A DNA stretch of 64,000 nucleotides from Oscillospiraceae bacterium (lineage in GTDB: Bacteria > Bacillota > Clostridia > Oscillospirales > Acutalibacteraceae): positions 57,076-121,075 of the forward strand of contig CACYHA010000013.1 of the NCBI GenBank assembly GCA_902774035.1, in the 5' to 3' direction. A program made the position numbers and the translations under genes. The notes under the pieces are model-generated. The model was not told the DNA's origin and did no database searches. It saw only the letters and a program-made list of their open reading frames with translations. Positions 1 through 64,000 of the stretch are shown one piece after another; within the stretch, counting starts at the first letter, position 1, and every line of letters starts with the position of its first letter.

Positions 1-934
1 CGGCAGGAACCAGCGCCCACATGGATGTGCTGTTGACAACGAGCTTTTGCCGCGCCTTTTCCAGCGCTGCGGCGAGAACTTTTTTGAGTTGGCGTTCGCT
101 GAGCGCAAAGCGCAGCGCAAGGCTGATCTGATAGCCGAGGTCACCGCCGATCAGTTGGGGCAAAACGGTCTCATGGTCATAGTTGATGTCATAGATTTTC
201 ACATTGTCGGTCATAATATCGCCGAGGATCTGCGCACCGTCAAAGGCGGGGATCATACAGATGATCTTTTTGAACAACGGATAGTCCTCCGGATAATCGG
301 CGAGATACTGGGTCAGCACGGTCGCGCCCTGACTGACGGGAACCAGCGTGACCTGCTTTGCATCGGTCTGCTTGAGCACCACATTGTGGATATAGTCGTG
401 CAGGCCGTCGCCGGCTTCTTTGATGCTGCCGAAGGTATCATAGGTGAAGTAATAACGAACGTCGTTGTATTCCTCCAGACCGTGGATGCTGATGTGGTGC
501 TGGACGATCTGCTGCGCTTCGGGCGGCAGATTGCTGAACGCATCGCCATAGTAGTCAACGACCTTGTTGTAGACCGGCGTACCGTCGTCGTTCAGCGAGT
601 ACGGCTTGAAGATGTCGTCCATCACGCCCTCGACCGCATCGGTCAGGCCGACGTCCATTTTGGTGGCCGCAGAAGCCAGCACGGGGCCGAGCACCTTTTT
701 GAGAATGGCGCCCGTATCGTTGAGCCCGGGCAAGACAAAGGAATTGATGTTGCCCAGATAGGTGCCGTCGTTGTCATATACGGCGGTCTCGCTCTGCCCG
801 AAGCCCGGGATGAGCACGATGGGTGTTTTTTCCGCTTCCGTTTTCCTGCCGGCCGCAAAGGAAGCGGATGTGCACGAGAGCAGAAGCAAGAGAACGAGCA
901 GAACGCTGAGCAGTCTTTTTGCGGATGTTTTCAT
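1..934 (-). CDS. Secreted lipase-like alpha/beta hydrolase (partial, runs off the window)
   Basis: The frame is open from ATG 934 to the window edge, giving 311 codons without a stop. The N-terminus is a signal peptide; a Cys at residue 20 (LLSC) could make it a lipoprotein. After the signal comes VLIPGFGQS, resembling the N-terminal oxyanion-hole loop of lipases. Near residue 200 lies LVPVSQG, at the place of the nucleophile elbow GxSxG. Serine is kept here but Pro replaces the first Gly. The flanking pattern (RYYFTYDTFGSI, then a Tyr-rich helix and the elbow) matches the three other lipase-like genes in this window (22922, 24488, 53072), which have Cys at this site. The start has AAAGGA upstream and lies 26 bp after a small coupled ORF, so it may end an operon with the upstream symporter. 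The catalytic His/Asp region is outside the window. The substrate is unknown. Confidence 0.8.
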   Translation of the reverse strand, partial: MKTSAKRLLSVLLVLLLLLSCTSASFAAGRKTEAEKTPIVLIPGFGQSETAVYDNDGTYLGNINSFVLPGLNDTGAILKKVLGPVLASAATKMDVGLTDAVEGVMDDIFKPYSLNDDGTPVYNKVVDYYGDAFSNLPPEAQQIVQHHISIHGLEEYNDVRYYFTYDTFGSIKEAGDGLHDYIHNVVLKQTDAKQVTLVPVSQGATVLTQYLADYPEDYPLFKKIICMIPAFDGAQILGDIMTDNVKIYDINYDHETVLPQLIGGDLGYQISLALRFALSERQLKKVLAAALEKARQKLVVNSTSMWALVPA

Positions 935-960
935 CTTTTTCAAGTCCTTTCAAATGGTGT

Positions 961-1086
961 TTAACTACTTTGTAATCCTTTACTTCCAATATGAGCTACC
1001 GTTTGCGGCAGACTGTCGTCAATGTCGACTTCGTTGTTTCCATAGGCTGCAAGCAGAAGCACCGGAATGAGCAGGTTTTTTTTCAT
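961..1086 (-). CDS. Possible 41-aa coupled peptide
   Basis: This 42-codon frame starts at ATG 1086, inside an ATGA overlap with the stop of the preceding gene (1083-1535), and ends TAA at 961. The product starts MKKNLLIPVLLLAAYG, a short basic-hydrophobic stretch like a signal or membrane segment, followed by a polar tail rich in Asp, Gln and Ser. The 4-bp overlap is the arrangement seen between the two genes upstream (1532-1535) and implies translational coupling. There is no separate ribosome binding site and no recognised family. The overlap could be chance, but the hydrophobic N-terminus and absence of other features argue mildly for a real small protein. Confidence 0.4.
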   Translation of the reverse strand: MKKNLLIPVLLLAAYGNNEVDIDDSLPQTVAHIGSKGLQSS

Positions 1087-1535
1087 GTGTTCCATTTCTT
1101 CCGTAACTGTTCGGCTGCGTCTCTGATCTGAGGATTCTTCGTGCTGTCCCGGAGCTGCAGCAGCAGGTCGGACATTTCGTCCCGGGGCAGCTCCAGACGG
1201 TGCTGCAGATCGAGATGGTGCTTCAGGCAGCGCAGCAGCCGCAGGATGTGTTCGTCTTCTTCGCAGAGAAAGACCTCCTCCATCATGTCGACGCCGTCTT
1301 CCACGGCCATCTCCTCCAGCTTGCCGAAGGGTGTCGGGAAGCCCTTTTTCAGCAGCCTGACGTTTTTGATGTCGCTTTTGTAGAGCAGCAGAGAGGAAAA
1401 TTGCAGACCTTCCTCAAACGGACCGAACTCGTGTTCGTTGTATTCGGCGCTGTTGTGTTGGCAGATGCCGTCGATCACGTCGCCCCAAACGGTCGTGACC
1501 CGGACCCGCTTTCCGTCAAATTTATGCAGATTCAT
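1083..1535 (-). CDS. Hypothetical protein with Sm-like N-terminal region
   Basis: A 150-aa cytoplasmic protein. Residues 1-60 (starting MNLHKFDGKRVRVTTVWGDV) have the alternating hydrophobic pattern and Gly turns of a small beta-barrel such as Sm/LSm. This is inference from the pattern only. The rest is acidic then helical, rich in Glu, Leu and Arg (ILRLLRCLKHHLDLQHRLEL), ending in a charged amphipathic helix. The start overlaps the stop of the upstream acetyltransferase gene by 4 bp (ATGA), so the two are probably translationally coupled. No catalytic motif is visible and the function is unknown. Confidence 0.75.
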   Translation of the reverse strand: MNLHKFDGKRVRVTTVWGDVIDGICQHNSAEYNEHEFGPFEEGLQFSSLLLYKSDIKNVRLLKKGFPTPFGKLEEMAVEDGVDMMEEVFLCEEDEHILRLLRCLKHHLDLQHRLELPRDEMSDLLLQLRDSTKNPQIRDAAEQLRKKWNT

Positions 1536-2311
1536 GCTTTCTTTTCGGTGTCGCTGCCCACTTGCAGGCTTGACAGCAATTTCAGAAATTTTTTGTCATT
1601 CATTTGCTCATTTGTCAAATATACGCCGTTGAAAAACAGGGCATAGGTCGTGACCGGCGTCGGGGCGTTTTGCGCGTCTGCCTCGGTCTGCAGATGGATC
1701 GCCTTGAACCGGACGCCCTGTTCCTTTGCCGTTTGTTCAACGATGGGCACATATTTGGCGTTGAACGGACATTGGCTCGTGTAGTACAACACGAAGCCTT
1801 CCTCCTGCACCTGCGGATGCTTGGCGCAGGGTTTGAACGCCGGCTTTTTTGCGCCGGGATCAAAGAGGAGCGCCCAGAGCTGAATGCCGTTGTCCGCTTC
1901 GTCGCACACGGAAAAGCCCATGTGCTGCAGATACTTCGGATCGGCCAGAAACGGCTTTTTCTTTGCGCAAGAGAGAATGCAGAGCCCCTTTTTGCCTTTG
2001 GCCTTGCTGTCCCGGATGCAGCGATCCAGCAACTCGCCGGAATAGCCGTGCCCCTTGAACGCGCCGGAGACCCACAGACAGTCGATATACATATAACCGT
2101 CTGCAAGCAGCGGGTTCCACGCGTGTTCGGCGGGAATGTATTCGATGAAGCATTTTCCGCGCTCGGCGCTTTTCAAGAACACCAGTCCGTCATCGAACCG
2201 CTGCGCCAGCCATGCCTTTTTGGACGAGACCTGCACGTCTTTGTTGTTGGAGATCGCGCAGCAGATGTGCTCGCGCTCCAGATTCTCCGCTGTAACAGTG
2301 AGATACTCCAT
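1532..2311 (-). CDS. GNAT N-acetyltransferase with YoaP-like C-terminal domain
   Basis: A 259-aa protein. The N-terminal half is a GNAT fold: the segment GAFKGHGYSGELLDRCIRDS fits the acetyl-CoA pyrophosphate loop (usual form Q/RxxGxG/A) and its helix, followed by GLCILSCAKKKPFLADPKYL. The C-terminal half contains FVLYYTSQCPFNAKYVPIVE and later TTYALFFNGVYLTNEQMNDK, like the thioredoxin-like C-terminal domain of B. subtilis YoaP. Members of this family acetylate small molecules, but the substrate is not known. It starts 3 bp after the stop of the symporter gene and overlaps the next gene by 4 bp, so it belongs to a minus-strand operon. Confidence 0.85.
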   Translation of the reverse strand: MEYLTVTAENLEREHICCAISNNKDVQVSSKKAWLAQRFDDGLVFLKSAERGKCFIEYIPAEHAWNPLLADGYMYIDCLWVSGAFKGHGYSGELLDRCIRDSKAKGKKGLCILSCAKKKPFLADPKYLQHMGFSVCDEADNGIQLWALLFDPGAKKPAFKPCAKHPQVQEEGFVLYYTSQCPFNAKYVPIVEQTAKEQGVRFKAIHLQTEADAQNAPTPVTTYALFFNGVYLTNEQMNDKKFLKLLSSLQVGSDTEKKA

Positions 2312-2314
2312 TGC

Positions 2315-3694
2315 TCAGTTATCCTGTGCGCTCAGTTTTTCGCTGCGACGTTCGGCCAGCTCCTGCTGCATCTGCGCGGTCTTTTTCTTATCCAGCGGAT
2401 AGAGCAGGATGAGCGCGAGCATGAGAACGATCATCAGGAAGGGGCCGAGGGTGGAGACATTGTAGATGCCGTCGAGCACCTCCTGCGTCTGGGCGCCGAT
2501 GGCGTTTTTGTCGTAGCCGATCATGGCGTTGAGCATCGGCACGATGGCGGCCAGCGCCTGTCCCATCTTGCGCACGAAGGTGAACACAGCGTAGTTTGTG
2601 GCCTCTTCGCGTTTGCCGGTGACCCATTCCTGGTGGTCGACGATATCGCCGCACATGGCCCAGACTTCAAGGATCACAAAGCCGATGCCGGCGTTGACAA
2701 AGAAGGCGAGGATGATATAGAACCAGACGTTGGTGAAATGGCCCAGCCAGGAGATCAGCGAGGCGGCGGCTGAAACCGAAAAGCCCGCGATGCAGATCTC
2801 TTTTTTGCCCCATTTGCGGATCATTTTGTTCGCGAAGGGGATCATGATGAGCATGGGCAGATACGAGATGATGAGATAGATCGAGCTGAACCCGCTCTTT
2901 TGATAGAAGTCCTTGAACAGATAGACGTTTGCGGAGTTGATGTAGAGCTGCACGGCGATCACGAGGCCGCCGATGAGGCTCATGGTCACGAAGGCGCGGT
3001 CCTTGATAATGTCCTTGAGGGTGGAGGTGATGTGTACCTCCTCGTTGCTGAGCGTCACAAGCTCCGGCTTTTCCTTTGTCCAGAGATAGGAGACAATATA
3101 GATGAGCATCATCAGCACGGCCACGGCGCACATGGCGAGGAAGAGGCGCTGTCCGTCCATCTGCTGGCCGTCTTCGCCGCCGACCATGACGAACAGCGGG
3201 AAGAGCAGTTGGGGAATGTTGCCGAAACCGCCGCCGATGGCGCGGCAGACGGAGAGGTTGCCGCGCTCGTTTTCCCGGTCGGTCATGACCATGGCGAGCG
3301 AACCGTAAGGCACGGAGAGCACGGTATAGATCATGCCGTAAAGAATATAGGCGGCGGCGACATAGATCGTGTTGAAGGTGAGGTTGCCGGTGAATTTGGT
3401 ATAGACCAAAACGGCGGACACGGCAAGCGGAAAGCCGGCGTAGAGGATGAACGGGCGGTATTTGCCGCCTTTGCCGGGCTTTTTGCGCTGAACGATGCCG
3501 CCCATCAGGGGATCGTTGATGGCGTCCCAGATGCGGGCGATCCAGAAAATGGCGGTCACGACCGCGCCCGTGATGCCGAGAATGTCGGTGCAGTAGGTGG
3601 CAAGATACGTGCCCATGACGCAGAAGGCCAGATTGTTGGCGGTGTCACAGATCGTATAGCCGATATAGTTTTTTGCGGAAAGCTTTTCTCCCAT
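2315..3694 (-). CDS. GPH-family sugar:cation symporter (MFS)
   Basis: A 459-aa integral membrane protein with about twelve hydrophobic segments. The N-terminal signature (NYIGYTICDTANNLAFCVMG, then FWIARIWDAINDPLMGGIV) is that of glycoside-pentoside-hexuronide:cation symporters of the MelB/YicJ type. The conserved Asp residues in the first helices and the DPLMG loop are present. A loop with EKPEL and a charged linker divides the two halves. It probably imports a glycoside or sugar acid using a cation gradient, but the substrate cannot be told. The ribosome binding site AAAGGAG lies 7 bp before ATG 3694. It is the first gene of a run with the acetyltransferase and the Sm-like protein. Confidence 0.9.
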   Translation of the reverse strand: MGEKLSAKNYIGYTICDTANNLAFCVMGTYLATYCTDILGITGAVVTAIFWIARIWDAINDPLMGGIVQRKKPGKGGKYRPFILYAGFPLAVSAVLVYTKFTGNLTFNTIYVAAAYILYGMIYTVLSVPYGSLAMVMTDRENERGNLSVCRAIGGGFGNIPQLLFPLFVMVGGEDGQQMDGQRLFLAMCAVAVLMMLIYIVSYLWTKEKPELVTLSNEEVHITSTLKDIIKDRAFVTMSLIGGLVIAVQLYINSANVYLFKDFYQKSGFSSIYLIISYLPMLIMIPFANKMIRKWGKKEICIAGFSVSAAASLISWLGHFTNVWFYIILAFFVNAGIGFVILEVWAMCGDIVDHQEWVTGKREEATNYAVFTFVRKMGQALAAIVPMLNAMIGYDKNAIGAQTQEVLDGIYNVSTLGPFLMIVLMLALILLYPLDKKKTAQMQQELAERRSEKLSAQDN

Positions 3695-3715
3695 GACGGT
3701 TCTCCTTTTGATTTG

Positions 3716-3748
3716 AAAAAATAAGCGGAGCCTGAAAATCAGCCCCGC
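3716..3748 (-). terminator. Terminator after the 63-aa membrane protein
   Basis: On the minus strand a GC-rich imperfect hairpin (arms 3740-3748 and 3725-3734) is followed by a T-rich run at 3722-3716. It lies between the 63-aa gene and the symporter gene and would separate their transcripts, or allow partial read-through. Confidence 0.55.
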
Positions 3749-3762
3749 CTGTGTTTGGATTG

Positions 3763-3954
3763 TTACGCAACTGTTGTTTCGGAAATGAAGTCACCGTCGA
3801 AGCTGGCGCAGGAAACATAGTTTTCTCTGTTGTCGGCGTCCTTGGCGTTTTTCTTTTCGATCAGCTTCTGCACTGCGATGTAAACGGCAACTGCGGCGCC
3901 GACGATCGCGGCAATGATGGCGACGATTTTTGCGATTTTCTTAAAAGTATCCAT
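3763..3954 (-). CDS. Small single-pass membrane protein, 63 aa
   Basis: The protein has a basic start (MDTFKKIAK), one hydrophobic helix (residues 9-30, rich in Ile/Ala/Val), a Lys-rich flank (KLIEKKN) and a short acidic Cys-containing tail ending in YVSCASFDGDFISETTVA. It has a strong GGAGG ribosome binding site 8 bp before ATG 3954 and its own promoter. Short proteins of this layout, with a YVSC-type acidic tail, are familiar to me from Oscillospiraceae genomes but have no assigned role. It most likely inserts in the cytoplasmic membrane. Confidence 0.8.
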   Translation of the reverse strand: MDTFKKIAKIVAIIAAIVGAAVAVYIAVQKLIEKKNAKDADNRENYVSCASFDGDFISETTVA

Positions 3955-3986
3955 GAAATGTACCTCCGTATTTCTTTGTTGTGGTT

Positions 3987-4016
3987 ATTATACCATGTTT
4001 GCGGTAGGAAAGTCAA
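3987..4016 (-). promoter_or_regulatory. Sigma-A-type promoter for the 63-aa gene
   Basis: Minus strand: TTGACT (4016-4011), 18-bp spacer, TATAAT (3992-3987), about 33 bp before the start codon. Confidence 0.75.
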
Positions 4017-4035
4017 CCGATATTGAAGATTTTGT

Positions 4036-4995
4036 TCAATAGGAAATGTCGTAGGTCGCGGTGTGGTCGCCGTGCATCCTGGTTGTGACCGACATCACAA
4101 GGGAGCCGTGGCCTTCGCTGTTGGAGACGGTGACATGGTGCACGAGGGAGACCAGGCGGCCGCTGCTGTCCACGGTGGCGTCAATGGTGGAATTGTCGTA
4201 CGTCACGGTGAAATCGTCCACCTTGGCGGCGGAGGGCAGGCCCATGGAATCCTTGTTGAGGGTCTGGAACACACCGGAATAAGTCTGCGCAGGGGTCGTC
4301 ATCGTCTGGGTGTCCTTGCCGAAGGTCAGGTGCATCGTGTAGCCGCCGCCGGCTGTGGCCGTTGCCGTTGCGGATTGAACAGCGCTTTCGCTCACGCTCG
4401 CCTGCCGGCCGATGGGCGCGATGACATTGTTGGGCGAAAGGCCGGAATTCGCGTCCGTTCCGCCCGAAAAACGGTAGTTCACCGGCGTGGTCTTGCGGTT
4501 GCCTTCAATGATCTTGTTTGCCATGGTGCGCACCGAGGCGGGCGTGATCTCGTCGATCACCACGTTGAGCGTCTCGGTTTTCACAAGGCTGAAGTCCGGC
4601 GTGCTTTTGAGCGTGTTGACCGCGTTGAGATAGGCCGCGACAATGGCGGCTTTGCCGGTGGGGACCGTTTGTCCCACCGGGGCGGGCGCGGTCGTTTCGG
4701 TCGGTGTGCCGGGAAAAACAGAGCTGCCCGTGGTCGCGGCAGAATCCGACGCGAGAACAGAGGTGCCTGCCGGAACCGTGGTGCTGTAGCTGTTGCCGCC
4801 CGCCGTGGCAAAGGGCGCAGCGGTCGTGGCCGGCGCCGTTGTTGTGGGCGCAGTGGTGCTCGTCAGCGGCGGCAGTGTGGTCGCCGGCGGCCGGTTTTTC
4901 CGGGCGCGCAGCACGCCAAAGGCGAGAATGCCGCTGGCGATCCAAACGGCTGCAATGAGAATGCCGAGGATTTGAAAAAGTCTTTTTCGTGTCAT
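4036..4995 (-). CDS. Membrane-anchored surface protein with Thr-rich linker
   Basis: A 319-aa protein. It begins with a basic stretch and one hydrophobic helix (residues 7-30), read as an uncleaved anchor or signal. A low-complexity Thr/Ala/Pro linker follows (about 36-105, e.g. TTTAPATTAAP). The folded part (about 110-319) starts AAIVAAYLNAVNTLKSTPDF and ends with beta-rich sequence (SLVMSVTTRMHGDHTATYDI). This part resembles the last 200 or so residues of the FN3 protein encoded just upstream (AYALMLVQAVNNTRYESGTV, and its beta-rich end). The start is 10 bp after that gene's stop with AAGGATCACGCT before the ATG, so the two form an operon. The function is unknown; an envelope-associated partner of the FN3 protein is a reasonable guess. 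Confidence 0.8.
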   Translation of the reverse strand: MTRKRLFQILGILIAAVWIASGILAFGVLRARKNRPPATTLPPLTSTTAPTTTAPATTAAPFATAGGNSYSTTVPAGTSVLASDSAATTGSSVFPGTPTETTAPAPVGQTVPTGKAAIVAAYLNAVNTLKSTPDFSLVKTETLNVVIDEITPASVRTMANKIIEGNRKTTPVNYRFSGGTDANSGLSPNNVIAPIGRQASVSESAVQSATATATAGGGYTMHLTFGKDTQTMTTPAQTYSGVFQTLNKDSMGLPSAAKVDDFTVTYDNSTIDATVDSSGRLVSLVHHVTVSNSEGHGSLVMSVTTRMHGDHTATYDISY

Positions 4996-5005
4996 AGCGT
5001 GATCC

Positions 5006-8000
5006 TTATCGGCTGAAAGAATATTTGAAGATGGAAGAGCTGACCATCGGGATGGTGCGCGGGATAAACAATATCGTCATGGTGACGTCCATGGTGAACG
5101 GATTATTGATCTCATAGGAATCCAGCGTATAGTCTTTGTTGATCTTTGCCGTGATCGTGGTATCGCCCACGGTGGAGTTTCCGATGCTGGCCTGGTTGCT
5201 GTACTGGGAGAGCTGATCGCTGCTGTCGGCAATGCTGTCCAGGAAGCCCGGATGATAGGTCGCCTTCTGCGAGGCGGAGAAGGATTCCTTGTTGAGAACG
5301 ATCGTCACGGTGGTGGAGCCGTCGCCACCCGTCGTGGCGGTCACGGATTTGACGCCCTTCTTGAAGGAATTCAGGTTGTGCTGGTCATAGAGATAGGTCT
5401 TGCCGGCGTTGGGCGTGATGGCGTTATACAGCCACAGGGTGTAATTCTTGGTGGTCGTCGTGCCGTCGGATTTCGTAGTGGTGTAGGTCGCTTCGCCGGA
5501 GGCATTGGTGAAGGTGCAGGTCGTCTTTGAGGTTTCTCTGTCCTCCACGGTCTGGCCTGCAGCGGTGGCGGAGCTCTTCAGCTCGGTCTCCGCGGTCATT
5601 TTCACCGTGCCGCTTTCATAGCGTGTATTGTTGACTGCCTGAACCAGCATGAGGGCATAGGCTTCCTTTTCCCCGTCAGAGGAGGATGCGGTGAGCGTGC
5701 CGGGCGCCGGTGTGGTGTAATCGCAGTCGTCATAGGAAAGATAGGCCTTCAAGTCGGTTTCCGCATAGGCGAGCTGCTTGTTTTCGTCGTTGATATCCAG
5801 CGCGAAGATGCGGTATTTCACGGTGCCGAGGGCCGAAACGCGGACGGTCTGGAGGTAGTTCGGCGCAAGACGCAGCGTGGCGGTGGTGCCGCTTGCCACG
5901 GGCAGCGTTTCCCATTTGTTTGCGCCGTGGGAGACCTCGGTGCGCACTTCATAGCTGCCCGCGCCGTTCGCCGCGTTCCAGGAAACGGCGGTGGTGCTGT
6001 CGGAGCCGGGGGCGCATTTCACGCCCAGATCGCTCTCCTTCATATTGCTGTACATCCGCGGCAGGATGCTGCCGGAGACGAGCTCTTCCCATTGGTTCGT
6101 TGCCGGGTTCAGCATTTCGACCGCATATTTCGCGTTGCCGTCGTTGACCTCTTCCCAGGTCACGGAATAGCCGTTGCCGGTCTCGTTCAGATTCATTTTG
6201 ACCCCAGTGATCTTCTGGGAGGCCGTGGGAGTTCTGCCGCCGGCCGGGTTAGTGGGATTTGTCGGATTCGTCGGATTCGTCGGCTCGGTGGGGTTGGTCG
6301 GCTCAGTGGGATTCGTCGGCTCCGTGGTTGCCGGCGTCGAGGTGGTGGTCGCAACGGCTTCCGGCGAGTATTCGCCGTATTGGGCGTTGCCCGCAGTGGT
6401 GTTGACGGCGCGCACGCGGAAGTGGTACTCCGTCAGTGGGGAAAGGCCGGAGACTACATGGGGGATCGCCTTTGCGGTGCCGACGGACACAAATTCGCCG
6501 CTGCCGGTCTTCTGCTGAATGTCGTAGGATTCCGCGCCCGTGACCGCCGTCCAGCGCAGGGAGATCTCGCTCCCGCTGACTGCGGTGGCGGAAAGGCCGG
6601 TCACTTTTTCCGGAACGGTCTTCACGGTGAGGGTGCCGGGGGCGCTCTGAACGCCGCTGATCACGGCGCAGACCTGAACGGTGTATTCCGTACCCGGCGT
6701 GCGGCCGGTGACGGAAACAGAGGCTTTGTCGCCGTTATAGGTCACGTTGGCGTTCGCGTCGTTGAAGGTGCTGCCGCCGGAGGAGATGCTGATCTTATAG
6801 CTGCCGGCTTCCGCCTGACGGGTCCAGGTGAGCTTGAAGGAGGTGGTGGTCACGTCGCTGGCCGCAAGATCCTTTACGGCGGGAGGCAGAGCCTTTGCGG
6901 AGGCGATGTTGGAGTAGTTGCCGTAATACTTCGTGCCGTTTTCGCTGTAATAGGCGCGCACACGGAAAGAATAGTTGATGTTCAGAGAAAGATTTTCCGC
7001 GGCGGCCGTGGTGTCGGAGACGTCGCAGAGGATCTCCCAGTTGGCGTTGTCGGTGGATTTGGAGACCTCGTAACCGTCGGCGCCGCCCGTGGGATTCCAG
7101 CTCAAGCTCACGCCGCCGCTGATACCCGCGGCGCGCAGACCCTCCACGCGGTCGGGCGCTGTGCGCACGTTCAGCTTGGCGGGCAGACCTTCGCCGGCGG
7201 CATATTTGGCGCTGACACGGATGAAATAGTCCGTGTTGGGAGAAAGGCTGCCCAGCGTAGCGCTGACCGTGCTGCCGGAGACGGTCGGCACCGCGGAGGC
7301 TGTGGTGAAGTTCTTGCCGTCGGTGCTGGTTTCAATGAGATAACCGGAGGCGTCCGGCATCACGTTCCAGCTCAGGCCGACGGATTTGTCCGCGATGGCG
7401 GTGACTTTCAGCCCTTTGACGGAGGCCTTTGCCGTGGTGACCTTCAGCACAGCGGAGTAGGGGCCGTAGGTGTTGCCGCCGTTGACGCTGTGATAGGGAC
7501 GCACGCGGAACTGATAGGATGTCAACTCCTCCAGACCGGAAAGATGATAGTTCAGCTTATCCGTGGCGCCGAGATACTTCCATTTTTCGCCGACAAGCTG
7601 TTCCACCCGGTAGTTCTGCGCGTTCTTGGAGCGCTTCCAGCTCAGGGTGATCTCGTCGCTGCCCACGTCGGCGGCCTTGAAGCCTGTCACGGCTGCGGGC
7701 GCGGTGCGCACGGAGAGATTGTCAGAGAATTTGGAATAGAAATTGCGGTCGGCGGTCTTGATGACAGAGCGCACGCTGAAGATGCAGTCGGTACCTGGCT
7801 GGAGCTTGGTCGCGGCGAACGCGTTCTTGGTCGGACGACCGAGGATCTTCTGGGTGTTGCCGCTGACGGAATAGACCACATATCCGTTGGCGCCGGCGAC
7901 CTTGTTCCATTTGAGCACGACCTTGGTGTCGGTCACTTTTGTGTGCTTCAGTCCGGTCGGAACCGTGACCGGTGCGGTTTTCACGGCCAGACGCTTGCAG

Positions 8001-8596
8001 TAAGCGCCGTAGTAGTTCTTTCCGCCGACCTTCTGATAGGCGCAGACGCGGAATTTATAGGTCAGACCCGGCTCAAGCCCCTTGATCTTTGCTGCGGTTT
8101 TGGCCGTTTTCTTCACAACGGTCGTCCATTTGCCGTTGATATACTGCTGGACACGGTAGCCGGTCACGTTGTTTTGCCTGTTCCATTTCAGGTTCACGGC
8201 AGAGGTGCTTTTTGCGCTGCAGGAAAGCCCCGTCACCTTTGCCGGGGCGGGGGAGACACGCAAAACAGCGGAAAAACCGCCGTAGCTCGTGCTGCCTTTG
8301 GCACGCACGGCACGCACGCGGAAGGAATAGCTCGCGCCCATGCGCAGTCCCTTGACGGTAAAGGTGCGCTCCGAAGTGAGCTTTACCCTTTGCCAGTTGT
8401 TGCTTTTCAACTGCTGCAGCTCATAACCCGTCGCGCCGGAAACAGCGGACCATTTCAGGGTAACGGAGGTGGGCGTCGTGTCGGCAAGCACAAGCTTTTT
8501 CACAGTGCCGAGGGCGGCGAACGCCGGGACGGCTGCGGAAACGATCAGCAGCGCGCACAGACAGACGCTGAGCAGAGATTTCAATCGTTGTTTCAT
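5006..8596 (-). CDS. Secreted fibronectin type III repeat protein, 1196 aa
   Basis: Residues 1-28 are a signal peptide with an AFA-type cleavage site. About eight FN3 repeats follow (roughly 30-750), each with a Trp in the early core (TLKWSAV, NLKWNRQ, TLSWKRS), a GYxV strand and the YxFRVRAY motif. A TEPTNP-type Pro/Thr linker (about 755-790) leads to two more beta-sandwich units and a final domain of about 210 residues resembling the C-terminal part of the next gene's product. No sortase motif, dockerin or catalytic site was seen, so an adhesive or scaffold role at the cell surface is likely. AGGAGG precedes ATG 8596, and a promoter sits at 8627-8655. It is the first gene of a two-gene operon. 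A long antisense frame over this gene is treated as a codon-usage shadow. Confidence 0.92.
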   Translation of the reverse strand: MKQRLKSLLSVCLCALLIVSAAVPAFAALGTVKKLVLADTTPTSVTLKWSAVSGATGYELQQLKSNNWQRVKLTSERTFTVKGLRMGASYSFRVRAVRAKGSTSYGGFSAVLRVSPAPAKVTGLSCSAKSTSAVNLKWNRQNNVTGYRVQQYINGKWTTVVKKTAKTAAKIKGLEPGLTYKFRVCAYQKVGGKNYYGAYCKRLAVKTAPVTVPTGLKHTKVTDTKVVLKWNKVAGANGYVVYSVSGNTQKILGRPTKNAFAATKLQPGTDCIFSVRSVIKTADRNFYSKFSDNLSVRTAPAAVTGFKAADVGSDEITLSWKRSKNAQNYRVEQLVGEKWKYLGATDKLNYHLSGLEELTSYQFRVRPYHSVNGGNTYGPYSAVLKVTTAKASVKGLKVTAIADKSVGLSWNVMPDASGYLIETSTDGKNFTTASAVPTVSGSTVSATLGSLSPNTDYFIRVSAKYAAGEGLPAKLNVRTAPDRVEGLRAAGISGGVSLSWNPTGGADGYEVSKSTDNANWEILCDVSDTTAAAENLSLNINYSFRVRAYYSENGTKYYGNYSNIASAKALPPAVKDLAASDVTTTSFKLTWTRQAEAGSYKISISSGGSTFNDANANVTYNGDKASVSVTGRTPGTEYTVQVCAVISGVQSAPGTLTVKTVPEKVTGLSATAVSGSEISLRWTAVTGAESYDIQQKTGSGEFVSVGTAKAIPHVVSGLSPLTEYHFRVRAVNTTAGNAQYGEYSPEAVATTTSTPATTEPTNPTEPTNPTEPTNPTNPTNPTNPAGGRTPTASQKITGVKMNLNETGNGYSVTWEEVNDGNAKYAVEMLNPATNQWEELVSGSILPRMYSNMKESDLGVKCAPGSDSTTAVSWNAANGAGSYEVRTEVSHGANKWETLPVASGTTATLRLAPNYLQTVRVSALGTVKYRIFALDINDENKQLAYAETDLKAYLSYDDCDYTTPAPGTLTASSSDGEKEAYALMLVQAVNNTRYESGTVKMTAETELKSSATAAGQTVEDRETSKTTCTFTNASGEATYTTTKSDGTTTTKNYTLWLYNAITPNAGKTYLYDQHNLNSFKKGVKSVTATTGGDGSTTVTIVLNKESFSASQKATYHPGFLDSIADSSDQLSQYSNQASIGNSTVGDTTITAKINKDYTLDSYEINNPFTMDVTMTILFIPRTIPMVSSSIFKYSFSR

Positions 8597-8626
8597 GGAA
8601 AAAACCTCCTAAGAGTAATCATAAAC

Positions 8627-8655
8627 ATGATAGCATGTTCCGCCGGGAAAAACAA
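8627..8655 (-). promoter_or_regulatory. Promoter of the FN3-repeat operon
   Basis: Minus strand: TTGTTT (8655-8650), 17-bp spacer ending in TGC (extended -10), TATCAT (8632-8627). The transcript would start about 20 bp before the AGGAGG site. Confidence 0.6.
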
Positions 8656-8731
8656 TCTTTAATTTGTAAATTCTTTGAAGGCGGTGTAAATTCTTTGGAA
8701 AACATCTGTGAATGTTCCGAAAAAAGAAAAG

Positions 8732-8753
8732 GAGACGGGAAACATCCCATCTC
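8732..8753 (-). terminator. rpsT terminator
   Basis: Minus strand: GAGATGGG (8753-8746), 6-nt loop, CCCGTCTC (8739-8732) with one U-G pair, followed by a T-rich tract (8731-8721). It lies 20 bp after the rpsT stop. Confidence 0.8.
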
Positions 8754-8772
8754 ATTTCACAAAGTTGCCGTT

Positions 8773-9027
8773 TTATTTCGCGAGCTTGGTCGCAAGCGCC
8801 GATTTCTTTCTTGCGGCGTTGTTCTTGTGAAGAAGACCCTTCGCAGCAGCCTGATCGATCTTTTTCATCGCAGCCTTGACCAGCGCTTCCTTATCCTCGG
8901 CATCGGTCTCGATCGCCGTGTTCGCCTTTTTGATGGCAGTTTTCAGCGCGGAGTTTGCAGACTTGTTGCGGGCCTGCTTGGTTGCGCTGACGAGCACACG
9001 CTTTTTGGCAGATTTGATGTTTGGCAT
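8773..9027 (-). CDS. rpsT: 30S ribosomal protein S20
   Basis: An 84-aa, very basic, fully helical protein starting MPNIKSAKKRVLVSATKQAR and ending in a Lys/Ala-rich tail, the standard length and signature of S20. S20 is a primary binder of 16S rRNA helices 9 and 44 in the 30S body. It has a GGAGG ribosome binding site, its own promoter and a terminator, so it is a single-gene unit. It is divergent from gpr, an arrangement common in spore-forming Firmicutes. Confidence 0.98.
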   Translation of the reverse strand: MPNIKSAKKRVLVSATKQARNKSANSALKTAIKKANTAIETDAEDKEALVKAAMKKIDQAAAKGLLHKNNAARKKSALATKLAK

Positions 9028-9062
9028 CCGTGATACACCTCCCTTTAAGATTCCGTCGATAA

Positions 9063-9091
9063 ATCATAGCATTTTTCAAAAAAAATTGCAA
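9063..9091 (-). promoter_or_regulatory. rpsT promoter
   Basis: Minus strand: TTGCAA (9091-9086), 17-bp spacer ending TGC, TATGAT (9068-9063), 36 bp before the start codon. The TTGCA box with TGC before the -10 recurs upstream of secA (31496-31468) and the lipase pair (22838-22866). Confidence 0.8.
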
Positions 9092-9108
9092 GTGCTTTTT
9101 GCAGATTT

Positions 9109-9138
9109 GGATAACCTTTTTGAAAAGCGAGCATAATA
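9109..9138 (+). promoter_or_regulatory. Putative sigma-G/sigma-F promoter of gpr
   Basis: GGATA (9109-9113), 18-bp spacer, CATAATA (9132-9138). This fits the forespore sigma-G consensus GnATR-N18-CATnnTA without mismatch. gpr is a known forespore-specific gene in Bacillus. The predicted start lies about 40 bp before the GTG codon. Confidence 0.75.
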
Positions 9139-9182
9139 ATACTACATTTTTGTTGAAAAATCAAGTGTTTGGGGGAAGAAAA

Positions 9183-10070
9183 GTGAACAAACGCACGGAT
9201 TTGGCGCTGGAAAATGTGGAAATGCAGCCAAAAAAGCAGACCGACGGCGTGCGCAGCCTGCATCAGACGCAGAACGGCGTGCGCATTTCGGCCATCACGA
9301 TCTTCAACGAAGACGGCGTGCGCGCCCTCGGGAAACCGCAGGGCAACTACGTCACGCTGGAGCTGCCTGACCGGCTGGAACGCCCGGACACCCGTTCGGC
9401 GGCGCAGGAGATCCTTTCGCAGCAGCTCCAGCGGATGCTGCCGGAGCGGGGGACCGTTCTGGTCGTCGGCCTCGGCAACGAGAACATCACCCCGGACGCG
9501 CTCGGACCGAAATGCGTCCAGCTTCTTTTTGCAACGCGCCACATTTCGGGCGAGCTGGCAAAGCAGGCCGGCTTCGGCAGACTGCGCGCCGTGGCGGCGA
9601 TCGCGCCCGGCGTGCTGGGACAGACGGGGATCGAGACGGCGGAGATCATCGAATCTCTGGTGCAGCGCGTGAAACCGCAGGCGGTGCTGGTGATCGACGC
9701 GCTCGCTTCCTGCCGGCTGACACGTCTCGGCGCCACGATCCAGCTTACGGATACGGGCATCTCGCCCGGCTCCGGCGTCGGCAACCGGCGCATGGAGCTG
9801 AGCGCACGCACGCTCGGCGTGCCGGTGATCGCCATCGGCATTCCCACGGTGGTGGACGCGACGACACTGGCGCTGGACGTTTTGCAGGCCAACGGCGTGG
9901 ACGCGCCGCCTTCGCCGCCGCTCGAACAGTCAAACGAGCGGCTGATGATGGTCACGCCCAAGGAGGTCGATCTTTTGGTGGATCGCGCCGCAGAGACGTT
10001 GGCCATGGGCATCAACCGCGCGCTGCAGCCGGAGCTGAGCGAGCAGGAGCTGCTGGCGATCGTAAAATAG
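9183..10070 (+). CDS. gpr: Germination protease GPR
   Basis: A 295-aa spore protease that degrades small acid-soluble DNA-binding proteins during germination. The start is taken at GTG 9183 with GGGGGA 7 bp upstream, which yields the typical N-terminus VNKRTDLALENVEM containing the autoprocessing region. The family signatures GLGNENITPDALGPKCVQLL, VLVIDALASCRLTRLGATI and DTGISPGSGVGNRR are present, including the two conserved Asp residues of the atypical aspartic protease site. An upstream in-frame start at 9099 would read through the promoter and is rejected. The gene is preceded by a sigma-G-type promoter and followed by a compound hairpin element that includes a terminator, then by spoIIP. 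Confidence 0.97.
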   Translation: MNKRTDLALENVEMQPKKQTDGVRSLHQTQNGVRISAITIFNEDGVRALGKPQGNYVTLELPDRLERPDTRSAAQEILSQQLQRMLPERGTVLVVGLGNENITPDALGPKCVQLLFATRHISGELAKQAGFGRLRAVAAIAPGVLGQTGIETAEIIESLVQRVKPQAVLVIDALASCRLTRLGATIQLTDTGISPGSGVGNRRMELSARTLGVPVIAIGIPTVVDATTLALDVLQANGVDAPPSPPLEQSNERLMMVTPKEVDLLVDRAAETLAMGINRALQPELSEQELLAIVK

Positions 10071-10275
10071 CGCGGGCGCGAGCCGAGCAGCTTTGCTGCT
10101 CGGCAGGGCGGCGGGGCGGGCCCGCGCGGCCGCAGGCCGCGCGGAAAAGGAGCGCGAGACCGTGCGTCTGAAAAACAGGATGTGCCTGCCGCGCTCCTTT
10201 TTTTGCCGCGAGCTGCGCTCGCGGCGGCCCGCCCCGCCTGTTTGCGCACGGCGCAGCCGTGCGCAAACGCCCGCG
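10071..10275 (+). repeat. Compound hairpin element A (nested palindromes)
   Basis: Four perfect short hairpins are embedded in nested stems. The hairpins are 10082-10104 (10-bp arms, loop TTT), 10122-10144 (10-bp arms, loop GCA), 10205-10225 (9-bp arms, loop TGC) and 10241-10267 (12-bp arms, loop GCA). The enclosing stems are 10071-10078/10268-10275 and 10111-10122/10226-10237, around a central terminator stem 10145-10156/10190-10201. Hairpin 10241-10267 is the exact reverse complement of 54743-54769. It fills the gpr-spoIIP gap and has no coding frame I can support. Confidence 0.8.
10145..10204 (+). terminator. Terminator after gpr, centre of element A
   Basis: AAAAGGAGCGCG (10145-10156) pairs with CGCGCTCCTTTT (10190-10201), and the T run extends to 10204. 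It is the innermost stem of the compound hairpin element and should end the gpr transcript. Confidence 0.7.
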
Positions 10276-10304
10276 TCATATTTGCCGCCTTCTTTTCATA
10301 AATT
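10276..10304 (+). promoter_or_regulatory. Putative sigma-E promoter of spoIIP
   Basis: TCATATT (10276-10282), 14-bp spacer, CATAAATT (10297-10304). The mother-cell sigma-E consensus is KMATATT-N14/15-CATACAnT, so there is one mismatch in the -10. spoIIP is sigma-E-dependent in Bacillus. Confidence 0.65.
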
Positions 10305-10310
10305 GAAAGT

Positions 10311-10378
10311 AACCGATGATTTCCTCGATGTGTGAAAGTCTGCCGTCAGGATTTGCACATTTGAGAGAATCATCGGTT
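10311..10378 (+). other. Stem-loop in the spoIIP leader
   Basis: AACCGATGATT (10311-10321) pairs with AATCATCGGTT (10368-10378), with further partial pairing inside (CTC/GAG, GTG/CAC). It begins where the sigma-E transcript should start, so the 5' end of the mRNA would be folded. The same 11-mer AATCATCGGTT occurs after the coiled-coil gene at 38605. Confidence 0.55.
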
Positions 10379-10414
10379 GCGAAAAGAGAACACTTTGAGA
10401 GGCGGAACGGAACG

Positions 10415-11566
10415 ATGAAAGAAAGAACGTGGCTTTGGCGTCCGGCGGCAGCCGCAGCGGTTGTCGGCCTTTTTGCGCTGCTGTTCTGGAAAACCGACAC
10501 CCGTGTGCTGGACGTTTGCGCCTCTGCGGTGCTGTTCAGCGCCGAATCCCTTCTGCCTCTTTCGGTGACCTGTGCGCCGCCGACGACCCTCCCTCCGGTC
10601 ACGCAGGCAATGGTCTCTGCCGCACAGACAACGGCGCCGCCCGCAACGACGGAGCCGACTGCGGCGGCCGCTTCGACCGTTCCCGCTGTGGAAAGCGACG
10701 CTTTTCTCGCAACGCCGCAGGATGTGCTTGAGCGGATGGCAAAGGCAAAACAGGGGGCGTCAAACGATAAAAAAGGCGGCCGCCTGCTGGAAAAGCAGTA
10801 CACCACGGAGGGCGTGACCGATCAAAAGGGCGTCGTGCGCGTAAAGAACACCAACGATACCGACATCGACCTGAACGGGCTGCTGCATCAACGGGCCGAT
10901 CTTTCCGTTTCAAGAGATGCGCCGAGCGTGCTTGTCTATCATACCCACACCACAGAGACCTACCAAATGCTGGATCGCCCGTTTTATGCCTGTGATTTTG
11001 CTTCACGCAGCAACGACAAGGGACAGAACATGGTGCGCGTCGGCGATGAGATCTGCGCACAGCTTGAGGCGGCGGGCTTCAAGGTGCTGCACGATACCGA
11101 GATCCACGACGCGCGTTACACCGGAGCCTATGAACACTCCCGCGCGTCGGTGAAGTCCTTTCTGGAAAAGTATCCGGACGTTCAGATCACCCTCGATATC
11201 CATCGCGACGCGATCTTGCCCGACAAAACGACAAAGATCAAGCCAACGGCTGTGGTGAACGGCAAAAAGGCGGCGCAGGTGATGATCATTTCCGGCTGCC
11301 AGGAGGAGGGCAACGGGGTCACGGACTTTCCCGACTGGCGGCAGAACCTCATCTTTGCCCTGCAGCTTCAAAAGCGGATGGAAACGCTGTTTCCCGGGCT
11401 GACGCGGCCGCTGTTTTTCTGCGCCCGGCGCTACAATATGCACCTGACCCACTGTTCGCTGCTGCTCGAGATCGGTTCCGACGGCAACACGCTGGAGGAG
11501 GCCGTCTACAGCGGACGCTGCGTCGGCAAAGCGCTGGCGGAGCTGATGCGCAAGTATGTGAAGTGA
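10415..11566 (+). CDS. spoIIP: Stage II sporulation protein P, septal peptidoglycan amidase/endopeptidase
   Basis: A 383-aa protein with an N-terminal membrane segment (about 10-30), a Thr/Pro/Ala-rich linker (about 50-95) and a C-terminal amidase domain. The domain carries VLVYHTHTTETY (zinc-binding His), VQITLDIHRD and LLEIGSDGNTLEEA (catalytic Glu), the SpoIIP signatures. With SpoIID and SpoIIM it thins and removes septal peptidoglycan so the mother cell can engulf the forespore. ATG 10415 is chosen because GAGAGGCGG lies before it and the membrane helix follows directly. The longer frame from 10316 would start inside the leader hairpin. It is followed after 22 bp by a 55-aa membrane ORF. 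Confidence 0.95.
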   Translation: MKERTWLWRPAAAAAVVGLFALLFWKTDTRVLDVCASAVLFSAESLLPLSVTCAPPTTLPPVTQAMVSAAQTTAPPATTEPTAAAASTVPAVESDAFLATPQDVLERMAKAKQGASNDKKGGRLLEKQYTTEGVTDQKGVVRVKNTNDTDIDLNGLLHQRADLSVSRDAPSVLVYHTHTTETYQMLDRPFYACDFASRSNDKGQNMVRVGDEICAQLEAAGFKVLHDTEIHDARYTGAYEHSRASVKSFLEKYPDVQITLDIHRDAILPDKTTKIKPTAVVNGKKAAQVMIISGCQEEGNGVTDFPDWRQNLIFALQLQKRMETLFPGLTRPLFFCARRYNMHLTHCSLLLEIGSDGNTLEEAVYSGRCVGKALAELMRKYVK

Positions 11567-11588
11567 CAGGAAAAAAGGGGGATCCTTC

Positions 11589-11756
11589 ATGCAATTGCTG
11601 CTGCGGCGCTTTGCGCTGGCGCTGGCGGTGATCTTCGCGCTGACGTTCCTGCTCGTCGGAACGACCCTTGTCGCCGCGCGGATGGAACAGACGCTGCACG
11701 CAGACGCGCCGCTGACGGTGCGGTGGAGCGACGGTGCGCTGCTGCTGGAAGGTTGA
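11589..11756 (+). CDS. Small membrane protein, 55 aa
   Basis: ATG 11589 has GGGGG 5-6 bp upstream and begins 22 bp after the spoIIP stop. The product begins MQLLLRRFALALAVIFALTF, with one hydrophobic helix of about 22 residues, and ends in a short polar tail with Trp (VRWSDGALLLEG). It is probably co-transcribed with spoIIP. No family was recognised. The ribosome binding site, the membrane helix and codon use like its neighbours argue for a real gene. Confidence 0.6.
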   Translation: MQLLLRRFALALAVIFALTFLLVGTTLVAARMEQTLHADAPLTVRWSDGALLLEG

Positions 11757-11792
11757 ATCCTTTCTCCTGCTTTTTTCGATGACGTAAATCGC

Positions 11793-11850
11793 TTTACTTT
11801 TTTTAATTCTTCTGGTATAATAATCAGCAAATGGTATAATAATCAGCAAA
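11793..11850 (+). promoter_or_regulatory. Promoter with tandemly duplicated -10 region
   Basis: TTTACT (11793-11798), 17-bp spacer, TATAAT (11816-11821). The unit TGGTATAATAATCAGCAAA is repeated once immediately (period 19 bp), giving a second TATAAT at 11835-11840. The promoter serves the amide hydrolase gene at 11877. Confidence 0.7.
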
Positions 11851-11876
11851 TAACAAAAAAACAGGCGGTGTTATTT

Positions 11877-13055
11877 ATGCGGATCGTTTATTTTTTTACC
11901 AGAGTCATTTCAGTCATTCTCGCTGCAGTGATCGGCATTTTCGGTTCCACAACCGGCGTTTGGACCAAGCAAATGGATTCTTTGAAATCCGTCACGGAAG
12001 TGACAGATCATTATTATCTTATGGACTATACCTACAACTATGATCTCGACACGCTGCTTGAGAGCCGTTCGGGGAATTCGACCACTGCGGGGCTGCTGCT
12101 GTATTCCGTTGTGGATGTGTTTTTGCAGTTGAATCCCGGCGCAAAAAGGATCCTTTCGGATTTGGGCCTTCACTTCGAGATAGACAGCAAGCGTCTGGCG
12201 AAGATCCTGGGAAAGCTTTTTGACATTGCAGGGTTCGGATGCACCACCTTCAACGCAACCGCGCCGTCCGGAGACAAGCTGTTCGCAAGAAACTATGATT
12301 ATATGGATTCGCCCGGTATGACAGTCTGGACGCATCCCGAGGACGGTTACGCGAGCGTTTCAACCGTGTCGCTCTATTTTCTCGGATACGGCGGGAGCTT
12401 TCTGCCAAAAGATCTTCTGACGTCGCTCCTGACGCTGATAGCGCCCTACATTCCCGTTGACGGAATGAACGAAAAGGGACTTTCTATCGGCGTTTTGGAA
12501 CTGGAAACGCCGGAAACATTTGCCCAGACAGAAAAAAAAGACATCACGACGACTGCTGTAATCCGCACGGTGCTCGACCACGCCGCAACGGTTCCCGAAG
12601 CTGTGGAGATCTTCTGCAATTATGATATGCACGATCTGCTTGGCGGCGCCTGCACATATCATTATCAGGTTGCGGATGCTGCGGGCAATACGGCGATCAT
12701 TGAATACGTCAACGGTGAAATGGCGGTGCTGCAGCCCGATAGATCAGGCACGCTGATCGCAACGAATTTCTGGCTTTCCGAGGGTGTTGATGATCCCGAC
12801 GGAATGGGACAGGACAGATATGCCACCGTTGAAAAAGCGCTGAAAGAAACAAATTATGTGGTCAGCGAAAAAGAAGCGATGGCGCTTTTGAAGGCGACTC
12901 ATCTTGAAAATGCGGACCTTCACGGATATATTTGTTCCACCCTTTGGAGCGTCGTATATAACAATACAAATCAAACATTTACCCTTTGCACAATGTATGA
13001 TTATGAAAAGCCTTATCGCTTTTCCGTAAACGACCCGCTGAAAGCTCTGCAGTAA
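11877..13055 (+). CDS. Choloylglycine-hydrolase-like linear amide C-N hydrolase, membrane-anchored
   Basis: A 392-aa protein of the N-terminal nucleophile type. Residues 1-25 form a signal or anchor helix. About 100 residues then precede GFGCTTFNATAPSGDKLFAR, in which Cys122 matches the mature N-terminal Cys of bile salt hydrolases and penicillin V acylases. Then come RNYDY, DGMNEKGLSIGVLEL and TNFW, all family signatures. Such enzymes cut linear amides such as bile salts, penicillin V, N-acyl amino acids or N-acyl homoserine lactones. The long N-terminal extension implies a surface location and autocatalytic removal of a propeptide. ATG 11877 has AGGCGG 8 bp upstream. It is convergent with a GH3-type amide-forming enzyme. 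The substrate is unproven. Confidence 0.87.
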   Translation: MRIVYFFTRVISVILAAVIGIFGSTTGVWTKQMDSLKSVTEVTDHYYLMDYTYNYDLDTLLESRSGNSTTAGLLLYSVVDVFLQLNPGAKRILSDLGLHFEIDSKRLAKILGKLFDIAGFGCTTFNATAPSGDKLFARNYDYMDSPGMTVWTHPEDGYASVSTVSLYFLGYGGSFLPKDLLTSLLTLIAPYIPVDGMNEKGLSIGVLELETPETFAQTEKKDITTTAVIRTVLDHAATVPEAVEIFCNYDMHDLLGGACTYHYQVADAAGNTAIIEYVNGEMAVLQPDRSGTLIATNFWLSEGVDDPDGMGQDRYATVEKALKETNYVVSEKEAMALLKATHLENADLHGYICSTLWSVVYNNTNQTFTLCTMYDYEKPYRFSVNDPLKALQ

Positions 13056-13104
13056 AGGGATCATGGATTCTTCCGCTTTGCGGAGACGAATGAAGCAAAA
13101 CACG

Positions 13105-13134
13105 ACCCCGCCGCAGAACCTTCCGCGGCGGGGT
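13105..13134. terminator. Bidirectional terminator
   Basis: ACCCCGCCGC (13105-13114) and GCGGCGGGGT (13125-13134) form a perfect 10-bp stem between the convergent amide hydrolase and GH3 genes. Confidence 0.75.
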
Positions 13135-13140
13135 TATTAC

Positions 13141-13173
13141 TGTCAACTGTATCCTGTCAACTGTCCATTGTCA
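13141..13173. repeat. Short tandem array of TGTCAACTG-type units
   Basis: Degenerate copies of TGTCAACTGTCC lie 18 bp from the GH3 stop. This is one of several heptamer-type arrays at gene ends in this window. Confidence 0.6.
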
Positions 13174-13190
13174 GCGCTCCGTCGTTGACC

Positions 13191-14876
13191 TCACGCTTTG
13201 ATTCGGGCGTAGAAGAAGTCTTTGCGCTCGGGCGTATTGAGCACGATCACGGGCTTGATCTGGTTGAGCACGCGGCCCTGCGAGAGCAGCAGCTCGCGGT
13301 AGGCGGCGTAGGCGCCGTCTTCCAGTTCGAAGAAGACCGAGTCGCCGATCATGTTCCAGCGGCGGTACTTCTCGTATTTTTCGTTGCACTCGCGGAACAG
13401 GTCGTCCACAGCCTTGCTCAGCGCGGCGCGCTGTTCGGCGGTGAGCGGGGACTCCGGCTCGGCAACCATCACATAGTGTGGCATTCCGACGTCCGTTTCG
13501 GAATAGAAGCTGTAGCCGCGGAATTTGACGCCGAACTGTTCCTGCATATGTTCCGCCACCCAGTCAAGCATCTGGGTGGTGGTTTTTTCGTTCGCGAGGT
13601 TCAGACCCATGTTGGAACGATACAGGAACTCGATCTTCGGGGTGTTGTTGTGCATACCCGTGATCTTCACGATGTCCATGATGCGGTAGCGGTAAAGGCC
13701 CGAGAAGTTCGTGATGATGATCTCGTAGTTTTTGCCGACCTCCACTTCGTTGAGCAGCAGCGGACGGGTGCCTTCCGGCGCGTCCTCGGGCAGGAATTCG
13801 TAAACCAGCGAGCGCGGCAGCAGCACGGAATCGTTGGCGTTCAGTTCCACCGGCATGGCCATGAACCCTTCTGAGGCGGCGTAGCCCATGTTGTGCAGGG
13901 GAATGTCGCCCACATAGCGGCGCAGCTTTTCCACATAGACCGCAAGGGTGGAGCCGATCATGCCGTAGCCCCAGACGAGCTTCGGCCAGATCTGTCTGCC
14001 CACGGGCACGGGGCCGTCAAAGCCGCCCTCGAAGATCTTGCGCAGCTCGGCGGCGCGTTCCGGGTTGGGCTTCATATGGCCGTAATTCTTGCGCAGATTC
14101 TCGGTGGCGCGGACACGCGGATCAATGGTGCCCTTTTCGATATCGTCGCAGATCATCTGCCAGTTTTCTTCCAGATATTCGAACATGTTCGTGAGCAGCG
14201 TGATGACAAGGGAACCGAGATAGGTCACATTGGTGTCGATCAGCGCAAAACGAAGCTGGAAGTAAGCGGTGTCGGTGTGCTCTTCGTCCTCGGGGAAGAG
14301 GATGTCCATCGGCGTTGTGCTGATGTGCTTCAGGAAGGGCTTGATATAATAGAAGGGGATCTGGGCGGCGCCGTTGGCCATGTAGCCGTTCTTCATCTTG
14401 ACGCCGTTGAGCGAAAGCACCAGCGGACCTCTGGCGGAGGGCAGCTTTTTGAGATCGGTGTTTTCCTTGAGCCATTTGTTGGCGCAGGCCGGCGTTGCGG
14501 CAAAGCCCATGCACTGCATGTTCCAGATGTCGCGGGCGGTCTTCGGCTGCAGCTTCGGAATGCCGACGGAGCCGGAGGAGGAGCAGTAGCGGATGATCTT
14601 CTGCGAGGTGATGATCTTACCCTCCTCGCCTTCGAGCATCCGGCCGATGTAGGGCAGATAATCCTCAAACGTGGAGATTGGAACCTTGTCCTGATACTCG
14701 CGCAGAGAATGAACGTCTTCAAAGTGGTACTTCTTGCCCAGCTCGCAGTCCGCGTTCTTTTTCATGATCTTCTGCAGCGTTTTTTCCTGGGTCGGCATGG
14801 CTTCAGTCGTGAAGTGGTTGAAGCCCTTGTAGACGATGTTTCCGAGAAATACGCCGTAATCGGTTGCAAATGACAT
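13191..14876 (-). CDS. GH3-family acyl-adenylate amido synthetase-like protein
   Basis: A 561-aa protein of the GH3 superfamily, related to plant auxin-amido synthetases. It has the ATP-binding motif YCSSSGSVGIPK (form SSGTTxGxxK), the central GYAASEG, FLPEDAPEG and NFSGLYRYRIMDIV (YRxxD-type nucleotide contact), and a C-terminal domain with KIEFLYRSNMGLNLANEKTT. GH3 enzymes activate a carboxylate as acyl-AMP and transfer it to an amine, usually an amino acid. The substrates of bacterial members are mostly unknown. ATG 14876 gives the conventional N-terminus; the longer frame is untranslated leader. The promoter at 14937-14965 drives it alone, and it ends facing a linear amide hydrolase gene. 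Confidence 0.88.
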   Translation of the reverse strand: MSFATDYGVFLGNIVYKGFNHFTTEAMPTQEKTLQKIMKKNADCELGKKYHFEDVHSLREYQDKVPISTFEDYLPYIGRMLEGEEGKIITSQKIIRYCSSSGSVGIPKLQPKTARDIWNMQCMGFAATPACANKWLKENTDLKKLPSARGPLVLSLNGVKMKNGYMANGAAQIPFYYIKPFLKHISTTPMDILFPEDEEHTDTAYFQLRFALIDTNVTYLGSLVITLLTNMFEYLEENWQMICDDIEKGTIDPRVRATENLRKNYGHMKPNPERAAELRKIFEGGFDGPVPVGRQIWPKLVWGYGMIGSTLAVYVEKLRRYVGDIPLHNMGYAASEGFMAMPVELNANDSVLLPRSLVYEFLPEDAPEGTRPLLLNEVEVGKNYEIIITNFSGLYRYRIMDIVKITGMHNNTPKIEFLYRSNMGLNLANEKTTTQMLDWVAEHMQEQFGVKFRGYSFYSETDVGMPHYVMVAEPESPLTAEQRAALSKAVDDLFRECNEKYEKYRRWNMIGDSVFFELEDGAYAAYRELLLSQGRVLNQIKPVIVLNTPERKDFFYARIKA

Positions 14877-14936
14877 AAGATCCCTGCTTTCTTTTCCTTT
14901 TTTTGCGAAACGGTTACTTTTCGCAGTATTTATAAA

Positions 14937-14965
14937 AATATAACATACTTTGCCTCTCTTTGCAA
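14937..14965 (-). promoter_or_regulatory. GH3 gene promoter
   Basis: Minus strand: TTGCAA (14965-14960), 17-bp spacer, TATATT (14942-14937), 61 bp before the start codon. Confidence 0.6.
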
Positions 14966-15041
14966 GCTTTTTTTGATTTTGCGCGCGCATTTTTTTATTT
15001 TGAAGGATACATTTTTTGTGAAGCTTTTTCATCGGAAAGAC

Positions 15042-15069
15042 TTGAAAAATTTTTCAGCTATGTTATACT
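15042..15069 (+). promoter_or_regulatory. Promoter of the trmB-FHA-ftsW operon
   Basis: TTGAAA (15042-15047), 16-bp spacer, TATACT (15064-15069) preceded by TGT (extended -10), 47 bp before trmB. Confidence 0.65.
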
Positions 15070-15115
15070 ATACTTCTAAAAATATCTTTTATCTTCCTTG
15101 TTGAGGTAACGACCC

Positions 15116-15784
15116 ATGCGCATGAGAAAAAAGAAACATCTGGACGAGCGGCTGCAGCAGGTGCAGCCTTATCTCGTGCAGTTTGAACTGATCGGCGGCC
15201 GCGGCGAACCGCTGCAGGGCAAGACGCTCAATCTGTCCGCCCTTTTCGGCCGCGAAGCGCCGCTGGAGCTGGAGATCGGCTGCGGCAAGGGTCAGTTTGC
15301 CGCAGAGCTTGCGCGGCGGAACCCGGACGTAAACTTCCTCGCTGTGGAGGTCTGTTCCAATGTGATCGTGCAGGCCTGCGAAAAAGCGCAGGCGGCGCAG
15401 CTTTCCAACCTGAAATTCCTGCGGGTGGACGCCGAAGCCCTGCCGGTGCTGCTGCCGGCGCATTGCGTGCGGCGGATCTATCTGAACTTTTCCTGTCCCT
15501 ACCCGAAAAAGCGGCAGCAAAAGCGCCGCCTGACCCACGAGCGGTTTTTGAACATCTACCGGGAGCTGCTGACTGCAGAGGGAGAGATCTGGCAAAAGAC
15601 CGACAATCAGATTTTGTTTGAGTTTTCGATCGAAGAATTCTCCCGCTGCGGCTTTGCCCTCAGCGAGGTCTCGCTCGATCTTCACAAAAGCGGCTTTGAA
15701 AACAACATCATGACCGAGTATGAAACGCGCTTTTCCGAACTCGGCCAGCCGATCTACCGGCTGGTGGCGCGCCCGAGAGCATGA
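15116..15784 (+). CDS. trmB: tRNA (guanine-46-N7)-methyltransferase
   Basis: A 222-aa protein of normal TrmB length. It uses S-adenosylmethionine to form m7G46 in the tRNA variable loop. ELEIGCGKGQFAAELARRNP is the SAM-binding motif I. LNFSCPYPKKRQQKRRL is the family's PDPWPKxRHxKRR region, here with Cys-Pro in place of Pro-Trp. The C-terminal TEYETRF matches the conserved TxYExkf tRNA-contact motif. GAGGT lies 8 bp before ATG 15116. Its stop overlaps the start of the FHA gene (ATGA at 15781), so it is coupled to a cell-wall/division operon. Confidence 0.95.
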   Translation: MRMRKKKHLDERLQQVQPYLVQFELIGGRGEPLQGKTLNLSALFGREAPLELEIGCGKGQFAAELARRNPDVNFLAVEVCSNVIVQACEKAQAAQLSNLKFLRVDAEALPVLLPAHCVRRIYLNFSCPYPKKRQQKRRLTHERFLNIYRELLTAEGEIWQKTDNQILFEFSIEEFSRCGFALSEVSLDLHKSGFENNIMTEYETRFSELGQPIYRLVARPRA

Positions 15785-16791
15785 GCGGCGTGATCGCCGT
15801 TTCCCGCTGGGTGCTTCCGTTCCTGGCGCTGGTGATCCTCGGCAAATGTCTGCTGCCGCTGCTGCTGGGCCACCCGAAGGAGAAAACCTACGGCTATCTC
15901 ATTGACAACATCGACGGCGAGCGCTACGCGCTGAACATGTGGGAGACCTCCATCGGCCGCAGCAATTCCTGCGACATCGTGATCGGCTATTCCACGGTCT
16001 CGCGTTTTCAGGCCGTCATCAGCCGCCGCGTGGACGGCTGGTATGTGTTCGACCTGAATTCCCGCTCCGGCATCACGGTGAACGGCACGCAGGTGGAAGC
16101 GAAAGCCCTGCTCCGGCCGGGCGACACGCTGACCTTCGGCGGGGCGAAATTCCGCTTTGCCGTGGTGAACGATCCGGTGATCCGCGTCGGAAAAAAGAAA
16201 AAGGGCAAAACGCCCCATGCGCCCGCGCCCCAGGCGCCGGTGTTCACCGAATTCGACGCGCCCCCTTCCGGCGAAAAAAACGCAAAGGCGTCTCCCGACG
16301 CGCAGCCGCTCTTTCCCGATTTTTATGACAGCGCCCACAGGCCGCAGCTCCATTTTGAGCCAACGGGCAGCAAGCCCGACCTGATCTCGGAACGCAGGCG
16401 GCGGGCGGCGCAGCCCGTGACGCCCGGCTTTGTCGGCGAGGGACAGGTGGAGACCGCGCCGCGCTCCGACGCGCCTGCCCGCCATGTGGTCACCCGCCCG
16501 ACGCTGCTGAATCCGGCCACGCGCGAAACCTTCATGCTCACGGGCAACCGGATCCTGCTCGGTCGTTCCCGCGGGTGCGACATCGTGCTTTCCGCGCCGT
16601 CGGTCTCGCGCCGCCACGCGATCCTTGTGCTTTATGAGGACGGCTGGGCGGTGGACGATTGCGGTTCCTCCTACGGGACCTTCCTCAACGGCGTCCGGGT
16701 CACGGCCCCTCAACTGCTCTTTGACGGCGACGTGCTGCAGCTCGGCGACGAACGCTTACGCTACCGCGCAGGAAAGGTGGGACGCGCATGA
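15781..16791 (+). CDS. Membrane-anchored protein with two FHA domains
   Basis: A 336-aa protein: one N-terminal membrane helix (about 5-25), FHA domain 1 (about 55-125; SIGRSNSCDIVI, TVSRFQAVI, SGITVNG), a Pro/Ala/Lys-rich linker (about 135-240), and FHA domain 2 (about 255-330; LLGRSRGCDIVL, SVSRRHAILV, GSSYGTFLNG). The second domain has all phosphothreonine-binding residues (GR, SxxH, NG). The first has Phe-Gln in place of the usual Arg-His after Ser, so it may be degenerate. It overlaps trmB and ftsW by 4 bp each. FHA proteins beside FtsW/RodA and PbpA are known from Actinobacteria, where they link Ser/Thr phosphorylation to wall synthesis. No kinase gene lies in this window. Confidence 0.9.
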   Translation: MSGVIAVSRWVLPFLALVILGKCLLPLLLGHPKEKTYGYLIDNIDGERYALNMWETSIGRSNSCDIVIGYSTVSRFQAVISRRVDGWYVFDLNSRSGITVNGTQVEAKALLRPGDTLTFGGAKFRFAVVNDPVIRVGKKKKGKTPHAPAPQAPVFTEFDAPPSGEKNAKASPDAQPLFPDFYDSAHRPQLHFEPTGSKPDLISERRRRAAQPVTPGFVGEGQVETAPRSDAPARHVVTRPTLLNPATRETFMLTGNRILLGRSRGCDIVLSAPSVSRRHAILVLYEDGWAVDDCGSSYGTFLNGVRVTAPQLLFDGDVLQLGDERLRYRAGKVGRA

Positions 16792-18071
16792 AACGAAAAA
16801 CCGACAGCCGCGCCGAACGCCTGCGCCGCAAATACCGCTATGTGGACCGCGGCTTTGTTCTGCTGCTGCTCACGGTCTTCCAGCTTTTCTGCCTCGTTCC
16901 CGTCGTTTTTTCCGGCGACGACGCGCCGCACCTGCAAAGCGCCGTGCTGCTGCTGGGCTACATCGCGTTCGAATGGGTCTACGTGGGCGTGGTGCATTCG
17001 CTGCTGAAAAAGACGAACTTTGAGCTGGAATTCATCGCCTTTTTCCTGTCGGGCCTCGGCCTGACGATTTCGGCCAGCGTGGGCGAGCGCACGCTGCTCA
17101 AGCAGGAGGCGTCCGTGCTGCTGGGCATCATTGTCTTTGACGCCCTGCTGTGGTACCTCAAGGATGTGCGCCGGGTGATGGCGATCCGCTTTCCGCTGGC
17201 AGTCGCCGCGCTGGGCGCGCTCGGCCTTTCCTTCGTCTACATCCGTTTTGTGGTCGGCTCCATCAACGGCGCGTACAACTGGATCGTGATCGGAAACGGC
17301 CTGTTCTCCATCCAGCCGGCGGAATTCGTCAAGATCGCGTTCATCTTCGTCGGCGCCGCGTCGCTCGACAAGCTGCTGACGAGCAAGAACATCTATCTCT
17401 ACATCGCCTTTGCCATGGGCTGCATCGGCGTGCTGTTTCTGATGAAGGACTTCGGCACGGCGCTGATCTTTTTCGCAACCTTCGTCATCATTGCCTTTCT
17501 GCGTTCCGGCGACGTGCGTTCGATCCTTTTCGTCAGCGCGGCGGCCGCCCTCGGCGCTGTGCTCATCATCTATTTCAAGCCCTACGTGGCCAACCGCTTT
17601 GCCGTTTACCGCCATGTCTGGGAGCATGTGGACACCACCGGCTACCAGCAGGTGCGCACGCTGATCTATTCCGTGTCCGGCGGCCTGCAGGGACTCGGCA
17701 TCGGACAGGGCAGGCTGCGCTACGTGGCCGCCTCCACGACCGATCTGATCTTCGGCGTCATCTGCGAGGAGCTGGGCCTCATCATCGCCTTTGCCATCGT
17801 GATCGCCTTTGCCCTCATCTGCGTTTACGCCGTGCGCACGGCAAAAAGCGCGCCCTCGTCGTTTTACGCCATCGCCGCCTGCGCCGCGGCGTCCATGCTG
17901 CTCATCCAGACCGCGCTGAACATCTTCGGCATCACCGACCTGCTGCCCCTGACCGGCGTTACCCTCCCGTTCCTTTCCCAGGGCGGCTCGAGCATGATCT
18001 GCTCCTGGGCGCTGTTCGCGTTCATCAAGGCGGCGGATGTACGGACATATCCGGAACTTTTCCGCGCTTAA
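16788..18071 (+). CDS. FtsW/RodA/SpoVE-family peptidoglycan glycosyltransferase
   Basis: A 427-aa integral membrane protein (about ten helices) of the SEDS family, which polymerises lipid II into glycan strands together with a class B penicillin-binding protein. Family signatures: IGNGLFSIQPAEFVKIAFIF (QPxExxK), LMKDFGTALIFF (the DxGT motif with the essential Asp) and LTGVTLPFLSQGGSSMI (the TGxxLPFxSxGG motif). A charged cytoplasmic N-terminus (MKRKTDSRAERLRRKYRY) precedes helix 1. It starts within the FHA stop codon. The matching transpeptidase follows 262 bp downstream. Assignment among FtsW, RodA and SpoVE cannot be made from sequence alone. Confidence 0.93.
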   Translation: MKRKTDSRAERLRRKYRYVDRGFVLLLLTVFQLFCLVPVVFSGDDAPHLQSAVLLLGYIAFEWVYVGVVHSLLKKTNFELEFIAFFLSGLGLTISASVGERTLLKQEASVLLGIIVFDALLWYLKDVRRVMAIRFPLAVAALGALGLSFVYIRFVVGSINGAYNWIVIGNGLFSIQPAEFVKIAFIFVGAASLDKLLTSKNIYLYIAFAMGCIGVLFLMKDFGTALIFFATFVIIAFLRSGDVRSILFVSAAAALGAVLIIYFKPYVANRFAVYRHVWEHVDTTGYQQVRTLIYSVSGGLQGLGIGQGRLRYVAASTTDLIFGVICEELGLIIAFAIVIAFALICVYAVRTAKSAPSSFYAIAACAAASMLLIQTALNIFGITDLLPLTGVTLPFLSQGGSSMICSWALFAFIKAADVRTYPELFRA

Positions 18072-18128
18072 GGAATCGCTGCGTCGATCTGCGGTTACTT
18101 AAGGATTCCGCGGGGCGGAACTGTTTTG

Positions 18129-18302
18129 TAATTCGGAATTCGGAATGCGGAATTCGGAATGAAGGTCGCGGGGAAAGCGGCAAAAATCTGCACATTTGCT
18201 CCGCGAAGAAACAACGATTGTATTCTATGTTCGTCGATCCCATATAATCCCCTGTCCACTGCTCCCTGCCCGCTGTTCACTGCTCACTGCCCACTGCCCA
18301 CC
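18129..18302. repeat. Two short-tandem-repeat arrays between ftsW and pbpA
   Basis: 18129-18162 holds AATTCGGAATTCGGAATGCG-type units; the complement of the same unit lies at 61601-61641. 18250-18302 holds CACTGCTCACTGCC-type units, which recur at 28630-28680. The rest of this 261-bp gap shows no gene. Confidence 0.7.
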
Positions 18303-18332
18303 ATTCTCCCTTTCCGTTTGAGGAGGCAACCC

Positions 18333-19700
18333 ATGAACACCATCACCCGCCGCGCCTCTGTGCTCTATGTGCTCATTGCCGCGTTCTTCGTCGGCCTGGG
18401 CTTCCTTCTGTATTCCTTTATTGCGGACGGCAGCACCTGGGCCTCCAGCCGGCTGAACACCCATGTATTCACGAATCGCCAGCTTGCGGCTGCCGGGGCT
18501 GTGCTGGACCGCAGCGGGAAGGTGCTGGTGGAAACCAAAGACGGCAAGCGTGTCTGGACAAGCGACGGCACCTTGCGCAAAGCCGCTCTGCACGTGGTCG
18601 GCGACGCGGAGGGCTACATCTCCACCGGTGTGCAGACCCTCTACCGCTCGTCGCTGATCGGCTACAACTTTGTGAACGGCCTTTACCGCTCCGCAGGCAG
18701 CAGCGGCAACAATGTGCGGCTGACGATCGACAGCGAGGTGCAGAAGACCGCCTACAACGCCCTTTCCGGCGGGAAAGGCACCATCTGCGCCTATAACTAC
18801 AAAACCGGCGAAGTGCTCTGCATGGTCAGCGCCCCGACCTACGACCCGGTCTACAAACCGAGGTCGATGAACACCGCGCCCGGCGGCGCCTACGACGGCG
18901 TTTATATGAACCGCTTTTTGAACGGCGTGTTTACCCCCGGCTCCACCTTTAAGGTGGTCACCGCGATTTGTGCGCTCGACAATATCCCCGGTGTGCGCAA
19001 GCGCTCCTTCACCTGCACGGGCAGCTACAAGATCGGAGGCAGCGCCGTCAAGTGCAACGGCGTACACGGAAAGCTGAGCTTTGAGCGGGCGCTGAACGTG
19101 TCCTGCAACAGCGTTTTCGCCGAGCTCGCAAAAGAACTGGGCAACGACAAGCTGACCGCGACCGTGCGTCAGCTCGGCTTCGGAAAAAACGTGAAGGTCA
19201 GCGGCGCCCTCACCACAAAGAGCAGCTTCGATCTGCATGACGCCGCCGCCATCGACCGGGGCTGGGCGGGCATCGGCCAGCACACCACGCTGGTCAATCC
19301 CTGTCAGATGCTCATGCTCGCCGGTGCGATCGCCAACGGCGGAACGGCGATCACGCCCTATGTGGTCGCGGATTCGTCGAAGCTTCTGGATTTCAAGGGC
19401 CAGATCAACAAAAACATTCAGCTCAGCGAGACCGACGCGAAGGTGATGCGCAAGCTGATGCGCTCCAACGTGGAAAACTACTACGGCGACCGCCGTTTCC
19501 CGAACCTGCAGTTCTGCGGCAAAACCGGCTCCGCCGAGGTCATCGGCGGCAGAAGCCACGCCTGGTTCTTCGGCTTCTCCCTGCGGGAGGATCTCCCCGT
19601 TGCCATCGTCGTCTGTCTGGAAAACGGCGGCATCGGCCTGAACAATGCCGTCCCTGCGGCGAACAAGGTGCTGCAGGCAATTTTGAAAATGAAAAATTGA
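18333..19700 (+). CDS. Penicillin-binding protein (transpeptidase), PbpA/class B type
   Basis: A 455-aa protein with one N-terminal membrane helix (about 10-33), a short pedestal (about 50-150) and a transpeptidase domain. Active-site motifs are complete: GSTFKVVT (SxxK), SCNSVF (SxN) and KTGSAEV (KTG). The short pedestal and the order FHA-FtsW-PBP resemble actinobacterial pbpA. The enzyme crosslinks peptidoglycan outside the membrane and likely pairs with the SEDS protein at 16788. AGGAGG lies 6 bp before ATG 18333; the longer open frame upstream is repeat sequence. The last codons (LKMKN) and the stop are made of an AAAATTGAAAATTG-type repeat array. Confidence 0.93.
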   Translation: MNTITRRASVLYVLIAAFFVGLGFLLYSFIADGSTWASSRLNTHVFTNRQLAAAGAVLDRSGKVLVETKDGKRVWTSDGTLRKAALHVVGDAEGYISTGVQTLYRSSLIGYNFVNGLYRSAGSSGNNVRLTIDSEVQKTAYNALSGGKGTICAYNYKTGEVLCMVSAPTYDPVYKPRSMNTAPGGAYDGVYMNRFLNGVFTPGSTFKVVTAICALDNIPGVRKRSFTCTGSYKIGGSAVKCNGVHGKLSFERALNVSCNSVFAELAKELGNDKLTATVRQLGFGKNVKVSGALTTKSSFDLHDAAAIDRGWAGIGQHTTLVNPCQMLMLAGAIANGGTAITPYVVADSSKLLDFKGQINKNIQLSETDAKVMRKLMRSNVENYYGDRRFPNLQFCGKTGSAEVIGGRSHAWFFGFSLREDLPVAIVVCLENGGIGLNNAVPAANKVLQAILKMKN

Positions 19701-19769
19701 GCGTTGAAAATTGAAAATTGTCGGGGAATCCTCGGTTCATTTTCAATTTTCCATTTTCAATTTTCAATT
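19680..19769. repeat. Inverted array of GAAAATT-type heptamers at the pbpA 3' end
   Basis: GAAAATTGAAAATTG (from 19705) faces CAATTTTCCATTTTCAATTT (from 19744), so the array forms a long AT-rich stem and could act as a terminator. It contains the pbpA stop codon (19698-19700). Confidence 0.65.
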
Positions 19770-19789
19770 CACATAAGGAGGAATTCATT

Positions 19790-20641
19790 ATGTTTCACCA
19801 CGAAAACCTGAAGGGCCGCGTTGCCGTTGTTACCGGCGGCGGCGGCGTACTGTGCAGCGGCTTTGCGAAATCTCTTGCCCGCCAGGGCGCGAAGGTCGCC
19901 GTGCTCGACCTCAACGGCGCAGCGGCGCAAAAGGTCGCCGACGAGATCACCGCCGGCGGCGGCGAAGCCATGGCCGTGGCCTGCAACGTGCTTGACAAGG
20001 CGAGTATGCAGGCCGCACGCGACGAGATCGCCACGCGCTTCGGCACCTGCGACATCCTGCTCAACGGCGCAGGCGGCAACAATCCCCGCGGCACCACCAC
20101 CAAGGAGACCCTCGAAAAGATCGATCTCGTGCAGAAGGACGAGAGCATCAAGACCTTCTTCGACCTCGATCCCGAAGGCATCTCCTTTGTCTTCAACCTC
20201 AACTTCCTCGGCACGCTGATCCCCACCCAGGTCTTTGCGCCCGATATGGCGAAGAAGGAAAACACCTGCATCGTGATGATCACTTCGATGAACGCCTATC
20301 GTCCGCTGACGAAGATCCCGGCCTATTCCGCCGCGAAGGCCGCCGTCCAGAACTTTACCCAGTTCATGGCGGTGCATTTCGCCGAGGTCGGCATCCGCGT
20401 CAACGCCATTGCGCCGGGCTTCTTTTCCACGAACCAGAACCGGACTTTGCTCTGGAACGAGGACGGTTCGCCCACGGCCCGCACGGGCAAGATCCTTGCC
20501 GCAACGCCGATGAAGCGCTTCGGCGAACCGGAAGAGCTCGAAGGTGCGCTGCTCTTCCTGTGCGATGAGCAGTATTCCGGTTTTATCACCGGAACGACCA
20601 TCGCCGTGGACGGCGGCTTCAACGCGTATTCCGGCGTCTGA
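19790..20641 (+). CDS. SDR-family oxidoreductase, probable D-mannonate oxidoreductase type
   Basis: A 283-aa Rossmann-fold dehydrogenase. VAVVTGGGGVLCSGFAKSLA is the NAD(P) dinucleotide motif (TGxxxxxG), NGAGG is the NNAG equivalent, and SMNAYRPLTKIPAYSAAKAA supplies the catalytic Ser-Tyr-x-x-x-Lys. The insert RGTTTKETLEKIDL and the end VDGGFNAYSGV are characteristic of the YjmF/UxuB-type SDR that reduces fructuronate to D-mannonate in glucuronate catabolism. No other hexuronate gene is adjacent, so the substrate remains probable rather than shown. AAGGAGG lies 8 bp before ATG 19790. Confidence 0.85.
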   Translation: MFHHENLKGRVAVVTGGGGVLCSGFAKSLARQGAKVAVLDLNGAAAQKVADEITAGGGEAMAVACNVLDKASMQAARDEIATRFGTCDILLNGAGGNNPRGTTTKETLEKIDLVQKDESIKTFFDLDPEGISFVFNLNFLGTLIPTQVFAPDMAKKENTCIVMITSMNAYRPLTKIPAYSAAKAAVQNFTQFMAVHFAEVGIRVNAIAPGFFSTNQNRTLLWNEDGSPTARTGKILAATPMKRFGEPEELEGALLFLCDEQYSGFITGTTIAVDGGFNAYSGV

Positions 20642-20788
20642 TTCTTCACACGCCGAAGAAAGCGCCGGTTGCTTGACAGTTTTTGCAAAAGTGTCACTTG
20701 AAGAAAATTGTGCCTGCACGTTTTCAACAATTTTTTTGCGGATATTTCGTGATTATGAATAATTCGCGAACGGAAGAAGGGGAGAACC

Positions 20789-20818
20789 TTGACAAAGCAG
20801 GGCGGGCTATGATAGAAT
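20789..20818 (+). promoter_or_regulatory. Promoter of the condensation-protein/ACP pair
   Basis: TTGACA (20789-20794), 18-bp spacer ending TGA (extended -10), TAGAAT (20813-20818). Confidence 0.75.
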
Positions 20819-20875
20819 TTATTAAATCAACTGCGTTTGTTTCAAAACGAACGGTTTGAGTTCAGAGGAAAGAAG

Positions 20876-22309
20876 ATGGAATCCTTGAAACAAAAGTCCC
20901 TGCCGTATCAAGTCTATGACCTGATCCCATCGCAGCAGACGATGTACATGATGGTCAAATACAGCTTTCACAAGCAGCTTGTCCAGATCCCGGTGTCCTT
21001 CGCCATTGACCGCAAAATCGATTTCGGAATGCTGGAAAAAGCGTTCAACCTGGAAATCGAACGGAACGATTCCCTGCGTTTGCGGTTTATAAAGGAAAAG
21101 GGAACGGTTCGCCAGTATTTCCTGCCCTATGCCGATCCGATCGCCGTTCCGGTGAAGGAGTTCGCCTCGCTGGAGGAACAGGAGGCAGCTTTCAGCGCCG
21201 ACGCGCAAAAGCCCGTGCTCTTTGAAAAAGAGACCTTCCGCATCTGCTTCTTCCGCACGCAGGGCAGCGGCTCCGGCATCTATTTCGTCATCAGCCATCT
21301 GGCGATGGACGCGATGGGCATCATCAACATGTTCTTTGATCTGCTGAAGGTCTATCTCTCCCTTGTGACGGGCACAAAAATGCCGAAGCCCCTGCCGCGC
21401 TATGAGGAATACATCCTCGCGGAGTTCGGACGGCTGCAGGACAAGGAAAAGATGCAGCGCCACATCGAGTTCTACAAGCATTATTTTCTGCGCGGCGGCG
21501 AACCGATGTACGCCGGCGTGCACGGTCCGGAGCTGCTGGAACAGACGCGCATCAAGAAAAAGAATCCCGAGCTGCGCGTGCCCTACGCCTACAATCCGCT
21601 GTATGACAAGAGCGATTTCATCTCCAGAACCATTCCTGCCGAACAGGCCAAAAAGATCTTTGCCTTCTGCGAGGAGCGCAAGATCTCGCCCGAAGTGCTG
21701 CTGCAGTTCGGCCTGCGCACGTATTGCTCCGCCGTCAACTATCGCACGCCCGACGTGTTCATGATGCTCATGTGCAGCAAGCGCGCGACCCCGGCCGAAA
21801 AACGCATGGGCGGTTGCGTTGCCCAGCCTTTGCAGCTTCGCACCATCTTCGGCGAGGAAAAGACCTTTGAGGAAGCGCTCAGGGAGACTTTCGATATCCG
21901 CACCCAGCTCTTCCGCCACAGCCGTTTCCCCTACGGCGCGGCGCTGCAGCTCTCCCGCGATATCTATAACTACAGCGCCATTCAGGGCCCGGCGTGCATG
22001 ATGTTCTCCTGGATCCCGGTGCCGTCGCTCGGCGGCCTGCCCTTCCATCTGGACTTCCGTTCCTACAACCTCGGCCGCTATTTCACGCCGCTGTATGTGA
22101 TCAGCCATCCCGACAACACTACCGGCGGGCTGACCCTCAATTATATGTACCGCGTGAAGCTGTCCACCGCCGCCGACATCGAGGCGCTGCACGAAAACAC
22201 CGTGCGGACCATCCTCGCCGGCATCGAAAATCCGAAGATCACCGTTGGTGAGCTTCTTGACCGGGTGATACCCAAAGACCAAATCAAAGGAGAAGAAGAA
22301 CATGTTTGA
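20876..22309 (+). CDS. Free-standing condensation-domain acyltransferase
   Basis: A 477-aa protein resembling a single NRPS condensation domain or related acyltransferase (CoA-dependent acyltransferase superfamily). IYFVISHLAMDAMGIINMFF contains the catalytic motif HHxxxDG in the form S-H-L-A-M-D-A, so the essential second His and the Asp are kept. A later latch-like region reads GGLPFHLDFRSYN. It is cytoplasmic, with no signal peptide. The next gene, overlapping by 8 bp, encodes a carrier protein, so the enzyme likely moves an acyl or aminoacyl group to or from that carrier. There is no adenylation domain, ketosynthase or phosphopantetheinyl transferase nearby. ATG 20876 has AGAGGAAAG upstream. 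Confidence 0.78.
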   Translation: MESLKQKSLPYQVYDLIPSQQTMYMMVKYSFHKQLVQIPVSFAIDRKIDFGMLEKAFNLEIERNDSLRLRFIKEKGTVRQYFLPYADPIAVPVKEFASLEEQEAAFSADAQKPVLFEKETFRICFFRTQGSGSGIYFVISHLAMDAMGIINMFFDLLKVYLSLVTGTKMPKPLPRYEEYILAEFGRLQDKEKMQRHIEFYKHYFLRGGEPMYAGVHGPELLEQTRIKKKNPELRVPYAYNPLYDKSDFISRTIPAEQAKKIFAFCEERKISPEVLLQFGLRTYCSAVNYRTPDVFMMLMCSKRATPAEKRMGGCVAQPLQLRTIFGEEKTFEEALRETFDIRTQLFRHSRFPYGAALQLSRDIYNYSAIQGPACMMFSWIPVPSLGGLPFHLDFRSYNLGRYFTPLYVISHPDNTTGGLTLNYMYRVKLSTAADIEALHENTVRTILAGIENPKITVGELLDRVIPKDQIKGEEEHV

Positions 22310-22532
22310 AAGAGTGACCCGTATCATTGCCGAATATGCCGACGTGCCGGCGGAGGAGATCCGTGAAGACACCAACATCCGCGCCGACCTGGGGCTGAAT
22401 TCTCTGGAGCTTGTGAATATGGCGGTTGCCATTGAGGATGAGTTTGACGCGGAGATCCCCGACCGCGAAGCCCTCGGGCTGGAAACGGTTGCCGATATCG
22501 TTGCCCTGCTGGAGCGGTATGTGACGGCCTGA
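22302..22532 (+). CDS. Acyl/peptidyl carrier protein
   Basis: A 76-aa acidic four-helix carrier protein. DLGLNSLELVNMA carries the Ser that accepts 4'-phosphopantetheine (form DxGxxSL), and helix 3 contains DREALGLETVADIVALL. The start lies within the 3' end of the condensation-type gene (8-bp overlap) with AAAGGAGAAGAA upstream, indicating translational coupling and a fixed partnership. It differs from a housekeeping fatty-acid ACP by having no fab neighbours. The cargo is unknown. Confidence 0.92.
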   Translation: MFERVTRIIAEYADVPAEEIREDTNIRADLGLNSLELVNMAVAIEDEFDAEIPDREALGLETVADIVALLERYVTA

Positions 22533-22560
22533 CTGTTGCGGAAAACGGGTTGTCGCGTTT

Positions 22561-22775
22561 TTCGAAAAACGTCAAAGCAAAAGATTGAAAGAAAGCGCTT
22601 TTTGCAGAGTGATTCTGTGATCCCGGCGCTTTCTTTTCTTTGCGTTTCAGAGGGCGCCCTTTTGCAAAAGAGGCGGGACGCTTTGCTTTGGCTCGATATG
22701 TTTCGCCCTCGGCGTTCTTTCCCACAGCCTTGGCCGAAGAAAACCGAAATCCGACAGCCCCGTTTTCCTTTCTGT
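22561..22775. repeat. Dispersed intergenic repeat, copy 1
   Basis: Begins CGAAAAACGTCAAAGCAAAA and runs about 215 bp. It has an 11-bp stem AAAGAAAGCGC (22588-22598)/GCGCTTTCTTT (22626-22636) with an inner CAGA/TCTG and a T-rich tail, terminator-like. A second conserved block follows around 22684-22765 (GGCCGAAGAAAACCGAAATC). Copy 2 is at 63562-63755. The gap 22533-22921 has no supported gene. Confidence 0.8.
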
Positions 22776-22837
22776 TCCTCTTATTTGACAAAAAGATAAA
22801 CACAAAATTAATTTTTCATATATTTTACGCCTTTTCC

Positions 22838-22866
22838 TTGCATTCAAAATGGGATTGTGCTATCCT
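22838..22866 (+). promoter_or_regulatory. Promoter of the lipase-like gene pair
   Basis: TTGCAT (22838-22843), 17-bp spacer ending TGC, TATCCT (22861-22866), about 55 bp before the GTG start. Confidence 0.6.
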
Positions 22867-22921
22867 ATATATGTATCTGTATCTGCATTTTTTCGAAAAA
22901 ACAGCGACTGGAGGTTTTATT

Positions 22922-24469
22922 GTGCGAACAAAATGCAACCGTGTGCTGGCGATTCTGCTCTCGCTTTTGTGTCTGCTTCCGATGGTTTCGCTTGCGGGGC
23001 AGGCTGCGGGCACGCTCGATTATCCCGTGGTCTATGTGGCCGGTAAGTTCACTTACATCTACAACAAAAAGAACACCGAACGGCTCTATCCGCTGAAGAC
23101 GCCGCTGTCCACGACCATCATGAACAACCGCAGCGAGCTGATCGCCGCCTACAACGCTTCCAGCAGCAGCGGAGACTGGACGATCTTCGGCGACAAGATC
23201 TACGACATCGTGGAGCCGGAATACCGCGAGCTGGTGCTCGACACCAACGGCGACATCACCAACGGCAGCCATGTGAACGCTGTTGCCGCGCCGAAGAACA
23301 AAACGTCGAACTTCGCGCTGGAAGATTACATGTTCACCTACGACAGCCGCCTGGATCCCTATGAGAACGCCGCCGCTTTGAACAACTATATCAAAAAGGT
23401 GCTGCAGGTGACGGGAAAATCCAAGGTCAACCTGATCGGGCGCTGCCTCGGCACCACCATCATCTCCACCTATCTGACAAAATACGGCTGCAGCAAGGTG
23501 GCCTCCGCCATCTTCTATGCCTCCGCTTTCAACGGCGTGCAGATGATGGACGATTTCTTCACCGGCAACATTGAATTCGAACAGAACCGCATCTCCTATT
23601 ACATCGCCCACGGCATGGACACCGAAGGCGACACCTATCAGCTCATCAGTAACGTCTGGAGCATCCTCAACGCGCTGGGCCTTGCCGGTGCCGGCGTCAA
23701 CACCGCCAACGAGGTCTGGGACCGCATTGCGCCGGATCTTCTGCCGAAGCTGGTGCGCGCCGTGTTCGGCACCTGGCCGGGACACTGGGCCATGATCAGC
23801 GCGGGCGCTTATCAGAAGGCAAAGAACATCGTGTTCAGCAAATGCATGACGAAATATGCCGGTCTGATCAAAAAGATCGACAAATACCAGAAGGAAGTCA
23901 TGAGCAAATGGCCTGACACGCTGAACCGGCTGGTGCGCGAGGACGGGCTGCGAGTCGCGATCTTCGCGAAATACAACACGCCCCTGGCGCCGCTTTCCAA
24001 CGAATCCGGCCAGCAGGCCGACGGCACGGTGGAGCTGGAGACCATGTCCCTCGGCGCAAAGGCCGCGGACATCGGCGAGACCTTCTCCTCCGCCTACATC
24101 CAGTATTTGAAGAACACCGGCAAGAGCAAGTATCTTTCCGCCGATCTGATGGTGGACGCCTCCACCTGCCAGTATCCCGATTACACCTGGTTCATCCGCG
24201 ATGTGGCGCACGACGCCTATCCGCCGGAGATCAACAGCCTGTTCATGGATATTTTCCATTCAAGCACCCAGTACACGGTGACGACGGACAGCAAATATCC
24301 CCAGTTCGTCTCCTATAACGAGCAGACCCAGAAGATCTCGAAGATCACCGAGCCTGTGACCGGGGCGGAGACGCCGGGCAAAAACATTCTGCAGATCATC
24401 GCAGCCTATATCACCCAGCTTTTTGCAAAACTGTTCTCCCTGTTCGGCGGGAACAAAACGGCACAATAA
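22922..24469 (+). CDS. Secreted lipase-like protein with Cys in the nucleophile elbow (paralogue 1)
   Basis: A 515-aa exported protein. The start is GTG 22922, with GGAGG 7 bp upstream and a signal peptide (to about residue 28) directly after. It has the alpha/beta-hydrolase order: a first strand YPVVYVAGKFTY, then MFTYDSRLDPYENAAALNNY, then VNLIGRCLGTTIISTYL. In that last segment Cys175 occupies the place of Ser in GxSxG, as in PHA synthases and dienelactone hydrolase (GxCxG). Downstream, IFAKYNTPLAPL and QQADGTVE supply Asp367, and WFIRDVAHDAYP supplies His430, a possible Cys-Asp-His triad. The last 25 residues are hydrophobic (IIAAYITQLFAKLFSLF). An 18-bp gap separates it from a close paralogue. 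The substrate is unknown; an acyl-transfer or (thio)esterase role is inferred. Confidence 0.85.
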   Translation: MRTKCNRVLAILLSLLCLLPMVSLAGQAAGTLDYPVVYVAGKFTYIYNKKNTERLYPLKTPLSTTIMNNRSELIAAYNASSSSGDWTIFGDKIYDIVEPEYRELVLDTNGDITNGSHVNAVAAPKNKTSNFALEDYMFTYDSRLDPYENAAALNNYIKKVLQVTGKSKVNLIGRCLGTTIISTYLTKYGCSKVASAIFYASAFNGVQMMDDFFTGNIEFEQNRISYYIAHGMDTEGDTYQLISNVWSILNALGLAGAGVNTANEVWDRIAPDLLPKLVRAVFGTWPGHWAMISAGAYQKAKNIVFSKCMTKYAGLIKKIDKYQKEVMSKWPDTLNRLVREDGLRVAIFAKYNTPLAPLSNESGQQADGTVELETMSLGAKAADIGETFSSAYIQYLKNTGKSKYLSADLMVDASTCQYPDYTWFIRDVAHDAYPPEINSLFMDIFHSSTQYTVTTDSKYPQFVSYNEQTQKISKITEPVTGAETPGKNILQIIAAYITQLFAKLFSLFGGNKTAQ

Positions 24470-24487
24470 AATACGCAGGAGGTACTT

Positions 24488-26215
24488 ATGAAACTGAACA
24501 TCAAACGCACGATCGCCGTCTTTTTGACGCTGCTTTGCCTGCTGCCGGTCGTAACGCTGCTTGCGGGCGCAAAGTATGACGTGGACTATCCCATCGTCTA
24601 CATCTCCGGTAAGTTCACCTACATCTACGACAAGGATCTGGATCCCGATATCCGCATCGGCGACCGAAAGGACGCGCCGGAATACGTTTCCCACCAGCTT
24701 TATCCGCTGACCACCTCGCTTGGCGATGTGTTCAACGACAAAAAAGTCCAGCGGCAGATCGTTCTTGCCTACAATATCTCGAACGTGACCGGCAACTGGA
24801 AGTATTTTGCCGATAAGATCTATGAGATCGTGGAGCCGATCTACCGCGAGCTGCGTCTCGACGGCAACGGCGACATCCCCAACGGCAGCCATATCCAGAA
24901 CGTCGTTCCCCCGAAGGTCAAGCTCGCCGAATACTGGCTGGATCAGTACACCTTCACCTACGACAGCCGTCTGGATCCCTATGAGAACGCGGAAAAGCTG
25001 AACGCATACATCAACGAAGTGCTGCGCGTCACGGGCAAATCCAAGGTCAACCTGATCGGCCGCTGCCTCGGCACCACGCTGGTCTCCACCTATCTGACGA
25101 AGTACGGCTGCAGCAAGGTCGAAACTGCCATTTTCTATGCCTCCGCCTTCAACGGCGTGCAGGAGATGGACGACTTCTTCACCGGCAACTTCAATTTTGA
25201 CGCCAACCGGATCGAGTATTACATCAACAGCCAGAGCGACAGAGACAGCGACGCTTACTACATGATCAACAGCGGCTGGACTGCGCTGACCAAATTCGGC
25301 ATGGCCGGTCTGGGCGTGAAAACCGCCAACGACGTTTGGAAAAAGACCGCGCCCTACCTGCTTTCCCGTCTGGCGCGCGCCGTTTACGGCACCTGGCCCG
25401 GACACTGGGCAATGATCAGCAGCGGCGCCTATGAGAAGGCGAAGGAGACCGTGTTCGGCGACTGCAAGGAGGAATACGCCGGTCTGATCAAGAAGATCGA
25501 CCGCTACCAGAAGGAAGTCATGAGCGTCTGGCCGCAGACTCTCAAGCGCATGGTGGAAGAAGACGGCCTGCGCATCGCGATCTTCGCGAAGTACAATTCT
25601 CCCCTGATGCCGCTTTCCGACGCCTCTTCCCAGCAGGCGGACGGCACTGTGGAGCTTCGCACGATGTCCCTCGGCGCGACGGCTGCGCCCATCGGCAAGG
25701 AGTTCACCCCCGAAGAGCTGCGCGAAAAACGCAGCCAGGGCAAGGGCAATTACCTTTCCGCCGACAACATGGTGGACGCCTCCACTTGCCTGTTCCCGGA
25801 TTATACCTGGTTCCTGCGCGACGTGCCGCACAACGCCTATCCGAAGACGATCAACCATCTGTTCATGGAGATCTTCCGTTCCAAGAAGCAGGTGACGGTC
25901 TGGAACAACCGTGTTCCGCAGGTGGACGGAAAGGAAGACATCCATGTGCCGCAGTTCGTTTCCGGCAAGCCGGCGACAAAAGAGAGCGCGACAAATAAGA
26001 ACGACAAAGAGTATTACATCTACGACATCGTCAACAACGACCCCGCTTCGGACAAGCTGATCGAGGACAACAGCCCCGACCTTGAGGGTCTGCCCCCCGA
26101 TCCGACGCTTGTCAAGCAGCAGCAGGCAACTGTGAAAAAGAATATGTTTGAAGCCTTTGCCGAAAAGGTGATCGAGTTCATCGGCAAGATCATGAAGCTG
26201 TTCAACATTCGATAA
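24488..26215 (+). CDS. Secreted lipase-like protein with Cys in the nucleophile elbow (paralogue 2)
   Basis: A 575-aa protein, a close paralogue of the preceding gene along most of its length. It has a signal peptide (1-28), YPIVYISGKFTYIYDKD, TFTYDSRLDPYENAEKLNAY, and VNLIGRCLGTTLVSTYL with Cys193 at the nucleophile position. QQADGTVEL (Asp385) and WFLRDVPHNAYP (His448) complete the presumed triad. Compared with paralogue 1 it has an insert after the first strand (about 50-70) and a longer polar C-terminal segment (about 460-550) before an amphipathic end (VIEFIGKIMKLFNIR). AGGAGG lies 6 bp before ATG 24488, in an operon with paralogue 1. A recent tandem duplication is likely. Confidence 0.86.
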   Translation: MKLNIKRTIAVFLTLLCLLPVVTLLAGAKYDVDYPIVYISGKFTYIYDKDLDPDIRIGDRKDAPEYVSHQLYPLTTSLGDVFNDKKVQRQIVLAYNISNVTGNWKYFADKIYEIVEPIYRELRLDGNGDIPNGSHIQNVVPPKVKLAEYWLDQYTFTYDSRLDPYENAEKLNAYINEVLRVTGKSKVNLIGRCLGTTLVSTYLTKYGCSKVETAIFYASAFNGVQEMDDFFTGNFNFDANRIEYYINSQSDRDSDAYYMINSGWTALTKFGMAGLGVKTANDVWKKTAPYLLSRLARAVYGTWPGHWAMISSGAYEKAKETVFGDCKEEYAGLIKKIDRYQKEVMSVWPQTLKRMVEEDGLRIAIFAKYNSPLMPLSDASSQQADGTVELRTMSLGATAAPIGKEFTPEELREKRSQGKGNYLSADNMVDASTCLFPDYTWFLRDVPHNAYPKTINHLFMEIFRSKKQVTVWNNRVPQVDGKEDIHVPQFVSGKPATKESATNKNDKEYYIYDIVNNDPASDKLIEDNSPDLEGLPPDPTLVKQQQATVKKNMFEAFAEKVIEFIGKIMKLFNIR

Positions 26216-26239
26216 GGGTCAAAAAAGAATCATAAGCAA

Positions 26240-26269
26240 TACCCGCCGGAAAGCGTTTTCCGGCGGGTA
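26240..26269. terminator. Terminator between convergent genes
   Basis: TACCCGCCGGAAA (26240-26252), loop GCGT, TTTCCGGCGGGTA (26257-26269): a perfect 13-bp stem between the lipase pair and the minus-strand secreted protein. There is no clear T run on the plus side. Confidence 0.75.
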
Positions 26270-26295
26270 TCGCTTATTGAATCAACACGGATCAA

Positions 26296-28611
26296 TTATT
26301 TTTCGAACAGGTTTTTGACTTTGCCGAAGAAGTTCACGACGGCCAGGATGATCGTGAGGATCGGCAGAAATCTGTCCAGCAGCGTGAAGGTGAAGCCGGC
26401 ACCGTGTCCTGCCGCAAAGCTCAGCAGCGACGAAGCGAGGCGCGGCGCACCGAGACGCGCAAGGAGCATGTCGATGAAGGTTTTGCCTTCTTCGGTTTTT
26501 TCCATCTCCAGCACAGCGGCCAGTGCCACGGAAACGACCTTGTTCTTTTGCGTGTTCAGGCCGAGACGGTTCGCGTTCGCAATGGAGACACTGGGCTTCA
26601 CAACCGGCTGCGCACAGCCCGCAAGGTCGGTGACGAGCTTGTCAAACTGCGCTTTGGTCAGCGGAACGGCTTCGTTGTCGTTGTCGCCGTCGAGGTCATA
26701 GATCACATCGGTTTGGCGCGTTTTGCTGCCGTCCATGCTGGTTTCCTCTTCGCCGGAGACCAGCTTTTTGTCCACGATCTCCCAGATCGCATCTTTGCTC
26801 AGATCCACTTTCAGCCCGAGGGAAGCAAAGGAGCCGAGCAGTTTTTGCACAGTGTCGTTCAGCAGCCCGGTTTCGATCGCATAGGCAGCTTTCGGCAGAA
26901 GATCGATCAGTGTGTCCAGCGGGGCGGCTTTGAAATCGTTCATCAAAAAGTCGGCCACGGGCTTCAGGATGCAGTTGATCCCGGCACGCACCTTGTCGGT
27001 GTAGGCGTTGCCCTCTTCGTCGATGAAGGTCATGGCTTCTTCCGCTTCGGTGAATGCGGCGGAGGAGGGGGTCGGCAGGTCGAGCAGTTCGAACAGGGGA
27101 ATCAGATCTTCATATTTGCCGATGATGTAATGATCGCCGTCGGTCACGTTTTTGAAGGAAAAGCCGCTGACGAGATCAAGCAGCGCGGACAGCCCGCTGA
27201 AGCAGCCGCCGAGTGCGTCGGCAAAGCCGTAAAAATCGCCGTCGGCAAAGCCGAAATCTTCACTGGTGAATTGATTTGCGGCCGACCAGGTCTCTGTCTT
27301 GAAGCCCGCCTCGTCCGGACCGTATTCAATGAAGCCGTTCGTATGACCCTCGGCCTGCAGCGCTTCCATTTTCTGCACGGCGCCGCTGAATTTCGGGTCT
27401 TTTTTCAGGCCGGAGGAAATGAAGCCGATTGAAAGCATCCCGGACAGCATCTCGTTTTTGTCGGCGAGCTTGCCCAGCAGAGCGATCAGCGTTTGCCCTG
27501 TGGCGAGGGACGCAACGGCGTCGCCGAGCTTTTTGTCTGCGCCCGCCGCGCTGTCGAGCAGACCCAGCAGCTCGTTCGCCGCTTTGTCGGAAAGCTCCTC
27601 TTTGCCGAGATCCGTCTGTTTGTAACTGCTGAGGTCGACCGCATTGTCGTTGAGGCCGTTGGCTTTCAGAATCGCGCGGTAGGTCTCTCTGGCGCTTTTG
27701 GCGCGTGCGTCGGCGAGGCTCCACGCGGTGGAGGGTACAGCGGCGTAGGCGGCCTTTGCGGTCTCCACATCTGCGGCGCGATAGGGCACTTTCAGATCTT
27801 CGATCACATCCGCGAAGGCGGAAAGCGCATTGAGACTGACCTCCGCTTCGGCATAGGTTTGTTCAAAGAACGAGGCGGCAAGGCAGAAGTTGCAAAGCAC
27901 GTTTTCCGATCTATAGGCGGTCTCCCAGGTCTCGAACGTGAACCCGAAAAAGTCCGTCACCTTCTTCACCGCGCCGATGGATTCATCCTTGGCTTTGTCT
28001 TCGCTCAGGTTTTCGGTGATGCCCTCAATGGAAAGGCAATTGCCGGAGCCGAAGAAGGCATTGCTTTTCAGCGCGCTCGCCTGTCCCTGCGGCAGCTCGG
28101 CGATGCGCTTGCCGATGGCGACCGGCGAACGCTCCTCCGGGGAAAGGGCGATGTCTGTCGCCGTCGGTTCGCCGATCAGAAACGAATAAGCGGTAACGCC
28201 GTCAAGCAAAACGCTCACAAAATCGGCATAGGCGGGCACCTTTTGCGCAATGTCCAGATAGACGGCGGGGCAGTAGGCGCGCAGCGTGCTTGCCGAAGTG
28301 CCGTAGCTGTAATCCCGGTACAGGTGCACCAGCCGGTCGCCGGCCCACCAAAACGCGTCGCTTTCATCATGGTAAGAGAGCTTGCCCAGGGCGATCAGGT
28401 CTTCGGCGGAAAAATCCCGGATCAGCGCGACGCAGTCGTCGTAGTTGTGATCTTCTTCTGTTTTGTCCTTGCTTGCGTGGCTGATCGTTTCATAAACGGA
28501 GCGCAGCGCAGCTTCATCCGCTGCCGCAAGCGCCGAAAGGCCCGCCGTGCAGCACGAAAGTACCATCAGAACGGTCAATAAAACGGAAATGGCTTTTTTC
28601 TTCATTGTCAT
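26296..28611 (-). CDS. Large secreted protein of unknown function, 771 aa
   Basis: The start ATG 28611 follows AAAGGAAA by a few bases and reads MTMKKKAISVLLTVLMVLSC, a signal peptide; the SCC could allow lipidation. The mature part is acidic and largely helical, with a Trp-rich segment (DESDAFWWAGDRLVHLYRDY) and several Cys (CPAVYL, SENVLCNFCLAA). A segment reads MDGSKTRQTDVIYDLDGDND, whose DLDGDNDNE looks like a calcium-binding loop as in dockerin or EF-hand motifs, but only one is seen. The C-terminus is hydrophobic then basic (LTIILAVVNFFGKVKNLFEK). No enzymatic motif was recognised. It is transcribed toward the lipase pair and separated from it by a terminator. Confidence 0.82.
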   Translation of the reverse strand: MTMKKKAISVLLTVLMVLSCCTAGLSALAAADEAALRSVYETISHASKDKTEEDHNYDDCVALIRDFSAEDLIALGKLSYHDESDAFWWAGDRLVHLYRDYSYGTSASTLRAYCPAVYLDIAQKVPAYADFVSVLLDGVTAYSFLIGEPTATDIALSPEERSPVAIGKRIAELPQGQASALKSNAFFGSGNCLSIEGITENLSEDKAKDESIGAVKKVTDFFGFTFETWETAYRSENVLCNFCLAASFFEQTYAEAEVSLNALSAFADVIEDLKVPYRAADVETAKAAYAAVPSTAWSLADARAKSARETYRAILKANGLNDNAVDLSSYKQTDLGKEELSDKAANELLGLLDSAAGADKKLGDAVASLATGQTLIALLGKLADKNEMLSGMLSIGFISSGLKKDPKFSGAVQKMEALQAEGHTNGFIEYGPDEAGFKTETWSAANQFTSEDFGFADGDFYGFADALGGCFSGLSALLDLVSGFSFKNVTDGDHYIIGKYEDLIPLFELLDLPTPSSAAFTEAEEAMTFIDEEGNAYTDKVRAGINCILKPVADFLMNDFKAAPLDTLIDLLPKAAYAIETGLLNDTVQKLLGSFASLGLKVDLSKDAIWEIVDKKLVSGEEETSMDGSKTRQTDVIYDLDGDNDNEAVPLTKAQFDKLVTDLAGCAQPVVKPSVSIANANRLGLNTQKNKVVSVALAAVLEMEKTEEGKTFIDMLLARLGAPRLASSLLSFAAGHGAGFTFTLLDRFLPILTIILAVVNFFGKVKNLFEK

Positions 28612-28629
28612 CGTTTCCTTTCTATAAAT

Positions 28630-28680
28630 ACCCTGTTCCCTGACCACTGTTCACTGCTCACTGCCCACTGTTCACTGCTC
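28630..28680. repeat. Short tandem array of CACTGTTCACTGCT-type units over the secA stop
   Basis: Heptamer-like units (CACTGTT, CACTGCT, CACTGCC) run from 28630 through the secA stop codon (28672-28674). The same units occur at 18250-18302. Confidence 0.7.
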
Positions 28681-31434
28681 TTTCTGATTTCGCAGTTCCG
28701 GCCGACCGCAGCACTTTTTATACTTTTTGCCGCTGCCGCAGGGGCAGGGATCGTTCGGGCCGATCTTGTCATTCTTGCTCTTGCGGACCGTTTTGTTCTG
28801 TTCGCTGCCGTCGCCGGCGCCGGAGGTGCCGGTGACCTTCGCAACCTGCTCGCGCTTGACTTCTTCTTCGGTCTTGAACGGGGCGGAAAGCACGATCTTC
28901 ACCGTGTCCTCGCGGATGGAAGCGATCATGGCCTCGAACATGTCGGCGGTCTCCTCGCGGAAGGCGATGATCGGGTCGCGCTGGCCGTAGGCGACCAGGC
29001 CGATGCCGCGTTTGAGCTCGTCTACGGCGTCGATGTGATCCATCCACTTGAGGTCGACGCAACGCAGCAGCATGGCGCGTTCGATCTCGCGCATGGTTTC
29101 GGCGCCGAAATGCGCCTCGCGTTCGTCGTGAAGCTTGTGGGCGCGTTCCTGCAGCGTCGCAAGGATCTCGTCCGCGTCAGGGATCTCGTCCTTGAAATCG
29201 TTTTCGGTCGTCAGCCAGCCCATGTATTTTTCGCGCAGGGAGGCCAGATGCCATTCTTCCTTCGGCAGGTTGGATGGGCAGCAGAAGGCTACGGTTTCTT
29301 CCAGCGTTTCGTCGATCATCTTGGAGATCACGGGCTTCATGTCCTCGCCCTTGAGCACCATGTCGCGCTGGGAGTAGATCACGTTTCTCTGGCGGTTCAT
29401 CACGTCGTCGTAGGCGAGCACGTGGCGGCGGGTGGCGAAGTTGTTGCCCTCCACCTTCTTTTGCGCGTTTTCCACGGAGCGGGTGATCATGCCGACCTCG
29501 ATGGGCATGTCGGCGTCCACGGGCAGACTGTCCATGATGGCGCTCATGCGGTCGCCGCCGAACAGGCGCAGCAGGTCGTCCTGCATGGAAAGATAGAACC
29601 GGCTTTCGCCCGGGTCGCCCTGGCGGCCGCTTCGTCCGCGGAGCTGGTTGTCGATCCGGCGGGATTCGTGCCGCTCGGTGCCGATGATGAACAGGCCGCC
29701 GGCCTGACGGACCTTTTCGGCCTCGTCCTTGATCTCTTCCTTATATTTTTCCTTCAGTTCCTTGAACTTTGCGCGGGCGTCGAGGATCTCTTCGTCGTCC
29801 GTGTCGCCGAAGCCGTCGGCCTCCGCGATCTGCTCCTCGGTGTATTCCAGCCGGCGCAGCTCGCTTTTGGCGAGGTATTCCGCGTTGCCGCCCAGCATGA
29901 TGTCGGTGCCGCGGCCCGCCATGTTCGTGGCGATGGTGACGGCGCCGAACTTGCCGGCCTGGGCAATGATCTCGGCTTCCTTGTCGTGGTGCTTCGCGTT
30001 GAGGACGTTGTGCTTGATGCCGCGTTTTTTCAGCGCGTTTGAGAGCTTTTCGCTCTTTTCGATGGAGACCGTGCCCACCAGAACGGGCTGACCCTTTGCG
30101 TGGCAGGCGAGGATCTGGTCGATGATGGCATTGAATTTGAACTGCTCGGTTTTGTAGATCACGTCGTCGTTGTCGATGCGGATGACGGGCTTGTTCGTCG
30201 GGATCTCCACCGCGTCGAGGGAGTAGATCTCGCGGAATTCCGCGACCTCCGTCATGGCCGTACCGGTCATACCGGAGAGCTTTTCATACAGACGGAAGTA
30301 GTTCTGGAAGGTGATGGTGGCGAGGGTCTTGTTTTCGCGGGCGATCTTCACGCCCTCCTTGGCCTCGATCGCCTGGTGCAGACCCTCGTTGTAGCGCCGG
30401 CCGATCATGATGCGGCCCGTGAACTCGTCAACGATCAGCACTTCGCCGTCCTTGACCACATAGTCGATGTCGCGGCGCATGATGCCGTGCGCCTTGATGG
30501 CGATGTTGATGTGGTGGGAAAGGGTGAGGTTGTCCGGGTCGGAAAGGTTGCCGACGTTGAAGAACTGTTCGGCCTTGACGATGCCGCTCCGGGTGAGGGT
30601 GGCGGTGCGGGCCTTTTCGTCCACAACGTAGTCCGCGCCGGCTTCCTCGGCGACGTCCTCAAGGTTCATTTTGGAATCGGCCTCTTTGATGCGCAGGCAG
30701 GTCAGACGCTTCACAAAGTCGTTGGCGATGCGGTAGAGATCGGAGCTCTGGCTGCCCATGCCGGAGATGATCAGCGGGGTACGCGCTTCGTCGATGAGGA
30801 TGGAGTCCACCTCGTCGACGATGGCGAAGTTGTGGCCGCGCTGGACTTTTTCATCCATATACTGCACCATGTTGTCGCGCAGATAGTCGAAGCCCATCTC
30901 GTTGTTCGTGCCGTAGGTGATGTCGGCTTTATAGGCCGCGCGGCGCTGGTCGTTGTCCAGCCCGTTGACGATCAGGCCGACGGTCAGGCCGAGGTAGCGG
31001 TAGACCTTGCCCATCCATTCGCTGTCGCGGCGGGCAAGGTAATCGTTGACCGTGACGATGTGCACGCCTTTGCCGGTCAGGGCGTTGAGATAGGCGGGCA
31101 GGGTCGCGACGAGGGTCTTGCCTTCGCCGGTCTTCATTTCGGCGATGCGGCCCTGATGTAGGACCATGCCGCCGATGACCTGCACCGGGAAGTGGCGCAT
31201 GTTCAGCACGCGGGCGCTGGCCTCGCGGCAGGTGGCAAAGGCCTCGGGCAAAATGTCGTCAAGGGTCTCGCCCTGCTCCAGCCGGTCTTTGAATTCCTGT
31301 GTCTTTGCGCGCAGCTCGGCGTCGCTGAGCTTTTTATAGTCCTCCTCCAAAGCGAGCACCTTTTCCATCTTCGGCTTCAGGCGCTTGATCTCTTTGGTGG
31401 AATAATCACCGAAGATTTTTTTGATCAGTCCCAT
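28672..31434 (-). CDS. secA: Preprotein translocase ATPase SecA
   Basis: A 920-aa motor of the Sec pathway that drives exported proteins through SecYEG. It has the Walker [21 protein letters not shown], the DEAD-type [20 protein letters not shown], the preprotein-crosslinking and helical scaffold regions, motif [22 protein letters not shown], and a C-terminal SEC-C zinc motif [13 protein letters not shown]. The start is set at ATG 31434 (MGLIKKIFG) with GAGGTGA upstream; an upstream in-frame start is less likely. The gene is alone under the promoter at 31468-31496. Its last codons lie in a short-tandem-repeat array. Confidence 0.98.
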
Positions 31435-31467
31435 GGGAATCACCTCATAATGCATATAATCTTTATT

Positions 31468-31496
31468 AGTATAGCATACTTTTTCTTAAAATGCAA
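31468..31496 (-). promoter_or_regulatory. secA promoter
   Basis: Minus strand: TTGCAT (31496-31491), 17-bp spacer ending TGC, TATACT (31473-31468). Confidence 0.75.
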
Positions 31497-31539
31497 TTAT
31501 TGCAGGGAGAATTTAGAAAAACCTTAAAAACAAAACCGT

Positions 31540-31568
31540 TTGACAATTCTGTTCCCCCGTGTTACAAT
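31540..31568 (+). promoter_or_regulatory. Promoter of the 173-aa exported protein
   Basis: TTGACA (31540-31545), 17-bp spacer, TACAAT (31563-31568). This rules out the upstream in-frame start, which lies inside the -35 box. Confidence 0.8.
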
Positions 31569-31599
31569 GAAGCATCGAAGAAAGAAGGTCGTGACTCCC

Positions 31600-32121
31600 A
31601 TGAATAAAACCGCTAAAACCATTCTCGTCGCCGCCCTATGCGCCGTGCTGGTGCTCGGCGGTGTGCTTGCTTTTGTGCTGGTGCCGAAGCTCTCTGTTCC
31701 CCACGCAAAGGAATATGCTGCGCAGTTTGCCGCGTTCCGCGCCGATTACGACGCTGCGGCGGCCTATCTGAAAACGCTGACGAAAAAAGATCCCGCCTCC
31801 GCCGTCACGGTGAGCATCCCCACCGTCGGCGAGGAAAACACCCTCTATTTCTTCCGCGACAACGGGGCGGACCGGGTGAAGACCATTGCGGTCAGCCCTG
31901 AGGACATGGCCCATCTGGACGCCGTGGCCGGCGCCTTTGCCGGGGTCGGACTTGCATTCAAAAGCGCCCGGGTGCTGAACGGGAACGTGACCTTTTCCGC
32001 CGAGGAGGACGCCTATCGCGTGCTCTGTCTCGCTGCCGACGAAAAGCCCGCGGCGCCGGAGGGCTGGAAGGTGAAAAAACTGGATGCGTGTTGGTATCAA
32101 ATGATACGAGTTGACAGTTGA
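31600..32121 (+). CDS. Membrane-anchored or exported hypothetical protein, 173 aa
   Basis: The start is ATG 31600 with AAGGTC about 11 bp upstream. The N-terminus MNKTAKTILVAALCAVLVLG is a signal or anchor helix; a single Cys in the helix is not a good lipobox. The mature part (about 35-173) has an Ala-rich helical start, then beta-like stretches such as TVSIPTVGEENTLYFFRDNG, and ends KKLDACWYQMIRVDS. No family was recognised. It has its own promoter and terminator, so it is a single-gene unit. Confidence 0.75.
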   Translation: MNKTAKTILVAALCAVLVLGGVLAFVLVPKLSVPHAKEYAAQFAAFRADYDAAAAYLKTLTKKDPASAVTVSIPTVGEENTLYFFRDNGADRVKTIAVSPEDMAHLDAVAGAFAGVGLAFKSARVLNGNVTFSAEEDAYRVLCLAADEKPAAPEGWKVKKLDACWYQMIRVDS

Positions 32122-32134
32122 TTCCTTTCAAATC

Positions 32135-32177
32135 AGCCGCCCCTTGGGAAGAGATCCCATCGGGCGGCTTTTGTTTT
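32135..32177 (+). terminator. Terminator after the 173-aa gene
   Basis: AGCCGCCC (32135-32142) pairs with GGGCGGCT (32162-32169), with an inner GGGA/TCCC pairing and a T-rich tail. Confidence 0.85.
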
Positions 32178-32234
32178 TCTGTCTTTTGGTAAATGTTGCC
32201 AAAGTTTTGCATTATTTTTTGGCTTTTGTGAATA

Positions 32235-32263
32235 TTGACAAAAAACGCGGGGGTGGGTATAAT
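32235..32263 (+). promoter_or_regulatory. Consensus promoter of the 393-aa secreted protein
   Basis: TTGACA (32235-32240), exactly 17 bp, TATAAT (32258-32263): a full match to the sigma-A consensus, one of two such in the window (the other is the T-box promoter). Confidence 0.9.
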
Positions 32264-32310
32264 TCTCGTATGGAATTCCGTTCCAAATAATACAAAAATG
32301 AGCAATACCC

Positions 32311-33492
32311 ATGAAGAAAACAAGAAAAATCCTATCCATCCTGCTTGCCCTCGTGATGGCGCTGTCGCTTTGCACGGTTGCCTTTGCTGAGGGCGACGAA
32401 CCCGCAGAACCCGAATACAACTGGGTACCCATCCCCACCAGTGCGGAAGGCCTTGAAAAGGGCGCTTACTATCTGGACTTCAACGATCTGCTTGACTTCT
32501 ATCTTACCTATTATTATGGTGGGGACTCCATTACCTATTACTATCCCGAAGGCACAGATCCCGAGAATCCGACCCCGGAACAGATCGCAGCTGCAGAAGC
32601 CGTAATGAAAGCGGAAATCACAGACTCTTTTATCAAACCGCTTGCTGAAGGACAATGGTTCTTTGACGAAGCAAAATGCGCCATTAAGGGCCTGGTTTCT
32701 GGTAATGCTTATGAAAGACCGCAGGTCGAGGGCATTGGCGATGACGATGATGACGATGTGTGGGAAATCGGACCGGAAGAGGCTATGCAATACTTCTGGA
32801 TGGCGTTCCAGGTAGGAAATACCCTTCTGCATCAGGTCGGTGCAAACTTTGTTTCGGCGAAACTGACCACGGAAGGCCTCCAGGACGGCGACTATTACTT
32901 TGACATTGATGCCGCGACTGCCGCTTTCATTGCTGCTTACAAGCCCTATCTTGAAGCGCACAAACCCGTGAGAGAAGATTACGAGACCGACGAAGGATAT
33001 GCAGCTGCCCTTGCTGAATATCAGGAAGAGTTGGATTCCCTCAATTCACCGGACGAAGTTAAAGAGGAGATGTTTGGTGAATTCACTGCTCTGGAAATCA
33101 ATCTGGAACCCTCCACGCTTCTGAAACTCATCGCCACGGCGAAGTATATGACAGATGATTACACCAAGCCGATCATCGATCCGGAAACCGGCGACAATGT
33201 TCTGGATGAGTATGGCAATTGGACGTATGAGCAGAAGGAAGCTACTCAGACGTTGCCGCTTCCGTTCTTCTTCAATCTCCAGCTTGGCGGCGAAGAAGGC
33301 GAAGAAGCTGAAGAAATGGCTGCATATTTCGCTATGATCACCGTCGCGATCAATGCCGGTCTCAAACAGTACAAGGAAGAGAAACCGGCTGACAAAGACG
33401 AAGACGGCGGTTACAGCAACAACGCGTTCATGAAGTTCATCAAGAAGATCATTCAGTGGTTCAAGGATCTCTTCAGCAAAATCTTCAAATAA
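32311..33492 (+). CDS. Acidic secreted protein of unknown function, 393 aa
   Basis: The signal peptide (1-26) reads MKKTRKILSILLALVMALSL and ends AFAEG. The mature protein is strongly acidic, with a run of six Asp (GIGDDDDDDVWEIG), Tyr-rich stretches (DFYLTYYYGGDSITYYYPEG) and two similar openings (EGLEKGAYYLDFNDL and EGLQDGDYYFDIDAA), suggesting an internal duplication of about 140 residues. The C-terminus is a basic amphipathic helix, FMKFIKKIIQWFKDLFSKIF. It has a consensus promoter but no recognisable Shine-Dalgarno sequence before ATG 32311. Codon use is more AT-rich than its neighbours. The function is unknown. Confidence 0.85.
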   Translation: MKKTRKILSILLALVMALSLCTVAFAEGDEPAEPEYNWVPIPTSAEGLEKGAYYLDFNDLLDFYLTYYYGGDSITYYYPEGTDPENPTPEQIAAAEAVMKAEITDSFIKPLAEGQWFFDEAKCAIKGLVSGNAYERPQVEGIGDDDDDDVWEIGPEEAMQYFWMAFQVGNTLLHQVGANFVSAKLTTEGLQDGDYYFDIDAATAAFIAAYKPYLEAHKPVREDYETDEGYAAALAEYQEELDSLNSPDEVKEEMFGEFTALEINLEPSTLLKLIATAKYMTDDYTKPIIDPETGDNVLDEYGNWTYEQKEATQTLPLPFFFNLQLGGEEGEEAEEMAAYFAMITVAINAGLKQYKEEKPADKDEDGGYSNNAFMKFIKKIIQWFKDLFSKIFK

Positions 33493-33507
33493 GATTCCCC
33501 AATGAGA

Positions 33508-33536
33508 AAGACCGGCCCCGCGCCGGTCTTTTTTGC
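33508..33536 (+). terminator. Terminator of the 393-aa gene
   Basis: AAGACCGGC (33508-33516) pairs with GCCGGTCTT (33522-33530), followed by TTTT. Confidence 0.9.
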
Positions 33537-33861
33537 GTCTTTAGGTGCTCTTTCGCTGAACAATTCGCTTTCGCCGAACAGCCCCCTCAGCCTCGGCTTT
33601 GCCTCGGCAGCTCCAGTCTCGGCTGCCGCCTCGGTCGTTGCTTCGCTGCGCGAGGTTGCCACCGGCAACCCGCAACCCAAAGGGGGCGCTGGATAGATGC
33701 GTTCTTTTTAATAAATGCGTGTTGGACTGCATTATTTAGCTAAAGCGAATCTTGATAAACAAGCGAACCCAACCAGCGCCCCCTTTTGGGGGAGCTGTCA
33801 CCGCAGGTGACTGAGGGGGCTGCTGGACAAAAGCGAAACTTCCTCGCCGGTCTTTTTTGCG
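33521..33861. repeat. Inverted repeat pair flanked by a 17-bp direct repeat
   Basis: CGCCGGTCTTTTTTGCG occurs at 33521-33537 and 33845-33861. Between the copies, CAGCCCCCTCAG...AAAGGGGGCGCTGG (33579-33692) is faced by CCAGCGCCCCC...CTGAGGGGGCTG (33773-33822). The second arm is compact, with inner palindromes (CCCCCTTTTGGGGG and GTCACCGCAGGTGAC). The pattern looks like a MITE-type insertion pair in the 445-bp gap before obg. No supported gene lies in the gap. Confidence 0.65.
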
Positions 33862-33872
33862 CACGAAAACAG

Positions 33873-33901
33873 TTGACGAACGGGCAACTTTCATGTATAA
33901 T
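33873..33901 (+). promoter_or_regulatory. Promoter of the obg-mrnC-yhaM operon
   Basis: TTGACG (33873-33878), 17-bp spacer, TATAAT (33896-33901), 36 bp before obg. Confidence 0.85.
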
Positions 33902-33937
33902 ATATAAGTTACAGTCCATTTCAGGGGAGGCGAGCGC

Positions 33938-35209
33938 ATGTTCGTTGACAAAGCGGTCATTGAAATCAAGGCCGGCGACGGCGGAAACGGCGCCGTTGCG
34001 TTCCACCGCGAAAAATTCGTTGCTTCCGGCGGTCCCGACGGCGGCGACGGCGGTAAGGGCGGCGACATCGTCTTTGTTGCCGACGACAATCTGTCCACGC
34101 TGGCGGATTTCAAGTATAAACGCAAGTATAAAGCGCCCAACGGTGCCGACGGTTCCGGTGCGCGCCGCAACGGCAAAAAGGCCGAAGATCTGATCATCCG
34201 CGTGCCCCGCGGGACGGTCATCCGCGAAAAGGAAAGCGGCGCCGTGATGGCGGACCTTTCCGACGACACGCCCTTCGTCGCCGCAAAGGGCGGCAAAGGC
34301 GGCTGGGGCAACGCCCATTTCGCAACGGCTACGCGCCAGACCCCGCGCTTTGCAAAAAGCGGCAGAGAGGGCGAAAGCTGGACAGTCACGCTGGAGCTCA
34401 AGCTCCTTGCGGACGTGGGTCTGCTGGGCTTTCCGAATGTGGGAAAATCCAGCTTCATCTCCGTGGTCTCCGGCGCAAAGCCCATCGTTGCCGATTACCA
34501 TTTCACCACCATCACCCCCGTGCTCGGCGTGGTGTCGCTCGGCGAAGGGACGTCCTTCGTCATCGCCGACATCCCCGGCCTGATCGAGGGCGCCAGCGAG
34601 GGCGTCGGTCTCGGCCATGCGTTCTTGCGCCATGTGGAACGCTGCCGGATGCTGCTGCACATTGTGGATGTCGCCGGCTCCGAGGGCCGCGATCCGCAGG
34701 AGGACTTTGAAAAGATCAACCTTGAACTGGAACGCTTTGACCCTGCGCTGTCAAAGCTGCCGCAGATCGTGGCCGGGAACAAAATTGACCTTGCTACGGA
34801 GGAACAGCGTGAGTGCTTTCGCGCCTACATCGAAGGCAAGGGTCTGCAGTATTTCGAGATGTGCGCCCCGATCGCCGAAGGCACCCGCGAGGTCATCAAC
34901 GCCGTGGCCGCGCTTTTGGCGTCGCTGCCGCCCGTCAGACATTACGAAGCCGAGGAGATCCCGCTGGAGATCCTGCTCAAAAAGCAGAACACCGGCTTTG
35001 AGGTGCTGCATGAGGACGGCGTGTTTGAGGTCGTTGCCCCGTGGCTCGGCCGGATCCTCGCTTCCGTCAATCCCGACGATTACGAATCGCTGCAGTATTT
35101 CCAGCGCGTGCTGATCTCCGCTGGGATCATCGACGCCCTGCGTGAAGCCGGGGTGGAGGAGGGCGACCTTGTGCGCATCGACGATTTTGAATTTGAATTT
35201 GTGAACTGA
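33938..35209 (+). CDS. obg: GTPase Obg (CgtA)
   Basis: A 423-aa ribosome-associated GTPase. The Gly-rich N-terminal Obg fold (1-158; starts MFVDKAVIEIKAGDGGNGAV, with the GGxGGxGG loops) precedes the G domain: GFPNVGKSS (G1), DIPGLIEGA (G3) and NKID (G4). A C-terminal OCT domain is present (about 345-423), as in Firmicutes. It acts in 50S maturation and stress or sporulation control. AGGGGAGG lies 7 bp before ATG 33938. It is the first gene of an operon with mrnC and yhaM. Confidence 0.97.
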   Translation: MFVDKAVIEIKAGDGGNGAVAFHREKFVASGGPDGGDGGKGGDIVFVADDNLSTLADFKYKRKYKAPNGADGSGARRNGKKAEDLIIRVPRGTVIREKESGAVMADLSDDTPFVAAKGGKGGWGNAHFATATRQTPRFAKSGREGESWTVTLELKLLADVGLLGFPNVGKSSFISVVSGAKPIVADYHFTTITPVLGVVSLGEGTSFVIADIPGLIEGASEGVGLGHAFLRHVERCRMLLHIVDVAGSEGRDPQEDFEKINLELERFDPALSKLPQIVAGNKIDLATEEQRECFRAYIEGKGLQYFEMCAPIAEGTREVINAVAALLASLPPVRHYEAEEIPLEILLKKQNTGFEVLHEDGVFEVVAPWLGRILASVNPDDYESLQYFQRVLISAGIIDALREAGVEEGDLVRIDDFEFEFVN

Positions 35210-35210
35210 T

Positions 35211-35618
35211 ATGAACCGATTGTTTGACAAACCCTGTGACGCGGACGCGCTCAGTCCGCTGAACCTTGCCTTTGTGGGCGACACGGTGTTCGATCTGCTG
35301 GTGCGCGAGCGCCTGCTTTGCCAGGCGAACCGCCCCGTAAATGCGCAGCACGCCCTGGCTGCCCGTCAGGTGAAAGCCGCTGCCCAGGCCGCCGCCGCAA
35401 AGACGATTCTGCCTGTGCTGACCGAGCGGGAGGAAGCCGTTTTTCGCCGCGGCCGCAACGCCCACAGCCGCCACAGGGCAAAAAACGCTTCGGAGGGCGA
35501 TTACCATTATGCCACGGGGCTGGAAGCCCTGTTCGGCGATTTATATCTGCGCGGCGAACTGGAGCGTCTGCGCGCACTGTTTGAACTTATCATTGCATCC
35601 GGGGAGGAGACCACATGA
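35211..35618 (+). CDS. mrnC: Mini-ribonuclease III
   Basis: A 135-aa RNase III catalytic domain without a double-stranded RNA-binding domain. LNLAFVGDTVFDLLVRERL carries the conserved acidic residues (AxxGDxVxxxxVR), and the C-terminal ATGLEALFGDLYLRGELERL the second acidic pair (EAxxGxLYLxG). It matures the ends of 23S rRNA in Firmicutes. The start is 1 bp after the obg stop and the stop overlaps yhaM by 4 bp, so the three genes are coupled. Confidence 0.93.
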   Translation: MNRLFDKPCDADALSPLNLAFVGDTVFDLLVRERLLCQANRPVNAQHALAARQVKAAAQAAAAKTILPVLTEREEAVFRRGRNAHSRHRAKNASEGDYHYATGLEALFGDLYLRGELERLRALFELIIASGEETT

Positions 35619-36583
35619 ATTTTACCCAACTTTCGGGCGGCGTCTGCGAGGGCTTTTGCATCGTCAAGACCGTGGAACAAAAGCTCAATGTCAAGGGCGT
35701 GCCCTATCTCGATTTTGTGCTCAGCGATTCCGACGGAGAGATCAACGCCAAGCTCTGGGATTACAAGGAGAGCGTCCACGGCAGGTTTGAGGCCGGAAAC
35801 TTCATCAAGGTGCGCGGCACCCTTTCCAAGTACAACGGCGTGGATCAGTTCCGCGTGGAGCGCATCCGTCCCGTGACGCCGCAGGACAACGTGGACATCG
35901 GCGCTTTTGTGCCGACAGCGGAATATTCCGGCGAAATGATGCTGCAGAAGATTTATTCCTACATCGACTCCCTCAAGGACGAGGAGCTGCAGAAGCTGAC
36001 CCGCGCCCTGATCGAAGAGCACGCGGAAAAGCTGCTGTTCTGGCCGGCGGCGTATAAGCTGCACCACGCCATGCGCGGCGGCCTGCTCTATCACACGCTG
36101 TCCATCGTCAAGCTGGCTTCGGCGGTCGCCCGGCTATATCCGGCGATCGACCGGGATCTGCTGCTGGCCGGCGCGATTTTGCACGATATCTGCAAGCTCG
36201 ACGAGTTTGATGTCAATTCCGTGGGGATCGTCAAGAACTATTCCGTCAAGGGCGAGCTGCTCGGCCACCTGGTCATGGGCGCCATGCTGATCGAGGAAAA
36301 GGCGAAGGAGCTGGGCATCAGCAAGGACACCGCGCTGCTGCTTGAGCATATGATCATCTCGCACCACGGTACGCCGGAGTTCGGCGCGGCGGTGCGGCCG
36401 ATGTTCCTGGAGGCGGAGATCCTCTCCGAGCTGGATACCCTCGACGCCACGGTCTATGAGATCACCAGCACCCTTTCCGCTGTGGAGCCGCAGGGCTTTT
36501 CCGCCCGCCAGTGGGCGCTGGACAACCGCAAGCTGTTCAACCACGGCAGAAAAGCTTCCGTTCCCAAGGCAAATCTGGAATAA
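35615..36583 (+). CDS. 3'-5' exoribonuclease YhaM family
   Basis: A 322-aa protein with an N-terminal OB fold (about 10-95; LDFVLSDSDGEINAKLWDYK) and an HD domain: HHAMRGGLLYHTLSIVKLAS, then LLAGAILHDICKLDEF (the HD pair) and HMIISHHG. In B. subtilis YhaM trims RNA from the 3' end and acts on some DNA. It overlaps mrnC by 4 bp, making an RNA-processing group with obg. The length agrees with the family (about 314). Confidence 0.93.
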   Translation: MNFTQLSGGVCEGFCIVKTVEQKLNVKGVPYLDFVLSDSDGEINAKLWDYKESVHGRFEAGNFIKVRGTLSKYNGVDQFRVERIRPVTPQDNVDIGAFVPTAEYSGEMMLQKIYSYIDSLKDEELQKLTRALIEEHAEKLLFWPAAYKLHHAMRGGLLYHTLSIVKLASAVARLYPAIDRDLLLAGAILHDICKLDEFDVNSVGIVKNYSVKGELLGHLVMGAMLIEEKAKELGISKDTALLLEHMIISHHGTPEFGAAVRPMFLEAEILSELDTLDATVYEITSTLSAVEPQGFSARQWALDNRKLFNHGRKASVPKANLE

Positions 36584-36647
36584 TGATTCCGTAATCGAAA
36601 ATACAGATGGAAAAATACGGAAATTTGCAGAAAATCTTGTTTTTCTG

Positions 36648-36676
36648 TTGCATTTTCGTAAATTTAATGGCATAAT
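36648..36676 (+). promoter_or_regulatory. Promoter of rsmD-coaD
   Basis: TTGCAT (36648-36653), 17-bp spacer, CATAAT (36671-36676). Confidence 0.6.
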
Positions 36677-36706
36677 AAATGTTACGATAGAACTGGAGGC
36701 ACAGCC

Positions 36707-37255
36707 ATGCGCGTGATCACCGGAAAAGCCAGAGGCAGAAAACTCGCGACCCTCGAGGGCAACGATGTCCGCCCGACGGCCGACCGTGTCAAGGAAGCTC
36801 TGTTTTCGATCCTGCAGTTTGAACTGGAGGGGCGGCAGGTGCTCGATCTGTTTGCCGGCTCCGGCCAGCTCGGCATCGAAGCGCTTTCCCGCGGGGCTGC
36901 CCACTGCACCTTTGTGGACGCGTCCAAAGCGTCGGTCGCGGTGGTGCAGCGGAATCTTGCCGCAACCTCGCTTTCCGCCGAGGCAACGGTCGTGTGCGCC
37001 GATGCGCTCTCCTTCCTCGGGCGCACCTATGCCGCCTATGACATTGCCCTGCTCGACCCGCCCTACGGCAAGGGTCTGCTGCAAAAGGCGCTGGAAAAGA
37101 TTCCGGCAGTCATGCGCGACAGCGGCGTCATCGTCTGTGAATCGCCGCGGGAGGAAGCTTTGCCGGAAACGGCCGGTCCGTTCGCGCTCTATCGCCGCTA
37201 CCCTTACGGCAAAGTGTCGCTGGCGGTCTATCGCAAACTGGAAGCGGAGGACTGA
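36707..37255 (+). CDS. rsmD: 16S rRNA (guanine-966-N2)-methyltransferase
   Basis: A 182-aa SAM-dependent methyltransferase. It starts MRVITGKARGRKLATLEGND, the RsmD N-terminus (RIIxGxxrGRxL), followed by RPTADRVKEALFSIL. LDLFAGSGQLGIEALSRGAA is motif I, and LLDPPYGKG is the catalytic DPPY motif IV. It methylates G966 of 16S rRNA. AACTGGAGG precedes ATG 36707. It lies 1 bp ahead of coaD, the classic rsmD-coaD pair. Confidence 0.96.
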   Translation: MRVITGKARGRKLATLEGNDVRPTADRVKEALFSILQFELEGRQVLDLFAGSGQLGIEALSRGAAHCTFVDASKASVAVVQRNLAATSLSAEATVVCADALSFLGRTYAAYDIALLDPPYGKGLLQKALEKIPAVMRDSGVIVCESPREEALPETAGPFALYRRYPYGKVSLAVYRKLEAED

Positions 37256-37256
37256 C

Positions 37257-37748
37257 ATGGGTAAGATCGCAATTTGTCCCGGGTCGTTTGACCCGATCAC
37301 CATCGGCCATCTCGATATCATCCGCCGCTCCGCCGCCATCTTCGACAAGGTGATCGTCGTTGTGATGACGAACTATCGCAAGACCGCGACCTTCAGCTTT
37401 TCCGTGGAGGAGCGCATGGAGCTGATCCGCCGTGCCACGGCCGACATTCCGAACGTGGAGGTGGATTCCGACGCGGGTCTTCTGGCGGAATACGCCCGCC
37501 GCAAGGGCGCCGACGTGATCGTCAAGGGTCTGCGCGCCGTGTCCGATTTTGAGGACGAATTTCTGCAGGCGCTGACCAACAAAAAGCTCAACCCCGCCGT
37601 GGAGACCGTCTTCATGGCGTCGAGTGTGGAAAATATGTTCATGTCTTCGAGCATGATCAAACAGGTGTGCGCCCTCGGCGGCGACATTTCGCTGTTTTTG
37701 CCCGCCTGTGTGCGCGACGATATCATCGCCCGCCTGAAAAAAAAGTAA
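37257..37748 (+). CDS. coaD: Phosphopantetheine adenylyltransferase
   Basis: A 163-aa nucleotidyltransferase for the fourth step of coenzyme A synthesis. GSFDPITIGHLDIIRRSAAI holds the T/HxGH motif, and FMSSSMIKQV is the ISSTxVR-like C-terminal motif. VKGLRAVSDFEDEFLQALTN is also characteristic. ATG 37257 directly follows the rsmD stop. A longer frame that starts inside rsmD is not used. Confidence 0.97.
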   Translation: MGKIAICPGSFDPITIGHLDIIRRSAAIFDKVIVVVMTNYRKTATFSFSVEERMELIRRATADIPNVEVDSDAGLLAEYARRKGADVIVKGLRAVSDFEDEFLQALTNKKLNPAVETVFMASSVENMFMSSSMIKQVCALGGDISLFLPACVRDDIIARLKKK

Positions 37749-37808
37749 AAAGATCATGCGGCCGGACGCCGCCTGAGATAAAAAGGAAAACCGGAAAGGA
37801 AGAGAGTT

Positions 37809-38606
37809 ATGTCGAATTTTTATGATCTGGAAACCGATCTTGCCGTGGAGGATGCAAACCCCCAGGAGGAGCAGGACTTTGAAGACATTTCCGATTTTGG
37901 CCCTTATGACCAGCAGGACGCCGAATCCCGTTGGGGAAAGATGGATTTTATCGAGCTGATCGGCGAGCTTGAAAACTACATTGCCACGTCCAAGCGCTTC
38001 TTCTTCTCGCGCAAAAAGCGCGTGATCAACGGCGAAGAGATGACCCATCTGATGCAGTACATCCGCAGCAAGCTTCCGAACGAGCTGACCCAGTCCCGCC
38101 GGATCATTGCCGAGGAGGAGGGCATCATCGCCGCCGCCAGACAGCAGGAGAAGGAGATCGTGGATTCCGCGCAGAACTACTACAAGTCCACCACGCAGAG
38201 CGCCACGGAGGACGCCGACAAGATCATCAAGCGCGCCCAGGATCAGGCGGAAGAGATGGTGGCTGCCCACGCGATCACCCAGGCTGCCCGTGTCCGTGCC
38301 GACGAGATCAAGGAAAACTGCCAGAAGGAAATGAGCGCCATCGTCGCGCAGGCCTATCAGGACTGCGAAGACCATAAGCAGCAGGCCAGAGAATGGGCTG
38401 CCGGCGCGTCTCAGGGCGCCTACAACTTCATCTGCGATGCGCTCAGCAAGTATCAGAACATCGCGATGACCAACCTCAACCAGATCACCGACGTCTACAA
38501 GCAGTTCCAGAGCGGCTATGAAAGCCACATGCAGTCGCTGCAGGCCAATCCGGCTGTGCAGCCCCAGCGTGCCGCGGCTCCGGCAGACGAGGACGAGGAC
38601 GAATAA
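37809..38606 (+). CDS. Coiled-coil protein downstream of coaD, 265 aa
   Basis: A cytoplasmic, acidic protein. Residues 1-45 are disordered and acidic; KMDFIELIGELENYIATSKR begins the helical part; about 95-200 is a long coiled coil (IIAEEEGIIAAARQQEKEIV, EDADKIIKRAQDQAEEMV); and the tail is Pro/Ala/Asp-rich, ending DEDEDE. The organisation recalls DivIVA-like or V-ATPase subunit H-like coiled-coil proteins often seen after coaD in Clostridia. Function is not established. GGAAAGGAAGAGAG precedes ATG 37809, and a perfect terminator follows. Confidence 0.8.
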   Translation: MSNFYDLETDLAVEDANPQEEQDFEDISDFGPYDQQDAESRWGKMDFIELIGELENYIATSKRFFFSRKKRVINGEEMTHLMQYIRSKLPNELTQSRRIIAEEEGIIAAARQQEKEIVDSAQNYYKSTTQSATEDADKIIKRAQDQAEEMVAAHAITQAARVRADEIKENCQKEMSAIVAQAYQDCEDHKQQAREWAAGASQGAYNFICDALSKYQNIAMTNLNQITDVYKQFQSGYESHMQSLQANPAVQPQRAAAPADEDEDE

Positions 38607-38679
38607 TCATCGGTTACGAAGCAATTACAGCGGGCTTGTTGTCAATCGAAGCCTTTGTGCCGTTGTACAGACGAACAGT

Positions 38680-38721
38680 AAAAAACGCTTTCAAAGGGGT
38701 CTCCCTTTGAAAGCGTTTTTT
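38680..38721. terminator. Perfect 19-bp terminator hairpin
   Basis: AAAAAACGCTTTCAAAGGG (38680-38698), loop GTCT, CCCTTTGAAAGCGTTTTTT (38703-38721). A run of A before and T after makes it work in both directions. It ends the coiled-coil gene. Confidence 0.95.
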
Positions 38722-38776
38722 GTGGTTGGAGACATGTTCAATAACCGTTGTGTCCTCAGGAATATGTCTCCTTTTT

Positions 38777-38950
38777 GGTTCCCTTTTTCGCGCAGCTTCG
38801 CTGCGCGGGGGGGCGGCGGCGGGACGCCTCGTGCATTCGCACGAGGCGTGCCTGTGCGCTTTCGCGCACAGGGACCGCGCAGCCGGGGCTGCGCGGTCCC
38901 GCCGCCGCATTTCGCACGGCACAGCCGTGCGGGAAAAGGGGAGGGAGCCG
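38777..38950. repeat. Compound hairpin element B
   Basis: Five perfect hairpins: 38789-38807 (8-bp arms, loop TTC), 38825-38848 (10-bp arms, loop ATTC), 38851-38872 (9-bp arms, loop TTTC), 38871-38900 (14-bp arms, loop GG) and 38913-38931 (8-bp arms, loop ACA). An outer GCGGCGGGAC (38816-38825)/GTCCCGCCGC (38896-38905) pairing competes with the fourth. Hairpin 38789-38807 is the exact reverse complement of 54785-54803. It borders the phage-like cassette on its downstream side. The 370-bp gap 38607-38976 holds this element and the terminator, no gene. Confidence 0.8.
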
Positions 38951-38976
38951 GTTTGCTTTGCAATACGCCCTGCCGT

Positions 38977-39801
38977 TTACTTTACGGCGAGATAACCGTA
39001 GGTGACGCCGCTTTCGTTGAGCGCGCGCATGGCGGTGTTGTAATGCATGGAGTCTTCGGCCGTCACGGTGAATCCGCCGGCGGTGATGTGAATGTAATCG
39101 TTGGAAAGGCCGACCACGGCGCAGTCGGTGAAGTTCAGCAGCGTGTTGTAGTTGCTGTCGAGCTTCACGGCCGGCGCGTTCAGCGCGAACACATAGACCA
39201 GCAGCGGCCGGAACCCGAGGGAGATCGTCACCGTGTTCAGCGGGCCGAGCCCGTTGTAGGTGCCGCAGACAAAGGGCGCGGAGATCCGGGCGCGGTCGGC
39301 CGGCGAAAGGTGTACGGCCGTGTCGTTCACATGCGTCTTGCAAAGAAAGTCCGCATAGGGCCGGATGATCGTTCCGGAAACATTGAAGGCCGGGCACTGC
39401 TCAAACCGGAAATGCAGCTTGCAGGGGATCTTCAGCGCTTTCAGATAATCGTCGATCACGGCGGTGCCGATCTCATAGCTGCCCATCAGACCGGCGTATT
39501 CGGCGATCACCCGGTCGAGCACCTGCTCCGCGTAGGCGCAAACGCCGATGGCGCTTTCTCCCGGCGGGGCGTAGCAGTTCATGGAAACGGTGATCTGCGT
39601 GCGCTGGCAGCATTCCTCGGTGTCGATGTTTTCGAGATCCACCTTGTCCTGCCCGATCAGAAACGCAAAGTAAAATTTGGTCAGAGGCGCAGGCACGGCG
39701 CGGTCGTCAAACGAGAGCAGGGCCTCGCACACCGCGGAATCTTCAATGACCGTGTCGTTCACGAAATTCACGATCCCGTTGATGAGGTTGGTGGTCGTCA
39801 T
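38977..39801 (-). CDS. Phage-like neck/tail-completion protein with fibre-knob-like C-terminus
   Basis: A 274-aa protein, last gene of the capsid cassette. Residues 1-140 (MTTTNLINGIVNFVNDTVIE, ITVSMNCYAPPGESAIGVCA) look like a tail-terminator or head-completion subunit. The C-terminal part has the pattern GTYNGLGPLNTVTISLGFRP, then LLVYVF, then GGFTV, and ends SGVTYGYLAVK. This pattern (G-x-G, I-x-LGF-x-P, GFTV, GxxYxYxAxK) is common in phage tail-fibre knobs and appendage proteins. The start ATG 39801 has GGAGG 8 bp upstream. The role assignment is inference, and the fusion is unusual. Confidence 0.7.
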   Translation of the reverse strand: MTTTNLINGIVNFVNDTVIEDSAVCEALLSFDDRAVPAPLTKFYFAFLIGQDKVDLENIDTEECCQRTQITVSMNCYAPPGESAIGVCAYAEQVLDRVIAEYAGLMGSYEIGTAVIDDYLKALKIPCKLHFRFEQCPAFNVSGTIIRPYADFLCKTHVNDTAVHLSPADRARISAPFVCGTYNGLGPLNTVTISLGFRPLLVYVFALNAPAVKLDSNYNTLLNFTDCAVVGLSNDYIHITAGGFTVTAEDSMHYNTAMRALNESGVTYGYLAVK

Positions 39802-39802
39802 A

Positions 39803-40156
39803 TCAGGTCCTCCAATCGTTGTTCTGGTGAACGATCGCCCAGTCGTACAGCGGCGTTTCGCCGAAAAAGACCTTTTCGCAATGGTCCACACAGAAGCTGT
39901 CGCCGCCGAATTTGAGCAGCGTTGTGACGCCGTCCACGGCGGTGATGTTCGCCTCGGTCGGGCAGATCAGCACAAACTTGCGCAGGGTGTCATAGCCGAT
40001 CTCGGTGAGCGTGCCGCTCAGATACATTTTGTTTTTGTATCTGAGCGGCTGCAGAAAGGCTTTGCAGGTGAAGGTGCCCGCCGGCGATTCCACGGTCATG
40101 GTGCGGCCGAACTTTTCAAAAAACCGTGTGGTGGGGTTTTCAGGTCGCAGCAGCAT
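39803..40156 (-). CDS. Phage-like head-completion protein, 117 aa
   Basis: ATG 40156 with GGAGGG 5-6 bp upstream overlaps the previous gene by 17 bp in another frame. The product reads MLLRPENPTTRFFEKFGRTM, then TFTCKAFLQPLRYKNKMYLS, with a beta-rich middle (ANITAVDGVTTLLKFGGDSF) and an end HQNNDWRT. Size, position after the adaptor gene and beta content suit a head-closure (stopper) protein of a tailed-phage neck. There is no diagnostic motif. Confidence 0.65.
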   Translation of the reverse strand: MLLRPENPTTRFFEKFGRTMTVESPAGTFTCKAFLQPLRYKNKMYLSGTLTEIGYDTLRKFVLICPTEANITAVDGVTTLLKFGGDSFCVDHCEKVFFGETPLYDWAIVHQNNDWRT

Positions 40157-40502
40157 AGAACCCTCCGTCCCGCAGAATGGGCGCGGCGGCTGCCAGCGCC
40201 TCGTCGCGAAGCTGCTGTTCAAAGCGCAGCTCGGCCTGCAGATTCTTCTGAATGGTGATGTCGCCGGCCTTGTAGCCGGAAAAGCGGTCGCTTTCCGAAA
40301 GCAGCAGACTGAACAGCTCGAACCGGGCCAGCGCCGCAGCAAGGCGCAGCAGGCGCAGATCGTCCGGATCCGCCTCTTCGCGCAGGCGCGGCTGCAGCGT
40401 GCGCAGCACCCGGCCGCACACGGGCAGCATCTGCTCCGGCGCAAGCGATTCGAACGCGCAGTTCTCTTTCAGAACCGCGCAGATGTCAATGGGTTCGATC
40501 AA
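40140..40502 (-). CDS. Phage-like head-tail adaptor protein, 120 aa
   Basis: The start is taken as TTG 40502 (LIEPIDICAVLKENCAFESL), because an in-frame ATG is lacking and AAGGAAGG lies upstream. It is almost fully helical, with PDDLRLLRLAAALARFELFS. Small helical proteins directly after the capsid gene are usually gp6/gp15-type connector subunits that bind the portal. It overlaps the next gene by 17 bp. Confidence 0.65.
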   Translation of the reverse strand: MIEPIDICAVLKENCAFESLAPEQMLPVCGRVLRTLQPRLREEADPDDLRLLRLAAALARFELFSLLLSESDRFSGYKAGDITIQKNLQAELRFEQQLRDEALAAAAPILRDGGFYAAAT

Positions 40503-40518
40503 GAGATCACGCCCTTCC

Positions 40519-41526
40519 TTAAAGTGTCAGCGCTTTGGATGCGTCCTCGTAGATCTTCGCGAAGCCGTAGGTGGTGGTGATGGCGGCGCGTTCGAGCTGG
40601 CGGTCGATCAGCTTGTCGAATTCCGTCAGCACGCCGCCGACCTGCACCTGCTCCAGCGCACATTTGCTGTCCAGACCGATCAGCTTGCCGGAGCTTACGG
40701 CGCCGCTCTTCATCAGTTCGGCGCCGAAGGGGGTCACGAGGTTGCCCGTGGCGTGGAAGTTCAGTCCCGCCGCGCCGTCGCGCAGCTCGGAAAGCTTGAG
40801 CATGGCGGCCATCATGGAGGGCGAGGCAATGATCGCGTTCAGCGTGAACGGATCAAAGAGATTCCAGAAATCCACAAGGTCGGCGTAGGTGAGGGTGCCG
40901 GCTGTCGCAACGCCCGTTTCGGTGATGGCGTTGTCGTTGCCGTCGCCGTTCATGAGCACGCCGATCGCGTCCGCCAGACGGGTCTTGGCGATGTGGGCGC
41001 CGATCTGACGCAGCGTGACAGTGAACAGATCCAGACGCTGGAAGCGCAGCGCTTCATAGGACGCGACGAGCATACGGCCGCGCTTGTGCAGCGTGACAAG
41101 GTTTTCTTTGGTGGAGACGGATGTTTCGGGAATGGCGGCGCCCTCGGCGACCGGGTTCAGCGTTTTGTCCGCGTCGGACATGTTCGACGTGATGGTGCGG
41201 TAATCGAGGCCTTCAATGTCGGTCACGGTCGCAACGAGCTTCGACAGCAGGTCGTTTTCCTCGATCCCCTGCCAGACGGCGCGGCTGATGTATTCCGGAA
41301 AGAGCGCTGCGGAATCCGACGTTTTGAAAAACTTTTCGACCATGTCGCTGCCTCTGCCGCTGACGTGGATGTCAAAGCGCTTGAGCTGGCGCTGAAAAGC
41401 GTCGAGACCTTCCAGCGGCGTGCCGATGTAGTTTTCGGACGGATCCAGCGTCTCCAGCGCGTCGGTGAACGATTTGCCGGTGGTGTAGAGTCCTTTTTCG
41501 AGTTTGATCGTTTCGTAGTTTGCCAT
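40519..41526 (-). CDS. Phage-like major capsid protein (HK97 fold)
   Basis: A 335-aa protein after AGGAGG and ATG 41526. ISRAVWQGIEENDLLSKLVA, EGAAIPETSVSTKENLVTLH and LHKRGRMLVASYEALRFQRL form the N-arm, E-loop and spine-helix pattern of HK97-type capsid proteins. GVLMNGDGNDNAI and VTPFGAELMKSGAV follow in the P and A domains. It lies between the protease/scaffold and the adaptor gene, as in siphoviral head modules. No insertion or decoration domain was seen. Confidence 0.88.
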   Translation of the reverse strand: MANYETIKLEKGLYTTGKSFTDALETLDPSENYIGTPLEGLDAFQRQLKRFDIHVSGRGSDMVEKFFKTSDSAALFPEYISRAVWQGIEENDLLSKLVATVTDIEGLDYRTITSNMSDADKTLNPVAEGAAIPETSVSTKENLVTLHKRGRMLVASYEALRFQRLDLFTVTLRQIGAHIAKTRLADAIGVLMNGDGNDNAITETGVATAGTLTYADLVDFWNLFDPFTLNAIIASPSMMAAMLKLSELRDGAAGLNFHATGNLVTPFGAELMKSGAVSSGKLIGLDSKCALEQVQVGGVLTEFDKLIDRQLERAAITTTYGFAKIYEDASKALTL

Positions 41527-41552
41527 AATAAGAAATCCTCCTTAAATCATCA

Positions 41553-42491
41553 TCAAATGCAAAATGCGCGGTTGTTTTGGTTTTCGGTTTTCGGCGCGGT
41601 ACGGGCGAGCTGCAGCATCGGCGGCAGCGCGGCGTCCGCCTGCGTTTTCAGCGATTTTCGCATCGCCTGCAGCGCTTCGGCGTCCATGGCGCGGCAGATC
41701 TTCAAAAACTGCGGCGCGCTGACGTCCGGCAGGGCGAACAGCAGATATTTTTCGATATCGCCCAGCAGCTTTTCGCGGTAGGCTTTTGCGTCGCTTTCGC
41801 TTTGTTCCAGCGCGGCGAGCCGCTTTTGCAGCACGCGCACGTCTTCGGCGGAAAGCTGCAGCCCGGTGCGGGCGGTTTTGATGCGTTCCAGCGCGGGTTC
41901 GACCGGCGTCGGTTTTCGGAACGCCTTGGTCACGCCGGCGCCCTTTTGGGCGGGAACGGCCACAAAGGACCATTCATAGGCGTCCTGCGGGTCGTCGAGG
42001 ATCAGGTGGCACACCTGTTCGCCGTAGCGGCTGCCGGGACGGTGGTCGCAGGCGAGGTCGCGGTGCGATTTGCCGCAGATGCTGCAGGTGGCTTTGCCCA
42101 TGCTGCAGCCGACGGAGACCTCCTTTTTGATCCCGCCGTCGATCTCGTCGATCAGGCTGCGGTTCTGTTCGGTGCGCACCATATACGCTTTGGCGCGCAG
42201 CATGGTGTAGGCTTCCCCGACGGTCGTTTTGCGCGTTTTGTCTTCTTCGACCCAGGTCTTGAAGATGCGGGCGGTCTGGCCGCCGGCTTTCTGGTCGTGG
42301 TCGAAAATGCCGCTCTTGCCGAGGAACAGTTCCGCGAGCTTGTGCAGCGCCGGCACGGTGAACCGCTCAAAGTCGCGGTCGATCTCGTTGTCGCACAGGG
42401 TCACGGAAAACACATAGACCTCGTCTTCGGTCAGGGCGCGGCGGGTAAAGCTGTTGAGAAGCCGCAGCTCTTCTTCTGAAATTCGGCTCAT
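41553..42491 (-). CDS. Prohead protease fused to a scaffold-like region
   Basis: A 312-aa protein. The N-terminal 190 residues resemble HK97-type prohead proteases: VYVFSVTLCDNEIDRDFERF, a His in GIFDHD (His65), EVSVG with Ser126, and WSFVAVPAQKGAGVTKA. Inserted after the Ser is a Cys/His cluster (CSICGKSHRDLACDH, residues 136-150) that could bind zinc, unusual for this family. Residues 205-312 are helical (VRVLQKRLAALEQSESDAKA) like an internal scaffold. The start is within an ATGA overlap with the portal stop, with GGAGAGAG upstream. Confidence 0.75.
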   Translation of the reverse strand: MSRISEEELRLLNSFTRRALTEDEVYVFSVTLCDNEIDRDFERFTVPALHKLAELFLGKSGIFDHDQKAGGQTARIFKTWVEEDKTRKTTVGEAYTMLRAKAYMVRTEQNRSLIDEIDGGIKKEVSVGCSMGKATCSICGKSHRDLACDHRPGSRYGEQVCHLILDDPQDAYEWSFVAVPAQKGAGVTKAFRKPTPVEPALERIKTARTGLQLSAEDVRVLQKRLAALEQSESDAKAYREKLLGDIEKYLLFALPDVSAPQFLKICRAMDAEALQAMRKSLKTQADAALPPMLQLARTAPKTENQNNRAFCI

Positions 42492-43642
42492 GCGCTCTCT
42501 CCTTTCAGTTCATTGAGGATTTTTTGCGTTTGCGCGTTGTAGTATTCGGCGCGGGCCAGCTCGGTGATATCCTGCAGCGTGAGCGCCTCCCATTCGATCC
42601 GCACGTCGCTGCCGTAGCCTTCCAGACGCAGAAACACCTGAAAGATGCGGCGCAGCGTCGGATCCAGCAAACGGCGGTAAAAGTCGATCTCGCTGGTGAG
42701 GATGTCGGCCTGCTGGGCGCTCATGCGCTCGGTGGAAGACCAGTTCAGCCCCAGCAGGAAGGGCGGCACGCCGAGCTTTGCAACGATCTGTTCCAGAAGC
42801 TGGCGCACCGGCACCTGGCTGTCGGGGATCTGGTTGTCGGCGCCGATGGCGCGGATGGAAACGTCGCCTACGGCAACAAAGTCTTTCACGGTGCCGCCGG
42901 TCTGCATGGCGTTTTTCCACTGCGCGGCGACCTGCTCCGCCCGCTCTTTGGCGTAGGCCTTGTCCAGCGCGTCGTTCTGCGGCTTGTATGTCACGGCGTA
43001 ACGCACGTTGCCCAAACGGTCCCAGTTGATGCCGATGGTATTGTAGATCTTCAGCAAAATTTCGCACACAAAGGGCAGACCCTTGAGCAGCGAGGTGCCG
43101 TAGACACTGCCCGGCGCGGGATTCAGCACGCTTTTGAGAATGAGCGCGGGATAGGGGACGGGTGTGAGCTTGCCGCCGGCGCCCTGTGTGCAGACCGTCA
43201 CATCCAGCGGGTTTTCTCCGACGCAAAGCGCAACGTCACGCAGGTCGGCGTTGTAAAGGTGGGTCAGTCGGCCGCCGGTCAGCGCCATTTCGCCCACGGC
43301 GGTGCCGTAGGTCAGAAGCTGGTCGAAGAAGGTGCGCACAAAGGCGTGGATGCCGGTCTGCATCCCGCCGACACGCACCTCGTCCATGAAGCGGCGGGCG
43401 GCTGCTTCGGCGCGTTCGTCGCTGCAGCAGACCGTGAAGTTGCCGAGCAGACGTTCGATCTTATCCAGCGCCGCGTCAATGATGGGGATCCCTTCGCGCA
43501 AACTGCGATACAGCTCCAGCTCGGCCTGCCTGCCCGGGCAACAGCCCTGCAGGGCGGCGAACGGATGGCAGTGGTTCACGCTTTGCGGCACCGCCACGGC
43601 TTCCACGCCGGAGGGTGTCGCTTCTTTCTTTTTCTTTGACAA
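42488..43642 (-). CDS. Phage-like portal protein
   Basis: A 384-aa protein. TTG 43642 is chosen as start because AAAGGAG lies 7 bp before it; the frame upstream runs into a hairpin element. The N-terminus is basic (LSKKKKEATPSG). DQLLTYGTAVGEMALTGGRL, PVPYPALILKSVLNPAPGSV and PPFLLGLNWSSTERMSAQQA (the helix that lines the portal channel and the loop after it) are typical of phage portals. The C-terminal region is helical (ALTLQDITELARAEYYNAQT). A 183-bp gap holding a compound hairpin element separates it from terL. Confidence 0.87.
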   Translation of the reverse strand: MSKKKKEATPSGVEAVAVPQSVNHCHPFAALQGCCPGRQAELELYRSLREGIPIIDAALDKIERLLGNFTVCCSDERAEAAARRFMDEVRVGGMQTGIHAFVRTFFDQLLTYGTAVGEMALTGGRLTHLYNADLRDVALCVGENPLDVTVCTQGAGGKLTPVPYPALILKSVLNPAPGSVYGTSLLKGLPFVCEILLKIYNTIGINWDRLGNVRYAVTYKPQNDALDKAYAKERAEQVAAQWKNAMQTGGTVKDFVAVGDVSIRAIGADNQIPDSQVPVRQLLEQIVAKLGVPPFLLGLNWSSTERMSAQQADILTSEIDFYRRLLDPTLRRIFQVFLRLEGYGSDVRIEWEALTLQDITELARAEYYNAQTQKILNELKGESA

Positions 43643-43694
43643 GTGGATACTCCTTTCTTTTGACAGGGTTGGGAGGACTTTTTCGGGTGTTGTT

Positions 43695-43812
43695 GCGGCG
43701 GGACGAACCGTGCGAAGCACGGTTCCGCAGACGCGCAGGAAGGTGTTTTGTTTTTATTGGGAGGTGTTTTTCGCGCGCCTGCACGCGCGGCTGCGCCGCG
43801 CGGTCCCGCCGC
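43695..43812. repeat. Compound hairpin element C inside the capsid operon
   Basis: The outer stem GCGGCGGGAC (43695-43704)/GTCCCGCCGC (43803-43812) is identical to that of element B. It encloses hairpins 43705-43725 (9-bp arms, loop GAA) and 43784-43802 (8-bp arms, loop TGC). The element lies between terL and the portal gene and could attenuate transcription. Confidence 0.8.
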
Positions 43813-43825
43813 CTGATCCGCCCGT

Positions 43826-45082
43826 TCATCGTTCTGCCGCGATCGCAAAGAACGGATCCTCCGGCTGCGAAAGCACGGTCGCGACAAAATAGCGCAGATC
43901 GTCCATGGCGTGATCGTGCTCCTTTTTGACCCGGTCGCCGGAAGCGCTCTCGTCCCATTGATAGAGCGAAAACTCGCGCAGGGTGTTGCTGCAGGCGGGG
44001 GAGATGCAAACGAGCCCCTGGCGCAGCGCCTCCTGCGTTTTTCGAATGCCGTCGAGCACGTCGTTGCGCGCCTTTTGGACACGGAATCGCCCGTGGCGGC
44101 GGATGCATTCCGCGAAGGATGCGGCGGACGGGTCGATGATCACGGCGGCGATGCTGCGGCCGGCGGCGAGGGCTTCGAGATCGGCGTAGTATTCCTCGTC
44201 GGTCTTCTGCTTTCCCGCTTTGCGCGCGTCAAAGTAAAACTCGCGTTCGCGGTACCAGACCGTTCCGTGCAGACCCCACAGCCCGATCGACGTCGGGTTG
44301 ACGGTGCCGTAATCGCAGGAGAGATAGCTGCAGCTTGCGCTCGTGGCGGGAACCTCTTTGGTGTAATCGCCGTTTGCCGCTTCGGGGTAGACCAGTCCTC
44401 CGGCCGCGACCCAGTTGCCGAGCACGAACCGCTCATAGAACGCGCCGGAGTAGAGCGAGGCATAGCGTTCGATCACGCGCGGAGAGAGCGCCGGGTTGTC
44501 CTCCATGCGGAAATGCAGATGCAGCACATGCTTTTCTTCGGCCTTCTGGATCCATTCGGTGTAGAACCAGTGCAGGGGGTGCTCCGGGTTGCAGTTGAAC
44601 CAGAATTTTGCGCCCTCCGGCGAACAGCGGGCCAGCGCCTGTTCCACGAACGAGCGCGGCATGAGCGCCACCTCGTCGAACAAAACGCCGTGCAGGGTCA
44701 TGCCCTGGATCAGCGCGGCGGAGGATTCGTCCCGCCCGCCGAAGAGATAGAACCGGTTGTTTCTGCCGCCGAAGGAGATGTCGACGAAGCTGCGTGAGAG
44801 CACGTCGCGGCAATCGAATCCCAGCGCACGCAGGTTTTCCAAAAGGCCGGTGACGATGTTCCGCCGCAGGGAGGTCACGGTTTTTCCGCAAAGGGCGAAG
44901 GCGGCGCCGTCAAAACGATAGAACGCCCAGGCGACAAAGGACAGAGACATGCAGGTCGTTTTGCCCGATCTGACAGCCCCGTCGCAGATCAGGCCGTCCA
45001 GAGCGCTTGTGGGCGCTCTGTCGTGCCACCAGGTCAGCACCTTGCGCTGCTTCTCGGAAAAGGACGTGAACTCAAGCGCCAT
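43826..45082 (-). CDS. Phage-like terminase large subunit
   Basis: A 418-aa packaging motor. GAVRSGKT (about 35-42) is Walker A and GVLFDEVAL the Walker B with catalytic Glu. The RNase H-like nuclease has acidic residues at LSCDYGTVNPTSIGLWGLHG, VIIDPSAASFAECIRRHG and HAMDDLRYFV. All motor and nuclease motifs are intact, so the gene does not look decayed. The start ATG 45082 overlaps the small-terminase gene by 11 bp. Confidence 0.93.
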   Translation of the reverse strand: MALEFTSFSEKQRKVLTWWHDRAPTSALDGLICDGAVRSGKTTCMSLSFVAWAFYRFDGAAFALCGKTVTSLRRNIVTGLLENLRALGFDCRDVLSRSFVDISFGGRNNRFYLFGGRDESSAALIQGMTLHGVLFDEVALMPRSFVEQALARCSPEGAKFWFNCNPEHPLHWFYTEWIQKAEEKHVLHLHFRMEDNPALSPRVIERYASLYSGAFYERFVLGNWVAAGGLVYPEAANGDYTKEVPATSASCSYLSCDYGTVNPTSIGLWGLHGTVWYREREFYFDARKAGKQKTDEEYYADLEALAAGRSIAAVIIDPSAASFAECIRRHGRFRVQKARNDVLDGIRKTQEALRQGLVCISPACSNTLREFSLYQWDESASGDRVKKEHDHAMDDLRYFVATVLSQPEDPFFAIAAER

Positions 45083-45551
45083 CGCTGTTGCGCTCCGTTC
45101 GTTCCGCCGCCCCGCCCAGCGCGGCAAAAAACGCGGCCGTTCGCTCGTCCGGCGTGCGCCCCGCCATCTGCTCCAGCCGTTCGAGGGCCTTGAGCCGGTC
45201 AAAGAATTTGATCTCCAGCCCGCCGCCCTTCGGCCTTTTCAGCTCCGAGACGAGGAAGAGATCCAGCGCCTCCGGGTCGGGCAGTGCGTCGTCGCTTTGC
45301 AGCAGCCGCACCGCGTCGCTCACACAGCCGAAGGCCAGCCGCCGGTAGCCGGCCAGCACTTCGGCCCGACATTCGGCGGTTTCCCTGTCGAGCTTTTCGA
45401 TGCAGCGCTGCACATCCTTGCGCCGCAGCAGCCGCAGCCCCGCGCGTTCCGGGTTCCGGTAGCCGCATTTTGCAGCCGCCTCCCGCCCGGAACGGCAAAG
45501 CCGGTAGTAGGCGCAGAACAGCGCTTCTCTGTCCGAAAGTTCTTTTGCCAA
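45072..45551 (-). CDS. Phage-like terminase small subunit
   Basis: A 159-aa protein starting at TTG 45551 (AAAGG upstream; a TGA lies in frame just before). The N-terminus LSDREALFCAYYRLCRSGRE is the helix-turn-helix region of small terminases (LTxKQxxFxxxYxxxxNxxxA), followed by KDVQRCIEKL and a helical oligomerisation core. It recognises the packaging site and hands DNA to TerL. It is the first gene of the cassette. No lysogeny, replication or integrase gene lies upstream; the neighbour is divergent and unrelated. Confidence 0.85.
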   Translation of the reverse strand: MAKELSDREALFCAYYRLCRSGREAAAKCGYRNPERAGLRLLRRKDVQRCIEKLDRETAECRAEVLAGYRRLAFGCVSDAVRLLQSDDALPDPEALDLFLVSELKRPKGGGLEIKFFDRLKALERLEQMAGRTPDERTAAFFAALGGAAERTERNSDGA

Positions 45552-45785
45552 TGGTCATCATCCTTTCTGCGTTTGGCATGGTGGAAAAAAGTCCTCCCAT
45601 AATAAGGCCGGAAACGCGATTTTGTCGCGCAAAACACGCGACAAACGGCAATTTCTTAATAATTTTTAATAAAATCGAGACACGAAAAACAAGGTTCCAA
45701 ACGGAAGAATCAGACGCAGCGCGACTTTTGCCGACGAAGCAGCAATTTTCACAAAAAAGCGTTGGAAACTTTGGCTTGCAGGGGC

Positions 45786-45815
45786 TTGCAAAGCTTGCGC
45801 AAAATGTGTTAAAAT
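45786..45815 (+). promoter_or_regulatory. Promoter of the 2371-aa protein gene
   Basis: TTGCAA (45786-45791), 18-bp spacer ending TGT, TAAAAT (45810-45815). The rest of the 302-bp gap 45552-45853 shows no gene. Confidence 0.55.
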
Positions 45816-45853
45816 GATAATGACTAAAAATCTCTGAGAAAGGGGATATTTTC

Positions 45854-48800
45854 GTGAATACAAAAACAAAATCCAATCTCAAACGCACCCTTGCCGTCTT
45901 TTTGACGCTGCTGATGCTCATGACTTCATGGGTGTTCGTCGCGCCGTCTGCGGCGGCGGAAGGGGAGCCGACATTGGTGGGGCGGTATTTCTCCACCGAC
46001 AATATCTGGTTTGACGCTTCAAAAGGCGAAAACGGCGTGCAGTGGCAGTTCGGCGACTATCCGGCATACAGTTCAAAGCTCGGCATGACCTACTTTAACG
46101 GTATGTATGTGCGTCTGGATCATGCCAACCAGTTTTCTGGGGTTAACCGCGACACCGGTTTGACTTTTGCGTTTAATTATCGTCCGAATTTTACCGGCGA
46201 TCACCGTCACATTCTTTCCCTTGGTCAGAATGCTTACGGCGGAAGTCCGAAAAATCACCTCTATATTTCCGGTACAACGTCTTGGAACAGTGAAGGTGCA
46301 TTTCCGCAGGTTGGTTGGGTCGATGGTACAGGAACAGACGGAACCGAACTGATCAAAGCGCACCCTGTGGGTGTGACGCCGGAGCTCGGAAAGGAGTATA
46401 ACATCGTAATTACCATCGGCAAGGATGACGGCGTGACCTTCTATGTGGACGGTGAAAAGAAAACGACTGCCTACACGGGAAGCAACAAGGATGACCAGAT
46501 AGGCAATATTTGCTCATTTCTGGATGAAGTGAGCACTTACGGAGAAAACTACATCGGCTGCTCCCGCTGGACAAGCGACGCAAAACTTGAAGGCTATTTG
46601 AGCGACGTGCGCATTTATGCCGGTGCAATGACCGAAGAACAGGTCTATCCCATGATCTCCGATATGGTTGGCACGATCAACCTGACCGCGCCCGTCTTCA
46701 GTGCAGTTGCTTACCACACGGTCAACGAAGCGACCGGCGCTTACAGCAACCTTGTTTATGCGCCGTACGACGATACTGCATTTACCGGTGGCGATACCGA
46801 TGGGTATAAAGAGGTCGGCGCAATGCTCTTCAAAGTGATTACACCGCGCAAAATTGTCATGGCCTATGACGGTGTGAATGATGTTTATTCTCCGATCGAG
46901 CTTGAGACAAAGAAACACGACAAGGCAGCTGTCAGCAATCAAAGGTTAAAATATGTTGCTTCAGACACAGCCAGGTTGCCTTTGGCGCAGTATTGGTACG
47001 GTTATCAGAACGGCGGCGGAGATAATTATAAGATTTGGGCCGGTCCGCAAACCGGAAACTGGTTCTCTCAAGTTGCCGACGGCGCTTGGGATCTTGGACA
47101 GGATAATACTAATACACCCAGATTTTGGTGGAACAAACTGCAGTACACCGGTTCCGGCGATACAATTGCATATTATGAACAGTATCAGAACATCACGTTT
47201 TCCGCCTGTTCACCTTATGAAAACTGGGGCAACCACGAACCGGTTGATACATTGAATTCTGAATCCAATTACTATGTTCTCAACTACGCCCCGGTTTATA
47301 GTGTCCTTTCCGCTGCGAGCACCTTCAACAGTACCGAGCTCAGCACCAATGCGTGGAAGTACACTGACCAGTCTCTTGCAAAGGCAAGACTTGCCATGCG
47401 CCGCCTGACGCTGTGCAACCCGAACCTGTATGATTACAACGACGCTTCCGCCGGTAGAGGCGTAGACGCTTCTGTCAAACTCAGCGCTGCAGCCATCAAG
47501 CAGGCGATTGCGAATTACAACGCGATCAACCTCATCAAAAAGACCGGCACGGTCTATTGGAATAACTGGAACGGCAACAACCTCGAGACCGATCCTGCCG
47601 TGAATTACGGCGACGTTCCGACCTATGACGGCGCGCAACCGCAGAGAACCGCGGGCAAGGATTACTATTATACCTTTAACGAGTGGACGCCGACACCCAC
47701 AGCGGTGACCGAGGAAGAGACCACCTATACGGCGGATTTTGACGCCCACGAGCAGTCCTACACCGCGACCGTCACCGACGACGGCTCCATCGGCAACCTC
47801 GTTTCCGGTGTGACCGTCACCTACGATACAGACTACACCTTCACGCCCGAAATGGCGGTCGGCAAGAGCCTCATGAAGGTTGACACTGCAACAGTAACCA
47901 TCGACGGCGCTTCCGCGACGGCGGGCACGGATTACTCTCTCGACGCCGAGACCGGCGCAGTGACCGTCTTCGGCGCAAAGATCCTCGGCGACGTCACGAT
48001 CGCTTACACCACCGTGCCGAAGACCTTCTCCGTGACGGTGAACGGCGCGAACCTCCAGCAGCCTTCCGGCGGCTATGCCGACGCGACGGCCTACGTCGCC
48101 TACGAAGCGCGCCTGACCCCCGCCGCGAACCACAAGATCACCGGCATCTCCTCCGTGACCGTGAACGGCGCGAACTTCACCTCTTTCGGCTACAATGCGG
48201 GCACGAAGACCGTGACCATCCCCGCCGCGAACGTGACCGGCGACATCGTGATCAATGTCACGACCGCTGCGGAAAGCTACGATCTGACCTTCGGCGGCGA
48301 GGTTTCCAACGAAGGCGTTGAAAACGGCGTCACCTACGGCGAAAACTGTGTCCAGACTTTGACGGCGCTTCCCGGCTATTACATCAACGGCGTGAGCGTG
48401 AAGATCGGCGCCAACGACTACCCCGACTTCTCCCTGTCCTCCAACGTTTTCCCGGCGCAGAGCGTGACCGTGACCGTTCCCGGCGCAGACATCACCGACG
48501 ATGTGAAAATCATCGCCGACACCGGCAACTCCTATGCGGTTGCCATCTCCGGCACGAATGTTGCTGCCGCCACCGACACCGCATATTACAGCACCGAGGA
48601 CGATTACACCTCGGTCGCCATCACGGCTGATACGCATTACCACATCACCGGCATCCAGAGCGTGACCGTCGGCGGCGCAGCCACCGCCTATACGTTTGAT
48701 GCCGACGCAAAGACCGTGACCATCTCCGGCACGGCCATCACCGGCGCGGTGGAGATCGTTGCCACTGCCGCCATCGACACCTACACCGTCACCTTCAAGA

Positions 48801-51800
48801 ACGGCAGCACCGTCCTCGGCACACCGCTGACCCTCGGCTGGGATTCCCCCGTGGCGTACAGCGGCGCGGAGCCGACCAGGGACAGCACCGCGCAGTACAG
48901 CTACGCGTTTAACGGCTGGACGGTGGAGGGCACCGAAACCTTCATCGGCAAAGACGACCCGCTGCCCAACGCCACGGCGGATGTGACCTATGTCGCGTCC
49001 TTTGCGTCCACCGTGCGTTCCTACACCGTCACCTTCAAGAACGGCGACACCGTGCTCGGCACACCGCAGACCCTTACCTACGGTTCCCCCGTGGCGTACA
49101 GCGGCGCAGAGCCGACCAAGGCGGCCGACGCCCAGTACACCTACACCTTTGACGGCTGGAACGACGGCACGAACGATTACGGCAAAGACGACACGCTGCC
49201 GACCGTTTCCGGCACCGTGACCTACACGGCGAAGTTTGCGCCGACCCTGAACAAATACAAGATCACCTTCCTTGCCGAAGACGGCGTGACCGTGCTCAAG
49301 GTCAGCGCGGACGACCCGAACGATTACCGTGAATATGACTACGGCACTGCCGCGGCGAACATCGCTGTGCCCACCGTGCCCGAAAAGGCTGCCACGGCGC
49401 AGTACACCTACACCTTCGGCGGCTGGGATCCCGCCCTTGCCGACGTGGCGGATGACGCGACCTACACTGTGACCTACACGGCGAACCTTCGCTCCTACAC
49501 CGTCACCTTCAAGAACGGCGAGACCGTTCTTGGCACACCGCAGACCCTTGCCTACGGTTCTCCCGTGGCCTACAGCGGCGCAGAGCCGACCAAGGCGGCC
49601 GACGCCCGGTACACCTACACCTTCAGCGGCTGGAACGACGGAACGACCGATTACGGCAAGAACGACACGCTGCCGACCGTTTCCGGCACCGTGACCTACA
49701 CGGCAACCTACACGGAAACCCCGCAGACCTATACCGCATCTGTCATTGGCGCCAACATCACGGCCGTCAACAATACCGCCACCTACGGCACGCCCTATGA
49801 AGCGGCGATCACCGCCGCGTCCGGCTACCATGTCCACGGCCTCGAATACGTGAAGGTCGGCGACACGACGCTGGCGGAAGGCGACTACACCTTCGTGAAC
49901 GGCACGGTGACCATCCCCGGCGCCGCAGTTCTCGGCAACATCGAGATCAAGGCGGTCGCCGCGATGAACGCCTACACCATCACCTGGGTGCTCCACGGTG
50001 CCAGCGTTGAAACCTCGGCCGAAGACGGCGAAGTTCCGTCTTACACCGTCGCGCCCTACACCGAGAACGGCCACGTCTACAAGTTCTCCGCATGGGATAC
50101 CACGCCTGTTGCCGCCACCGGCAACGCTACCTACACGGCGAACTATGCGCTCGACAAAGACGACGAAGCGAACGTCCACGACTGGCTGTCCGCAACCTAT
50201 GTTCCCACCGAGGCCGACGGCGTCATCTCCAAGGTGACCGCCAGCAAGACCTGCGACTTCTGCGGCAAGATCCTCACCGAGGAAGCCACCGTGGGCAACG
50301 GCCTGACGAGCGTAGTTACAAAGGAAGCGACCTGCAAGGCCGCGGGCGAAACCACTTATACCGCGACGTTCAGCGACGCGTTTGCAACGCAGACCTATGT
50401 CCGCGCGAACATCGCGATCGACGAAAATGCCCATACCTACGATTATACAAACATCACCTACGCCTGGGCTGAAAAGGAAGGCGGCTACGATTACGTCGCG
50501 ACGATCCCCTGCGCAAACGACGAATCCCATACTCCGCTGACCGTGAACGCGACGGTGGAAGTCACGTCCGTGACGGCCGATTGCTCCACCAAGGCGAGCA
50601 CGACCTACACCGCCACCTTCGAAGACGCGCGTCTGACCGGCGACGTCAAGACCGTTGAGGGCGACTTTGACCTGACGAAACACACCTACAACAACGCCGA
50701 CGCCTCCTTCGCCTGGGTGAAGCCGGAAGGCCAGGATTGGCAATACATTGCAACGATCCCCTGCGCCAAGAATTCCGAACATGACGCGAAGGTTGTGGTG
50801 GCGAATGTCACCGTCAGCACCGCCGACGCGAACTGCACGACCCCGGGCGACACGACCTATACCGCCACGGGCTTCCCGGCGGAAAGCGGCCTGAGCCTGC
50901 CGGCGGGCTATGAAAACAAAGTGGTCAGCGGCGAAACGAACGGCAACCACGACTGGAATTACAACGACCCGATTATCACCGCTCCCGTCAAGGATGGCGA
51001 GGTCTGGGGCGACGGCTCCGTGGTCTACGCCTGCACCCGCAACGCCGAGCACAAGACCGAGGCGCTGGCGGTTGCCAGAGCGAATTACGGCGCCTATGAC
51101 GCCGAGATCGAAAAAGTGGAAGGCTTCCTTTCCGGCAACGATCTGAACGGCACCGTGCGCGCAGCGCTGCAGTCGATCCTCGACACGCCGCTGCAGCAGA
51201 ATCTTGTGACGCTCAAGGACGGCGTGAACTACGACGGCCACACGGCCTTCGATCAGCAGTCCACTGTGGACGCAGCGGTCGCGAATATGCGCCTTGCGCT
51301 CGCCGATGTGCTCGACGAATACGCAACGCCGGACGGCGAGGGCGGCTACACCTTCAACGAAAATGCGCTGCAGACCTATTCCGTCGTCTTCACCGATAAC
51401 CTCGGCGGCTCTGACACGGTGGAACAGCCCGCAGGCAAGGATTGGTACATTGTCAAAGAGGGCTACAAGCTCGTCGGCATCACCGCCGAGCACGGAACGG
51501 CTGATCTCGCCAACGCGAAGTACACCTTCACCAACAGCGCGGACACCGTTACGCTGACCTTCGCGGTGGATGTGGACGCGGTTCTTGCCGCAGCCGGCAT
51601 CATCGTTGAAAACCAGACCAACTACGACAACAACGAGGGCTTCCTCGACCGCCTGCAGGCTGCCTACGGCGAACTGACTTCGATCCAGAACGATCCCGAA
51701 CAGAACGCCAGAGCGGCCGAGCTCAAGCAGACCTTGCTTGATTTGATCGACGAGAGCCACGACCACAAGAAGGACGGCGCTTCCTGCACCGTGACCTTCA

Positions 51801-52969
51801 TCTACGGCAAGAACGACGATGTGCCCGCGATCATCAACACGACCGTCGGCGCAACCGTGACGGCCCCGAGCGCACACGAGACCTCCTACACCAGTGCAGG
51901 CTTCTCCTATCCGGTTGCCTACTGGGTGGACGCCGAGAACAACAGGTACACCACCTCCTTCCCCGCGGCCACGGACGGTGCTGTCTACCACGCGGTCTAT
52001 ACGCTCTATGATCTCATTGACGATCTTGCGGCCATCCGCGCGGCGAGAGAAAGAGAAAACGTGATCGGCGGAGCCGACATCGCCGCGATGGAGGACATCC
52101 TTTCCCAGATCAACACCCTCTTTGCCGACCACGGCGTGACCGTGAGCGAATACCGCACGGTGCAGGCGAATGCGGTCGATCGGGAGACCGAAGAAGGCCA
52201 GGCCTTCATCACCGCGCTGCACACTCTGATCGGTCAGTTCCAGTCTGTTTCCGAAAGCGCCGAGGCGGTCTGCGAAGGCCACCAGTATGATTACTACGAT
52301 CAGAAGGTTCCCTCCTGCACGGAGCCGGGCTACACCGCCTACAAGGTCTGCCGTATCTGCCGCACGAAGGTCGGCGGAACGGAAATCCCGGCCACGGGTC
52401 ACAGCGCCCACTATGACCGCGATGCGGTCCGTTCCGGCGCTCTCGGCGACGGCACCTGCACCTGGGATACCTACACCTGCAACAACGGCTGCGGCGACTT
52501 CTATCTGATTCCGGTCTACATTGCCCGTTATTCTGACGGCTCCACGATTGCCGGCGCAACCGTGACCCTGTTTGCCGACGGCCACAACATCTCCGTGGTC
52601 ACCGACGCAAGCGGCAGAGCGAACTTCCGCGGCCTTGTGGCGCCGGGACAGCTCAGGGAAGGCGAATATGCCCTGACCGTTTCCATCGGCGAAACCGCCA
52701 AGACCGGAACGATGTATGTCCACAACGGCCGTGTCACGATATCCATCGCACGCATTGATAATCCGGGTTCCTCCGGCGGCGGCGAAGGCGAAGGCGGCGG
52801 CTCCGAAGAATTCCGCTGCCCGATGTGCGGCGCCTATGAGGAGCTGCGCACGATGCCGGTGGTCGGCTGGTTCGTTGCCATCGTCCACTTCTTCGTCCAC
52901 ATGGCATACCGTATCATCAATGCTTCGACCGCTTTCAGCGGAAAGTGGACCGGTGACTTCTCATTCTGA
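45854..52969 (+). CDS. Giant secreted multidomain repeat protein, 2371 aa
   Basis: The start is GTG 45854 after AGGGGAT. The signal peptide (to about residue 36) reads LKRTLAVFLTLLMLMTSWVF. Residues 40-280 are a LamG/concanavalin-like sandwich (YIGCSRWTSDAKLEGYLSDV, VRIYAG). A less familiar region (about 290-600) follows, then many beta-repeat units: InlB/Listeria-Bacteroides-type repeats (YTVTFKNGDTVLGTPQTLTY, YTYTFDGWNDG) and VIGANITAVNN-type modules. Later come Cys-pair units (CDFCGKIL, CRICRTK), helical spacers, and a carboxypeptidase-regulatory-like domain (SDGSTIAGATVTLFADGHNI). The C-terminus is CPMCGAYEELRTMPVVGWFV then IVHFFVHMAYRI, a Cys-x-x-Cys unit plus hydrophobic tail. The first 1.7 kb is visibly richer in A+T than the rest, suggesting mosaic origin. 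An adhesin or matrix role is likely. Confidence 0.9.
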   Translation: MNTKTKSNLKRTLAVFLTLLMLMTSWVFVAPSAAAEGEPTLVGRYFSTDNIWFDASKGENGVQWQFGDYPAYSSKLGMTYFNGMYVRLDHANQFSGVNRDTGLTFAFNYRPNFTGDHRHILSLGQNAYGGSPKNHLYISGTTSWNSEGAFPQVGWVDGTGTDGTELIKAHPVGVTPELGKEYNIVITIGKDDGVTFYVDGEKKTTAYTGSNKDDQIGNICSFLDEVSTYGENYIGCSRWTSDAKLEGYLSDVRIYAGAMTEEQVYPMISDMVGTINLTAPVFSAVAYHTVNEATGAYSNLVYAPYDDTAFTGGDTDGYKEVGAMLFKVITPRKIVMAYDGVNDVYSPIELETKKHDKAAVSNQRLKYVASDTARLPLAQYWYGYQNGGGDNYKIWAGPQTGNWFSQVADGAWDLGQDNTNTPRFWWNKLQYTGSGDTIAYYEQYQNITFSACSPYENWGNHEPVDTLNSESNYYVLNYAPVYSVLSAASTFNSTELSTNAWKYTDQSLAKARLAMRRLTLCNPNLYDYNDASAGRGVDASVKLSAAAIKQAIANYNAINLIKKTGTVYWNNWNGNNLETDPAVNYGDVPTYDGAQPQRTAGKDYYYTFNEWTPTPTAVTEEETTYTADFDAHEQSYTATVTDDGSIGNLVSGVTVTYDTDYTFTPEMAVGKSLMKVDTATVTIDGASATAGTDYSLDAETGAVTVFGAKILGDVTIAYTTVPKTFSVTVNGANLQQPSGGYADATAYVAYEARLTPAANHKITGISSVTVNGANFTSFGYNAGTKTVTIPAANVTGDIVINVTTAAESYDLTFGGEVSNEGVENGVTYGENCVQTLTALPGYYINGVSVKIGANDYPDFSLSSNVFPAQSVTVTVPGADITDDVKIIADTGNSYAVAISGTNVAAATDTAYYSTEDDYTSVAITADTHYHITGIQSVTVGGAATAYTFDADAKTVTISGTAITGAVEIVATAAIDTYTVTFKNGSTVLGTPLTLGWDSPVAYSGAEPTRDSTAQYSYAFNGWTVEGTETFIGKDDPLPNATADVTYVASFASTVRSYTVTFKNGDTVLGTPQTLTYGSPVAYSGAEPTKAADAQYTYTFDGWNDGTNDYGKDDTLPTVSGTVTYTAKFAPTLNKYKITFLAEDGVTVLKVSADDPNDYREYDYGTAAANIAVPTVPEKAATAQYTYTFGGWDPALADVADDATYTVTYTANLRSYTVTFKNGETVLGTPQTLAYGSPVAYSGAEPTKAADARYTYTFSGWNDGTTDYGKNDTLPTVSGTVTYTATYTETPQTYTASVIGANITAVNNTATYGTPYEAAITAASGYHVHGLEYVKVGDTTLAEGDYTFVNGTVTIPGAAVLGNIEIKAVAAMNAYTITWVLHGASVETSAEDGEVPSYTVAPYTENGHVYKFSAWDTTPVAATGNATYTANYALDKDDEANVHDWLSATYVPTEADGVISKVTASKTCDFCGKILTEEATVGNGLTSVVTKEATCKAAGETTYTATFSDAFATQTYVRANIAIDENAHTYDYTNITYAWAEKEGGYDYVATIPCANDESHTPLTVNATVEVTSVTADCSTKASTTYTATFEDARLTGDVKTVEGDFDLTKHTYNNADASFAWVKPEGQDWQYIATIPCAKNSEHDAKVVVANVTVSTADANCTTPGDTTYTATGFPAESGLSLPAGYENKVVSGETNGNHDWNYNDPIITAPVKDGEVWGDGSVVYACTRNAEHKTEALAVARANYGAYDAEIEKVEGFLSGNDLNGTVRAALQSILDTPLQQNLVTLKDGVNYDGHTAFDQQSTVDAAVANMRLALADVLDEYATPDGEGGYTFNENALQTYSVVFTDNLGGSDTVEQPAGKDWYIVKEGYKLVGITAEHGTADLANAKYTFTNSADTVTLTFAVDVDAVLAAAGIIVENQTNYDNNEGFLDRLQAAYGELTSIQNDPEQNARAAELKQTLLDLIDESHDHKKDGASCTVTFIYGKNDDVPAIINTTVGATVTAPSAHETSYTSAGFSYPVAYWVDAENNRYTTSFPAATDGAVYHAVYTLYDLIDDLAAIRAARERENVIGGADIAAMEDILSQINTLFADHGVTVSEYRTVQANAVDRETEEGQAFITALHTLIGQFQSVSESAEAVCEGHQYDYYDQKVPSCTEPGYTAYKVCRICRTKVGGTEIPATGHSAHYDRDAVRSGALGDGTCTWDTYTCNNGCGDFYLIPVYIARYSDGSTIAGATVTLFADGHNISVVTDASGRANFRGLVAPGQLREGEYALTVSIGETAKTGTMYVHNGRVTISIARIDNPGSSGGGEGEGGGSEEFRCPMCGAYEELRTMPVVGWFVAIVHFFVHMAYRIINASTAFSGKWTGDFSF
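48781..49704 (+). repeat. Near-identical internal repeats of the giant gene
   Basis: 210-bp units at 49021-49230 and 49495-49704 differ at few positions, and a more diverged copy starts at 48781. They encode InlB-type beta repeats. Near identity at DNA level implies recent duplication or gene conversion, so copy number may vary between strains. Confidence 0.85.
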
Positions 52970-52991
52970 TTTTTGCAAACCGAAAAAGCTG

Positions 52992-53017
52992 GGTGCGCAT
53001 TCCCCGGAATGCGCACC
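52992..53017. terminator. Perfect hairpin after the giant gene
   Basis: GGTGCGCATTCC (52992-53003), loop CC, GGAATGCGCACC (53006-53017). There is no T run, but its position fits a transcript end. A weaker pair GTAATC/GATTAC (53030-53056) lies before the next start. Confidence 0.6.
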
Positions 53018-53071
53018 TGTAAATTTCAAGTAATCACTGGTTGAATCAGCGATTACCAAGGAGAGATTTCC

Positions 53072-54652
53072 ATGAAACTCACAGCTATGCTGCTGACGAT
53101 CCTGCTGCTGTTTTCGCTGGCAGTTCCGGCGTTTGCAGCGCCTGCTGTCGGTACCGATGTGCCGATCATTCACATTTTCGGCCAGGGCTCTCCGATCCTC
53201 AACAGCGAAGGAGAAAATGTTTACACCATCACGATGCCGGAGGAGGGGGTTGCAAACGTCCTCAAGGGCCTTGTTCCGGAGTTTATTGACGCCATGAAGC
53301 TCAAGCCGGACGATGCGTGGGATTTTTATTATCGCCGCGTGCGTGATGTTGTCCTGCTGTGCTTCGGCCCGTTTTTTCTGGATAAAAACGGAGAAGCTTC
53401 CGACGGTACCCACATCGACTGGACATGGAATCACGGCAATTTGCCGAACTCTAAGGGAGCGGACGGCTACAGCTTCGATGCTTATCCGTTTTTCTTTGAC
53501 TGGCGGCTCGATCCCTTCGACAGTGCCGACAGCCTGAAGGATTATATAGACGATGTGAAAAAGGCGACCGACAGCGACAAGGTCAACATCTGCGCCCGCT
53601 GCGAAGCCGCAAATGTACTGCTGGCTTATTTCGCGAAGTACGGGTACGATAATCTGAATTGTGTGGAGTTTCTGGCCTCCGCCGGCCGGGGCATTGATGC
53701 GGTCAGCGCACTGTTCAGCGGAAAAATCAGCATTGATGCAGACGGATTGGTTCGTTATCGCGAACAGAAGCTTGCCATCGAAGACGACCTGACGCGGGAG
53801 CTTGTGGAATCCCTTGTGGTTTTGTCCGGGGACGCAATGCTGCTGGACGTTGCCGCGTTTTCGCTGGATGTGTTCAATCTGGTGCTGGTCAACGACAAGG
53901 TGATCGCACCCATCGTGCTTGAAACCTACGGCACCATGCCCGGTATCTGGGCGATGGTGGACAAGGAGGATTACAAAGCTGCACGGCGGAATCTGTTTGG
54001 CGGAAAAGAGACAGAGTATGCCAATCTTCTGGAAAAGCTGGACAAGTATGACCGCGAAGTGCGCCAACGCGCAGATGAGCTGGTCGCCGACGCAAAGGCG
54101 GCCGGAGTCAAAGTGGCTGTTTTTGCAAAATACGGCGACTTTCAGGGGATCCCGATCGGCAAGCATGCCGACAGCATCGGCGACGATTCTGTCAATGTGA
54201 CGGACGCTTCCTTCGGCGCAACTGCGGCACGCTACGGAAAAACGCTGAAGGAGGACGCGCTGAAAAAGGCCTTCGAAAACGGCACGGCGAAATATATTTC
54301 ACCGGATAAAATGATTGACGCATCCACCTGTGTTGTTCCAGATACGACGTGGTTTATCTGGGGCAGTGTACACAAGGATTTTCCAAGCTATCTTTTCAGT
54401 GCCTTGAAGCGGTTCTTTGACCGCAACGGAGACCTGACTGTTTTTGACGATGCGGATTTTCCGCAGTATCTGATCGCCCAGCCCGACGAGCATGATCCGC
54501 AAAGCGGAACACTGGCGCCGATGTCAGAGGAAAGCGCACCGACGATCAAAGCGAAGGAGCACAATCTTCGAAACACAAACTGGAAGGAGATCGGCTTGCG
54601 GTTGCTGAAAGCGCTTTGGAACTTCCTTTTGCGCTGGCTCGAAAAACAGTAA
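53072..54652 (+). CDS. Secreted lipase-like protein with degenerate elbow ARCEA (paralogue 3)
   Basis: A 526-aa exported protein after AAGGAGAG and ATG 53072, with signal peptide 1-22. It aligns by eye with the pair at 22922-26215: PIIHIFGQGSPILN (first strand), FFFDWRLDPFDSADSLKDYI, then KVNICARCEAANVLLAYFAK. Cys177 holds the nucleophile place, but both flanking glycines of GxCxG are Ala. IGDDSVNVTDASFGATAARY (Asp371/372) and WFIWGSVHKDFP (His434) match the other two triad positions. The end is hydrophobic and basic (LLKALWNFLLRWLEKQ). The loss of both Gly suggests altered or lost catalysis. It lies directly after the giant repeat protein gene. Confidence 0.83.
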   Translation: MKLTAMLLTILLLFSLAVPAFAAPAVGTDVPIIHIFGQGSPILNSEGENVYTITMPEEGVANVLKGLVPEFIDAMKLKPDDAWDFYYRRVRDVVLLCFGPFFLDKNGEASDGTHIDWTWNHGNLPNSKGADGYSFDAYPFFFDWRLDPFDSADSLKDYIDDVKKATDSDKVNICARCEAANVLLAYFAKYGYDNLNCVEFLASAGRGIDAVSALFSGKISIDADGLVRYREQKLAIEDDLTRELVESLVVLSGDAMLLDVAAFSLDVFNLVLVNDKVIAPIVLETYGTMPGIWAMVDKEDYKAARRNLFGGKETEYANLLEKLDKYDREVRQRADELVADAKAAGVKVAVFAKYGDFQGIPIGKHADSIGDDSVNVTDASFGATAARYGKTLKEDALKKAFENGTAKYISPDKMIDASTCVVPDTTWFIWGSVHKDFPSYLFSALKRFFDRNGDLTVFDDADFPQYLIAQPDEHDPQSGTLAPMSEESAPTIKAKEHNLRNTNWKEIGLRLLKALWNFLLRWLEKQ

Positions 54653-54698
54653 AACAAGGCGGTTCCTGCATTGCACGAATCCCTGAAAGCGAAAGCAA

Positions 54699-54746
54699 CA
54701 AAGAAAGGTGCTGCCCGGCCGGACGCCGTTGCAGCACCTTTCTTTG
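54699..54746 (+). terminator. Stem-loop after paralogue 3
   Basis: CAAAGAAAGGTGCTGC (54699-54714) pairs with GCAGCACCTTTCTTTG (54731-54746), a 16-bp stem whose 3' arm is T-rich. It abuts compound hairpin element D. Confidence 0.75.
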
Positions 54747-54900
54747 CGCACGGCTGCGCCGTGCGCAAATCCCGGCGGCGAAACCGCGCAGCGAAGCTGC
54801 GCGTACCCGGAGCGCAGGCGCTCCGGGTTGCGGCGCGCTGCAGCGCGCCGCGTTTCGCCGCCGGCTCCGCCGAGGCCCGCGATGTCGCGGGCCTCGGCGG
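54743..54900. repeat. Compound hairpin element D
   Basis: Perfect hairpins: 54743-54769 (12-bp arms, loop TGC), 54785-54803 (8-bp arms, loop GAA), 54805-54828 (10-bp arms, loop CAGG), 54831-54850 (20-bp palindrome) and 54867-54900 (16-bp arms, loop TG). CCGGCGGCGAAAC (54772-54784) pairs with GTTTCGCCGCCGG (54852-54864) around the second to fourth. The first two are exact reverse complements of modules in elements A and B. No gene is supported in 54653-54964. Confidence 0.82.
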
Positions 54901-54910
54901 GAAAGCTCAC

Positions 54911-54951
54911 AAAAAAGGAAACGCGCCCGAGCTTTTGATCCAGGCGCGTTT
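54911..54951 (-). terminator. trpB terminator
   Basis: Minus strand: AAACGCGCC (54951-54943) pairs with GGCGCGTTT (54927-54919), followed by CC and six T. Confidence 0.85.
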
Positions 54952-54964
54952 TCGTTTTCTGTGT

Positions 54965-56191
54965 TTACACTTCGGGGATGCCGTATTTTTCGATCACATA
55001 GTCCAGATCCTTGTCGCCGCGGCCGGAAAGATTGATAAGCACCGCCCCGTTTTCCATCCGCTTTGCCAGCTTCATGGCAAAGGCGACGGCGTGGGAGCTT
55101 TCAATGGCCGGGATGATGCCCTCCAGACGCGAGAGCTTGTAAAAGGCGTCGATGGTTTCATTGTCGTCGATCACGTCGTATTTCACGCGGCCGATATCGC
55201 GCAAAAAGGCGTGTTCCGGGCCGGAGGAGGGATAATCCAGACCGCTGGCGATGGAATAGACGGGAGCCGGCTCGCCGTTTCTATCTTTGAGCATGATGCT
55301 GTTGAACCCGTGCATCACGCCTTCGGTGCCGAACTTGAGGCTGGCGGCGTGGTCGCCGAGAGACGCGCCGCGGCCGAGGGGTTCCACGCCGAAGATGCCC
55401 ACGGGATCGTTAAGAAAGCCGGCGAACAGGCCCGCAGCGTTGCTGCCGCCGCCGACGCAGGCGACGATGGCGTTCGGCAGATGGCCGGTCATGTCAAGGA
55501 ATTGTTCCCGCGCCTCAATGCCGACTACGCTTTGAAAATCGCGCACCATCATCGGGAAGGGGTGGGGGCCGAGAACGGAGCCGATGCAGTAGATCGCGTC
55601 GTTGTATTCCCTGCTGTAAGCCTCAAAGGCGGCGTCCACAGCTTCCTTGAGGGTTTGCAGACCGTGGGTGACTTCCACAACGCGCGCACCCAGCACCTTC
55701 ATGCGCGCAACATTCGGCGCCTGCTTTTTGATATCCACGGCGCCCATGTAGATGTCGCATTCCAGACCGAAGTATGCCGCCGCCGTGGCGAGGGCAACGC
55801 CGTGCTGACCTGCGCCGGTCTCGGCAATGACCTTTTTCTTGCCCATGTATTTGGCGAGCAGAGCCTCGCCCATGCAGTGATTGAGCTTGTGTGCGCCGGA
55901 ATGGTTCAGGTCTTCACGCTTGGCATAGAGCTGCACGCGGCCGCCCAGCGCGTCGGAAAGGCGTTCGAGATGGGAGATCGGTGTCGGTCTGCCCTGGAAT
56001 TCCGTGCGGATGCGGCGCAGTTCCGCAATGAACTTGCGAGACTGGCAGATCGCATAGTAGGCCTGCGTGATCTCGGCCATTGCGGCTTTGAGCTTGTCGT
56101 CCACAAAAACGCCGCCGTATCTGCCGAAATAGCCGTCCTTGTCGGGATAGTGATTGAAATAGGTGTCAAAATCAATGTTGTTGAAAATCAT
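54965..56191 (-). CDS. trpB: Tryptophan synthase beta chain
   Basis: A 408-aa PLP enzyme that joins indole and serine to make tryptophan. [20 protein letters not shown] leads to [15 protein letters not shown], with the PLP Lys in [22 protein letters not shown] and [14 protein letters not shown] are TrpB signatures. ATG 56191 has GAGGGG 7 bp upstream. No trpA or other trp gene is adjacent and it has its own terminator, so it is an orphan copy; it could also serve as an indole-salvage enzyme. Confidence 0.94.
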
Positions 56192-56245
56192 GTACGTTCC
56201 CCTCTCTCTCAAGTTGTTTCATTATAGCGTGTTGTTTCTCGTTTG

Positions 56246-56809
56246 TCAACTGTCGGACAGGCCGTTGACCATTCTCTGTACCAGCGCTTCGCCGTTCTCT
56301 TTGAGCCAGCCGTTCCATGTGTCATAGTCCGGCATGACGCGGCGGACTTCCTGGTAAAAGGCGGGGGAGTGGTTCATCTCCTTGCGGTGACAAAGCTCGT
56401 GCACGATCACGCTGTCGAGCACCTGCGGCGGCGCGAGCATCAGCAAGCAGTTGAAATTGAGGTTCCCCTTTGCTGTGCAGCTTCCCCATTTGGAACGCTG
56501 GTTGCGGATGGTGATCCGCCCGTAGGTCACGCCGATCTGCCGCGCAAAGAATGCGACCCGTGCCGGTATGACTGCGCAGGCCTTTTCTCCCAGCACACGG
56601 ATGTCCTCTGCCGTCAGCGGCGGCAGCGCGTCGGCTGCGCTTTGCGCTTTCAGGTTCTTTTCGATCCAGTCGCTGTGCTTTTCCAGCAGCGCGTCGATCT
56701 GCTGCTTTGTCGCGCGGCGCGGCGCCCGCAGGATCACTTTGCCTTCTCTGATCTGCAGGGCGAAGGTTTTGCGGTCGCTGCGGATCACTTCGATCGTCGG
56801 TTTCTCCAT
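56246..56809 (-). CDS. YgjP/UPF0-type M48 metallopeptidase
   Basis: A 187-aa protein of the DUF45/YgjP family. VIVHELCHRKEMNHSPAFYQ contains the zinc motif HExxH with the downstream His of the NHSxxF element, and NQRSKWGSCTAKGNLNFNCL is the family's SRWGSCS region. Residues 8-55 form a small beta domain, and ATKQQIDALLEKHSDWIEKN a helix typical of the family. It is probably a cytoplasmic zinc peptidase of unknown target. ATG 56809 has AGGAGG 8 bp upstream. Confidence 0.9.
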   Translation of the reverse strand: MEKPTIEVIRSDRKTFALQIREGKVILRAPRRATKQQIDALLEKHSDWIEKNLKAQSAADALPPLTAEDIRVLGEKACAVIPARVAFFARQIGVTYGRITIRNQRSKWGSCTAKGNLNFNCLLMLAPPQVLDSVIVHELCHRKEMNHSPAFYQEVRRVMPDYDTWNGWLKENGEALVQRMVNGLSDS

Positions 56810-56881
56810 GCGCGTTCCTCCTGTGCGGTGTCGGGTGAGTCGGAATACAAGTATAACAGAAAAAAGACGGTTTTGCAAGAA

Positions 56882-56937
56882 GCGGGGACTTGAATTGTGC
56901 ACGGGGACTTGAATTGTGCGCGGGAATCTGCTAAAAT
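56882..56937 (+). promoter_or_regulatory. mntP promoter with duplicated -35 region
   Basis: TTGAAT (56909-56914), 17-bp spacer, TAAAAT (56932-56937). GGGGACTTGAATTGTGC is repeated with a 19-bp period, giving another TTGAAT at 56890-56895. The leader is too short for a manganese riboswitch. Confidence 0.65.
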
Positions 56938-56979
56938 ATGGTATCATTCTCAAAATGCATAGGAGCGAACATTTCGATC

Positions 56980-57573
56980 ATGGAAGCTTTGAATCTGGAA
57001 CTGATCCTGAACAGCCTCTTGCTGGGCGTCGGTCTTGCGATGGATGCGTTTTCCGTTTCTCTTGTGGCGGGTCTTTCCGAACCGCAGATGCGGCGGCGAA
57101 AGAGCGTCGCGGTGGCGGGTACTTTCGCTCTGTTTCAGGGTGTGATGCCGCTTCTGGGCTGGCTGGCCGTGCACACGGTGCTGGAGTTGTTTGGCGTTTT
57201 GGAACAGTTCATTCCGTGGATCGCGCTCCTCCTGCTAGTGTTCCTCGGCGTCAAAATGCTGCTGGAAGCGAAAAAAAGCAGGCAAAGCGAAGCGCCGGCG
57301 GCCGTGCTGACTTTTGGGGCGCTGCTGCTGCAGGGCGTGGCAACGTCCATCGACGCGCTGTCCGTGGGCTTTACCATCGAGCATTATCTGTTTTTCGCGG
57401 CGCTGACGGCCGCCCTGCTGATCGCTGCGGTCACGTTTGTGATCTGTCTGCTGGGCGTGTTCCTCGGCAAACGCTTCGGCACCCGCTTTTCGGGCGGCGC
57501 AAACATCCTCGGCGGCGTGATCCTCATCGCCATCGGACTGGAAATCTTCATCAAGGGCGTGTTCTTCTCTTGA
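56980..57573 (+). CDS. mntP: Manganese efflux pump MntP
   Basis: A 197-aa membrane protein with six helices. GVGLAMDAFSVSLVAGL and GVATSIDALSVGF are the paired Asp motifs of the MntP (DUF204) family, arranged as an inverted repeat. It exports excess Mn2+. ATG 56980 is used; AGGAG lies about 13 bp upstream, so a start a few codons earlier at a non-ATG codon (ATT 56971) is possible. Its stop codon overlaps the -35 box of the toxin-antitoxin promoter. Confidence 0.92.
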   Translation: MEALNLELILNSLLLGVGLAMDAFSVSLVAGLSEPQMRRRKSVAVAGTFALFQGVMPLLGWLAVHTVLELFGVLEQFIPWIALLLLVFLGVKMLLEAKKSRQSEAPAAVLTFGALLLQGVATSIDALSVGFTIEHYLFFAALTAALLIAAVTFVICLLGVFLGKRFGTRFSGGANILGGVILIAIGLEIFIKGVFFS

Positions 57574-57598
57574 CATTATATCAATATTATGATATAAT
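57570..57598 (+). promoter_or_regulatory. Promoter with palindromic operator of the toxin-antitoxin operon
   Basis: TTGACA (57570-57575), 17-bp spacer, TATAAT (57593-57598). ATTATATCA (57575-57583) and TGATATAAT (57590-57598) form a perfect inverted repeat covering the spacer and -10, the expected place for autorepression by the antitoxin. Confidence 0.8.
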
Positions 57599-57627
57599 TT
57601 GCATATAATAATCAGGGAGGGATGGAT

Positions 57628-57897
57628 ATGCCATCAATTCGACCGAGTGCAGACCTGCGCAACAACTACAACGAGATCTCCGAATTCTGCCATCAAAGCG
57701 CACAGCCGGTGTTCATCACCAAAAACGGCAGAGGCGACCTTGCCGTGATGAGCATCGAAAGCTATGAAGAACTCTGCAGCAGAATGGAGTTGTACCTTGC
57801 TTTGAGCGATGGACTTGAGGATTTGAGAAATGGCAGGACAAGGCCGGCAGAAGACATCCTCAATGAATTGAGGAAAGAGCTTGATGAAGGTATATAA
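57628..57897 (+). CDS. Type II antitoxin, Phd/YefM/RelB-like
   Basis: An 89-aa protein. The start is set at the second ATG (57628) because AGGGAGG lies 7 bp before it and only 1 bp before the first. IRPSADLRNNYNEISEFCHQ, then PVFITKNGRGDLAVMSIESY, is the Phd/YefM DNA-binding fold, followed by a helical toxin-binding tail (DILNELRKELDEGI). It likely binds the palindrome in its own promoter. It is 3 bp ahead of the toxin gene. Confidence 0.92.
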   Translation: MPSIRPSADLRNNYNEISEFCHQSAQPVFITKNGRGDLAVMSIESYEELCSRMELYLALSDGLEDLRNGRTRPAEDILNELRKELDEGI

Positions 57898-57900
57898 AGG

Positions 57901-58239
57901 ATGTATAAAGTTAGATTTGCGCAGAGAGCGGAACGTGATTTGCGAGAAGCAACGAATTACATTGCAAATCATTTGTTGAATCCGACGGCAGCTTACCGTT
58001 TGGTGGATTCAACACAAAAGGCGGTGGATTCGCTTAGCGTTTTTCCAAAACGGAACCCCTTGGTTCGAGAACCTTTGATTGCATCACATGGAATTCGCTG
58101 GACACAGGTGCAGCAGTATATGCTTTTTTATACTGTGGAAGAAAGCGAAAAAACTGTTGTTGTTCTTCATTTCCTTTCGGCAAGGCAGAACTGGAAAGAC
58201 ATCGATTTTTCAGAGGACACCTTTTTCCCCCGCTCTTGA
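57901..58239 (+). CDS. Type II toxin, RelE/ParE family
   Basis: A 112-aa protein. YKVRFAQRAERDLREATNYI is the N-terminal strand and helices of RelE/ParE toxins, VDSLSVFPKRNPLV the middle, and YMLFYTVEESEKTVVVLHFL the C-terminal strands. Members either cleave mRNA on the ribosome or poison gyrase; the sequence does not decide which. The stop codon overlaps the -35 box of the T-box promoter. Confidence 0.92.
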   Translation: MYKVRFAQRAERDLREATNYIANHLLNPTAAYRLVDSTQKAVDSLSVFPKRNPLVREPLIASHGIRWTQVQQYMLFYTVEESEKTVVVLHFLSARQNWKDIDFSEDTFFPRS

Positions 58240-58264
58240 CAAACCCGGAAAAAACGCATATAAT
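58236..58264 (+). promoter_or_regulatory. Consensus promoter of the T-box-cysE-cysS operon
   Basis: TTGACA (58236-58241), 17-bp spacer, TATAAT (58259-58264). The -35 box contains the toxin stop codon. Confidence 0.9.
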
Positions 58265-58270
58265 ATCAAC

Positions 58271-58551
58271 AGACAATCAAACAGGCTGTGACGAAGAAGA
58301 GTAAGCGTCTTCCCTTTGCCAAAGAGAGAGGTGCGTTGGTGAGAGCACCTTGCAAACGGACGCCGAAGTGCGCTTCTGAGCCGCTGCGGGGAACAGGACA
58401 GTATCCGCAGCCGTTTCCGGCGTTAACGGAACAGCAGCCGCCGATCCCATCAGATTCGTGGATCAGCAGTTGCTCGAGTGAGAAATCAGAGTGGAACCGC
58501 GTGTTTACGACTACGCCTCTGTTGCTTCGGCAGCAGGGGTCTCTTTTTTTG
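58271..58551 (+). ncRNA. T-box riboswitch (cysteine)
   Basis: A leader of about 280 nt that senses uncharged tRNA. It has the conserved T-box AGAGTGGAACCGCG (58488-58501), whose UGGA-type bulge pairs with the tRNA acceptor end. Stem I features include GAAGAGTAAGCG and the apical GGTGAGAGCACC. A UGC codon at 58369-58371, in the context CGAAG-TGC-GCTTCTGAG, is the likely specifier (Cys). The terminator is CCTCTGTTGC (58516-58525), loop TTCG, GCAGCAGGGG (58530-58539), then T8. Low charged tRNA-Cys would favour antitermination and raise cysE and cysS. Confidence 0.93.
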
Positions 58552-58560
58552 GAGGCGTTT

Positions 58561-59256
58561 ATGTTTGACCGTTTGAGAGAAGACCTGCAATGCATCAAGG
58601 ACCGCGACCCGGCGGCGCGCAGCAGTCTGGAGATCATCTTTTTATATCCGGGCTTCAAGGCGGTGCGCATGTACCGCCGCGCCCACTGGTTCTATGTTCG
58701 CCGGATGTTCTTTCTGGCGCGGCTGATCTCCCAGCGCTGCGTGCGCAAAACGAACATCGAGATCCACCCCGGCGCGCAGATCGGCCGCCGTTTCTTCATC
58801 GACCACGGCACGGGCGTTGTGATCGGCGAAACGGCCGTGATCGGCGACGACGTGATTCTCTATCAGGGCGTGACCCTCGGCGGCACAGGCAAGGACCACG
58901 GCAAGCGCCACCCGACCATCGGCAACAACGTGCTCATCGGCGCCGGCGCCAAAGTCCTCGGCCCGTTCACCATCGGCGAAAATTCCAACATCGCGGCCGG
59001 TTCCGTGGTGCTCAAGGAGATCCCGCCGAACTCCACCGCCGTCGGCTCGCCCGCACGGGTGGTCAAACAGGACGGCGTGCGTGTGGACCGTCTCGACCAG
59101 ATCCACGTCTCGGACCCCGTGGCGCAGGCCATCGGCGGGCTGTATCAGCGTGTGGAAGAGCTGGAAAAAGAACTTGCCGAAACGAAGGGCGAGGTCGCGG
59201 AGCTTCCGAAGCACACCGGCGAGCCCTGGAGCGACAGCAATTTCTGGATTATCTAA
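58561..59256 (+). CDS. cysE: Serine O-acetyltransferase
   Basis: A 231-aa enzyme forming O-acetylserine, the first step of cysteine synthesis. The helical N-terminus ([20 protein letters not shown]) leads to a left-handed beta helix: [53 protein letters not shown] and [20 protein letters not shown]. The His pair in the active site is present (DHG, GKRH). It is one of the short Firmicutes forms. ATG 58561 with GGAGG upstream is used; the longer frame lies in the T-box. It shares the T-box transcript with cysS. Confidence 0.96.
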
Positions 59257-59296
59257 CCCTGTATTTTAAACGACTGACTGAAAGGACAGAATACTT

Positions 59297-60697
59297 ATGA
59301 AAATTTTCAATACCCTGACCCGCCAAAAGGAAGACCTCGTCCCGCTCAAAGAGGGCGAATACAAAATCTACGCCTGCGGCCCCACGGTCTATAACTTCAT
59401 CCACATCGGCAATGCGCGTCCGCTGTGCGTGTTCGATGTTTTGCGCCGCTACCTTGAATATCGCGGCAACAAGGTGACCTTCGTGCAGAATTTCACCGAC
59501 ATCGACGACAAGATCATCCGCCGCGCCAACGAGGAGGGCGTCAGCTATAAGGACATCTCCGAAAAATACATCGAGGAATTCTGGACCGACGCCCACGGCA
59601 TGAACGTCCGCGACGCCTCCTTCCATCCGAAGGCCACCGAGAACATGGACGAGATCATCGCCATCGTGCAGACGCTGGTGGACAAGGGCTTTGCCTACGA
59701 GGTGGACGGCGACGTCTATTTCAGCCCGAAGAAGTTCCCCGAATACGGCAAGCTCTCCCACCAACCGCTGGAAGACCTGGAAGCCGGTGCGCGCATCAAC
59801 ATCGGCGAAGTGAAAAAAGACCCGATGGATTTCGCGCTGTGGAAGAGCGCCAAGCCCGGCGAGCCCTACTGGGACTCTCCCTGGGGCCACGGCAGACCCG
59901 GCTGGCACATCGAATGCTCGGCCATGGTGCGCCGCCTGCTGGGGATCACCATCGACATCCACTGTGGCGGCCAGGATCTGATCTTTCCCCATCACGAAAA
60001 CGAGATCGCCCAGAGCGAATGCTGCAACGGCGCGCCCTTCTCCCGCTACTGGATGCACAACGGCTTCATCACCGTGGACAAGGTGAAGATGAGCAAATCG
60101 CTCGGCAATTTCTTCACGGTGCGCGACGTGGCCGAACAGTTCGGCTATGAACCCATCCGCTTTTTGATGATCTCCTGCCAGTACCGCAGCCCCATCAACT
60201 ACAGCTACGACGCCATCGAGCAGTGCAAGGCGTCGCTGGAGCGTATGTACACCTGCCGCGACAATCTCGACTTTGCCCTGCAGAACGCGACCGACGCGGC
60301 AGGGGAGCAGGACGCCGAGATCATCGCCCTGCTCGACAGCCGCCGCAAGGCCTTCATCGACGCGATGGAGGACGACCTCAACACCGCCGACGCCATCGGC
60401 AGCGTGTTCGAACTGGTGCGCGACATCAACACGAACGTCAATGAGGGCGTGCAGAGCAAAGCGCTCGTGGAGTATGCCATTCAGGTGCTTGACGAACTGA
60501 CCGGCGTGCTGGGCCTGCTGTATAACCGCAAAAAGAAGGACGACCTTGACAGCGAGATCGAAGCGCTGATCGAACAGCGTACCGCTGCCCGCAAGGCGCG
60601 CAACTGGGCTGAGGCCGACCGCATCCGCGACGAGCTCAAGGCAAGAGGCATCGTGCTGGAGGATACGCCGCAGGGCGTCAAGTGGAGCCGGGTTTAA
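59297..60697 (+). CDS. cysS: Cysteinyl-tRNA synthetase
   Basis: A 466-aa class I synthetase. YACGPTVYNFIHIGNARPLC holds the zinc Cys and HIGN motif. HCGGQDLIFPHHENEIAQSE gives further zinc ligands, and KMSKSLGNFF is the KMSKS loop. The C-terminal helical domain ends EDTPQGVKWSRV. It is 40 bp after cysE under the same Cys-responsive T-box, so both cysteine synthesis and charging answer to tRNA-Cys charging. Confidence 0.98.
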   Translation: MKIFNTLTRQKEDLVPLKEGEYKIYACGPTVYNFIHIGNARPLCVFDVLRRYLEYRGNKVTFVQNFTDIDDKIIRRANEEGVSYKDISEKYIEEFWTDAHGMNVRDASFHPKATENMDEIIAIVQTLVDKGFAYEVDGDVYFSPKKFPEYGKLSHQPLEDLEAGARINIGEVKKDPMDFALWKSAKPGEPYWDSPWGHGRPGWHIECSAMVRRLLGITIDIHCGGQDLIFPHHENEIAQSECCNGAPFSRYWMHNGFITVDKVKMSKSLGNFFTVRDVAEQFGYEPIRFLMISCQYRSPINYSYDAIEQCKASLERMYTCRDNLDFALQNATDAAGEQDAEIIALLDSRRKAFIDAMEDDLNTADAIGSVFELVRDINTNVNEGVQSKALVEYAIQVLDELTGVLGLLYNRKKKDDLDSEIEALIEQRTAARKARNWAEADRIRDELKARGIVLEDTPQGVKWSRV

Positions 60698-60730
60698 TTG
60701 ATAATTGAAAGTTGAAAATTGAAAATTAAT
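60698..60730. repeat. Short tandem GAAAATT-type array after cysS
   Basis: TTGATAATTGAAAGTTGAAA-type units, continuing GAAAATT, fill the cysS-transglutaminase gap. The same units occur at 19680-19769. Confidence 0.6.
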
Positions 60731-61528
60731 ATGAATTTGTTCTTTCTCATCCGCAGAGCGAAGCTGTTGTTTTACATGCGGAAAAAGCTCATCTCTTCAA
60801 AAGAAGACTATTTTGCGTTTCTGAAAAAGTGTGCTGAGGAATATAAGCCGCAGACTCTTGTTGTAAAAGATGCAACGGCAGAAATCGACGCTGATTGTAA
60901 TGTGCTCTTTTGCAAGATCGATGCGCACCGTGATTTGGCCGAACGGTTTGGATTCCCGTTTTCATCGGAGCGCTCGGACAAAGAAAACGCTTTGGCAATC
61001 ATGCGGCATCTGACGGAGCACACCCACTATTGCGGCTATACGAAAAACATTCTGCCGGATGACGGCGCCGAGATTCTTCAAAACTCTTTCAATCTTCCCT
61101 TTGAAAAAGCGCTGAACTGCAGATCGAAAGCAATCGCGTTGACAGATGTTCTGAATGCCGTCGGAATCAAAGCTCTGCCAGTGTGCGCGACGGCGGAAAG
61201 CGGCTGCCATTTTCTTGTGCATGTCTGGCTCAAAGAAGAAAACCGGTTCATTGTTTTGGATCCTTCGTTCAACTGTTCTTTCCATGATGAATCCGGCAAA
61301 GCGTTATCTGTCTTTGCGCTGAGAGACAGCATCATTCAGCACAGAACCGTAAGGATCGACGGCTATGCTTTTCTCGGAACGGATGCGTTCAAAGATTACT
61401 ATTTTTCTGCTTTCGTCAGTGATGTTTTGGAAAACATCGCAACCTGGAAAACCAACCAACGCGGCAAAAAAGAAATGTCAAAAGTTTGCGGCGCAGCATT
61501 TCACACGCGCGTTCCGCGCACGTTATAG
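60731..61528 (+). CDS. Transglutaminase-like protein, 265 aa
   Basis: The presumed papain-like core is ALNCRSKAIALTDVLNAVGI (Cys), then SGCHFLVHVWL (His) and RFIVLDPSFNC (Asp), the triad order of transglutaminase-like cysteine proteases. The N-terminal helix is weakly hydrophobic (LFFLIRRAKLLFYMRKK); no cleavable signal is clear. ATG 60731 is preceded by an AT-rich repeat array and no Shine-Dalgarno. Codon use is more AT-rich than the neighbours, and there is no functional link with cysS or murI, so transfer is possible. Confidence 0.75.
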   Translation: MNLFFLIRRAKLLFYMRKKLISSKEDYFAFLKKCAEEYKPQTLVVKDATAEIDADCNVLFCKIDAHRDLAERFGFPFSSERSDKENALAIMRHLTEHTHYCGYTKNILPDDGAEILQNSFNLPFEKALNCRSKAIALTDVLNAVGIKALPVCATAESGCHFLVHVWLKEENRFIVLDPSFNCSFHDESGKALSVFALRDSIIQHRTVRIDGYAFLGTDAFKDYYFSAFVSDVLENIATWKTNQRGKKEMSKVCGAAFHTRVPRTL

Positions 61529-61600
61529 TCTATCCTTTCCACTTATAAATTGAATCAACATCTGATGATCTTTTGACGCATCGCGCACAGCGCGGCGTCC

Positions 61601-61641
61601 CTCAATTCCGAATTCCGCATTCCGAATTCCGAATTGAATTC
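61601..61641. repeat. Short tandem GAATTCCG-type array before murI
   Basis: CAATTCCGAATTCCGCATTC-type units, continuing CGAATTCCG, end 4 bp before the AAGGAG site of murI. The complement occurs at 18129-18162. Confidence 0.7.
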
Positions 61642-61659
61642 GAAAAGGAGTTGACCGAT

Positions 61660-62436
61660 TTGACCGACAACCTCACCGCTCCCATCGGCGTCTTCGATTC
61701 CGGCGCGGGCGGCATCAGCGTGCTCAAACGCCTGTGGAAGCTGATGCCCAACGAAAACTATATCTATTTCGGCGATTCCGCCAACGCCCCCTACGGCGTG
61801 CGTCCGGTGGAGGAGATCCGCGCGCTGTCGGTTGCGGCGGTGGAAAAGCTGCTGATCCTCGGCTGCAAGGCCATCGTCCTCGCCTGCAACACGGCAACGA
61901 GTGCGGCGGCGGCGGAGCTGCGCGCGGCGCATCCGGACGTGCCGATCATCGGGCTGGAGCCGGCGCTCAAACCGGCGGCGCTCTCCGGCGGCCATCCCAC
62001 GGTGGTGGTCATGGCGACGCCGTTGACGCTGCGCGAAGAAAAATTCGCCCGGCTGACGGAACGCTTCCTGGGCGACTGCACCCTCATCAAACTCCCGGCG
62101 CCCGAGCTTGTGACGCTGGTGGAAGAAAACAAAATGGGCACGCCGGAGCTGATGGCGTACCTGCAAGCCCTGTTTGCACCGCTGAAAGGCACAAAGATCG
62201 ACTGTCTCGTGCTCGGCTGTACCCATTTTCCCTTTGCCAAGCGCGAGATCAAAGCCCTGCTCGGGGCAGACGTCAAGCTCTTTGACGGCGCTGTGGGCGA
62301 GGCGAAATATACCAAAGTGGTGCTGGAGGAACGGGGGCTGCGCGCACCCGGAGACAACGAGGGCGCGATCCGCTTCCTTTCCAGCGACGAAACCAAACTG
62401 CCCTTGCTGCGGCAGCTCTTTGACTTTGAACTGTGA
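61660..62436 (+). CDS. murI: Glutamate racemase
   Basis: A 258-aa enzyme giving D-glutamate for peptidoglycan. IGVFDSGAGGISVLKRLWKL, then YFGDSANAPYG, VLACNTATSAAA (first catalytic Cys) and VLGCTHFPF (second catalytic Cys) are all present. TTG 61660 is taken as start because AAAAGGAG lies 9 bp upstream; the in-frame TTG at 61651 is too close to it, and the longer frame is repeat sequence. It is followed closely by the PPC-domain and QueG-like genes. Confidence 0.94.
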   Translation: MTDNLTAPIGVFDSGAGGISVLKRLWKLMPNENYIYFGDSANAPYGVRPVEEIRALSVAAVEKLLILGCKAIVLACNTATSAAAAELRAAHPDVPIIGLEPALKPAALSGGHPTVVVMATPLTLREEKFARLTERFLGDCTLIKLPAPELVTLVEENKMGTPELMAYLQALFAPLKGTKIDCLVLGCTHFPFAKREIKALLGADVKLFDGAVGEAKYTKVVLEERGLRAPGDNEGAIRFLSSDETKLPLLRQLFDFEL

Positions 62437-62445
62437 GGTAACCTT

Positions 62446-62865
62446 ATGCTGACAAAAAATGTAAACGACACCATCATCGTCCGCCTCGACAAGGGCGAGG
62501 AGATCCTGGCGAGCCTGCACGCGGTCTGCGCAGAATACGGTGTCCGCGCCGCTTCGATCACCGGCATCGGCGCCGTGAAGGGGACGACCATCGGCATGTA
62601 CGACATGGAGACCGGCCGCTATTCCACGCTGCCGCTGCCCGGCTTTATGGAGCTGACGAACCTTTCCGGCAATGTCTCGGCGCTGGACGGCGAAACCTAT
62701 CTCCACATCCACGTCACCCTTGCCGACGAGAACGGGCACGCCTTCGGCGGCCATCTCAAAGAGGCGTTCATCGGCGCGACGGCGGAGATCTTTTTCACCG
62801 TTTATGACACCAACATCGACCGCGCACGCGACGACGCAACGGGTCTGAACACGTTCCACTGGTAA
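62446..62865 (+). CDS. PPC/DUF296-domain protein
   Basis: A 139-aa single-domain protein of the PPC family (plant and prokaryote conserved). LDKGEEILASLHAVCAEYGV and ITGIGAVKGTTIGMYD form the N-terminal half, and LHIHVTLADENGHAFGGHLK carries the His/Gly-rich metal-site-like motif. Prokaryotic members form trimers, and their role is unclear. GAGGTAACC precedes ATG 62446. It lies 9 bp after murI and 1 bp before the QueG-like gene. Confidence 0.88.
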   Translation: MLTKNVNDTIIVRLDKGEEILASLHAVCAEYGVRAASITGIGAVKGTTIGMYDMETGRYSTLPLPGFMELTNLSGNVSALDGETYLHIHVTLADENGHAFGGHLKEAFIGATAEIFFTVYDTNIDRARDDATGLNTFHW

Positions 62866-62866
62866 G

Positions 62867-63547
62867 ATGACAGAGCTGCAGAAGGAACTCAAGGAATATC
62901 TCCTGCGCGAGGGCGCGGGGGACGTCGGCTTCTGCAAAGCGGAGGACGGCGATTTCGGTGACTGCGTCTGGGCGGTCAGCATCGCTGTGCCGCTGAGCGA
63001 CGCCATTGTGGACGAGATCGACGGCGAACCGACCCACACCTATTTCAATCACTACCGCTCCGTCAATGCGTTCATCGACAGCCTGCTTTTGAAAGCGGGT
63101 CTGTTTTTGCAGCGGCACGGTTACCGCTATATCACTGTTGCCGCCTCGCAGAGCATCAACAAGGACGGCTGGAACTACACCGGTCGCTATTCCCACAAAA
63201 AGGCGGCAGTGCTTGCCGGCCTCGGAACGATCGGCAAAAGCTCCATGTTTCTGCACCGCGAATTCGGCACCCGGGCGCGGCTGGGTACGCTGTTCACCGA
63301 CTGTCCGTTCGAGGTACCGAAAGTGCTGCCCGCTTCTTTGTGCGGCGACTGCGATCTGTGTGTGCGGGCCTGCCCCTCCGGTGCAATCAGCGGCAAGACC
63401 TGGGCACCCGGCGTTCCGCGCGAGGAATTGTTCGATCCCGAAAAATGCAGCACATACATGAAAACGGCGTTCCGGCACATCGGACGCGGTGCGGTCTGCG
63501 GCATTTGCATGGAGGTCTGCCCATACGGGAAAGCAAACCGGGCGTAG
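62867..63547 (+). CDS. QueG-like 4Fe-4S protein
   Basis: A 226-aa protein with two ferredoxin-type clusters: CGDCDLCVRACPSGAI and a Cys set formed by CSTYM and CGICMEVCPYG. The segment SIAVPLSDAIVDEIDGEPTH and GRYSHKKAAVLAGLGTIGKS resemble the cobalamin-binding part of epoxyqueuosine reductase, which finishes queuosine synthesis on tRNA. At 226 aa it lacks the C-terminal HEAT repeats of full QueG and is nearer the short clostridial forms, whose function is less certain. It is the last gene of the murI cluster. Confidence 0.82.
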   Translation: MTELQKELKEYLLREGAGDVGFCKAEDGDFGDCVWAVSIAVPLSDAIVDEIDGEPTHTYFNHYRSVNAFIDSLLLKAGLFLQRHGYRYITVAASQSINKDGWNYTGRYSHKKAAVLAGLGTIGKSSMFLHREFGTRARLGTLFTDCPFEVPKVLPASLCGDCDLCVRACPSGAISGKTWAPGVPREELFDPEKCSTYMKTAFRHIGRGAVCGICMEVCPYGKANRA

Positions 63548-63561
63548 CGGGGCTGCTGCAT

Positions 63562-63755
63562 TTTGCGAAAAACGTCAAAGCAAACGAAAGAGAAAGCGCT
63601 TTCCACAGAGTGATTCTGTGAGTTCAGCGCTTTCTTTCCGTTATGTTTTTCAAAAGAGGTAGGATTCTTTGCTTTGACTCGACGTTTTTTCGCCCTTGGC
63701 GTGCTTTTGTACAGCCTTCGGCCGAAGAAAACACCGAAATCCAACGCCCCATTTT
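63562..63755. repeat. Dispersed intergenic repeat, copy 2
   Basis: Starts GCGAAAAACGTCAAAGCAAA and follows copy 1 (22561-22775) in the same orientation. It has the stem GAAAGCGCT...AGCGCTTTC with inner CACAGA/TCTGTG, then the conserved block TTTGCTTTGACTCGACG through GGCCGAAGAAAACACCGAAA. A 10-20 bp segment present in copy 1 is missing. From 63756 to the window end I see no supported gene. Confidence 0.8.
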
Positions 63756-63923
63756 CATTTGCATTGGTTTTGTCCGGCAATCAACCGGCGCAGCAGGGCG
63801 GTCAGTGGTGGATGAGGCCGGGAACCTAACAATCAACCTGCATCTATCTATGATATTCCTGCCGCTTCGACTCATCATCTTCCGCAGCTTTATCTTTCAC
63901 GTTTCGGAGCCTCCGGCGGGTCC

Positions 63924-63957
63924 ATTCTTTCTCTTTGTCTTGTCAAAGAGAAAGAAT
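63924..63957. terminator. Perfect 14-bp hairpin near the window end
   Basis: ATTCTTTCTCTTTG (63924-63937), loop TCTTGT, CAAAGAGAAAGAAT (63944-63957). It may end a transcript running in from beyond the window or belong to a repeat. Confidence 0.55.
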
Positions 63958-64000
63958 AGACGAAGAAAGAGAAACCGCTTGGGTTCCGGTACGGCGAAAG

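Follow-up and report, generated by a model that had tools for sequence, protein, structure and literature searches.

The window analyzed here, a stretch of 64,000 nt from an Oscillospiraceae bacterium, carries a 6.6-kb cassette of eight tightly packed open reading frames (ORFs) on its minus strand at positions 38977 to 45551. All eight are intact, and they encode the small and large terminase subunits (TerS and TerL), a portal, a protease-scaffold, an HK97-type capsid protein, and three neck proteins. The start positions adopted for TerL (45082), the portal (43642), p7 (40156), and p8 (39801) correct an earlier reading. The features of the locus are as follows.

45072..45551, minus strand: TerS, small terminase, 159 aa, TTG start (Pfam Terminase_2, 1e-10, residues 5-132)
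43826..45082, minus strand: TerL, large terminase ATPase/nuclease, 418 aa (Terminase_6N, 9e-16; phrog_2, 5e-44)
42488..43642, minus strand: portal, 384 aa (phrog_30703, 6.5e-122)
41553..42491, minus strand: prohead protease-scaffold, 312 aa (phrog_16951, 4e-98)
40519..41526, minus strand: HK97-type major capsid protein, 335 aa (Phage_capsid_4, 3.6e-19; phrog_3922, 8.6e-97)
40140..40502, minus strand: p6, 120 aa, no family match, role deduced from gene order, conserved genus-wide
39803..40156, minus strand: p7, 117 aa, no family match, role deduced from gene order, conserved genus-wide
38977..39801, minus strand: p8, 274 aa, fusion of a tail terminator and a fiber tip (AlphaFold/Foldseek, alignment, and profile matches)
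38681..38720, no strand: long hairpin flanked on either side by A/T runs, seen in the sequence and absent from the pattern-search list

The hairpin is probably a bidirectional terminator between the cassette and a convergent host gene. A search for promoter patterns returned 2 matches where 1.2 were expected.

The Pfam and PHROGs assignments and the intact frames bear out the first-pass annotation, which had placed eight minus-strand packaging and capsid genes here with intact motor and nuclease motifs. The TerS and TerL ORFs overlap by 11 nt, and the TerL positions that we take to be Walker A, DE, and the three nuclease-type Asp residues are invariant in 32 sequences (30 from the genus and 2 from outside it). 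The portal also matched Pfam Phage_portal at 1e-9, just below the family cutoff. PHROGs lists phrog_16951, the family of the protease-scaffold, as function unknown; the predicted model of this protein (pLDDT 86) has a protease-like beta domain at the N terminus and helices at the C terminus, its best Foldseek matches were herpesvirus maturation proteases, at a weak E value of 1.8e-3, and His65 and Ser126 are invariant in 27 sequences. The capsid sequence had no match below E 0.2 in the PDB.

For p6, p7, and p8, no Pfam or PHROG family matched up to E 1. Gene order makes p6 a probable head-tail adaptor and p7 a probable neck stopper. As modeled, p8 is a tail-terminator fold (approximately residues 1 to 135) carrying a fiber-tip domain (approximately residues 150 to 274): Foldseek matched the AlphaFold model to tail terminators, the linker matched the profile of Gp15 of PDB 6r5w at E 0.009, and hhalign aligned p8 with what relatives encode at the terminator position (probability 51%, E 1.5e-4). 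The earlier identities of TerS, TerL, portal, protease/scaffold, and capsid stand, and the "terminal protein" is replaced by a tail terminator with a fiber tip. Among 30 genus neighborhoods in which the terminator is kept, the tip was undetected in 11.

Both flanks consist of host genes, as had been proposed: SecA, MntP, a PLP enzyme, and CysS by Pfam, together with genes that we presume to be ObgE, YhaM-like, RsmD, and CoaD. A PHROGs search (cutoff 1e-5) of 10 flanking ORFs found no integrase, lysis, tail, or replication gene; its matches were limited to SecA, unknowns, and one toxin-antitoxin pair. Tail profiles run over the whole window found nothing beyond the cassette's own genes. With these 10 ORFs included, the cassette is a phage-derived structural cluster free of replication and integration genes, a trait of gene transfer agents (GTAs). 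A check suggested for att sites showed no direct repeat shared by the two flanks. Sheath, tube, hub, and baseplate profiles matched in 0 of 32 genus neighborhoods, several of them cut by contig ends, and nowhere in the window, so that the contractile tail of PBSX-type elements was not found in either; the genome carrying the window, which is 85% complete, gave no baseplate-J match.

The portal occurs in one copy each in 33 of 34 genus genomes, and TerL was likewise found in 33 of 34. The cassette ORFs are intact and of near-constant length across the genus, and dN/dS values of closest pairs are all below 0.35. Purifying selection on terL and the capsid gene, another suggested check, was evident in the pair G018/G028 (0.083 and 0.058, respectively), with values of 0.082 for the protease, 0.090 for p8, and 0.096 for the portal; these calculations excluded G035, G049, and ORFs outside 0.6 to 1.5 times the window length, and p8 was represented by 20 rows. 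The cassette and rpoB trees have 19 of 24 inner branches in common, compared with a mean of 0.3 and a maximum of 3 in label shuffles, and the Mantel correlation was 0.50, a value reached in 0 of 9999 permutations. An rpoB match was present in 28 genomes, of which 27 entered the trees (G013, with a fragment below 500 aa, was dropped), and TerL entered the cassette matrix only when it lay at the locus and exceeded 60% of the window length. Conserved synteny, which had been proposed as a further check, holds within clades, where the chromosomal position is constant, but not between them, where it differs. In this bacterium and almost all of its sister species, one intact virus-head gene set is inherited vertically, like an ordinary gene, and vertical inheritance with maintenance by selection is a GTA trait.

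The cassette does not qualify as a prophage in decay or as a mobile satellite. A prophage remnant that decays slowly, its head module kept by chance, would account for phage-derived genes lacking replication and tail functions, for variable tail content across the order, and for in-match stops in some relatives outside the genus. However, the broken frames and relaxed selection of decayed prophages are absent from the genus, inheritance is vertical, and catalytic positions are invariant; this reading has next to no likelihood and, because of the purifying selection, is refuted for the genus. A satellite like the capsid-forming PICIs, which would make heads and borrow helper-phage tails, agrees with a module that holds head and packaging genes but no tail genes and with the gene set described in the available text of PMC10690885 (capsid, protease, portal, connectors, TerS, and TerL), and contractile prophages are present in the genus. 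Yet the cassette is vertically inherited as a single copy in nearly every species, with a tree congruent with rpoB; the integrase, replication module, and mobile insertion of such satellites were not found at the cassette or among the scanned flanking ORFs; and it has its own terminator, fused to a fiber in the window. The satellite option raised by the first-pass annotation is thus disfavored and very improbable.

Cassette homologues occur throughout the order, in 70 of 394 and 112 of 200 genomes (overlapping samples), and each positive genome has a single copy; in-match stops were present in 7 of the 70 and 11 of the 112 portal matches outside the genus. A class-wide portal search was positive in 12 of 391 genomes, and the 4 positives outside the order were weak (E 7e-5 to 1e-3). 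Tail content grades across the order: some operons are contractile and PBSX-like, others are sheathless or keep the hub only, and in the window genus tail-tube and baseplate profiles had no match at the locus. Some relatives elsewhere in the order have a sheath, a tube-position protein, a LysM protein, a hub, and gp46-like, baseplate J, and gp48-like proteins, a set that we take to be PBSX-like. TerL of Faecalibacterium phage Mushu matched in 5 of 200 genomes (best identity, 61%). A 16S probe that we presume to represent Faecalibacterium, which we take to belong to the same order, found no match in the samples of 200 and 394 genomes. One tentative and rather unlikely scenario is an order-wide, vertically inherited DNA-transfer system pared stepwise from an ancestor with a contractile PBSX-like tail; in the window genus the tube, sheath, and baseplate would be gone, the receptor-binding tip would sit directly on the neck terminator ring, and the lysis genes would lie in a separate module, the whole being run for the host and ranking among the smallest DNA-delivery particles known.

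Two sister species, G019 and G022, carry a second operon that joins their TerS-TerL pair, which is intact and lies on a contig other than that of the head cassette, to holin-like, lysin, and adsorption-like genes in the same order in both. The pair lies downstream of a conserved series comprising a tail-like protein (62% identity between the two species), an LRR protein, a lysin, and two small membrane proteins; the holin-like proteins matched Phage_r1t_holin at 8.7e-4 and 4.8e-3, below the family cutoff. The lack of lysis genes claimed earlier thus applies near the window cassette but not to this unlinked pair. The module was not found in the window or the other fetched loci, and its parts resemble ordinary prophage genes. 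In viral contigs, the tail-like protein gave 112 pattern matches, with 0 relatives among them. The small coiled-coil membrane protein is a common phage protein, given that relatives make up 226 of the 236 pattern stretches; among 80 loci kept, 4 match the baseplate-J profile and 0 the head profile (E 1e-20).

PBSX of Bacillus subtilis is a domesticated element that packs chromosomal DNA. Relatives in the order are likened to it by description, from their tail set, whereas the window genus has no tail. GTA particles of the Rhodobacter/Caulobacter type have tails. The window cassette is likened to these GTAs by description, not by sequence, in its vertically inherited head genes and their dispersed loci (available text of PMC11841831), where known GTA TerS proteins are described as lacking a DNA-binding domain. 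The window TerS, in contrast, retains an N-terminal HTH-type (DNA-binding-type) region, as seen in the Terminase_2 match from residue 5 and in a cross-locus comparison. With a profile built from the genus itself, this region is kept in the genus and was undetected in 14 of 19 loci belonging to other families, as well as in 7 additional loci.

The closest comparison is FpGTA of Faecalibacterium (PMC12946183, Nat Commun January 2026), the only GTA described in the order among the matches listed by a term search of titles and abstract starts. The available text of that paper reports a head operon, a second lysis/fiber operon, and particles of approximately 40 nm with approximately 9 kb of DNA and no visible tails. 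Both systems have a single TerS-TerL-portal-scaffold-capsid operon without replication genes (12 of 12 Faecalibacterium genomes for FpGTA), and some form of a second fiber and lysis locus exists in G019 and G022. They differ in size (10.5 kb and ten ORFs for FpGTA I), in TerS, which has no obvious DNA-binding domain in FpGTA as described there, and in the terminator-fiber fusion and lack of a detected baseplate J in the window cassette; the likeness drawn here is one of description. The domestication or GTA-likeness suggested by the first-pass annotation is supported by the single portal copy, the intact ORFs of near-constant length, purifying selection, rpoB congruence, the absence of att-like repeats, and the lack of a baseplate-J match in the genome carrying the window, and we consider it likely that the cassette is a domesticated, vertically inherited, tail-less GTA-like element close in kind to FpGTA. 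We counted against this reading the DNA-binding-type region kept by TerS, the undetected fiber tips, a lysis/adsorption module that was missing from the window and the other fetched loci, its prophage-like parts, the in-match stops outside the genus, and the 85% completeness of the genome.

The cassette probably builds small tail-less particles that pack the bacterium's own DNA. We infer from the genes that the capsid would assemble on the protease-scaffold, that TerL and TerS would pack cellular DNA through the portal, giving the DNA-filled head proposed earlier, and that p6, p7, and the p8 terminator ring would close the neck. The p8 tip, where present, may bind the recipient, and lysis may be supplied by a module elsewhere, which was not located in the genome carrying the window. 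That every species has a two-locus GTA, like FpGTA I and II, in which the cassette supplies the head and a diverged locus, unlinked to it, supplies adsorption and lysis, has not quite an even chance; this refines the GTA-like reading and does not exclude it. In its favor, FpGTA I and II are separated by approximately 125 kb in one strain (available text of PMC12946183), and G019 and G022 join the terminase pair to lysis and adsorption-like genes. Against it, FpGTA II was reported in 5 of 12 strains (available text of PMC12946183), the module was seen in two genomes of the genus, and baseplate J matched in just 3 of 34, two of these within full contractile prophages. Use of the domesticated capsid for something other than transfer (in altruistic lysis that sequesters DNA, as a decoy, or as a killing particle), with DNA packed and undelivered, is unlikely. 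The absent tail-tube and baseplate profiles and missing fiber tips would suit it, and PBSX packs DNA without injecting it (available text of PMC12946183), but tailocin-type killing requires a tube and baseplate, neither found here, and the motor, portal, and neck, all intact, speak for DNA packing and controlled closing.

In summary, if the GTA-like reading is correct, such particles would be an old inherited trait across a major order of gut and rumen bacteria and not a peculiarity of Faecalibacterium; in a study of three fecal viromes, Ruminococcaceae and Oscillospiraceae accounted for 20 of the 25 GTA-like packaging events (available text of PMC12946183). A DNA-packing particle could then be maintained by selection without a tube, sheath, or baseplate, and the range of tail content among relatives would serve as a natural experiment showing which parts of a virion are needed for gene transfer.

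The cassette of eight ORFs was found on the minus strand at 38977-45551, with the place and tight packing that the first-pass annotation had described. Pfam and PHROGs put names on TerS, TerL, the portal, and the HK97-type capsid; the protease gene matched a PHROG without an assigned function, and neither database returned a match for p6, p7, or p8. In the predicted protease model (pLDDT 86), an N-terminal beta domain is followed by C-terminal helices; the top PDB matches of this model were weak ones to herpesvirus maturation proteases, and His65 and Ser126 are invariant across 27 sequences. In TerL, whose motor and nuclease motifs had previously been read as intact, the motif positions do not vary among 32 sequences.

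The portal is present in exactly one copy in 33 of the 34 genomes of the genus, the window's own counted, and TerL is likewise present in 33/34, with extra distant or partial matches in five (G003, G005, G011, G020, and G021). The sole portal-negative genome, G029 (89% complete), also has no TerL or rpoB match, which suggests an assembly gap; this reading is not proven thereby, because five cassette-positive genomes (G007, G009, G011, G012, and G020) lack an rpoB match as well. ORF lengths are near-constant across the genus, with shortfalls at contig ends in G009 and G021, a shorter protease in G021, and a short p8 in ten genomes; p8 was not assigned by tblastn in G026 and G033. Apparent in-match portal stops in G005 and G025 arose with a query that ran upstream of the start; both genomes yielded a portal ORF of full length. 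The purifying selection on terL and capsid that had been proposed as support for domestication was observed: with five closest pairs taken for each gene, dN/dS was below 0.35 in all 40 cases and below 0.2 in 25. In the G018/G028 pair, capsid, protease, TerL, p8, and portal lie at 0.06-0.10, and p6, TerS, and p7 at 0.11-0.29. Median dN/dS was 0.19-0.34 (pairs with dS <1.5).

A cassette tree built from concatenated TerL, portal, protease, and capsid agreed with the rpoB tree in 19 of 24 inner branches (27 genomes); 2000 label shuffles averaged 0.3 shared branches and never exceeded 3. The two were also correlated (Mantel r 0.50; 0/9999 permutations as high). Five rpoB branches are missing from the cassette tree; the one with good support joins G008 with G030, a fork that the cassette tree leaves open. 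Some supported cassette-tree branches fall where rpoB is unresolved. The expectation of a conserved position held inside clades and failed between them: the cassette has an obgE-coaD flank in G000, G018, and G028, lies at a gene cluster with Mfd as the scanned member in 11 genus genomes, and lies at aspartokinase and homoserine dehydrogenase clusters in 5. In a lineage of six relatives (L066, L073, L077, L090, L095, and L107), its position is fixed after what we take to be a deaminase-like gene and two SpmA/SpmB-like (spore maturation) genes. Across the order, the portal profile matched 70/394 genomes, including 35/43 of the window's family in that sample, and in the family of locus L075 it matched 112/200, a sample overlapping the order-wide one; this is seemingly the window's family, judging by matches that recur at the same contig positions. 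Each positive genome had a single copy, and in-match stops occurred in 7/70 and 11/112, respectively. A class-wide search gave 12/391, with 8 strong matches inside the order and 4 weak ones outside.

The neighbors of the cassette include SecA, a PLP enzyme, MntP, and CysS by Pfam and, presumably, obgE, yhaM, rsmD, and coaD. The reported absence of tail, lysis, and integrase genes stood for the ten flanking ORFs searched against PHROGs, and our tail profiles found nothing in the window beyond the cassette's own genes; it did not extend to the sister species G019 and G022, where the terminase pair lies beside lysin and holin-like genes. No direct repeat joins the two flanks, as would be sought for att sites. 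A 2371 aa protein with a secreted-looking start (45854-52969) lies ~300 bp from TerS on the opposite strand; its first 1000 residues have no Pfam family match, and relatives occupy the equivalent place in G018 and G028. A 265 aa acidic protein (37809-38606), with no match in Pfam or PHROGs, is convergent with the cassette and adjoins it also in G018 and G028. A ParE-type toxin gene sits beside a Phd/YefM-type antitoxin at 57622-58239.

Profiles built from relatives were run on 132 loci, some being one contig fetched twice. Sheath, tube, LysM, hub, gp45, gp46, baseplate J, and gp48 were found in 0/32 genus neighborhoods, several of them cut by contig ends. Other families of the order contributed 20 loci: 10 matched the sheath profile (built from two sequences bearing Pfam sheath domains), 7 the hub only, and 3 otherwise. 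Many loci of a further set of relatives had hub and baseplate without sheath. From this unrooted comparison we infer that tail parts were lost rather than gained. A baseplate J match occurs in 3/34 genus genomes (best E 2.3e-27, 2.6e-19, and 2.4e-9), and the first two belong to full contractile prophages that have a large ORF where a tape measure would lie. The contractile prophages of G008 and G030 (L261 and L262) carry sheath-like, tape-measure-position, and baseplate genes; by profile, their head genes are unrelated to the cassette.

G019 and G022 carry the portal-to-p8 block without TerS and TerL, and an intact TerS-TerL pair lies on another contig.

Features of the second locus in G019 and G022 (L259 and L260)
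L259:5320-10116 and L260:7758-12050, TerS-TerL with tail-like, leucine-rich-repeat (LRR), lysin, and holin-like genes
Tail-like protein, 62% identity between the two; PHROG tail match only 2.6e-4
Leucine-rich-repeat protein, LRR_5 1.7e-52 and 6.5e-21
Lysin, CHAP 1.3e-15 in G022; PHROG endolysin 5.8e-10 in G019
Two small membrane proteins; for one of them, a weak r1t-holin match that does not reach the cut-off

The listed genes upstream of TerS-TerL have identical order and strand in both genomes. The gene content of the locus suggests an operon for adsorption and lysis, resembling FpGTA II, the adsorption/lysis operon of the Faecalibacterium gene transfer agent (GTA), as described. It may instead be a recruited prophage scrap: its small coiled-coil membrane protein is widespread among viral contigs, and a lysin relative occurs in a G030 contractile prophage. 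Apart from that relative and LRR-type matches in locus L087, its proteins were not found in the window or in any of the other neighborhoods examined.

In the alignment, p8 divides into an N-terminal domain, a linker, and a C-terminal tip; in relatives such as L074 the operon likewise ends with a tip match. With the predicted p8 model (pLDDT 75, pTM 0.47), Foldseek gave 6 matches at E <=0.001, including lambda gpU and terminator or neck chains of phages A-1(L), Milano, and 7-7-1; alignments mostly spanned ~140-165 columns, and lambda gpU chains reappeared lower in the list. When p8 was compared by profile with the protein that relatives carry at the terminator position, the result was only suggestive (probability 51%, E 1.5e-4). 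The terminator profile was found in 30/32 genus neighborhoods and the tip in 19 of those 30; in ten of the tip-negative eleven, p8 is 127-140 aa.

The best explanation, and in our judgment a probable one, is that the cassette is a vertically inherited, tail-less GTA-like element. We call it GTA-like rather than a GTA because the window's TerS retains a DNA-binding-type N-terminus, a region that known GTA TerS proteins are said to lack. A genus-derived profile did not detect this region in 14/19 loci from other families, which may reflect divergence only. The proposed likeness to FpGTA sets a cassette known here from its genes against a published description, which reports a head operon, ~40 nm particles with no visible tails, ~9 kb DNA, and, in 5/12 strains, another operon carrying baseplate, fiber, and lysis genes (PMC12946183). 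Under the best explanation, the cassette head would assemble, cellular DNA would be packed into it through the portal, p6, p7, and the p8 terminator would close the packed head, and particles would be released; the p8 tip, where present, may then bind the recipient for delivery.
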